Assembly: GCA_937996665.1 (NCBI GenBank) | Contig: CALKUU010000001.1 | Span: 1 to 32,979 of the forward strand | DNA length: 32,979 nt | Source: an uncultured Xenococcaceae cyanobacterium | GTDB lineage: Bacteria > Cyanobacteriota > Cyanobacteriia > Cyanobacteriales > Xenococcaceae | Direction of reading: 5' to 3' | Shown: piece by piece, positions 1-32,979 of the stretch | Layout: each line of letters starts with the position of its first letter | Position numbering within the stretch: the first letter of the stretch is position 1 | The notes under the pieces: model-generated | What the model was told of the DNA's origin: nothing | Databases searched by the model: none | What the model saw: only the letters and a program-made list of their open reading frames with translations | Made by a program: the position numbers and the translations under genes

Positions 1-128
1 CCAGCCAACCAAGCCAAAAGAGGCCAAAAAATCGTAAAGATTAAGGTACAAACTAGAGCCAAAACTATTCTCTTTTGCTCAGGTTTAAGATAGGGAATTA
101 TTTGCCAGTAGCGAGGGCGAGCTTTCAC
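1..128 (-). CDS. ABC exporter, N-terminal fragment (cut by window edge)
   Basis: Reading the minus strand from a GTG at 128 gives an open frame of 42 codons that runs off the left edge. It begins VKARPRYWQIIPYLKPEQKR and continues into a hydrophobic helix ending WPLLAWLAG. A short charged leader, 'YWQ..PYL.P' and a first membrane helix are what I recall from the start of cyanobacterial ABC multidrug/lipid exporters with fused membrane and ATPase domains. The frame is closed upstream by a TAA, with GTG the first plausible start. No ATPase motif is visible because the rest lies outside the window, so the substrate is unknown and the family call is inference. Confidence 0.5.
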   Translation of the reverse strand, partial: MKARPRYWQIIPYLKPEQKRIVLALVCTLIFTIFWPLLAWLA

Positions 129-365
129 AATAGTAAGGTTGATTATTTTATCTTTAATAGCTTAGGCTAGTACTCCAGCAAATTAACTGGTACCAACAAA
201 AATTAGCAAAGGTGAATAAAACTGCTATCCTCTACTAAGTGTTTTAAATAGCATCAAATGCTACCAAATTCTCAGGCACTAGTGCCGATGTCAACTGAGA
301 TTAGAAGAAACCGCAATCTAAGACAACTTGTTATAAGACAACTGTAAGCATATCAATGAATCATT

Positions 366-1511
366 ATGGTCTTACTTTCTAAAGGATTTGAAGTTGAAAT
401 GTATACTGGGCTGCCTACAGGCGAAATAGTTGGTCTGTCTGACAAGATTGTCAAACAATTAGATTGCTTTGTCCGCGAACCAGATAGTAGAAATGTTGAG
501 TATACAACCGCACCCTATACCAATTATGATCGCCTCTTGTGTGCCCTCCTTAAACCACGAAAAAATCTAAGAGAATATATCCAAACTCTAGGCAACTATA
601 CGATTATGCCAGGGAGTACCCTATCTCTAGGGGATAGTAAGAAATTTTTCCGCTCCGATCCCAACAATCCCTATCACAGCTACATTGAGAATACTTACGG
701 AACTAATGTCGTCACAGCTAGTATCCATATTAATGTCGGCATTAGTGACCCCGAAAAATTAATCCAAGCTTGCCGATTGGTTCGCCTAGAAGCACCACTT
801 TACCTAGCTCTAAGTGCATCTTCTCCTTTCTTAGATGGAGAGGTGACTGGTTCTCATTCAACTCGGTGGCAGACTTTCCCAAAAACACCCAAGCAGGTGC
901 CACTGTTTACGAGTCATCAACATTTTATTGAATGGACAGAAAAGCAATTAGAGATTGGCACGATGGAAAATGTTCGTCATCTCTGGTCTTCGGTGCGACC
1001 CAACGGCGATCGCCGACCTTACAATCTCAATCGTCTTGAATTACGGATTTGTGACTTAGTCGTAGATCCAATAGAGCTATTAGCAATCACAGCTTTACTC
1101 GAAGGCAGAATTGCCCAACTTCTCCAACAACCAGAGCTTGATCCTCTGACCCAGAGTAAATTAAGCCCAGCCGAATTAGTAGAAATTACAGAACAAAATG
1201 AAAGTGCTGCTGCCAAAAATAGCCTTGATGCGCAACTACAACATTGGCAAGATGGGCGAACTATCAAAGCAAGTGACTGGGTTGCTGAAATTTTCGAGCA
1301 AGTCCAACCGACTGTTAAACAACTAGGCTATGGCTGCTTCCTCTCGCCAGTGAAAAAGATTTTGCGTAACGGTAATACGGCACAACAATGGCTAGCTCGT
1401 TACCAACAGGGAGTAGCGGTGCCAACTATTATTACTGAGGCAATTCAAAAAATGGCTCATCAAGAAAAAAGTCTAGAATCAAAATTGTGTCAAACTATTC
1501 TCGTCGCCTAG
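366..1511 (+). CDS. gshA: Glutamate-cysteine ligase, cyanobacterial type
   Basis: A 381-aa protein that matches, from memory, the cyanobacterial glutamate-cysteine ligase family. This enzyme makes gamma-glutamylcysteine from glutamate, cysteine and ATP, the first and committed step of glutathione synthesis in the cytoplasm. The N-terminus (GFEVEMYTG) and the 'NVEYTTAPYTNYD' segment around residues 44-56 resemble the substrate-binding part of the family, followed by 'TASIHINVG' near 117-125 and 'NRLELRICDL' near 220-230. The length is usual for the family. It stands alone on the + strand, 83 bp ahead of trmL, so the two could be co-transcribed, although I see no shared function. There is no strong Shine-Dalgarno before the ATG, which is common in cyanobacteria. 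No defects were seen. Confidence 0.85.
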   Translation: MVLLSKGFEVEMYTGLPTGEIVGLSDKIVKQLDCFVREPDSRNVEYTTAPYTNYDRLLCALLKPRKNLREYIQTLGNYTIMPGSTLSLGDSKKFFRSDPNNPYHSYIENTYGTNVVTASIHINVGISDPEKLIQACRLVRLEAPLYLALSASSPFLDGEVTGSHSTRWQTFPKTPKQVPLFTSHQHFIEWTEKQLEIGTMENVRHLWSSVRPNGDRRPYNLNRLELRICDLVVDPIELLAITALLEGRIAQLLQQPELDPLTQSKLSPAELVEITEQNESAAAKNSLDAQLQHWQDGRTIKASDWVAEIFEQVQPTVKQLGYGCFLSPVKKILRNGNTAQQWLARYQQGVAVPTIITEAIQKMAHQEKSLESKLCQTILVA

Positions 1512-1594
1512 AACGAACAATTTTAGCTAGAATATCAGCCAATGTTTTTGCTCAATAAATCAGCAATTAAATAAACAGATTAGTTAACAAATTA

Positions 1595-2053
1595 ATGCCC
1601 CGCATAGTTTTAGTCCATCCAGAAATCCCTCCCAATACAGGAAATATTGCCCGCACCTGTGCAGCAACTAAAACCGAACTTCATTTGGTTGCGCCTCTTG
1701 GCTTTGAAATTAGCGATCGCTATTTAAAAAGAGCAGGTCTAGATTATTGGCCATATGTAGACCTTCATTACCATCAAGATCTAGATCATTTTTGGCAAGA
1801 ATATCAGCAAAGAGATGGCAATCTAATTGGGTTTACTGTGCGAGGAGACGGAAATTATCTTGAGTACCAATACAAGGAAGAAGACTGGCTACTATTTGGT
1901 TGCGAAACTAAAGGTTTACCGCCTGAAGTTCTCAAAGCCTGCCACTACAGAGCCTATATTGAAATTTCCCAGCCTCAAGTACGTAGTCTAAACCTTTCGG
2001 TTAGCGTTTCGATTGCCTTATTCGAAGCAATTCGCCAAACAAATCAAAAGTAG
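1595..2053 (+). CDS. trmL: tRNA (cytidine/uridine-34 2'-O)-methyltransferase, SPOUT family
   Basis: A 152-aa SPOUT-fold methyltransferase of the TrmL (YibK) type. TrmL uses S-adenosylmethionine to methylate the ribose 2'-OH of the wobble base of certain leucine tRNAs and acts as a homodimer. Family signatures are visible in order: PEIPPNTGNIARTCAAT at residues 9-25, the glycine-containing 'LFGCETKGLP' near 105-114, and the C-terminal 'QVRSLNLSVSVSIALFEAIRQ' region that forms the trefoil-knot cofactor site. Length is normal for a stand-alone SPOUT enzyme. It follows gshA by 83 bp on the same strand. A related SPOUT rRNA/tRNA methylase cannot be fully excluded, but the short length and N-terminus favour TrmL. 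Confidence 0.88.
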   Translation: MPRIVLVHPEIPPNTGNIARTCAATKTELHLVAPLGFEISDRYLKRAGLDYWPYVDLHYHQDLDHFWQEYQQRDGNLIGFTVRGDGNYLEYQYKEEDWLLFGCETKGLPPEVLKACHYRAYIEISQPQVRSLNLSVSVSIALFEAIRQTNQK

Positions 2054-2513
2054 CTGAAGTAACAATTAAGTCTCTTCGACAAATAATTTTGTAAATATTT
2101 AGATACTTTTTAGGACAAATAACTTAGCTAATTAACTTCAATTTTTGAAATGTTGAGAACTCTTGTTCGAGCAATAAATATAAACAATTCTCAATATAAA
2201 TAAACCTCAACTTCTACAATATGATCACCCAACATATTTCAAGACAAACAATAACAAAGAAATAAAAAGCTACTGTAAAGTACTTGTTTAAAATCTAATT
2301 TCAGGTTAACCTTTCGTAAAATAGGAAAAAATTTATTTAGACTCTCCCTGACCCTTTTATCAAAGGAAGGAAATTGAGAGGAATTTTTGTTTTGGTATTT
2401 TATTTAGACGATAGAAGTTTAAGTATTAAAATCCGACCGAGTTTGATGTAACTTTATTTGACATCAAGCCAATTATTGTTTTCTCTGCTGCCACCAAGCG
2501 AATACCTACAACC
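2054..2513 (+). other. Intergenic region, 460 bp
   Basis: This AT-rich stretch lies between trmL and the LysM/M23 gene. I find no reading frame longer than about 15 codons, no tRNA-like fold and no convincing terminator for trmL. It presumably holds the promoter and 5' leader of the peptidase gene, but I could not pick out a reliable -35/-10 pair. Confidence 0.5.
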
Positions 2514-4034
2514 ATGCAAGATAGACGACAAGCCGACGACACTAGTTGTTTTCCAAATCAAATCCAGACCACATCTTATGCCAATAGTGTTTCCTCATTC
2601 TTAAATGGGATTAACCACGTTGGTTCTTTTAAGCTTTTATGGCTAGTCGCTTCGGCTTCGTCTTTTGGTATCACAAGCATTTGGCAACAACCAGCCCAAG
2701 CGGAAACAGATTTGCTTGGCACAACTCCCGAAAGTAGTGAAACTTTAATCGCTCAACTGGATATTACCAGTTTGGATGCGAGCAATACAATTGCCAATAA
2801 AAATAGTTCTTCCTCTGCAATTGTAGACAATCAAGATAATGACAACAGTGATTTAGATCACCGCGCTCCAAATCGAGATCAATCGCTTCCAATATCTCAG
2901 CCAAATTTCAGCTCTAATCTACAACAAGGTAGTTTTAATATTCCTCAATTACCTTCGTTAGCAGTTAATACTCTTCATCAAGAGAAAGCAAAAAATTTAT
3001 ATACAGTTAGAGCTGGCGACACCATAGTCGGAATTGCTCGTAAGCATGGTGTATCTAGTAGACAAATTATCAAAGCAAATAGAATTGCTAATCCAAATCT
3101 TATCAAGGTAAATCGCCAGCTAATTATTCCTAGTCAAGAATTTACTAAGGGATTTGCACGGAGTGTTGCTTTTAAAAATAGAAAATATTCCCTTAATAAC
3201 AGCTTCATCCGTCCAGAATCAGAGAAAAGGACTCTTCTAAACTTCTCTAAAAATCCCAAGTCTAACAGCGTTACGTCTCTAGCTAAGACAACTAGCAACG
3301 TTCAGAATGAGACAATCGCTTCAAAGAGAAAAGATCCTTATATATCAAAACTTAGACAAGATATTATCAAATTACGTTCTGAATATCGAGATCAGTTCAA
3401 AAGCAACCAAACCGAAGCTTCTCGAATCACGAATCTCCGAAATGATAAAACCTTAAGTACCATCAATAAAGTTAATCAAAGTCAATCTAGATCAACAGCC
3501 TCAATAAATAATTCCGTTGATAATTCTGTGACGGCGACTCCCTCTCCAGAAAAAAAGGTCAATCCCTTAATTGCAACCGTCAAAGATTTTGTCTTAGCGC
3601 CAAAGCTCCCTCCTCTAGCTTCACCAGAAGAATATTTACCTGACAACCCAGTTTTTAACGGTTATATCTGGCCAGCGCAAGGCAACTTGACATCTGGATA
3701 TGGATGGCGTTGGGGAAGATTGCATAAGGGAATTGATATCGCAGCGCCAATTGGCACACCAATCGTTGCGGCCGCACCAGGAGAAGTTATTTTTGCAGGT
3801 TGGAATACTGGTGGGTATGGCAACTTAGTTAAGTTAAAACACGACGATGGAAGTGTCACACTGTACGCACACAATAATCGCGTTCTAATTCGCTCCGGAC
3901 AAAAGGTTAAGCAGGGTCAATTGATAGCGGAAATGGGTAGTACGGGAAGAAGTTCTGGCCCTCACCTACATTTCGAGATTCGCCCAAATGGATCGAGTGC
4001 GATTAATCCCATTGCCAGATTGCCAAGAAAATAG
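2514..4034 (+). CDS. Secreted LysM-M23 peptidase (murein hydrolase or activator)
   Basis: A 506-aa envelope protein. A hydrophobic segment at about residues 40-63 ending in QPAQA looks like a signal peptide or anchor that starts unusually far from the N-terminus. A LysM peptidoglycan-binding domain spans about 163-206 (YTVRAGDTIVGIARKHGVS...LIIP). A long Ser/Asn/Lys-rich, probably disordered region follows. The C-terminal M23 domain (about 380-503) carries the zinc-site motifs H404xxxD408 (HKGIDIA) and H484-L-H486 (GPHLHFEI), so the metal ligands are intact and it could be an active endopeptidase rather than a degenerate NlpD/EnvC-type activator. Members of the family cut or remodel peptidoglycan cross-links during growth and division. 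It stands alone and ends at a perfect hairpin terminator. Which division or stress process it serves is unknown. Confidence 0.88.
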   Translation: MQDRRQADDTSCFPNQIQTTSYANSVSSFLNGINHVGSFKLLWLVASASSFGITSIWQQPAQAETDLLGTTPESSETLIAQLDITSLDASNTIANKNSSSSAIVDNQDNDNSDLDHRAPNRDQSLPISQPNFSSNLQQGSFNIPQLPSLAVNTLHQEKAKNLYTVRAGDTIVGIARKHGVSSRQIIKANRIANPNLIKVNRQLIIPSQEFTKGFARSVAFKNRKYSLNNSFIRPESEKRTLLNFSKNPKSNSVTSLAKTTSNVQNETIASKRKDPYISKLRQDIIKLRSEYRDQFKSNQTEASRITNLRNDKTLSTINKVNQSQSRSTASINNSVDNSVTATPSPEKKVNPLIATVKDFVLAPKLPPLASPEEYLPDNPVFNGYIWPAQGNLTSGYGWRWGRLHKGIDIAAPIGTPIVAAAPGEVIFAGWNTGGYGNLVKLKHDDGSVTLYAHNNRVLIRSGQKVKQGQLIAEMGSTGRSSGPHLHFEIRPNGSSAINPIARLPRK

Positions 4035-4054
4035 GTTCTAGTTAGTTCTCAAGT

Positions 4055-4089
4055 AAAAAGCGAGCTTTTATATTCGAAGCTCGCTTTTT
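4055..4089. terminator. Bidirectional intrinsic terminator
   Basis: A perfect 13-bp stem (AAAAAGCGAGCTT with AAGCTCGCTTTTT) around a 9-nt loop. It has A-runs on the left and T-runs on the right, so it can terminate both strands. It sits between the convergent peptidase (ends 4034) and sulfotransferase (ends 4129) genes and serves both. Confidence 0.93.
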
Positions 4090-4128
4090 GTCTAGCTATT
4101 CAGAATTTTCAAGTTTCACAGTCGAAAT

Positions 4129-4986
4129 TTAGGGAACCTGATAACCATATGGTTTCATCTCTTCACTACAGATATTAGCAACGGTTTCAAAATCTTGATC
4201 AGATAGAGCTAGCTTGGGCTTTTTCCTAGATTTATCAATAGCTTTACTTCCATCGGTTCCGCCAGGATATCTCTTGTCTGAACTATATTGACTTTCATGG
4301 TTAAGAACACTCTCATCCCATTCTAAGCCAATAAATTCAACGATTTCAGCCATGATTTTACTAGGGTCATCCAAAAGCTGTTCATACTGAAAATCATAAA
4401 CAGAAAGATTGTTTTGTTTACACCAATTTAAGGTAAGTTCCTTATATTTCCAGATATAAGCGCCTAAGGATACTTCATCTAAACTTTTAATGTCTAAATC
4501 CAAAATCTCTGGAAAAATAAACGAGTGCTGCCAAAGCTCGTCTGCACCATAAACTTTGATCCAGTTGCCTTCTTTTTGTTGCCATCGCAACATCGAAGAA
4601 ACTACAGCATAGGGATTTCGACTGGGCCAAATAATTTTGGATTCGGCTAAGTTTTTGAGAATATACTCCATTTTTGCCGTTTGAGCAGGAAACTTGAGAG
4701 CGAACAGAGACTTTTGATCTACTTTTTGCGCTCTAAGACTAGAGGGGGCGGGGAAAATATAATCAACATCACTTTCGTCAACTCCATGGATTGAAGGATG
4801 AGCATTTAACATCAAGTAAGTCAGAGTATTACCACTCCGCTGACAACCTAAAATTAGAACTAATCTTTCTGCCAACTGAGAATAAGAAGAAGGCGAATAA
4901 GAGATGTCGTATGACAAATCGCGAAGTTTCTTAAGATTATTATGAGACAGATTATCGTTAAGAACACTTTTAATAAACTTGATCAT
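4129..4986 (-). CDS. Sulfotransferase family protein
   Basis: A 285-aa PAPS-dependent sulfotransferase. It would move a sulfuryl group from 3'-phosphoadenylyl sulfate to a hydroxyl or amine of a sugar, lipid or small molecule. The 5'-phosphosulfate-binding loop is clear at residues 44-57 (LILGCQRSGNTLTY), followed by LNAHPSIHG. The 3'-phosphate site is seen as WPSRNPYAVVSSMLRW near 121-136, with R124 and the following serines. The remainder, including DFQYEQLLDDP around 200, fits the fold. No signal peptide or membrane segment is evident, so it is probably cytoplasmic. Neighbours give no clue to the acceptor; capsule or exopolysaccharide decoration is a guess supported only weakly by the glycosyltransferases elsewhere in the window. 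Confidence 0.85.
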   Translation of the reverse strand: MIKFIKSVLNDNLSHNNLKKLRDLSYDISYSPSSYSQLAERLVLILGCQRSGNTLTYLMLNAHPSIHGVDESDVDYIFPAPSSLRAQKVDQKSLFALKFPAQTAKMEYILKNLAESKIIWPSRNPYAVVSSMLRWQQKEGNWIKVYGADELWQHSFIFPEILDLDIKSLDEVSLGAYIWKYKELTLNWCKQNNLSVYDFQYEQLLDDPSKIMAEIVEFIGLEWDESVLNHESQYSSDKRYPGGTDGSKAIDKSRKKPKLALSDQDFETVANICSEEMKPYGYQVP

Positions 4987-5356
4987 AAGAATTCTAAATT
5001 AAAGTTAAATAAGATTAGATCTCTAAGCTAAATATTGTGGCTATAAGCCTTTCCAAATAATTTACATATAGCCATTATCGTCAGATTAAATTGACTCTTA
5101 GCATCTTATACAATTTTACTGTGGCAAAAAAAAAGTACTATGAAGATTGCGTGTTTTACGATGAAGATTGGATGTTTGATAGATTTTAGCTAGAGAAACT
5201 AACTTCTTATTATAATTGAGAAATTATGCGTTTAATCTAATTTAGTCTGCTTTTAAGATTAATAATTAGGCATTTTGTCGCAAAAATAGACAAGTTCACC
5301 AAATACCCTTTCCCTATTTTCTCGCAAAATCATCAGAAAAGTTCCAAATTAAACTA
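4987..5356. other. Intergenic region, 370 bp, between divergent genes
   Basis: AT-rich space between the divergent sulfotransferase and methyltransferase genes, expected to hold both promoters. At 5140-5180 there is an imperfect tandem repeat of about 20 bp (unit begins ATGAAGATTG, followed by GTGTTT-like bases). No gene or RNA fold was recognised. Confidence 0.5.
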
Positions 5357-6046
5357 ATGGTTTTTAAATTAGAAAAAGTAGTTCCCTGGGGTAGATCCTT
5401 CGCTGACTATCGCAAGATGTTTAATCTTAGCGATCGCGACCTAGAATTAAAAATTTTAGACTGTGGGGGAGGACCTGCCAGTTTTAATGCGGAAATGGCA
5501 AAGATGGGGAATCGAGTAATTTCTTGCGATCCTCTTTATAATTTTGAGAAAACAGCGATCGCAGATCGAATCAATGACACCTATCCCTCAATTATTAAAG
5601 GCTTAAAAACGAATTTTGATCTTTTTGTTTGGCAAGAGATCCAGACTCCTGAAGATTTAGGAAAACTGAGATTATCAGCGATGAAATTATTCTTAGCTGA
5701 TTTTGAAAAAGGTCGAGAACAAAACCGTTATCTCAATCAAGAGCTGCCAAATTTGCCGTTTGACTCAAATCAATTTGATCTTGCGCTCTGTAGCCATTTG
5801 TTATTTACTTATTCAGAGCAATTTTCTTACGATTTTCACCTATTATCAATTCGAGAAATGTGCCGTGTTGCCAAGGAAGTTAGAATCTTTCCTTTAGTTG
5901 ATAATTTCACTGGAACACCATCTCCTCATTTAGCGCCTTTGCAGCAAGCACTTAAACTTGATGGCTATCAGGCAACAATCACTACTGTTGACTATGAGTT
6001 CCAAAAAGGTGGTAATCAAATGTTAGTAATCAATAAAGCTAACTAA
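5357..6046 (+). CDS. Class I SAM-dependent methyltransferase-like protein, unknown substrate
   Basis: A 229-aa protein with a class I methyltransferase nucleotide-binding motif, ILDCGGGPASFN at residues 33-44, followed by an acidic strand end (VISCDPL, 54-60) that would hold the cofactor ribose. Later 'LPFDSNQFDLALCSHLLF' near 135-152 matches the usual motif-IV region. I recognise it only as a conserved cyanobacterial methyltransferase-like protein; I cannot name the substrate. It has no signal peptide. It is monocistronic, with 300 bp before the next gene. It contains HIP1 or HIP1-like sites (AGCGATCGCGAC near 5429), so base composition fits the host. It could methylate a small molecule or protein, or could have lost activity; sequence alone does not decide. 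Confidence 0.7.
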   Translation: MVFKLEKVVPWGRSFADYRKMFNLSDRDLELKILDCGGGPASFNAEMAKMGNRVISCDPLYNFEKTAIADRINDTYPSIIKGLKTNFDLFVWQEIQTPEDLGKLRLSAMKLFLADFEKGREQNRYLNQELPNLPFDSNQFDLALCSHLLFTYSEQFSYDFHLLSIREMCRVAKEVRIFPLVDNFTGTPSPHLAPLQQALKLDGYQATITTVDYEFQKGGNQMLVINKAN

Positions 6047-6355
6047 TCTAAGTTAATTAATTACAAATTCAAATTTTGATACTTTCAAAAAATCTAAGTA
6101 TTAGGAAAGCTAGCTTCATTTTCCTAGACACTTTGCTCGTGTTTATTTCTAGTAACCACCATAACTTTTTTGGCAATAAAAGGTAGAGAGATTGATCATA
6201 TTTTGTAGTGATTAACTTCAATTTGCTAAGCGATCGCGATCGCCTTTATCCCCTTGCAATGCCAGTATATTTAATTAAGTGGAAACACGGGAACACACAA
6301 CTGAGTTTCAACTTCCACTAACCGATAACACACAATTTTTTTAATACTTTTAACA
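6047..6355 (+). other. Intergenic region, 309 bp
   Basis: It lies between the methyltransferase and lysozyme genes. It contains a short inverted repeat at 6102-6126 (TAGGAAA/TTTCCTA, no T-run) and two overlapping HIP1 octamers at 6230-6243 (GCGATCGCGATCGC). The lysozyme promoter is presumably downstream of these. No gene was seen. Confidence 0.5.
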
Positions 6356-6982
6356 ATGACTTTTAATCTTACTGCTATCAAAAACTCTTCTCTTCGTTCT
6401 TTGACTGGTCTTGCTGCTTGTTTGCTAATTCCTACTGTTGCGGCTCCCGCTTCTGCTGCTGGGTTTGAATTTGATGCTCCTGCTGCTCAGGCTAATCCTG
6501 TTTTACTAGATAATGCGATCGCTTCTGCTCCTCGCGTTAGTGCTGCTACTATCAATTTGGTTAAAACTCACGAAGGTTTTAGTGCTAAGGCTTATATTGA
6601 TACTAGTGGTTTACCTGTAATTGGTTATGGTCAAACTTTCGTTCGCGGCAAACGAGTGAAGATGGGTCAGTGGATTTCTAAGGCTGAGGCAGATAGAGAA
6701 TTAGCTAGAGAGCTTTATCATATTCAGCGTAAGGTTAAGGCTAACGTCAGAGTTAAACTTACTCCTAACCAGTTAGGTGCCCTTACTTCTCTTGCTTACA
6801 ATGCAGGAATGAGAGTAATTACTAACAGTACTTTGGCTCGTAAGCTTAATGCTGGTAATTATGCTGGAGCGGCTAATGAGTTTGTTCGTTGGAATAAGGC
6901 AAACAAAGGTGGTAAACTTGTTCCTTTTGCTGGTCTTACTCGCAGACGTCAGGCTGAGCGTCGTTTGTTCTTAACTCCTTAG
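6356..6982 (+). CDS. Secreted phage-type lysozyme, GH24 family
   Basis: A 208-aa protein with a clear Sec signal peptide (basic start, hydrophobic core at about 16-30, likely cleavage after ASA near 34) and a GH24 (T4/P22 lysozyme-like) domain at about 65-206. GH24 enzymes cleave the MurNAc-GlcNAc bond of peptidoglycan. E73 in KTHEGF and D82 in YIDTSG match the catalytic Glu and Asp. The position of T26 of T4 lysozyme is V88 here (LPVIGYGQT), and the following His is Gln93. The C-terminal signature (NQLGALTSLAYNAG ... STLARKLNAGNYAGAANEFVRW ... RRRQAERRLF) is intact. Codons end in T unusually often (gct, ggt, act, ctt), unlike most neighbours. It has its own terminator. It may be a domesticated phage endolysin used in wall remodelling or against competitors; activity is uncertain because of the Thr change. 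Confidence 0.87.
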   Translation: MTFNLTAIKNSSLRSLTGLAACLLIPTVAAPASAAGFEFDAPAAQANPVLLDNAIASAPRVSAATINLVKTHEGFSAKAYIDTSGLPVIGYGQTFVRGKRVKMGQWISKAEADRELARELYHIQRKVKANVRVKLTPNQLGALTSLAYNAGMRVITNSTLARKLNAGNYAGAANEFVRWNKANKGGKLVPFAGLTRRRQAERRLFLTP

Positions 6983-7003
6983 GAAAGTAGCTTACAAAAA
7001 TAT

Positions 7004-7050
7004 AAAGCACTATCAACCTATATATGAGTAATCGATTGATAGTGCTTTTT
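7004..7050 (+). terminator. Intrinsic terminator of the GH24 gene
   Basis: A perfect 13-bp stem (AAAGCACTATCAA with TTGATAGTGCTTT) with a 19-nt loop, followed by a T-run. It lies 21 bp after the lysozyme stop. In the other direction it is followed by a weaker T-rich stretch and could also stop transcripts from lysS. Confidence 0.9.
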
Positions 7051-7132
7051 TGTGACCTAGAAATATCAGCAAAGAAACTATTGAGAAAACGGGGTCAATA
7101 GTCTAACTTTCATAAACACGTGGAAATCAGAA

Positions 7133-8743
7133 TTACTTCCCTTCTTTGCTCTCACTATTTCCTGGATCAGTTTCTAAACCAGATTTATCTTGATTATTTT
7201 GACTTTTGAGAAGAGGAAAAGCAATAACATCTCGAATACTAGGTGAATCGGTCAATAACATCACCAATCTGTCTATGCCAATTCCTAAGCCTCCAGTGGG
7301 AGGCATCCCATATTCTAAGGCAGTCAAAAAATCTTCATCAACATCATGAGCTTCCACATCGCCCGCTGCTTTTTTATCAGCTTGAGCTTCTAGTCTTGCT
7401 CTTTGATCCAAAGGATCTGTTAACTCCGAAAAACTGTTGGCTGTTTCTCGCCCCACAATAAATAACTCAAACCTTTCCACTAATCCAGGTTTATCCCGAT
7501 GTGGTTTTGCCAAAGGAGATATTTCGACAGGATAGTCAGTTATAAAGGTTGGCTGAATTAGAGAACTCTCAACTTTTTGCTCAAAAGCTTCATTTAGTAA
7601 TTTGCCAATAGTTTGACAATCTTCAGGTACAGCAATACCAGCATCCTCAGCAGCACTTTTTGCCGAAGCAAAATCAGTAAATTTTGCAAAGTCAATTCCC
7701 GATGCCTCTGCCACCGCTTCATGCATTGTCACTCTTCGCCAAGGAGGAGTTAAATCAATTTCTGTTCCTTGATAACTTACCTTAGTGTTACCCAAAACTT
7801 CTTGGGTAACACTGCTAACAATATTTTCGGTTAAAGCCATCATGTCATGATAGTCGACGTAGGCTTGATACACCTCTATAGAGGTAAATTCAGGATTATG
7901 TCTAGTTGAAATCCCCTCGTTACGGAAGATCCGACCAAGCTCAAAAACCTTTTCAAAACCACCTACAATTAACCTTTTCAGATGAAGCTCGGTCGCAATT
8001 CTGAGGTAAAGCTCCATATCCAAGGTATTGTGCTTAGTGATAAAAGGGCGAGCCTCTGCACCACCAGCCTCACTTTGCAAAACAGGGGTTTCTATTTCTA
8101 GAAAATCTCTAGTCTCTAAATAGCGACGAATTCCCGCAGTAACTTTAGCTCTGATCCGAAAAGCATTTCTAACTTGGGGATTAACTATTAAGTCAACATA
8201 TCGCTGACGATAACGTTTTTCAGTATCGCTCAAACCGTGCCATTTATCGGGAAGAGGCAGCAGAGATTTAGTAAGGATCGCAAACTCACTTACATAAACA
8301 GAAAGTTCACCTTTTTCTGTCCTTTTGATGTTGCCCTTAACACCCAAAATATCGCCAGCATCACTCAGTTTTTTAAGATGATTAAACGCACCTATCAAAT
8401 TAGAACCCTCTGGGTCAGACATGGTGTTATTAATCTTCTTTTTCTCAAGATAAAGTTGAATTCTTCCAGTTTCATCCTGTAATTCAAAAAAGGCTAACTT
8501 GCCAAAAACCCGACGAGCCATAATTCTCCCGGCAATGGAAACTTCGTCGAGAATTTCTTCACCTGGGGCTAAATCAAGATACTTTTCTTGCAATTGCTGG
8601 GCATGATCGGTAATCTCCCACTTATAACAGTAAGGATTCAACCCCAAATCTTTGATTTGTCCAACCTTCTGAATTCTTGTCTGGCGAATTTCATCTAAAT
8701 TAGATTTGTTCGGTTGATTGTCGGGAGATTGAGTTCCTGCCAT
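7133..8743 (-). CDS. lysS: Lysine-tRNA ligase, class II
   Basis: A 536-aa class II lysyl-tRNA synthetase that charges tRNA-Lys with lysine using ATP. Visible parts in order: an N-terminal OB-fold anticodon-binding domain at about 68-160 ([20 protein letters not shown]), motif 1 near 215-235 ([17 protein letters not shown]), motif 2 ([20 protein letters not shown]) and C-terminal motif 3 ([14 protein letters not shown]). A Ser/Glu/Lys-rich tail of about 25 residues follows the usual end of the catalytic domain. The N-terminal 15 residues ([15 protein letters not shown]) are a low-complexity leader, as in other cyanobacteria. It lies downstream of the RRM gene on the same strand, but a terminator-like hairpin separates them, so it probably has its own promoter. 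Confidence 0.97.
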
Positions 8744-8800
8744 TATGTTCGTTTAAATATCTTGTAATTAGTTGTAAATTGAAAACAGAGTTCAGACAAC

Positions 8801-8829
8801 AAAAAAGCCCAACCTTCTGAGTGCCGAGC
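8801..8829 (-). terminator. Probable intrinsic terminator of the RRM gene
   Basis: Read on the minus strand, GCTCGGC pairs with GTTGGGC (7 bp, three G-U pairs) around a 9-nt loop, followed directly by six T residues. It lies about 80 bp after the stop of the RRM gene and before lysS. The wobble pairs make it weaker than the others in the window. Confidence 0.6.
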
Positions 8830-8906
8830 CAATCTTAAACAATGTTAGATGTATTCTAATAGATAGCGCTAATAATCTAGACGCTACTTAATTAAATTAA
8901 TAGTTG

Positions 8907-9158
8907 TTAGTTGTTTTCGCGTGGTCTTGCCTTATTAACTCTCAACTCTCTTCCCATCCATTCAGCACCATTAAGGGCTTCAATAGCTTTCTCTTCCTCA
9001 GAATCGCTTGCCATTTCGACAAACCCAAAACCTCTCATCCTGCCACTCTCTCGATCCGTGGGCAGATATACCCGTTTAACCGATCCATATTCACTAAAAA
9101 CTTCGGAGATATCCTCTTCTGCAACAGAATAAGGTATATTCCCCACATAAATTGACAT
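8907..9158 (-). CDS. Small RRM RNA-binding protein, cyanobacterial Rbp type
   Basis: An 83-aa single RNA-recognition-motif protein. RNP2 (IYVGNI, residues 3-8) and RNP1 (RGFGFVEM, near 43-50) are both intact, so it should bind single-stranded RNA. It ends shortly after the domain (NKARPRENN) without the glycine-rich tail seen in some cyanobacterial Rbp proteins. I chose the start at 9158 because AGGAG lies 6 bp upstream and the family starts MSIYVGN; the frame stays open for 23 more codons to 9227 but that extension is unlike the family. Cyanobacterial Rbps are often cold- or light-induced and have been linked to mRNA localisation or stability. It is divergent from mgtE with 250 bp between. 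Confidence 0.93.
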   Translation of the reverse strand: MSIYVGNIPYSVAEEDISEVFSEYGSVKRVYLPTDRESGRMRGFGFVEMASDSEEEKAIEALNGAEWMGRELRVNKARPRENN

Positions 9159-9407
9159 TGGTTGTCTCCTAACTTGAAATTGTTCTGGAAGGGAGATAAA
9201 CGACTCGGAAACAACCTTGCCAATCAAAAACCCAAAAACGGAAGCCTAAATTGAAGCAAATGCTGTACCGAAATTCTCAATCTCTTTTCCTAGTAAGATA
9301 ACACAGCATAAGATAACAAAGAATGCGAAGATGGAAAACAATATAAAAAATTTTAAGATCAAGAAAAGAATGTAAGGCAAAGGCAATTTATCACCAAGAA
9401 GAATTTT

Positions 9408-10784
9408 ATGACAGGGAGTAGCGTTAACCACAATGAATTAAGGCAGTTAGTTCGTTCCCAATTAGAATTGCTTATTGATAAAGGCAATCTGGGGGGAGCC
9501 AAAGATCTTCTCGTCCCCGTGAAGCCTGTAGATATTGCTGAAGCGATCGAAGATTTACCAGAATCGATGCAAGTAATTGCCTTTAGATTGCTTTCAAAGG
9601 CTGAGGCAATTGAAGTTTATGAATATCTCGACTCAATAGTTCAACAATCCTTAATCGAAGAGTTTAAGCGTCAAGAAGTACTCGATATTGTTGACAAAAT
9701 GTCTCCTGATGAAAGAGTTAAATTATTCGATGAGCTACCAGCCAAAATTGTTCGTCAATTACTTGCTCAGTTGAGTCCAGGAGAAAGAAAAGCTACTGCT
9801 CTGTTGCTAGGTTATGAGGAAGATACAGCAGGAAGAATAATGACTCCTGAGTATATTTCCTTGAAGGAGTCACTAACTGTAGATCAAGCGTTGGTGGATA
9901 TTCGAGGTCAGGCTAATGCTTCTGAGGTGATGTACTACCTGTATGTAACTGATGCTTATCGTCATTTAACAGGAATTGTTTCTCTTCGGGAATTAGTGTT
10001 ATCAGCGCCCGAAACTACTTTAGGAGAAATCTTAACTCGTGATGTGGTTTCTGTACACACAAACACGGATCAAGAAAAAGTTGCAAAAGCGATCCAGCGT
10101 TATGATATTTTGGCTGTTCCAGTCGTAGATAGTGAAGATAGGCTAGTAGGCGTAGTAACTGTTGATGATGTTATTGACATCTTAGAAGAAGAAGCAACCG
10201 AAGATATTTATGCTCTAGGTGGTGTCCAATCAGACAAGGATAATTATTTCCAAACTAATCTAATCACAGTAGCGAGAAGACGAGTTGTCTGGCTATTTGT
10301 TTTGTTATTAACAAATAGTGTTACGAGTACAATTATCGATTCTTATGAAGGTTTGTTAGAAAAAGCAGTATCACTGGTTGCCTTTATTCCTCTACTTACA
10401 GGAACGGGGGGAAATGTAGGAGCGCAGTCTTCTACAGTCATTATTCGTGGCTTAAATACCGACGAAATTTCGGATATGGGGGCAGGAAGAGTTATCTTTC
10501 GTGAAGCTTTAGCTGGGATTTTATTGGGTTCTATTTTGGGTGTGATGGCAACATTTTGGGCATATCTAATTTTGGGGAAAAGCTTTGCAGTTGCTTTTTC
10601 TGTGGGAATTAGTCTGATTGCAATTTCTTTATTAGCTTCGATCGCTGGCTCGGCTTTACCCTTCTTATTCCGTTCTTTTGGCTTAGATCCTGCCTTAATG
10701 TCTGCCCCCTTTATCACCACAGCAGTTGATGTTTTGGGAGTCTTGATTTACTTCAATATTGCCAAAACAGTCTTGGGGTTATAA
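9408..10784 (+). CDS. mgtE: Magnesium transporter MgtE
   Basis: A 458-aa MgtE-family Mg2+ channel. Domains in order: a cytoplasmic N domain of helical repeats (about 10-130, with 'PVDIAEAIEDLPE' and 'LFDELPAKIVRQLL'), a CBS pair (about 135-260, including 'GRIMTPEYISLKESLTVDQAL' and 'RLVGVVTVDDVIDILEEEA'), and a C-terminal membrane domain with about five helices (from 285), carrying the family motif 'FIPLLTGTGGNVGAQSSTVIIRGL' around 325-348 that lines the Mg2+ pore. The N and CBS domains close the channel when cytoplasmic Mg2+ is high in studied homologues. Length is typical. The next gene, stpA, begins 124 bp downstream on the same strand. Confidence 0.96.
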   Translation: MTGSSVNHNELRQLVRSQLELLIDKGNLGGAKDLLVPVKPVDIAEAIEDLPESMQVIAFRLLSKAEAIEVYEYLDSIVQQSLIEEFKRQEVLDIVDKMSPDERVKLFDELPAKIVRQLLAQLSPGERKATALLLGYEEDTAGRIMTPEYISLKESLTVDQALVDIRGQANASEVMYYLYVTDAYRHLTGIVSLRELVLSAPETTLGEILTRDVVSVHTNTDQEKVAKAIQRYDILAVPVVDSEDRLVGVVTVDDVIDILEEEATEDIYALGGVQSDKDNYFQTNLITVARRRVVWLFVLLLTNSVTSTIIDSYEGLLEKAVSLVAFIPLLTGTGGNVGAQSSTVIIRGLNTDEISDMGAGRVIFREALAGILLGSILGVMATFWAYLILGKSFAVAFSVGISLIAISLLASIAGSALPFLFRSFGLDPALMSAPFITTAVDVLGVLIYFNIAKTVLGL

Positions 10785-10908
10785 GTATCTCGCTATATTT
10801 ATATCGGTTATCTGAACAAGCTTAAAATCCTTACCAATCTATTACCTAGAGCGAATTTCTGATCGCTAATTCATTTCTCTTATTACCAATTAAAATTTTT
10901 TTAAATTT

Positions 10909-12174
10909 ATGAGCAAGCTAAACGAAAGTATTTTTTCCTTAGACCATCATTCGCTAGTTGAATTCATCGCCAAAACAGAAAATGTTCTGATCATTCAAGA
11001 TTTGGATGGGGTTTGTATGGATCTGGTTAAAGATCCTCTGACAAGAACTATTAATACTCAGTATTTGCAGGCAGCTAAAAGCTTAGAAAGACATTTTTTT
11101 GTGTTGACGAATGGGGAACACATTGGCAAACGAGGTGTTAAGGGTATTGTGGAGAGAGCCTTTAAAGACGATGAATTGGTAAATAAAAATGGCTTGTATT
11201 TACCAGGCTTAGCAGGGGGAGGTGTGCAATGGCAAGATTGTTATGGAAGTGTTTCCCATCCAGGAGTTAGTCAAGCGGAACTAGACTTTCTCGATTCAGT
11301 GCCTCAGAAAATAGACAATAGTTTGAGAAAGTTTTTTAAAGAATACGATTGTGGGCTTAGTTCAGCAGAATTGGATCAAGCGATCGCTGCAACAATTTTA
11401 GATAACAAGGTTTCGCCGACAGTAAATCTCAATGTTTTTTACGAGAAGTTAGCGGACAAAACAGTTTATGCCAAGCTACAGCAAGCGATGAAACTGCTAA
11501 CGGATGATCTTTTAGCTGAATCTAAGTCAATGGGTTTAGATGATTCCTTCTTTGTCCACTTTGCCCCCAATTTAGGCAGAGATAAACAAGGTCAAGAAAT
11601 CATGCAAGTGGCGACGGATGGCAACTCTGGGACAACAGATTTGCAATTTATGTTGCGTGGGGCTGTCAAAGAGGCAGGGGTATTATTCTTACTCAATCAT
11701 TACTACTATTTACAGACGGGAAGACACCCTCTAGGCGAGAAATTTAATAGCCGAGAAGCACCCCGAACCCAAGCAGAATTGTTGGCATTAGTTAGAGAAA
11801 AGTTTGATCCAGCGATTATGCCCGCCATAATTGGGGTAGGCGATACGGTTACCAGCAAGGCAGAAACAGAAAACGGTGAGCTTATTTTTAGAAGGGGTGG
11901 TAGCGATCGCGGATTTTTAGAACTAGTCCAGGCGATCGGGCAAGAATTTAGTACAGAAAACTTAGTAGTCTATGTAGATAGCAGTGCAGGCGAGTTAAAA
12001 AATCGTCAAGCACTCAAACTAGACGAGTCGAAAACCAAGGTTATTAGTGGCATTGGTGACCCCAGAGACACCAGCGATCCTCTAACGTTAAATGTAGTTT
12101 TTCCTGGTGGCTATCAAGAATATACGCAAATGTTTCAAACATCAGCAAAAAAAAGAAACGCTAATTCCCAATAG
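10909..12174 (+). CDS. stpA: Glucosylglycerol 3-phosphate phosphatase
   Basis: A 421-aa protein matching cyanobacterial StpA, which dephosphorylates glucosylglycerol phosphate to the compatible solute glucosylglycerol, the second step after GgpS. A HAD-type nucleophile motif is seen at D31-L-D33-G (IIQDLDGVCMDLVKDP), a motif II-like 'FFVLTNGEH' near 64-72, and 'GVGDTVTSKAETENG' near 305-320 as the acidic metal-binding motif. Length agrees with the family. Presence of StpA implies salt acclimation by glucosylglycerol, so a marine or euryhaline life style. ggpS is not in the window. It is convergent with the NhaS3-like antiporter, and its last codons contain the hairpin that would terminate that gene. 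Confidence 0.93.
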   Translation: MSKLNESIFSLDHHSLVEFIAKTENVLIIQDLDGVCMDLVKDPLTRTINTQYLQAAKSLERHFFVLTNGEHIGKRGVKGIVERAFKDDELVNKNGLYLPGLAGGGVQWQDCYGSVSHPGVSQAELDFLDSVPQKIDNSLRKFFKEYDCGLSSAELDQAIAATILDNKVSPTVNLNVFYEKLADKTVYAKLQQAMKLLTDDLLAESKSMGLDDSFFVHFAPNLGRDKQGQEIMQVATDGNSGTTDLQFMLRGAVKEAGVLFLLNHYYYLQTGRHPLGEKFNSREAPRTQAELLALVREKFDPAIMPAIIGVGDTVTSKAETENGELIFRRGGSDRGFLELVQAIGQEFSTENLVVYVDSSAGELKNRQALKLDESKTKVISGIGDPRDTSDPLTLNVVFPGGYQEYTQMFQTSAKKRNANSQ

Positions 12175-12187
12175 AATTAACGTTTCT
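12146..12187 (-). terminator. Intrinsic terminator of the antiporter gene, inside stpA 3' end
   Basis: On the minus strand a 14-bp stem with one mismatch (AGAAACG.TAATTC arms, 12154-12187, 6-nt loop) is followed by eight T residues. The left arm and T-run lie within the last codons of stpA (lysine codons AAA on the + strand). On the + strand there is no T-run after the hairpin, so it would serve mainly the minus-strand gene. Confidence 0.8.
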
Positions 12188-12242
12188 CAAGCTTAATTTT
12201 CGGGTTTAATTGTTTATTGATTGAACCTGAAGCAAGCTAAAA

Positions 12243-13640
12243 CTAATTTTCAGGGACAGTTTTCGTAGCATCCTCAGAGCTTTTAAATACAATTCTCAAT
12301 AAGGGTGGAGCAACAAAAGTCGTTACGATTACCATCATAATGATTGCGGCGTTGGTTGATTCTGACAAGGCACCACTAGCCGAGCCAACCCCTGCAAAAA
12401 CAAGTCCTACTTCTCCACGAGGAATCATCCCGACGCCGACTGCCAACTTATTTAGTTCCTTATTGCCAGCTAGGGTAAAACCAGTGATTACCTTACCAAT
12501 AATAGCAACAACAATTAAGAAGGCGGCGATCGCCAATCCTTCTCGATTACTCGGGATGGCTGGATTAAGGACACTAACATCAGTCTTCGCACCAACACAG
12601 ACAAAAAATACAGGAACAAGAAGATCGGCAACAGGGACAACTTGTTCTTCTAGTTCTTTGCGTTTGTCGGTCTCAGCCAAAATCAAACCTGCGGCAAAAG
12701 CTCCTAAAATCGCTTCGAGCTGAATGATGTCAGCAATGTAGGCAAGAACTAAAGCGAAAATTATGCTGGTAAGCAAAACCTGACCGCGAGTTTTCATTTC
12801 GTTCATCAGCCCGATCAGATAAGGGCTAAGCAAACGACCAAAAACAATCGAACCAATTAAAAAAGCCCCTGCACTGACAATTAAAACCACCACATTGGCA
12901 ATTTGGATTTCTCCAGTTTTAACCAAACTAGCCACAACAGCCAAAACGACAATACCTAAAATATCGTCCAATACTGCTGCACCAATAATAATTTGACCTT
13001 CTTCCGAACTAAGCTGACCCAATTCCGCTAGAACTTTTGCGGTAATCCCAATACTAGTAGCCGTCAGAGCTGCCCCCGCAAAAATAGACGGAATAACAGG
13101 AACTCCAAAGAGATAGACTAGACCAGCCGTACCCATCGCAAAAGGAGCAACAACCCCAACGACAGCGACAATTGCTGCTTGAGGACCAACCCGAATTAAT
13201 TCCTTGAGATCAGATTCAAGACCAATTTCAAATAAGAGGATAATAACGCCTAATTCAGAAAGGAGAGAAATAACCTCACTTTGAGAAGCAAATACATGGT
13301 TAGTTGCCTCCGGACTCAATCCGGCAGTCTGCTGGAGAAAACTAACAATTAGAGAATCACTAGCAATTGAACCAGTCTCAGGAAAAACGAGGAGGTGAAA
13401 AGCAGATACACCGACTAAAACACCACCGACTAATTCACCTAAAACAGGAGGAAGATCTATTCTGGCGCAAATCTCACCTCCTAATTTGCTAGCAAAATAA
13501 ATAATTATCAGGCTAAGCAAGACTCCAGCCAAAACTAGGCTAGCACTCTCAGACTCTATCTCTGATTCAGTTGCAGTCGCTAAGATACTCGTTAGCCAAA
13601 ATTTTGAGGTAACCCAATTTCCATAAATGATATCGGTCAT
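12243..13640 (-). CDS. nhaS3: Na+/H+ (cation/proton) antiporter, CPA2 family, NhaS3-like
   Basis: A 465-aa integral membrane protein with about 12 hydrophobic segments from residue 35 to 455, of the Kef/Nap-type CPA2 family. It exchanges Na+ or K+ for protons. The ion-site motif of the family is visible as AAVLDDILGI with D225-D226, and the helix 'GELVGGVLVGVSAFHLLVFPETG' at 68-90 is typical. Overall it resembles Synechocystis NhaS3, reported as an essential, probably thylakoid-located antiporter; that assignment is by memory. The first 30 residues are acidic and less conserved. Pairing with stpA on the opposite strand fits salt homeostasis. It is divergent from ndhD1 with 256 bp between. Confidence 0.88.
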   Translation of the reverse strand: MTDIIYGNWVTSKFWLTSILATATESEIESESASLVLAGVLLSLIIIYFASKLGGEICARIDLPPVLGELVGGVLVGVSAFHLLVFPETGSIASDSLIVSFLQQTAGLSPEATNHVFASQSEVISLLSELGVIILLFEIGLESDLKELIRVGPQAAIVAVVGVVAPFAMGTAGLVYLFGVPVIPSIFAGAALTATSIGITAKVLAELGQLSSEEGQIIIGAAVLDDILGIVVLAVVASLVKTGEIQIANVVVLIVSAGAFLIGSIVFGRLLSPYLIGLMNEMKTRGQVLLTSIIFALVLAYIADIIQLEAILGAFAAGLILAETDKRKELEEQVVPVADLLVPVFFVCVGAKTDVSVLNPAIPSNREGLAIAAFLIVVAIIGKVITGFTLAGNKELNKLAVGVGMIPRGEVGLVFAGVGSASGALSESTNAAIIMMVIVTTFVAPPLLRIVFKSSEDATKTVPEN

Positions 13641-13896
13641 GCTGTCTTTAATAAATATCGTTAATATCTAATTTACAAGGTTATAGCCCTCCATTAAGTA
13701 TTGCTATGACCATTTAGTTTGTGATTTCTGATCCGAGACCAACTTTTGAGAATCGCTCAAGATAATCTCACCTAAAAAATTTATCACCAGACTAGAACTA
13801 AACAATTCATTAAGAATGACCTGGGTTCAGAGTTTAGCTTCGATTATGTAGAGAGAATCAATAAAAAAATTCGCTTACTTTCTATTTCATATATTT

Positions 13897-15483
13897 ATGG
13901 CAAATTTTCCCTGGTTAACAACCATTATTTTATTTCCCATTATTGCGGGTCTTTTAATTCCATTGATTCCAGACAAAGATGGCAAAACTGTTCGCTGGTA
14001 TTCACTGACCGTGGGGTTAATTGATTTTGCAGTAATTGTTTATGCCTTTTACAGTGGTTATGACCTAAGTAATGCAGATTTACAACTAACCGAAAGTTAT
14101 GCTTGGATACCCCAATTAGACTTGAACTGGTCGGTGGGTGTCGATGGCTTATCAATGCCCCTAGTTTTATTAACTGGGTTCATTACAACCTTGGCAATTA
14201 TGGCAGCTTGGCCAGTCACCTTTAAGCCGAAGCTATTTTATTTCCTGATGTTGGCAATGTATGGCGGACAAATAGCGGTGTTCGCAGTCCAAGATATGTT
14301 GCTTTTCTTCCTAGTTTGGGAATTAGAGTTAGTTCCTGTCTATCTTATTTTGTCGATTTGGGGAGGAAAAAAGCGGCTCTACGCGGCAACCAAGTTCATT
14401 CTCTATACGGCAATCGGTTCTCTATTTATCTTGGTAGCAGCCCTAACGATGGCATTCTATGGGGATACGGTTACTTTTGATATGAGCGCGATCGCCGCAA
14501 AAGACTATTCTTTAAACCTGCAATTATTCCTCTATGCTGGCTTTCTCATTGCTTATGGTGTAAAACTGCCAATCTTTCCTTTCCACACTTGGCTACCAGA
14601 TGCCCATGGAGAAGCGACAGCGCCAGCACACATGCTCTTAGCAGGAATCCTGCTCAAAATGGGTGGCTATGCTCTCTTGAGAATGAATGCAGGTATGTTG
14701 CCTGACGCTCATGCTTTTTTCGCGCCAATGATTGTCATTCTGGGAGTGGTCAACATCATCTATGCAGCCTTGACCTCTTTTGCTCAAAGAAACCTAAAAA
14801 GAAAAATTGCCTATTCCTCGATTTCCCATATGGGTTTTGTCCTGATTGGGATGGCTTCTTTTACCGACTTGGGTACTAGTGGCGCGATGCTGCAAATGAT
14901 TTCCCATGGTTTGATCGGGGCAAGTCTCTTTTTCATGGTGGGAGCTACCTATGATCGTACCCATACTCTAATGCTGGATGAAATGGGCGGTATTGGGCAA
15001 AAGATGAAAAAGATATTCGCAATGTGGACAACTTGTTCAGCAGCCTCTTTTGCGCTACCTGGAATGAGTGGATTTGTCGCCGAATTAATGATCTTTATTG
15101 GTTTTGCTACTAGTGATGCTTATAGCTCTACATTTAAAGTTATTATTGTTTCCTTAATGGCAGTAGGTGTTATTCTCACGCCAATCTATCTACTTTCAAT
15201 GTTGAGAGAAATACTTTATGGCCCTGAAAACGAAGAATTAGTTGAACACACAAACTTAGTTGATGCTGAACCAAGAGAAGTGTTCATTATTGCCTGTCTC
15301 CTAATCCCCATCATTGGAATTGGTCTATATCCTAAAGTAGTAACTCAAATTTATGATGCTTCTACTCACAAGCTCACAACGTTACTGCGTCATTCCGTTC
15401 CTAGCCTAGTTGCTCAAGAAAAGAATAGTTCTTCCTTCTCTAATCTTGCTACTAGCGCGATTGTTGCTCCCAAGATTGAGTAA
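13897..15483 (+). CDS. ndhD1: NAD(P)H-quinone oxidoreductase subunit 4 (NdhD1 type)
   Basis: A 528-aa antiporter-like membrane subunit of cyanobacterial NDH-1, with about 14 membrane helices. NDH-1 passes electrons from ferredoxin to plastoquinone and pumps protons in respiration and cyclic electron flow around photosystem I. Typical NdhD segments include '[20 protein letters not shown]' near 78-97, the key glutamate in '[13 protein letters not shown]' near 140-152, lysines in '[20 protein letters not shown]' near 221-240, and '[16 protein letters not shown]' near 389-404. The C-terminal region from about residue 505 is a Ser-rich, soluble tail. The sequence looks like the NdhD1/D2 group of NDH-1L rather than the CO2-uptake NdhD3/D4 forms; D1 versus D2 is less certain. 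A strong terminator follows. Confidence 0.93.
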
Positions 15484-15549
15484 AGGATTTAAGGATTATT
15501 TGCTTAAATAATTAAGGTCTTAAAAATCAAGGGAGCAATTAAGATCATC

Positions 15550-15582
15550 AAAGAGGCAAGCTTGGAGCTTGCCTCTTTTTTT
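15550..15582 (+). terminator. Intrinsic terminator of ndhD1
   Basis: A perfect 13-bp stem (AAAGAGGCAAGCT with AGCTTGCCTCTTT) with a TGG loop and a run of seven T residues. It lies 66 bp downstream of the ndhD1 stop. It is the strongest terminator in the window and may also act on the minus-strand glycosyltransferase that ends at 15664. Confidence 0.95.
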
Positions 15583-15663
15583 AGTTCCCAAAATCTAGGT
15601 ACGTACATTAACGACACGAATAGAGAGGAGAGTTTTCGAAAAAAAGGGTTCTAATCAAGTTGG

Positions 15664-16614
15664 CTATTCAACAATTTCGGCTGCACTTTGATAGAGCTGG
15701 TAATTGCTGAATTTAAATAAGCCTGAAAATGTTCCTACTCCACGAGAAATAGACAATAAGGCGATCGCCAACATGTATTTACCAATAAACAAACCAGGAA
15801 GCAACTTAAGAAATCCAAGAACAATCAAAATCAATCCTTTAATCAATCTCATTATTTTCAACAACAAGGAATTAAAAGAACTAGCAGAATCATGTTCTAA
15901 AAGACTATGAGTTGCCCAACAACGATAGTTAGTTTTCAGAATCCACAATAAATTCATTCTGTGAGGAGAAACTAACTCTTCAACGATCGCTTCATCGCTC
16001 CAAGCTATCTTATAACCCAGATCAGTTAGGCGGTGGAAAAATTCAGAATCTTCACCACCCGTTAGAGCAAAACGATTATCAAAAACATAATCTAAGTTTC
16101 TGATAATTTCTCCTTTGATCAAAACATTATTAGTGAAGGCAACAGGTCTAATCTCTCCTGTTGTATAACGGGGCTGATTAAAAAAGTTTCCCCGAATAAT
16201 CCAGTTAGGAACATCTATATCTTCGGGAAATTCAGCAACAACTGGTCCAGTCACAACATCAACAGCATACTTATTCTGGGCTAATAACAATTGTTCTAGC
16301 CAATCAACGCAAGGTACTTCATCATCATCAATAATGGCAATAAAGTCTGCTTGCTTGGATGCTAAATCAATCACCTTGTTACGAGCATAAGAAATACCTC
16401 TTTGAGGTTCCACCCCAGTTTTGAGAGACCACTTAAAATCAGCTTGGAAATTATCACAGACTCCCTGAGCTACCCCCTTAGTATCATTGTCAACAACAAC
16501 AACTTCAATATCAGGAGTTGCCATGTTCTGAAAAGTCAATTGATTTAACCCAGTAAGTAATCGAGCTAAACCTTGCGGACGATTGAAGGTGATGACACAG
16601 ATTGAGACTAGCAT
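15664..16614 (-). CDS. Family 2 glycosyltransferase, membrane-associated
   Basis: A 316-aa GT-A fold glycosyltransferase (GT2). The N-terminal strand 'VSICVITFNRPQGLARLL' (3-20), 'IEVVVVDND' (36-44) and the metal/nucleotide-binding acidic cluster DDD96-98 (FIAIIDDDEVP) are in the expected order, and 'TGGEDSEFFHRL' near 184-196 supplies the acceptor-side ED motif. The C-terminal 80 residues contain two hydrophobic segments (about 250-270 and 278-292), so it is likely bound to the membrane. It would transfer a sugar from a nucleotide donor to a growing polysaccharide, but donor and acceptor cannot be told. It stands alone with 713 bp of gene-free DNA upstream. Exopolysaccharide or lipopolysaccharide synthesis is an inference. 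Confidence 0.85.
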   Translation of the reverse strand: MLVSICVITFNRPQGLARLLTGLNQLTFQNMATPDIEVVVVDNDTKGVAQGVCDNFQADFKWSLKTGVEPQRGISYARNKVIDLASKQADFIAIIDDDEVPCVDWLEQLLLAQNKYAVDVVTGPVVAEFPEDIDVPNWIIRGNFFNQPRYTTGEIRPVAFTNNVLIKGEIIRNLDYVFDNRFALTGGEDSEFFHRLTDLGYKIAWSDEAIVEELVSPHRMNLLWILKTNYRCWATHSLLEHDSASSFNSLLLKIMRLIKGLILIVLGFLKLLPGLFIGKYMLAIALLSISRGVGTFSGLFKFSNYQLYQSAAEIVE

Positions 16615-17327
16615 TATGTGAAATAATCCTTTTTAGTTATTAATAGCAGAATCATTCTTGATCAAGAAAAAGTTAAGCTCAAAGAGGTTTTCATATTTTT
16701 CCAACTAGAAAGTCGAGAAAATGCCAATAACAAAAACAACTACATTTGACTTTAAATATACTTAAACTGATCTTTAAAGAATAGATTTAGATTTCTTAAT
16801 GAAATCCTAGTAAAATTAAATATACAGATTAAACAACTTTATTTCTTCAAATAAAACAGTTAATACACTTCTTTATAACATGGCTATTTGAAATAATAAG
16901 TAATTAGAATAGCACTTCATCAAATCATTTTAATTGCTTGTTATTACCTACATATAATTCACACAACAATAGTTTTCTAAGCAAAAATTATCAGAAAAAA
17001 AATAGTTAGAATAGCAGAATAGCCAATTAAACTAGGAAAAGTATAAAGTTTTCAGTCAGCTAAACAAAGGCAATAACAGTAACAAAGTAGTCTAATCGAT
17101 TCTCTTATTATATTTTTCAAAATATTCTTTGATAGCTTTTAAATTAATTTAAAATAAAAAAATAAATATTGCTAATTAATTGATAATGCCAAGATTAGTT
17201 TTCCAACACCCACAGTGATAGAAAAGGAAAGGTTTTAATCTTAAAATTATTTCAAATCAAAAAACCCTAACCGCAAAAACGATGATGGTTTATGAATTCA
17301 CTTAATAAAGACTGGTTTAGTTAAACA
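16615..17327. other. Long AT-rich gene-free region, 713 bp
   Basis: Between the glycosyltransferase start and the ispE end (both on the minus strand) the sequence is strikingly A/T-rich. Candidate frames on both strands are shorter than about 20 codons, and no tRNA or strong terminator fold was found. It would contain the glycosyltransferase promoter and the ispE 3' end, but holds more DNA than those need. A degenerated gene or an AT-rich leader is possible. Confidence 0.5.
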
Positions 17328-18269
17328 CTAGATTACTTGTATACCATTACTGGCAAGCTTGGTGACCCAAAATTCAACATCGGGGTCTCCAATACTTATT
17401 TTTACCTGCTTGGCAACTTCATCGGCTTGCTCTTTAGTTTCAAACAACGCAAAGACAGTAGGGCCAGAACCAGACATCATTGTACCCAAGGTTTCAATAG
17501 AGGAAAATTCAGTTTTTAGCTGCTCTACTTGAGGATAATTAGGTAAAACTACTTTTTCGAGATCATTATAAAGAAGACCTCCAATTTTCGAGCTATCTTT
17601 TGCAGCGATCGCTTGCACCAAAGCTCCAGTCGAAACCCGATCTCGTCGGTGCCTAAAACCATCTGGGTCAGTAATATAACTATCACTATATTGCTGACGA
17701 TAAGTTTGATACGCCCAAGGAGTAGAAACACCCGTAGTTTTGGATTTTGCCAAAACCACCCACAAATTATCGAGACAGCCTATCTCATCAAGTTTTTCTC
17801 CTCTACCCGTGGCGATCACCGTGCCCCCATTGAGACAAAAAGGAATATCAGAACCTAACTTAGCGGCTAATTCCTGAAGCTCTAGTTGGGTCAGACCTAA
17901 ATTCCACATCAAATTAACCCCCACTAAGACGGCTGCTGCATCAGCAGAACCACCAGCCAAACCCGCAGCAACAGGAAGATTTTTGGTAATACGGAGATCG
18001 ATGCCTCCATAATTTGCATAGACATCGGGAAAAACTTCGCACATTAGCAAAGCCGCTTTATAAGCTAAATTTGTTTCATCTAAGGGAACTTGAGGATGAT
18101 CGCAATATATGGTTATTTTTTGAGTGCCACTAGCTTTAATATCGATTCGATCAGCTAGCTCAATGCTTTGCAGAATCATTACCAACTCATGAAAACCATC
18201 AGGGCGGTCACCAATAATTTCTAGATAGAGATTGATTTTCCCAGGCGCAAGTAAAGAATATGACTGCAT
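17328..18269 (-). CDS. ispE: 4-diphosphocytidyl-2-C-methyl-D-erythritol kinase
   Basis: A 313-aa GHMP-family kinase, the fourth enzyme of the MEP pathway to isopentenyl diphosphate, which feeds carotenoids, the phytyl chain of chlorophyll and quinones. It phosphorylates the 2-hydroxyl of CDP-methylerythritol with ATP. The N-terminus 'APGKINLYLEIIGDRPDGFHEL' (8-29) holds the catalytic Lys11, the ATP-binding loop is 'PVAAGLAGGSADAAA' at 99-113, catalytic Asp140 lies in 'LGSDIPFCLNGG', and the third GHMP motif 'MMSGSGPTVFALF' is near 265-277. Length is normal. It is divergent from the cpe operon, sharing a roughly 650-bp region that contains several repeats. Confidence 0.96.
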   Translation of the reverse strand: MQSYSLLAPGKINLYLEIIGDRPDGFHELVMILQSIELADRIDIKASGTQKITIYCDHPQVPLDETNLAYKAALLMCEVFPDVYANYGGIDLRITKNLPVAAGLAGGSADAAAVLVGVNLMWNLGLTQLELQELAAKLGSDIPFCLNGGTVIATGRGEKLDEIGCLDNLWVVLAKSKTTGVSTPWAYQTYRQQYSDSYITDPDGFRHRRDRVSTGALVQAIAAKDSSKIGGLLYNDLEKVVLPNYPQVEQLKTEFSSIETLGTMMSGSGPTVFALFETKEQADEVAKQVKISIGDPDVEFWVTKLASNGIQVI

Positions 18270-18345
18270 TGCTAACTAGCTAGTTTTTGAGTTGAGAATA
18301 ATATCAAATAACTATAACCCAGGAAGTTAGCAGAATTGAGGAAGT

Positions 18346-18372
18346 CCAAACAATTGCCAAATAATTGTCTGG
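18346..18372. repeat. 10-bp inverted repeat upstream of ispE and cpeC
   Basis: CCAAACAATT and AATTGTCTGG are complementary over 10 bp apart from one position, with a 7-bp centre. It lies 77 bp upstream of the ispE ATG. It could be an operator for a dimeric regulator or part of the ispE leader RNA, where the odd position becomes a G-U pair. Confidence 0.5.
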
Positions 18373-18423
18373 AGCGATTGCAAATCTGAGCGAATTATCG
18401 CCCGCAAACGCTTGATATTTCTT

Positions 18424-18440
18424 CATTAAGCAGCATTAAG
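18424..18440 (+). promoter_or_regulatory. Direct repeat with one-turn spacing, candidate response-regulator site
   Basis: CATTAAG occurs twice with a 3-bp spacer, giving a 10-bp period. Tandem half-sites one helical turn apart are typical of OmpR/PhoB-family response regulators. It is flanked by CTTGATAT at 18411 and CTTGATGAT at 18451. No match to the published CcaR G-box was seen. Confidence 0.35.
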
Positions 18441-18696
18441 ATTTACAAAACTTGATGATATGAGTTCTTACGGCATTGTATAAAGGAAAGTGGTGGATTA
18501 TTGCAGCAGTTGGGTTTCAATGTATACCTCTAGACTGTTATCAATATCAATACCTCTTAATATAAAAAATACTTAAGTTGGTACGAAACCAGGAAAAATA
18601 GGAATTAAATTCTTTTGTTTGAGACATTAGTTTTTTATTCTTAACAGTTCCTCAGCGATCGCTATTTAAATGTTCTAAGTAGTTAGCGTAGAGAAG

Positions 18697-18719
18697 CAAA
18701 AAACCACAGCGGTTTTTTG
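18697..18719 (+). terminator. Terminator-like hairpin in the cpeC leader
   Basis: CAAAAAACC and GGTTTTTTG form a perfect 9-bp stem around a 5-nt loop (ACAGC), with the T-run inside the right arm. It sits 198 bp upstream of the cpeC ATG. No + strand gene ends here, so it may be a transcriptional attenuator or mark the end of a small RNA from the leader. The symmetric A/T arms mean it could act on either strand. Confidence 0.55.
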
Positions 18720-18916
18720 AATCCTTGCGTTAGCTCATATTTGGTCATTCAATAACTCAGCTGTATCGCTGCAAAATGGGGAAATCATTTATGACAAGTA
18801 ATTTCTAAGGTATGTTTCGCAAGGAGCAAGACCCCAGGTTAATACTTGACTTTTTGTGTATACAAACACAGTATTTCCAGAAAAAAAAATTTTATTCCTT
18901 TAGGGAGAATCTTTTA

Positions 18917-19792
18917 ATGGCTTTTGGACCAGCATCAGAACTTGGTGTCGGCTTATTTGAGGATACAGCTCCTCTTGAGTACGTGCCAGGTCGCTCTGAA
19001 GAAGAAGCGGAATCCATTATTCGTGCCGTTTACAGGCAAGTTTTAGGCAATGCCTATGTAATGGAGAGTGAAAGGGCAGTTGTCCCCGAATCTCAATTTA
19101 AAAGAGGAGAACTTAGTGTTAGAGAATTTGTGCGAGCGATCGCCAAGTCTGATGCTTATATGTCTCGCTTTTTTGAAACTAGTCCTCGTTACCGTTTTAT
19201 CGAGTTGAACTTCAAACACCTATTAGGTCGTGCACCTAATAGCTTTGAAGAAATGAAAGCTCATAGCGCTAATCTCGACCAAAGTGGTTACGAAGCAGAA
19301 ATTGATTCTTATCTCGATAGCGATGAGTATCAAGAAGCTTATGGGGAATATTTTGTTCCTTATTATCGTGGTTACAAGACTAAATCTGGCCAAACCATGG
19401 TTGAATTTACTCACATGTTTGCCATGTTAAGAGGCGCTTCCTCTAGCGACTTTAAAGGAAGCTTAGCAGGTAAAACTCCTGTGCTTAATAAAAACATTAT
19501 TCAAGGCACACCAATTTCCATTGTTCCTCCTTCTGGTGGATCTGCTGGAGATGGCTGGTCTTTCCGCGAACCCACTCTTGGGTCACGCTCTCGTCATGGG
19601 GCCGGTGCTGGCGAAAATGGCAAGGTCTATCGCATTGAGGTAACTGGTTATGCTTCTCCTGGCGCTGTAAATCGAGTTTCCAGATTCCGTCGTAGCAACA
19701 AAGTTTATCTTGTTCCTTTCGACAAATTATCTGAAGAATACAAACGGATTCACAGACAAGGCGGCAAAATTGCCAGCATCACAGCAGTTTAG
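18917..19792 (+). CDS. cpeC: Phycoerythrin-associated rod linker CpeC
   Basis: A 291-aa phycobilisome rod linker that sits in the central cavity of a phycoerythrin hexamer and joins it to the next disc. The N-terminus (MAFGPASELGVGLFEDTAPL) and the Pfam00427 linker domain at about 23-160 (SIIRAVYRQVLGNAYVMESE ... RYRFIELNFKHLLGRAPN) strongly resemble CpeC of Fremyella. A Gly/Ser-rich hinge at 205-233 leads to a C-terminal CpcD domain at about 235-291 (KVYRIEVTGYA ... GGKIASITAV). I chose the start at 18917 because GGGAGA lies 9 bp upstream and the family starts here; the frame is open 35 codons further back to 18812 but that part is unlike any linker. First gene of the cpe operon. Confidence 0.93.
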   Translation: MAFGPASELGVGLFEDTAPLEYVPGRSEEEAESIIRAVYRQVLGNAYVMESERAVVPESQFKRGELSVREFVRAIAKSDAYMSRFFETSPRYRFIELNFKHLLGRAPNSFEEMKAHSANLDQSGYEAEIDSYLDSDEYQEAYGEYFVPYYRGYKTKSGQTMVEFTHMFAMLRGASSSDFKGSLAGKTPVLNKNIIQGTPISIVPPSGGSAGDGWSFREPTLGSRSRHGAGAGENGKVYRIEVTGYASPGAVNRVSRFRRSNKVYLVPFDKLSEEYKRIHRQGGKIASITAV

Positions 19793-19837
19793 TAAAAGCA
19801 AAATTTTTGATTTTACTAACATCAAGAGAAAAAACGG

Positions 19838-19884
19838 CTGGGAAAACTAGCTAGAGTAACGAGTTGCGCTAGCTAATCTTCCAG
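19838..19884 (+). repeat. Inverted repeat in the cpeC-cpeD spacer
   Basis: An inner 7-bp stem TAGCTAG/CTAGCTA with a 14-nt loop is enclosed by an outer CTGG(G)AA/TTCCAG stem. It has no T-run, so it is more likely an mRNA processing or stability element than a terminator. cpeD's AGGAG follows 23 bp later. Confidence 0.65.
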
Positions 19885-19923
19885 TTATTAGGTTGAAAAT
19901 TTCATTCAGGAGAAATATACAAA

Positions 19924-20685
19924 ATGGCAGTTATCAACGCTCCATTTGAACTTTGGTCAGGCAGCAGTGCAGATGACAAAGCAGCAGTTATTCGTGCTGT
20001 TTATAACCAGGTTCTTGGCAATCCTTATGTAATGGAAAGCGAAAGACTTGTAAGTGCTGAATCTCAGTTGTGCAATGGCACTCTTTCAGTAAGAGAGTTT
20101 GTTAGAGCTGTAGCAAAATCAGACTTCTATCGTTCTCGCTATTTTGAGTCTTGTGCTCCCTACCGCTTTGTGGAATTAAACTTCAAGCACCTTTTGGGAC
20201 GCGCGCCAGAAGATCAAGCAGAACTTTCTGGTCACATCCAAACTTGCATTAATGCTGGTTATGATGCGGAAATCGATTCTTATATTGATAGCCAAGAGTA
20301 TTCTGAAAAATTCGGCGAAAACATCGTACCTTACTACATCGGTTCGAAAACTGAAGTAGGCAAAAAACAACTTAACTACAACCGCACTCTTTCTTTGTTT
20401 AAAGGATATGCAGAAGTAGACAGTGCAACTAAAAGCTCTGTGTTAGTTGATAGTGTTGCGGGTAACAGCTCAGTTTCTGCTGCTATTTCTCAGTCTAGTG
20501 GTCGAATTGCCGCTTATAAAGACGCAACGGAAAAAACTTTCAAAATTTTGGTTAAAGGTTCCAAATTTGATAGTCCCCGTCGTGTCAGTACTACTGAATA
20601 TCTTGTTCCTGGTAGTCGCATGACTCCTCAGATTCAAAGAATCAATCGTACTGGTGCCAGAATTGTCAGCATAACTGAAGTTTAG
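19924..20685 (+). CDS. cpeD: Phycoerythrin-associated rod linker CpeD
   Basis: A 253-aa rod linker with the same architecture as CpeC: Pfam00427 domain at about 18-150 (VIRAVYNQVLGNPYVMESER ... YRFVELNFKHLLGRAPED) and a CpcD domain at about 200-253 (KTFKILVKGSKF ... GARIVSITEV). The N-terminal leader is shorter and different (MAVINAPFELWSG). Size and operon position match CpeD in cpeCDESTR operons; naming is mainly by order and length. It carries several Cys (25-30 residues apart) not seen in CpeC. AGGAG lies 11 bp before the ATG. It should link a second phycoerythrin disc in the rod, more distal or proximal than CpeC. Confidence 0.87.
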   Translation: MAVINAPFELWSGSSADDKAAVIRAVYNQVLGNPYVMESERLVSAESQLCNGTLSVREFVRAVAKSDFYRSRYFESCAPYRFVELNFKHLLGRAPEDQAELSGHIQTCINAGYDAEIDSYIDSQEYSEKFGENIVPYYIGSKTEVGKKQLNYNRTLSLFKGYAEVDSATKSSVLVDSVAGNSSVSAAISQSSGRIAAYKDATEKTFKILVKGSKFDSPRRVSTTEYLVPGSRMTPQIQRINRTGARIVSITEV

Positions 20686-20694
20686 GTTGATGAT

Positions 20695-20744
20695 AGCTAT
20701 CCCAATTATTAAAGTGATTTTAACTTTTGGTAACTGGGATAGCT
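20695..20744 (+). repeat. Perfect 10-bp inverted repeat in the cpeD-cpeE spacer
   Basis: AGCTATCCCA and TGGGATAGCT are exact complements separated by 30 bp of A/T-rich DNA. There is no T-run directly after it. It begins 9 bp after the cpeD stop and ends 33 bp before cpeE. Confidence 0.75.
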
Positions 20745-20777
20745 TAGCAGTTAAATAAAAAATTTAGGAGGAAATCA

Positions 20778-21542
20778 ATGTCACTTTGGGTTCAAGCTTC
20801 CGACGCAGTAGAATTACGCCCTAACGCCACTGAAGACGATTTACAAACCGTAATTCGTGCGGTTTATAAACAGGTTTTAGGTAACGCACATCTTTTGGAA
20901 GGCGATCGCCTTACCGAAGCAGAGTCTTACTTACGTAACGGCAACATCACTGTTAGAGGTTTTGTCCGCGCAGTAGGTCAATCCGCGCTTTATCAAGCTC
21001 AGTTCTTCAATAATTCTTACCAATATCGTTTTATTGAGTTGAACTGTAAACACTTCTTAGGTCGTGCGCCTCAAGATCAGGTTGAAATTTCTCGCCACGT
21101 TCTCATTTATAACGAACAGGGCTACTCAGCCGATATCGATTCTTATATCGATAGTGATGAATATTCCGCAGCTTTTGGCGAAAATGTTGTGCCTTATGCG
21201 CGCAACACTGTTAGTCAATTAGGTAGCAAAACAGTTGACTTTAACCGTGCGTTCACTCTTTTCCGTGGAGATGCTACTAGCGATAGTGGCAAGTCTGCTC
21301 GCTTAATTGGTGATTTGGGTGGCAACATAGCATCTAAAATCAGTTTCCCCGCCAAAGGAAGCGGCGGTATTAGCAGCACTGGTAAAAGATTCCGCATTAC
21401 TACTTCCAACGCGGGAAGTGGATCTAACTATCGTCGTAGCAACTTCGTTTATGAAGTTAGCTATGCTCAATTGAGCCAAAAAATCCAAAATATCCAAAAA
21501 CTAGGTGGAAAAATCCGCAGTATCACTGAAGTAACTAACTGA
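20778..21542 (+). CDS. cpeE: Phycoerythrin-associated rod linker CpeE
   Basis: A 254-aa rod linker whose start, with 'VELRPNATEDDLQTVIRAVY' at about 11-30 and 'GNAHLLEGDRLTEAESYLRNG' after it, closely matches CpeE of Fremyella/Nostoc. Pfam00427 spans about 15-150 and a C-terminal CpcD domain about 200-254 (KRFRITTSNAGSG ... GGKIRSITEVTN). A good Shine-Dalgarno (AGGAGG) is 6 bp upstream of the ATG. In phycoerythrin rods CpeE usually organises the outermost disc. It carries a HIP1-type octamer (GGCGATCGCC) within the coding sequence. Third gene of the operon, followed by a hairpin and a small CpcD-like gene. Confidence 0.93.
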   Translation: MSLWVQASDAVELRPNATEDDLQTVIRAVYKQVLGNAHLLEGDRLTEAESYLRNGNITVRGFVRAVGQSALYQAQFFNNSYQYRFIELNCKHFLGRAPQDQVEISRHVLIYNEQGYSADIDSYIDSDEYSAAFGENVVPYARNTVSQLGSKTVDFNRAFTLFRGDATSDSGKSARLIGDLGGNIASKISFPAKGSGGISSTGKRFRITTSNAGSGSNYRRSNFVYEVSYAQLSQKIQNIQKLGGKIRSITEVTN

Positions 21543-21557
21543 TACAGGACTTTACAT

Positions 21558-21590
21558 CAGGGTAATCTTAATCATACTAAGATTATCCTG
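21558..21590 (+). repeat. 13-bp hairpin in the cpeE spacer
   Basis: CAGGGTAATCTTA pairs with TAAGATTATCCTG over 13 positions (one G-U) with a 7-nt loop. No T-run follows. It lies 15 bp after the cpeE stop and 33 bp before the next start, as in the cpeD-cpeE spacer. Confidence 0.8.
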
Positions 21591-21623
21591 AAGCTATAGT
21601 TAAGCGATTTGGAGGAATTAATT

Positions 21624-21917
21624 ATGTCTGGAATGGCTACTACTGGGACAACTGGGGTTAGTAATTATACAAACCGTACCGTTGTCATTGAGATCACTGG
21701 AGTTTGTCGTCAAGACATCGCTAGAACCAGTAACTATTCAGTTAAGGTTCCTTATAGTCAGATGTCTCAGACTATACAGAGTGTTTCTCGAATGGGAGGT
21801 AAGGTAGCAAATATAACCTTGATTCCTAGCTTAGACCATTTACCAACTGCGACTGCTTCGGCTCCTCAACCTAAAAAGGCGACTAGGTCAAAGAGATCGA
21901 AAAGAAGTAAAGAGTAA
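21624..21917 (+). CDS. Small CpcD-domain protein with a basic tail (possible rod cap)
   Basis: A 97-aa protein consisting of a CpcD-like domain at about 18-66 (TVVIEITGVCRQDIARTSNYS...GGKVANITLI), a Pro/Ala/Thr linker, and a basic C-terminus with eight Lys/Arg in the last 14 residues (KKATRSKRSKRSKE). The start at 21624 has GGAGG 8 bp upstream; an open frame reaches back to 21609 but lacks a site. Free-standing CpcD proteins cap the distal end of phycocyanin rods. Its place after cpeE suggests a cap for phycoerythrin rods, but CpcD of phycocyanin operons lacks, to my knowledge, such a tail. It could also bind RNA, a membrane or an acidic partner. It is not one of the six genes of the classical cpeCDESTR operon. 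Confidence 0.8.
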   Translation: MSGMATTGTTGVSNYTNRTVVIEITGVCRQDIARTSNYSVKVPYSQMSQTIQSVSRMGGKVANITLIPSLDHLPTATASAPQPKKATRSKRSKRSKE

Positions 21918-21930
21918 TTAATTTCAAACG

Positions 21931-21957
21931 GGCAGGGAATAAGTCTCTGCCCTTTTG
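21931..21957 (+). terminator. Terminator-like hairpin before cpeS
   Basis: GGGCAGGGA pairs with TCTCTGCCC (9 bp, one G-U) with a 5-nt loop, followed by four T residues. It lies 13 bp after the small CpcD-like gene. The short T-run suggests partial termination, which would lower cpeSTR relative to the linkers. Confidence 0.75.
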
Positions 21958-22027
21958 CACGGTAAATATTTTTAAGTTTTACAATTAGGATAGTTATTTT
22001 TCCATAGTAATGATGGCTCAGTCTTAG

Positions 22028-22064
22028 GAGCAATTAAACCTTTTTAGGTCTTAAGTATTTGCTC
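22028..22064 (+). repeat. Imperfect inverted repeat upstream of cpeS
   Basis: An outer GAGCAA/TTGCTC pair encloses an inner ACCT/AGGT pair with a TTTT loop. It is weaker than the other spacer hairpins and could be part of the cpeS leader. Confidence 0.35.
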
Positions 22065-22122
22065 TTGTTTGTTATGGGTTATTCTTTCCTAAGGAAATTG
22101 ATTTTTTATAGATAATTTTAGA

Positions 22123-22656
22123 ATGAACATCACTGAATTTGTGGAGCTATCTTTTGGCGAATGGAGATCGCAGCGAAGTGCCCACCATCTAGCCTTTGCC
22201 CATTACGAAGAGGTAATCTCAACGATTAACATTGAGCAGATAGCTGTAGATGATAGTCGAGTAGCTGAACTTTGCAAACTTCACAATGTTGACCACAATC
22301 TAGCCATTAGTCCTTTCAAAATGAGCTGGGAAGGAGAATCCAACTGGGATGAAGACGAAACCCAAGAAGGATCAACTATTCTAATTCCGATCTCAGATTC
22401 TGGTGACCTGACCAAGGGTAGGTTACTGAGAGAGCAAGGCTATGCCGAAACAATCCCTTCGATCGGCGAATTTAAGATTAATGAAGATGGCACCTTTGTT
22501 TTAGTAACCAAATATGATCGAGCAGCAGCAGAAGAAAAAATTTGGTTCGTAACACCGAACTTACGCTGTCGAGTTTCTTTGATTAAAACGAGTAATGGCA
22601 AGGGTGTGACTACGGCTTCTTATTCTTCGGAAATACGTTCCCTTTCCAAATCGTAA
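22123..22656 (+). CDS. cpeS: Phycoerythrobilin lyase, CpeS/CpcS family
   Basis: A 177-aa S-type bilin lyase with a lipocalin-like fold. CpeS attaches phycoerythrobilin to the Cys-82 position (alpha or beta) of phycoerythrin. The N-terminus (ELSFGEWRSQRSAHHLAF, about 8-25) is the family signature, and 'SWEGESNWDED' near 67-77 with the C-terminal 'NLRCRVSLIK' and 'TTASYSSEIR' follow. Length fits. It precedes cpeT by 20 bp, and no strong Shine-Dalgarno is visible, which suggests translational coupling or leaderless-type initiation. Operon position, between linkers and cpeT, is as in cpeCDESTR clusters. The exact target cysteine is not shown by sequence. Confidence 0.93.
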   Translation: MNITEFVELSFGEWRSQRSAHHLAFAHYEEVISTINIEQIAVDDSRVAELCKLHNVDHNLAISPFKMSWEGESNWDEDETQEGSTILIPISDSGDLTKGRLLREQGYAETIPSIGEFKINEDGTFVLVTKYDRAAAEEKIWFVTPNLRCRVSLIKTSNGKGVTTASYSSEIRSLSKS

Positions 22657-22676
22657 CTTCTAAATCTAATAAGATT

Positions 22677-23303
22677 ATGTTATCAACTAGCGATCGCCAA
22701 AATCAGAGTCAGGATAATTTGCTAATTGGTTTGGCGAAAGTTATGGCTGGAGATTTTAGCAACTTTAAACAAGCTCAAAGTGACCCTAAAAATTATGGTC
22801 ACCTAAGGGTATTTTTTAGACCCTTGCCTTGGGAATTTTTTTCAGCGATCGGTTTCTATTCCGAGCAAGCCCAAGACTATGATTTGTGGACTCCTTACCG
22901 CCAAGGCGTTCATTGCCTAGTGGATAAGGGAGATCACATTTATATTGAAAACTATAGTCTTAAAGACGCCATGCTCTATGCAGGAGCAGGGCACAATCTA
23001 GACATCTTGAAAACAGTCAATCCTGATTGCCTTGAGCGCAGACATAACTGCTCTATGGTTTTCCGCAAACAAGAAGAGGTGTTTCGTGGGGAAGTAGAAC
23101 CGGGAAATAACTGCCTGATTGAGAAAGAAGGGAAAAAAACCTATTTGGTCAGTGAAGTTGAAATCACAGAAACAACTTGGGTTAGTTGGGATCGGGGCAT
23201 AGATATTGAAAATGGAGAACAAGTATGGGGTTCAGCAGCAGGACGCTTAAAATTTGAAAAACGGACTAGTTTTGCTGATGAATTACCCTTAGATAGATTT
23301 TAA
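22677..23303 (+). CDS. cpeT: Bilin lyase, CpeT/CpcT family
   Basis: A 208-aa T-type lyase; members attach bilin to the C-terminal cysteine of the beta subunit (Cys-153/155/165 group) of phycocyanin or phycoerythrin. The family features are 'HLRVFFRPLPWEFFSAIGFYSEQAQDYDLWTPYR', at about 41-74, then 'GDHIYIENYSLKD' and 'ETTWVSWDRGIDIENGEQVWGSAAGRLKFEKR'. The length is normal. It carries two HIP1 or HIP1-like sites near its 5' end. In Fremyella, CpeT acts with CpeS and other lyases; an early report also proposed a regulatory role for this gene group. It sits 57 bp before cpeR. Confidence 0.93.
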   Translation: MLSTSDRQNQSQDNLLIGLAKVMAGDFSNFKQAQSDPKNYGHLRVFFRPLPWEFFSAIGFYSEQAQDYDLWTPYRQGVHCLVDKGDHIYIENYSLKDAMLYAGAGHNLDILKTVNPDCLERRHNCSMVFRKQEEVFRGEVEPGNNCLIEKEGKKTYLVSEVEITETTWVSWDRGIDIENGEQVWGSAAGRLKFEKRTSFADELPLDRF

Positions 23304-23359
23304 ATAAATCAATTTTCAAAACAAGTTTAATTATATTTTTCTTAAGTCAACAGTTAATA

Positions 23360-23695
23360 ATGGGTTCTTTGGGGTTAAAAAGACGTATGCTGCCACCAGT
23401 AGCTCGCAAAAAAATGCAAGCATGGATTAGAAGCAGACATTTAATCTGTTCTGGTCACTTTTTTATTTTTGAAACCTTAGAATACTCTACTGTAGAAAGG
23501 TTTGAAGAGTGTGTCAAAAGTTTTGGTGGCACTTTGATTTCAGTTGATCCAACCAGGAAGGTCTGGATCGGCGATCATCGTCAGGTCATTCTTTATCAAG
23601 CCAAAGCTAGCCTTCATACTCCTCATCACGAACTGAAACAGTATTGGATTAAATACGGTGGATTTCATACCAGGTTTGATATCCGTTCTTGCTAG
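23360..23695 (+). CDS. cpeR: CpeR, activator of phycoerythrin operon expression
   Basis: A 111-aa protein that matches CpeR, the activator needed for cpeBA transcription in Fremyella under green light. The segment 'KKMQAWIRSRHLICSGHFFIFE' (at about 17-38), 'FGGTLISVDPTRKVWIGDHR' and 'HELKQYWIKYGGFHTRFDI' are the hallmarks; the family resembles PP2C-like proteins only weakly, and no DNA-binding motif is seen. A shorter start at 23387 (MLPPV) agrees better with the family as I recall it, while neither ATG has a good Shine-Dalgarno, so the first nine residues are uncertain. The target cpeBA genes are not in this window, so it acts in trans. Confidence 0.9.
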   Translation: MGSLGLKRRMLPPVARKKMQAWIRSRHLICSGHFFIFETLEYSTVERFEECVKSFGGTLISVDPTRKVWIGDHRQVILYQAKASLHTPHHELKQYWIKYGGFHTRFDIRSC

Positions 23696-23817
23696 AAGAT
23701 TACCTTTAGTCAGAGATTTATCTACCTCAAGAACAACTTAACTCAGTTAAAAAAATTAAAGCCTGTCTTGAAGATTATTTATTTGAGCCTACTTATTTAA
23801 GTAAAGGAGAATCAATT

Positions 23818-24867
23818 TTGAATAGTATTTTTATTAGTCCAGTAATTACCAGAGCTTCGGAGTTGGGAGTTGGCTATTATGAAGATAGCGATCGCCAAGA
23901 ACTTTTGACAAATTCTTCTGCCGAAGAAAAAGAAACTTTAATTAGAGCCATTTATCGTCAGATTTTAGGCAATGCCTATGTGATGGAAAGCGAAAGAGCC
24001 GTAATCGCTGAATCTCAATTTAAGAGAGAAGAAATTGGGGTCAGAGACTTCATTCGTCAGGTAGCCAAATCAGAACTATATTATTCTCGTTTTGTAGACA
24101 ACTGTCCTCGTTACCGAACAATAGAACTAAATTTCAAGCATTTTTTAGGACGTGCTCCTGAGAGCTACGCAGAAATGCAACTTCATAGTCATATTCTAGA
24201 CACACAGGGTTACGAAGCAGATATCGATTCTTACCTAGATAGTGATGAATACCAAAATAAATTCGGACAAAATATAGTTCCTTACTACTGCGGTTACAAA
24301 ACCCAAACAGGAAAAAGCATGGTAGGTTTTTCCCATCTATTCAAACTTCTAAGAGGCGCTTCTGGTAGCGACAAAAATCTCGTTCAAGGTAACTATTCTC
24401 GTTTAAATAGTTCCTTAATTAGCAATGCTCCCAGTAATTTCATTCCCCTTTCTACTGTCAATAGTTATGGAGGAATTACGGATATTCAGAAATTGCTAGC
24501 AAACTCGATCAAAGTCAACATCCCTTCCCCAGAAGCACAACAAACAGCAGAGAAGCAAGCAGCAGAGTTAGCAGCTCTTAGTTTAGCGACTGCCGAGCAG
24601 CAAAAAGCACAAGAACAAAAAGCAAAAATCGAGCAGCTCCAGCAAAAATTAGCTGAGCTAAAACCATTGTCAGACTTTGGCTCTAGAAGCCTTAACAAGT
24701 GGCAGAGCATGGTGAAGCCTGGGGCAGAAGAAGTAAGCAAGCCCAGTCAAGCAGTTTCTCCAGAACAAGAAATTGCAGATCTGGAAGTCCAAATAGCTGA
24801 CGCGCAGAGACTTGCCAACTTTGCAGATCTCCAACTAAATAAGTGGCGCAATAAAATCTTTAAATAG
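23818..24867 (+). CDS. Atypical phycobilisome linker, Pfam00427 domain plus coiled-coil repeat tail
   Basis: A 349-aa protein. After a short N-terminus with 'TRASELGVGYYEDSDRQ' (11-27) it has a complete Pfam00427 rod-linker domain at about 38-185 close to CpeC (IRAIYRQILGNAYVMESERA ... RYRTIELNFKHFLGRAPE). It lacks the C-terminal CpcD domain of CpeC/D/E. Instead it has a Gln/Ala/Glu/Lys-rich stretch (238-282, coiled coil likely) with two copies of a 25-residue motif at 271-295 and 319-343, both ending LNKW. The start is TTG at 23818 with AGGAG 8 bp upstream; no ATG fits. It lies 122 bp after cpeR and ends at a strong terminator. It could join phycoerythrin rods to something other than another disc, such as a membrane or different core. 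I do not recognise this exact tail. Confidence 0.82.
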   Translation: MNSIFISPVITRASELGVGYYEDSDRQELLTNSSAEEKETLIRAIYRQILGNAYVMESERAVIAESQFKREEIGVRDFIRQVAKSELYYSRFVDNCPRYRTIELNFKHFLGRAPESYAEMQLHSHILDTQGYEADIDSYLDSDEYQNKFGQNIVPYYCGYKTQTGKSMVGFSHLFKLLRGASGSDKNLVQGNYSRLNSSLISNAPSNFIPLSTVNSYGGITDIQKLLANSIKVNIPSPEAQQTAEKQAAELAALSLATAEQQKAQEQKAKIEQLQQKLAELKPLSDFGSRSLNKWQSMVKPGAEEVSKPSQAVSPEQEIADLEVQIADAQRLANFADLQLNKWRNKIFK

Positions 24868-24917
24868 ATTCTCAATCAAAAGGTAGTCAACTCCAAAAAA
24901 CAAGTTAGTTTTTTCTG

Positions 24918-24946
24918 AAAACGTACATTAAACCGTACGTTTTTTT
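24918..24946 (+). terminator. Intrinsic terminator ending the cpe locus
   Basis: AAAACGTAC and GTACGTTTT form a perfect 9-bp stem with an 8-nt loop and a run of seven T residues. It lies 50 bp after the last linker gene. Confidence 0.9.
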
Positions 24947-25059
24947 ACTACATATTTTGAAGTTACTGAATCCAAGTATGATCCTTTAGGTCTCTCGCTT
25001 GGAAACAAATCCAGCATAAGCAACGAACAACTCTTAATAAGATCAAGAACTAAAGATGA

Positions 25060-25773
25060 CTAGTTATCTTCAGTTCTTTTAACAAATAATTTCCAAATTG
25101 AAATTAAGCCAACACTGGCAAGCAAAATCCCAATTAACAGAGGTAGAATTATGGGCAAATTAGGTTTTATTTCCTTCTTTGTACTAAACTTTTTGGAATT
25201 AGATTGGGCTATTTTATCTGAAAGGTTGGTCGAAACTGGCTTAGTTACTTGATCTGATTCTGAAGTAACTTCCTTTAATTCTTTAGATCTAGACAAGCCC
25301 GAACTAACCGTTACAGGATAACTCACCTGAAATGGAGTGAATTCACCTGTTTCTTTAGGTTTTCCAGTTAATTCTAGTTGGTAAATTCCTGGTTTAGGAA
25401 AAATTAGGTTTGCCCCAGGAATATTTTGATACTTTTCAGGAGATAGAGAAATTAAAGTAGGAGCGAGTAAAGGTTTGTCTGGGGAATTGCGATCTGATTC
25501 AAGATAAACTTTTAATTCACAATCACATTCAGCCAAAGGAATCAAGCCTCCTCCTTTCCTTGTTAAAGCAAACCAAGCTTGACTTTCTTGTCCCATTTGA
25601 GGGCTATGATCTGGCTCAATATGAAAAGTCACACCAACATCGACATTGGTTTTAACATTGTGTGCCAAGACAAAATTAGATCCTGAAACAGAACCCAAAA
25701 TTATTGTCGATATAGTTGATATAGCAAGAGAGTGGAGAGAAGAGATCTGATTGTTACGAATTTGGCGTTTCAT
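25060..25773 (-). CDS. Secreted, C-terminally membrane-anchored protein of unknown function
   Basis: A 237-aa protein that I do not recognise. A hydrophobic N-terminus ending near residue 37 (...FVLA-HNV) looks like a signal peptide; a second hydrophobic segment at about 206-229 followed by KRTE looks like a C-terminal membrane anchor, with a Ser/Lys/Thr-rich stalk before it. The outside part has His/Met-containing 'HIEPDHSPQMGQES' (51-64) and a CDC motif in 'AECDCELKVYLES', both possible metal ligands, and a beta-rich 'KPGIYQLELTGKP' like YtkA/FixH-type periplasmic domains. It is divergent from the TauE/SafE fusion gene with 73 bp between, so shared control and a joint role in metal handling is an inference. 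Confidence 0.65.
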   Translation of the reverse strand: MKRQIRNNQISSLHSLAISTISTIILGSVSGSNFVLAHNVKTNVDVGVTFHIEPDHSPQMGQESQAWFALTRKGGGLIPLAECDCELKVYLESDRNSPDKPLLAPTLISLSPEKYQNIPGANLIFPKPGIYQLELTGKPKETGEFTPFQVSYPVTVSSGLSRSKELKEVTSESDQVTKPVSTNLSDKIAQSNSKKFSTKKEIKPNLPIILPLLIGILLASVGLISIWKLFVKRTEDN

Positions 25774-25846
25774 TTTTATGTGATGATGGATAGTAAGCGG
25801 TAATTCGCTGGCTAATATTTACTTTGAGCGCCGAATATATTCTTTA

Positions 25847-27043
25847 ATGTCCGCAGCCTTAATGTCTACAGCTTTAGATTTATTCCTTATTAGTACTTTA
25901 GGGCTTTTTGGTAGCTTTGGTCATTGTGCGGGAATGTGTGGTCCGTTATCTGTTTCGTTCGCCTTGTCGCAACAATCACAACAGCAACCTAATCAATTAA
26001 GTAGTTTTGGTTTTCATTTTTTACTTAACTTGGGCAGAATTGTTAGTTATGGCTTAGTTGGTATAGTTTTAGGAAGCTTAGGATCGCTATTTTTCACTAC
26101 TTGGTTAAGACAAGGCATGGCGATCGCTACTGGGCTACTATTGATTTGGTTGGGGCTGTCTCGGATTCTTGCCCAAAAGTCACTACAAATACCGATCTTG
26201 GTTTCTTTTCAAGTAAAGCTTCACCAGGTAGTGGGTCGAGCAATGAATAAAGTTGCCGACACGAAAACTTGGCTAACTCCCTTAATTTTGGGTTTTTTTT
26301 GGGGTCTAATTCCTTGTGGATTTCTCTATATTGCTCAGATTAAAGCGGTAGAAACAGGAAACATCTGGCAAGCATTCTTAACCATGTTGGCTTTTGGTCT
26401 CGGGACAACTCCAGTAATGATAATTTTGGGAATCTCGGCTGCGAGGTTTAGTGCAGATCGCCAGACTCAACTTTATCAATTAGGAGGCTGGATCACTTTA
26501 GTCATCGGAATCCTGACATTACTGCGTACCCAAGCGATGATCGATCACACGGGTCACGGCGCTTTGATTTTACTGATTTTGGCATTGATTGCTAAACCAG
26601 TTAGTCGTTGGTGGGCAGGCTTGTTAAAGTTTAGAAGATTAATCGGGGTTGGAGCCTATATTTTGGCAGTTGCCCATACCTTCCATATGATGGATCATTC
26701 CTTGAATTGGAATCTGCAAGTGGTGTCTTTTATGTTGCCCCATCACCAAAGAGGTTTATTACTAGGAATTATCGCTCTAATCTTAATGACTCCTGCGGCA
26801 TTAACTAGTAGCGATCGCTGGCAGCAAATTTTAGGCTCCTCTTGGCGCAAAGTTCATTTACTCACAGTTCCTGCTCTAATCTTGGTGGCAATTCATACTA
26901 TTTTTTTAGGTTCTCATTATCTAGGAGAATTAGATTTCACTTGGCATAACCAAGCAAGAGCGATCGCGATCTCTTTAGTAACTTGTAGTGTTTTGTTTTT
27001 ACGTTGGCTGGTCAAGCCGCTTGCCAACAAAAGCTTACCGTAA
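25847..27043 (+). CDS. TauE/SafE (UreH_2-like) protein fused to ferric-reductase-like membrane domain
   Basis: A 398-aa membrane protein with two parts. The first (about 8-225) has six hydrophobic segments and the motif 'GSFGHCAGMCGP' (22-33), typical of the UreH_2/TauE-SafE-like group often found with copper or cytochrome oxidase assembly genes. 'FFWGLIPCGFLYIAQ' (152-166) repeats a Pro-Cys motif. The second part (about 235-385) has five helices with paired His in 'VAHTFHMMDH' and in 'KVHLLTVPALILVAIHT', resembling heme-binding ferric reductase/MsrQ-like membrane domains. Fusion of the two would allow electron transfer next to metal transport, but this is an inference. It shares a 73-bp divergent promoter with the CDC protein. 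A start at 25847 or the next ATG (25862) is possible. Confidence 0.75.
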   Translation: MSAALMSTALDLFLISTLGLFGSFGHCAGMCGPLSVSFALSQQSQQQPNQLSSFGFHFLLNLGRIVSYGLVGIVLGSLGSLFFTTWLRQGMAIATGLLLIWLGLSRILAQKSLQIPILVSFQVKLHQVVGRAMNKVADTKTWLTPLILGFFWGLIPCGFLYIAQIKAVETGNIWQAFLTMLAFGLGTTPVMIILGISAARFSADRQTQLYQLGGWITLVIGILTLLRTQAMIDHTGHGALILLILALIAKPVSRWWAGLLKFRRLIGVGAYILAVAHTFHMMDHSLNWNLQVVSFMLPHHQRGLLLGIIALILMTPAALTSSDRWQQILGSSWRKVHLLTVPALILVAIHTIFLGSHYLGELDFTWHNQARAIAISLVTCSVLFLRWLVKPLANKSLP

Positions 27044-27188
27044 ACCTAGATGATCGTTATACCAGTAATTATCTAAACAATTAATCTTGATTTTCGGGTA
27101 ATAATTCTCAAAATTTTCCACTATAATGACTCGTCTGGAGATTTTTGTCTGCGGATTTTAGGTTGTAAGGTTTTGGATTGTAATTGCC

Positions 27189-28955
27189 ATGAATCAGATT
27201 TTCAGAACAACTCTAATTAATGCGATCGCTTTAGGTGGAATCGCTGTACCTGGTTTAGTCGCACAGGCAGAACAACCATTATCAATTGTTTACCCACCCA
27301 AAGATCATCAAACTAACGCTGAGCAAATCTTTTTAATTGGAACAGCTCCAGGCTCAGGAGATGTTTTGGTTAATGGCAAAAAAATTAAACGCAGCCCCCA
27401 AGGACACTTTGCCCCAAGTTTCCCTTTGCAGATAGGGGAGAATAAATTTCAACTCCAGCACAAACAACAGAAATTAGAAGTTATAGTTACTAGGCTTAGT
27501 AATGAGCCAGAACTACTAACCAAGGCAACTTTTGCTCCAAACTCATTAATTCCTGCAACCGATATTACCAAACAACCAGGAGAGTCAATTTGTTTTAGTG
27601 CGATCGCCCCACCCGAAGCAAAGGTATCGGTTAACTTTGGCGGCAGGTTTATTCCACTTTTACCTCAAAGTGAATCGGTAACGTTACCCCCCAACTCTGG
27701 GGTATTAGTTAATGACAACGCCCCTGATCTGACTACAATAAACGGACAATATCAAGGTTGTACGCAGTTTGATCGGGCTGGCAACTTTGGCAAGCCAGAG
27801 TTTGAGGTCAACTTAAAAGGCGATCGCTTCAGCCAGAAGGGAGATGGAGCAATTACGATCGCTAAAGCCCAAGATTTAGAAGTAATTGAAGTCACTGCCG
27901 ATAATGGCGTTGCCCGCACGGGTGCATCGACTAATTATTCACGTCTAACCCCACTCCCCAAAGGGACAAGAGCCAGAGTTACAGGCAAAGAAGGAGCCTG
28001 GCTACGCCTAGATTACGGAGCTTGGATTAAAGCAGAGGAAACCAAAACTATCCCCGCCAATAGTCCTACCCAATCTTTGATTCGCAGCATCACTTCTCGC
28101 CAAGTAGCCAATACCACCGAAATTATTTTTCCCTTACAGGTTCCTGTCCCTGTCAGTGTTAATCAGGCTGATGATAGTTTCACCCTAACTTTGCACAATA
28201 CCACTGCTCAAACCGATACGATTCGCTTAGATGATGACCCTTTAATTAAGCGACTTGATTGGCAACAGACAAAAGAGAACGAAATTGCTTACACCTTCCA
28301 ACTAAAAACAGATCAACAATGGGGTTACGACTTGCGTTATGAAGGCACAAGTTTGGTCTTAGCACTAAGACATCCACCTAAAGTAAGCAACAATAAACAG
28401 TTACCATTATCGGGAATGAAAATTTTGCTCGATCCTGGTCATGGTGGTGAGGAAGATGGTGCGAAAGGATCAACCGGATATCCTGAAAAAACGATTAATC
28501 TGTTGATCTCTAAGCAGCTAGAACAGGAATTAAGCAAACTAGGGGCAACGGTTTTGCTAACCAGAACCAAAGATGTCGATCTGGGACTAAAAGAACGGAT
28601 GGAAATTATTCAAGAACTCAAGCCTGATCTAGCGTTCTCGATTCACTATAATGCTTTGCCTGACAATGGAGATGCCGAGAATACCCAGGGAATTAGCACC
28701 TTTTGGTATCATCCCCAAGCCCACGATCTTGCAATCTCAATGCACGACCATTTGGTAAGGAGCTTAAATCGCCCTTCCTACGGAGTGTTTTGGAATAATT
28801 TGGCTCTAAGCCGTCCTCAGATTGCGCCAACTATCTTGTTGGAGTTGGGTTTTATGATTAATCCTTGGGAGTTTGAATGGATTACGAATCAGAAAGAACA
28901 AGAGAAGTTAGTTAAAGCGATCGCCCAGGGAATTGTTAACTGGGTTAACAAATAA
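27189..28955 (+). CDS. N-acetylmuramoyl-L-alanine amidase (AmiC-like)
   Basis: A 588-aa exported amidase that cuts the bond between muramic acid and the stem peptide. A signal peptide spans about 1-27 (cleavage near AQA-EQ). Next come beta-rich domains, with 'IVYPPKDHQTNAEQIFLIGTAPG' at about 34-56 and an SH3b-like segment around 233-290 (NGVARTGASTNYSRLTPLPKG). The C-terminal Amidase_3 domain (about 408-586) has the zinc ligands H418 (DPGHGG), E433 (PEKTIN) and H486 (SIHYNA) and the catalytic E552 (LELGF). All key residues are present, so it should be active. It is single-gene, and its role in cell division or septum splitting is known for the family, not shown here. Together with the LysM/M23 protein and the GH24 lysozyme it makes three wall-lytic proteins in the window. 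Confidence 0.92.
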   Translation: MNQIFRTTLINAIALGGIAVPGLVAQAEQPLSIVYPPKDHQTNAEQIFLIGTAPGSGDVLVNGKKIKRSPQGHFAPSFPLQIGENKFQLQHKQQKLEVIVTRLSNEPELLTKATFAPNSLIPATDITKQPGESICFSAIAPPEAKVSVNFGGRFIPLLPQSESVTLPPNSGVLVNDNAPDLTTINGQYQGCTQFDRAGNFGKPEFEVNLKGDRFSQKGDGAITIAKAQDLEVIEVTADNGVARTGASTNYSRLTPLPKGTRARVTGKEGAWLRLDYGAWIKAEETKTIPANSPTQSLIRSITSRQVANTTEIIFPLQVPVPVSVNQADDSFTLTLHNTTAQTDTIRLDDDPLIKRLDWQQTKENEIAYTFQLKTDQQWGYDLRYEGTSLVLALRHPPKVSNNKQLPLSGMKILLDPGHGGEEDGAKGSTGYPEKTINLLISKQLEQELSKLGATVLLTRTKDVDLGLKERMEIIQELKPDLAFSIHYNALPDNGDAENTQGISTFWYHPQAHDLAISMHDHLVRSLNRPSYGVFWNNLALSRPQIAPTILLELGFMINPWEFEWITNQKEQEKLVKAIAQGIVNWVNK

Positions 28956-29013
28956 AACAGTCAGATAAATTGCTTATATAACCCATATCTAGACTTTTTA
29001 TAATTGCACTTTT

Positions 29014-29718
29014 TCACACTTTTAGATTTCTATAAGCATCAATCAAATCAACAGCATTATTTGACTTTTCACTGATATCCATCCTGCACAAATATTCCAT
29101 GAAAACTTTACACCAGCCAGGATAAGCGGTTGTATCTCCTGGTATGTATTGCCATTCATCATGCGAACTAGGATCGTCATTACACCATCTAATAAATGCA
29201 AGTAACTGTCGGTCTAATTCTTCATCTAACTGAGGATAAAAAATTCTAACTCGATCTATAAATTCCTTGGTCATTCCTAAAGTTCCATAGCAATCTATTC
29301 CTGTTAGAGTAGCCCATAATCCTTGAGGCGAGTACATTAAAACCTCATAACGAAAGTGCTTTATTCTTTTTTCTCGAATTATAAGCATATAAAGTTCTTC
29401 GTTAAGTAACTCTTGAATAGGAAATTTAAAATAGATAGGAGTGTTAGGCTCAACATTACAGCTAGCAAATGATAGATAAAGAAAATTATCTCCCATATCT
29501 AAAGAAGCATTAACTATGGCATTTTGTAGTTCTATTGGTTCAATATTGTAGTAAGAACCCGAACCATAAGGGCAGTTGTTGAAAATTACTTTGAGATAAT
29601 CAAATTTTTGAGAAACAGACCCATATACATACTTTCCTACTGGAATCTGTTTTATTAATCCTTGATCAAGAATTGGAGCAACTACTGAGTTCAATTCTTC
29701 TGAAGAAACTATTTCCAT
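29014..29718 (-). CDS. Hypothetical protein, unrecognised
   Basis: A 234-aa protein without a family I can name. It has no signal peptide or membrane helix. The composition is normal for a soluble protein, with Tyr- and Cys-containing segments ('NCPYGSGSYYNIEPIE' near 48-63, 'ASCNVEPN' near 85-92) and a Trp-rich C-terminal half ('FIRWCNDDPSSHDEWQYIPG' near 170-189). It is AT-rich like its surroundings, and lies alone between the amidase and the ExbD gene. The well-formed length (no short frames or frameshifts) suggests a real gene. Its taxonomic spread cannot be judged from sequence alone. Confidence 0.65.
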   Translation of the reverse strand: MEIVSSEELNSVVAPILDQGLIKQIPVGKYVYGSVSQKFDYLKVIFNNCPYGSGSYYNIEPIELQNAIVNASLDMGDNFLYLSFASCNVEPNTPIYFKFPIQELLNEELYMLIIREKRIKHFRYEVLMYSPQGLWATLTGIDCYGTLGMTKEFIDRVRIFYPQLDEELDRQLLAFIRWCNDDPSSHDEWQYIPGDTTAYPGWCKVFMEYLCRMDISEKSNNAVDLIDAYRNLKV

Positions 29719-30062
29719 AATTTATAATTCTCAACTCAACCTAATTCACAAGATCAAAGCACTATTAGAAAACTTGAGACTAGACTTCTTATCTCATTTT
29801 TAATAAGCCTGAGATCCCCCAAAAACTTTAACAACAGCCCTTAAAATAGACCCAGAAGTAACTACAATCGTAGCAAAAATTTTTTCTTGTTCATTAAGCT
29901 AATTGCATAGGCAATTCTCTTTGATATCCCTTCATATTAAAGATACCAAATCATTTTTAGATAAAGTTAAAACCCTATCTATTCAGGCATTATTACCCGA
30001 TAGATAAGGTTTGCAACGATATTCTTAAATGAGGAAATGACCTTTTGGTCAAGAATAAAATC
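29719..30062. other. Intergenic region, 344 bp
   Basis: AT-rich space between the hypothetical gene start and the ExbD gene end. It holds the probable exbD terminator at 29965-30011, a small TGACC/GGTCA hairpin at 30038-30051, and presumably the promoter of the hypothetical gene. No gene was seen. Confidence 0.5.
29965..30011 (-). terminator. Probable terminator of the exbB-exbD transcript
   Basis: On the minus strand AACCTTATCTAT pairs with ATAGATAGGGTT (12 bp, one G-U) around a 17-nt loop, then TTTTAACTTT follows. It lies 52 bp past the ExbD stop. The interrupted T-run and the long loop lower confidence. Confidence 0.6.
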
Positions 30063-30647
30063 CTAGGGCTTTGGTATTGCTTGAGGAGGAACACCAGGAA
30101 TACCAGGACTAACAGGAACTCCAGGAATGGTAGGAATAGTTGAGGGGTCATCGGAAATAGCGGGGACTGTTGCCAAAGCAACGCGATCGCCCCCAGACTC
30201 CCTTAAAATATCTAAAACTTCCACAACTTCTCGATAGGTAGAATTTTTGGCAGCATAAAGCACCATTAGACCTTCAGGATTATTTTTTTTATAATCTTGC
30301 AAATAGGAAGTTAAAACCGTCCGCGAAACAAGCTGCTTCTCAACATAGAGCTGACCAATGTCATCGATCGTGACAATTAGCATATCTCGTAATTGAGGAG
30401 TTCCAGTTCTTGCTTGCGGCAAATTAAGACTAATTGCTTGCTGGCGAGTAAAGTTAACAGCAGCCAACAGAAAGAAAGTGAGAATACAAAAAATAACATC
30501 AATCAGCGGCAACAACTCGATCTTTAGCTCACCACTACCAGACTCATCTTGCCATAGCGAGAATTTACGAACAGGCGCAGCGGAGCCACGATACTTACTT
30601 TGCTTAATCTTCTTTTCAATGGCTTCTTTTCGGAGATCGTCACTCAT
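30063..30647 (-). CDS. exbD: ExbD/TolR family biopolymer transport protein
   Basis: A 194-aa inner-membrane protein of the ExbB-ExbD/TolQ-TolR type, which uses the proton gradient to energise TonB-like or Tol-like outer-membrane work. A single membrane helix at about 43-66 contains the conserved D50 (LLPLIDVIFCILTFF), the proton-binding residue of the family. A periplasmic domain follows (about 67-165, with 'VEVLDILRESGGDRVALAT'). The C-terminal 27 residues are Pro/Gly-rich with repeated PG(V/I)P (TIPGVPVSPGIPGVPP), which is longer and more proline-rich than I expect. It is 122 bp downstream of the ExbB gene on the same strand, so the pair is probably one transcript. No tonB or receptor gene is nearby, so the partner and substrate are unknown. 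Confidence 0.9.
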   Translation of the reverse strand: MSDDLRKEAIEKKIKQSKYRGSAAPVRKFSLWQDESGSGELKIELLPLIDVIFCILTFFLLAAVNFTRQQAISLNLPQARTGTPQLRDMLIVTIDDIGQLYVEKQLVSRTVLTSYLQDYKKNNPEGLMVLYAAKNSTYREVVEVLDILRESGGDRVALATVPAISDDPSTIPTIPGVPVSPGIPGVPPQAIPKP

Positions 30648-30769
30648 TCAATTTCCTCAATCAATATCTAATTCCTAAAATAAGCACTAGCCTAGATTCG
30701 CAAACCCAGTTACTACAATAAATTAAACAACAGCAAAACTTTTAAAGTTAGACTAGTCGCGATCGCAGA

Positions 30770-31504
30770 TCAAACAACTTCTTCTTCCTGATCTTGAGAT
30801 AGCTGATTTTCATGCTCTTGAGATAGCTGATTAAAGCTAAAACCTTCACCTTCATTGTAGACACCAACTTCCAGCTCTTGGTCTTCAAACCATTTTTGAC
30901 GATAAAGAACTTCTAACTGGCTACCAGTTTTACGAAATAATCTGACCCGATTTGACCAAAGAGCCTGAAAGAAACGATAAAAAGATAAACTAAAAATTGC
31001 TACGACCAAACCAACTGCTGTAGAGATAAGTGATTCACCAATACCTAGAGTAACTCCAGAAGTTGAGGCAGAACCAAGATCGTTAATTCTAATCGAGCTA
31101 AGAGACTTAATCAGACCCCAGACAGTACCAAATAATCCCAACAATGGCGACAAAGCGACGATCGCTTCTAAAAGCTTTTCTCCCTTCCGCATTTTTGCTA
31201 GCTCATCATCTGCTGCGGCTTCAAGGGCAAGATGGAAAACTTCTGGCTCAGGATTATCTAGTTGCAATGGCGAAGCGACAAACCTAGCTAATGGGTGCTT
31301 TTTGTATCCTTGAGCAATTTTAGCGACCAACTGCCAATTCTCGTTGGCTGCTTTCATTACTCGACGAAGAATTGTTTTTTCTTGCAACAATACCCAAAAC
31401 CAAAACCAAACTCTATCTAAGATAGTGGCAATAGCAAGTACGGATAGGAGCAATAGAGGCCAGACAGAGATACCGCCTTTAGAGATAAGTTCAGCAAAAC
31501 TCAC
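30770..31504 (-). CDS. exbB: ExbB/TolQ/MotA family proton-channel protein
   Basis: A 244-aa membrane protein with three hydrophobic segments: about 13-36 near the N-terminus and two around 113-136 and 155-180 that form the proton channel with ExbD. The '[17 protein letters not shown]' segment (118-134) and '[20 protein letters not shown]' (about 154-173) are family hallmarks. The C-terminus is highly acidic with a duplicated 'NQLSQ(E/D)' unit ([18 protein letters not shown]), encoded by a tandem DNA repeat at about 30792-30835. First gene of the exbB-exbD pair. The family powers iron-siderophore or other TonB uptake, or Tol-type envelope work; which one is not shown here. Confidence 0.92.
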
Positions 31505-31652
31505 AGTACCAAATTTCCTCCCGTAATTATCCTAAATTTAGACACTTCTGTTCCTCAATTGATCTATATTATCAGAATTATTAGACTCACCACTGTATAT
31601 CATGACAAACCAAAGATGTCGACAGATACTTAGACTTTGATTACCGCGAATG

Positions 31653-32855
31653 CTACTGCCTAAGCCAATCCAGGTGTTGAACTAACAGTTTACGCAGATC
31701 ATAACTCTCAACAATTGTCTCTCTCGCTCTACGACGAATTGCATCCATTTGTTCGGGATTATCTAAGGCTTCAATCACTCGCTCCGCTATTTGCTGAGTA
31801 TTAAAGAAATCTACTAATAGTCCATTAACTCCATCTTGAATTAGTTCTTGTACCGGAGCAGTCTGCGAAGCAACGATTAGACAACCAGTGGACATTGCTT
31901 CCAACATTGACCAAGACAAAACAAAAGGACGAGTCAGATAAATATGGACAGATGATGCTTGGAGAACCTGAAGATATTCATGATAGGGAAGCAAACCCGT
32001 AAAATGAACTCGCTCCATGTCGAGCGGAAACTTAGCCAGCATCAAGTCTTTATAGGTTTGATCTTTTGGTAAGGACTTGCCATAAGCAACTCGATTGTTT
32101 CCCACAATCACAAAATGAGCTTTTGGTCTTTGTGTTTGGAGCAGGGAAATAGTTTCGATTAGCTGAGGAAAACCACGATAAGGCTCCATACCTCTGGCAA
32201 CATAGGTGATAATTTCCTCTGCTTCAGATAGGTCTAGATTTATTCTGGGTAAAACTAATTTGGCATCTTCGATAGGTTTAAAGTAATCAATATCAACACC
32301 ATCGTGACAGACATTAATTTTGGGTTGAAACTCAATCGGAAATTGCTGTCGTTGCCATTTAGTTGGGGATAAGCCGCGATCGCAACTATATAAATCAATC
32401 AAAATTGGCGCATTTTTGACTCTAATCCTCACCTCGTCATCAGCACTGAGCGGATCGCTAGGATCGAAATCAGCATCAGAACCATGGGCATGGTAAAACC
32501 ACTCAAAATAGCACAACAAAGTACTTTGAGGAAAAACATCCTTCATGAAGAGGGTAGGCCCCCAACCCGAGTGTCCATAAATTATGTCAGGAATAAAATT
32601 TTCAGCCTTCAATTTTAATCCCAAACGATAAACAGCTTGCCCTTCGAGAACTGCATTTTCTAAGGTTCTGACATAGTGATGAGTAGTTGCCGCAGCCGTA
32701 CGCGATTTTTGATAAACAACTTTAGTAACCCCTTCAATCTTTCCTTCCTGACGATTAGTACAATAAACCACCTGATTGCCAGGATCTTTCCCTAGAGCCG
32801 TAGCTACATGTCGAAATTGAGCAGGAAAATTAGGGTGGAGGAATAAAATTTTCAT
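31653..32855 (-). CDS. Family 4 glycosyltransferase
   Basis: A 400-aa GT-B fold glycosyltransferase (GT4). The N-terminal half (MKILFLHPNFPAQFRHVATA, 1-20; 'DIIYGHSGWGPTLF' near 90-103) binds the acceptor; the C-terminal half (from about 205) has the GT4 Glycos_transf_1 region, with 'ITYVARGMEPYRGFPQLIE' and the donor-site signature 'SWSMLEAMSTGCLIVASQTA' near 315-334. 'INVCHDGVDIDYFKP' around 180-194 is the typical inter-domain strand. No membrane segment is seen. It may act in exopolysaccharide or lipopolysaccharide synthesis. Donor and acceptor are unknown. It is the last complete gene, and its promoter region holds a tandem 11-bp repeat. Confidence 0.9.
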   Translation of the reverse strand: MKILFLHPNFPAQFRHVATALGKDPGNQVVYCTNRQEGKIEGVTKVVYQKSRTAAATTHHYVRTLENAVLEGQAVYRLGLKLKAENFIPDIIYGHSGWGPTLFMKDVFPQSTLLCYFEWFYHAHGSDADFDPSDPLSADDEVRIRVKNAPILIDLYSCDRGLSPTKWQRQQFPIEFQPKINVCHDGVDIDYFKPIEDAKLVLPRINLDLSEAEEIITYVARGMEPYRGFPQLIETISLLQTQRPKAHFVIVGNNRVAYGKSLPKDQTYKDLMLAKFPLDMERVHFTGLLPYHEYLQVLQASSVHIYLTRPFVLSWSMLEAMSTGCLIVASQTAPVQELIQDGVNGLLVDFFNTQQIAERVIEALDNPEQMDAIRRRARETIVESYDLRKLLVQHLDWLRQ

Positions 32856-32878
32856 TTAAGATATTCTCGATAAATCAA

Positions 32879-32900
32879 TTTTGCCCAGTTTTTGCCCAGT
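32879..32900 (-). promoter_or_regulatory. Tandem 11-bp repeat upstream of the family 4 glycosyltransferase
   Basis: TTTTGCCCAGT occurs twice back to back (ACTGGGCAAAA on the transcribed strand), 23 bp upstream of the ATG at 32855. The 11-bp period is close to one helical turn, as in response-regulator operators, but it could also be a chance or slippage duplication. Confidence 0.4.
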
Positions 32901-32979
32901 TCAAAGAAGTAAGCAAATACAGATAACTCATTAATAAATTAAAAAATATCGATCAGCAATTATCAATCGGATAAGACTC

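Follow-up and report, generated by a model that had tools for sequence, protein, structure and literature searches.

A phycobilisome linker ending in a duplicated LNKW module, a probable new docking end and the basis of a broader module family

What does a phycobilisome linker attach its hexamer to when it lacks the CpcD domain? The question is raised by an open reading frame in the phycoerythrin gene cluster of an uncultured Xenococcaceae cyanobacterium, within the stretch of 32,979 nucleotides analyzed here (the window). An earlier note, based on the letters of the DNA, had described the encoded protein as an extra linker close to CpeC with a duplicated coiled-coil tail. The genes in the window are ordered cpeC-cpeD-cpeE-small CpcD linker-cpeS-cpeT-cpeR-tail-linker, and the relevant features are:

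18812-21542, + strand: cpeC, cpeD and cpeE, ordinary rod linkers with PF00427 and CpcD domains (Pfam)
21609-21917, + strand: small CpcD-type capping linker (Pfam)
22123-23303, + strand: cpeS and cpeT, lyase-family genes (Pfam)
23360-23695, + strand: cpeR, directly upstream of the tail-linker (homologues in 124 of 291 genomes; order conserved in about 25 genomes)
23805-23809, + strand: ribosome-binding site AGGAG, 8 nt 5' of the TTG (read from the sequence)
23818-24867, + strand: LNKW-tailed phycobilisome linker (P0001), 349 aa, TTG start, the start codon aligning with the ATG of relatives
23917-24288, + strand: PF00427 (PBS_linker_poly) domain, residues 34-157 (Pfam match and fold match)
24613-24708, + strand: LNKW module copy 1, residues 266-297 (271-295 in the earlier note; module profile E 7.3e-9)
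24760-24861, + strand: LNKW module copy 2 at the extreme C-terminus, residues 315-348 (319-343 in the earlier note; module profile E 1.5e-15)
24917-24944, + strand: hairpin followed by a U-run, a probable intrinsic terminator 3' of the linker (MFE -10.5 kcal/mol, z -3.4)

The gene that we take to be cpeR has no Pfam match and was named by reference to the known cpeCDESTR operon. The stable hairpin and U-run after the tail-linker were overlooked by a simple terminator scan; given their position, the tail-linker is probably the last gene of the cluster. Its coordinates, TTG start and AGGAG are all as previously claimed. The TTG is, as judged from the reading frame, the sole plausible start of the 349-aa linker: no in-frame ATG or GTG was found upstream, which rules out an alternative upstream ATG start. 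The homologue in Hyella has a TTG at the same aligned position plus an in-frame ATG just upstream. The suggestion that the TTG reflects deliberately weak or tuned translation is unsupported, since most relatives use ATG at the aligned codon and the TTG is therefore not a family feature.

The N-terminal part of the protein is an unambiguous linker domain, matching PF00427 with an E-value of 6e-49 (165.7 bits against a gathering score of 28.7), and its predicted fold resembles the PF00427 domain of CpcC (3pru, Z 22.6). In the tree it lies beside CpeC, albeit weakly (81/88), in agreement with the proposed kinship. By contrast, Pfam found no CpcD domain (PF01383) in the 23818-24867 frame, whereas CpeC, CpeD and CpeE of the same window each end in one; the exchange of the CpcD end for a coiled-coil tail thus holds as described. 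The C-terminus is a charged heptad helix with the last residues LNKWRNKIFK, and there is no membrane helix.

The two repeats lie exactly where they had been reported, at residues 271-295 and 319-343, and share I, L, A, L, F, L, N, K and W at matching positions (9 of 25 identical, BLOSUM62 score 50). The best 25-mer self-match in 300 shuffles of the tail scored no more than 42, and a profile of repeat 1 (42 proteins) matched a profile of repeat 2 (48 proteins) with 98.8% probability; together these comparisons rule out a chance repeat. While the duplication is real, the unit is longer than the 25 residues originally given. It is a heptad unit of about 36 residues ending in (I/F)GEAxLNKWRxRxF, thereby including a conserved RxRxF after LNKW, with hydrophobic columns at strict 3-4 spacing across 40 positions (L, V/S, Q, I, L, I, A, A, G, L, W, V). 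The corresponding module profile of 36 columns matched both copies in the window's whole genome and nothing further at E up to 1.

Counted over 48 non-redundant tail-linkers, two modules are present in 47, and the second always ends within two residues of the C-terminus. W is found in 48/48, N in 47/48 and F/Y in 48/48 of these proteins, while in the alignment of the first relatives L278, L281, G288, W295, L322, L340, K342, W343 and F348 are invariant. Among less saturated pairs, dN/dS is mostly 0.1-0.3 for the whole tail and mostly 0.04-0.12 for module 2, with higher and noisier values in two very close pairs. The tail is under purifying selection.

Structure prediction had been proposed for residues 230-349. 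For the single chain, AlphaFold2 gave two long helices (approximately 241-296 and 315-348) at moderate confidence, and the spacers between linker domain and tail and between the modules were predicted at low confidence. A compact tail hairpin has no support in this model of two separate helices (pTM 0.25). The model agrees with a coiled coil in need of a partner, without proving one. Structural matches to the tail were weak helix pairs (Z at most 5.3). A PDB search with the whole tail gave no match, and one with the module returned generic coiled-coil peptides alone, covering roughly module positions 1-25; in Pfam and NCBIfam no model covers tail or module. The literature searched holds no description of an LNKW tail or of the second protein class introduced below, although subscription journals lay mostly outside that search and an earlier account is possible. 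According to the earlier note such a tail is not known from described linkers, and these searches agree; nor is the repeat a common feature of a well-known linker group or the tail plain unconserved disorder, either of which the note had named as grounds for giving up its proposal. In our assessment this is a phycobilisome linker whose probable docking end is new and marks out a broader family of modules.

This wider family emerged when the repeat was searched as a profile, as had been suggested, which recovered a conserved C-terminal module in many relatives plus a second protein class. The order was sampled with 291 genomes, which are related to one another and partly drafts or MAGs; 130 of them are matched by the whole-tail profile and 126 by the module profile. 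A sample of 386 from across the phylum gave 41 matches, 39 from this order and two from elsewhere in its class. In the genome scan, tail matches reaching the C-terminus occur in Hyella, Pleurocapsa, Symploca, Mastigocoleus, Geitlerinema, Oscillatoria and others.

Tail-linkers themselves are present in 47 of the 291 genomes and are associated with cpeR, which occurs in 43 of these 47 genomes vs. 81 of the other 244 (Fisher p 2.9e-14, a value in which the kinship of the genomes inflates independence). About 25 genomes encode the tail-linker 3' of cpeR in the same orientation, the intervening gap being -37 to 463 bp. Four tail-linker genomes are without cpeR, among them G005, G196 and G242, whose tailed linker domain groups apart, on a tree branch with phycocyanin (PC)-type linkers. 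This suggests that two or more lineages of linkers acquired the module.

The number of PF00427 domains in the 48 non-redundant tail-linkers is one in 32, two in 14, three in one and six in one; the tail-linker L139 has four. Pfam was used to test for CpcD in P0001 and L139, and elsewhere its absence was read from the position of the tail. The longest tail-linker seen is a protein of 1560 aa with six PF00427 domains and the LNKW tail (L233 in G068, ORF from 3821, - strand). The window's genome itself encodes a 1003-aa ORF with four PF00427 domains and no tail (L213, G000 contig C146, 2541-5549, + strand), which stops where the tailed L139 and L233 run on into the module; none of the three forward frames hides an LNKW tail behind it. 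On its 3' side lie a 219-aa linker with a hydrophobic C-terminus (CpcL-like) and then a 310-aa linker. A further 305-aa linker of this genome (L009, contig C187), whose N-terminus carries an unusual extension and whose C-terminal part shows no obvious CpcD, has its linker domain near the C146 linkers in the tree. Genes for CpcL, the membrane-helix linker, adjoin the tail-linker at L150, L221 and L230 and share a cluster with it at L182 and L187.

The second class comprises proteins with a basic N-terminus, a ribbon-helix-helix (RHH) domain, a long Gln-rich coiled coil and a C-terminal LNKW module. RHH_1 exceeds the Pfam cut-off in L134 and L211 and falls below it in other companions. Exactly one module copy is found, at the same C-terminal end, in 26 RHH proteins. 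Compared with linker repeat 2, this module scores 96 in hhalign (99.4%), whereas control coiled-coil segments of the same RHH proteins score 23-33, and a merely generic coiled-coil similarity is thereby ruled out. The RHH gene lies immediately 3' of the tail-linker in about 18 genomes (gap 7-1000 bp), follows cpeR with no tail-linker between them in L163, L167, L184-L186, L190 and L214, and is found elsewhere, among cpcS-like and CpcC-type linker genes, in L198, L199, L206 and L207. Many tail-linker genomes have no adjacent RHH gene, and plasmid records contained no named homologue of the RHH protein.

Other RHH-coiled-coil members carry a C-terminal transmembrane helix in the module's place. 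One of them is the 625-aa protein of the window's genome (L211, G000 contig C58, 4717-6591, - strand); in Hyella the gene for the same membrane-helix protein adjoins that for a 366-aa protein (L212). The module profile found no RHH protein ending in LNKW in the whole genome of the window. Since this genome has the membrane-anchored paralogue alone, on another contig, an RHH-LNKW partner is not always present, and an obligatory pairing with it is ruled out.

The module also has other carriers. A third tailed class, in genomes without detected cpeR, consists of HMA_2-domain proteins (L152, L153, L154 and L227-L229, from G241, G211, G112 and G257) with two LNKW-like modules, ending IGEARLKKYRKYL; the HMA_2 match in L152 reaches 48.6 bits in Pfam. 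In G008, a 154-aa protein (L140, 1877-2338, - strand) runs from an N-terminal membrane helix through a coiled coil to a C-terminal LNKWRYRHFSR module, and adjoins another coiled-coil protein ending in LNRW. An ORF in G259 (L223, contig C171, from 3363, + strand) joins a glycosyltransferase-like N-terminus to an LNKW tail, a fusion that may be due to recombination or a MAG assembly error.

How does this protein compare with known linkers? Like the CpeC/CpcC rod linkers (L_R; PF00427 + PF01383), it has a PF00427 domain and is encoded in the same cluster, and CpeC is its closest neighbor in the tree, with weak support; however, those proteins end in CpcD where the tail-linker has two LNKW helical modules. 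The rod-core linker CpcG and the rod-membrane linker CpcL likewise have PF00427 followed by a C-terminal extension in place of CpcD, which connects the hexamer to the core in CpcG (PMC8448738) and, as a helix, to the membrane in CpcL (PMC10322944). In the tail-linker, by contrast, the extension is a heptad module rather than a recognizable CpcG extension or membrane helix, and its domain forms a separate tree branch. The NCBIfam CpcG models score 92-108 bits on it vs. cut-offs of 420-440 and cover the PF00427 part alone, and the helix shown by the CpcL proteins of relatives is absent from the window protein.

Several PF00427 domains without CpcD, as in the longer tailed relatives (2-6 domains), are known from CpcN/CpcJ of Anthocerotibacter and Glr1262/Glr2806 of Gloeobacter. 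CpcN, called exclusive to Gloeobacteria, strings five phycocyanin hexamers into a chain (PMC10696076), and Glr1262 clusters rods in Gloeobacter, it and Glr2806 being called unique to that genus (PMC12525769). In the papers cited here, multi-PF00427 linkers without CpcD, ApcE-type core linkers aside, are described from Gloeobacteria alone (PMC10696076, PMC12525769), and only core, rod, rod-core, rod-membrane and core-membrane linkers are listed outside them (PMC10696076). Unlike the CpcN/Glr1262 type, the window protein has one PF00427 domain, and no LNKW tail is described for the Gloeobacteria proteins. In the tree, which comes from a short alignment with weak forks, the window domain lies by CpeC and the PC-type tailed group by CpcN/Glr. 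The RHH-coiled-coil proteins of the cpeR locus have the C-terminal LNKW module and the neighborhood in common with the tail-linker, but differ from it in their RHH N-terminus and long Gln-rich coiled coil, in bearing a single module rather than two and in having no linker domain. Lastly, red algal LRC3 rod-core linkers also continue from PF00427 into a long chain, and the Foldseek alignment to them (6kgx_zE, 5y6p_a8) extends well past the linker domain, with an rmsd of ~26 A over the long alignment. No LNKW match in LRC3 was found by profile, and the likeness is at most an analogy.

In known PF00427 linkers the C-terminal part joins the hexamer to its neighbor, be it the next disc, the core or the membrane, and the exchange of that part for two heptad modules also present in a coiled-coil protein of the locus makes coiled-coil docking to a non-disc partner the best reading. 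That the tail is a functional docking or oligomerization module is very probable. The earlier proposal, that rods are linked in this way to a target other than the next disc, is still the best account, and the presence of this module at the end of RHH-coiled-coil proteins encoded at the locus strengthens it. We hypothesize that the protein serves as an alternative linker for phycoerythrin (PE)-type, perhaps phycocyanin, hexamers and would bind PE rather than PC; its PF00427 domain would fill one hexamer cavity as in CpeC. The two LNKW modules stand in place of the CpcD domain that joins the neighboring disc. Each is an amphipathic heptad helix built on a small-residue core (A-A-G) and closing in a nearly invariant L-N-K-W-R-x-R-F. 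They may form a coiled coil with a matching partner module and thereby attach the hexamer or rod to a structure beyond the ordinary rod. Its most probable partners would be the same-locus RHH-coiled-coil protein, other LNKW tails, or both; a membrane-side protein is another candidate. To this statement in full, down to the type of non-disc partner, we give a probability a little short of even.

Alternatively, the tail might anchor directly to the phycobilisome core, a photosystem or the thylakoid surface, with its basic W/F end inserting in lipid or docking to a complex. The layout is that of CpcG and CpcL, an N-terminal PF00427 and a C-terminal extension without CpcD (PMC8448738, PMC10322944); the RHH-coiled-coil proteins end in the module in some cases and in a transmembrane helix in others, the 154-aa protein combines the two, and CpcL genes accompany tail-linkers at the loci named above. 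However, heptad spacing through the whole module is typical of protein-protein coiled coils, the tail-linker has no membrane helix, the CpcG models fall far below their cut-offs, and the domain groups with neither CpcG nor CpcL; we regard a direct anchor as rather unlikely. Another alternative is that the tail only self-associates, two or three linkers bundling rods side by side without a scaffold, as Glr1262 clusters rods in Gloeobacter (PMC12525769). Such an arrangement would suit the coiled-coil pattern, the two modules per chain and the relatives with 2, 3, 4 and 6 PF00427 domains per chain, and it would work without an RHH-LNKW partner, as in the window's own genome. Yet it leaves unexplained why RHH proteins of the same locus carry the module, exactly one copy at the same end in 26 of them, and self-association alone is unlikely.

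It is very unlikely that the system is an assembly, storage or regulatory factor, with the RHH partner bound to DNA or an operator and unassembled hexamers tethered to that partner by the linker tail. RHH_1 does exceed the Pfam cut-off in two tested companions, and the locus adjoins cpeR, but RHH folds can be mere dimerizers, and long coiled coils and membrane helices suit a scaffold better. A view of the tail as a functionless remnant, degenerate or disordered, which the low-confidence spacers before the tail and between the modules might suggest, is hardly credible given nearly invariant residues across 48 proteins, the low dN/dS of the tail and a module common to another family.

Taken together, docking of a hexamer or rod to a non-disc partner through the LNKW coiled coil is the reading that we prefer. 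More broadly, and tentatively, linkers with one to six PF00427 domains and LNKW modules may plug into RHH-coiled-coil scaffolds, either soluble and LNKW-ended or membrane-anchored, that hold PE or PC hexamers in chains or bundles apart from the rod-core stack; this would be an undescribed attachment system of crown cyanobacteria. As it stands, 47 of 291 genomes of one non-Gloeobacteria order carry linkers outside the classes listed in PMC10696076, and these linkers have a defined, probable docking module in common with another protein family encoded at the locus. This module offers a specific, testable handle on possible attachment of the phycoerythrin antenna by means other than discs, the core or CpcL.
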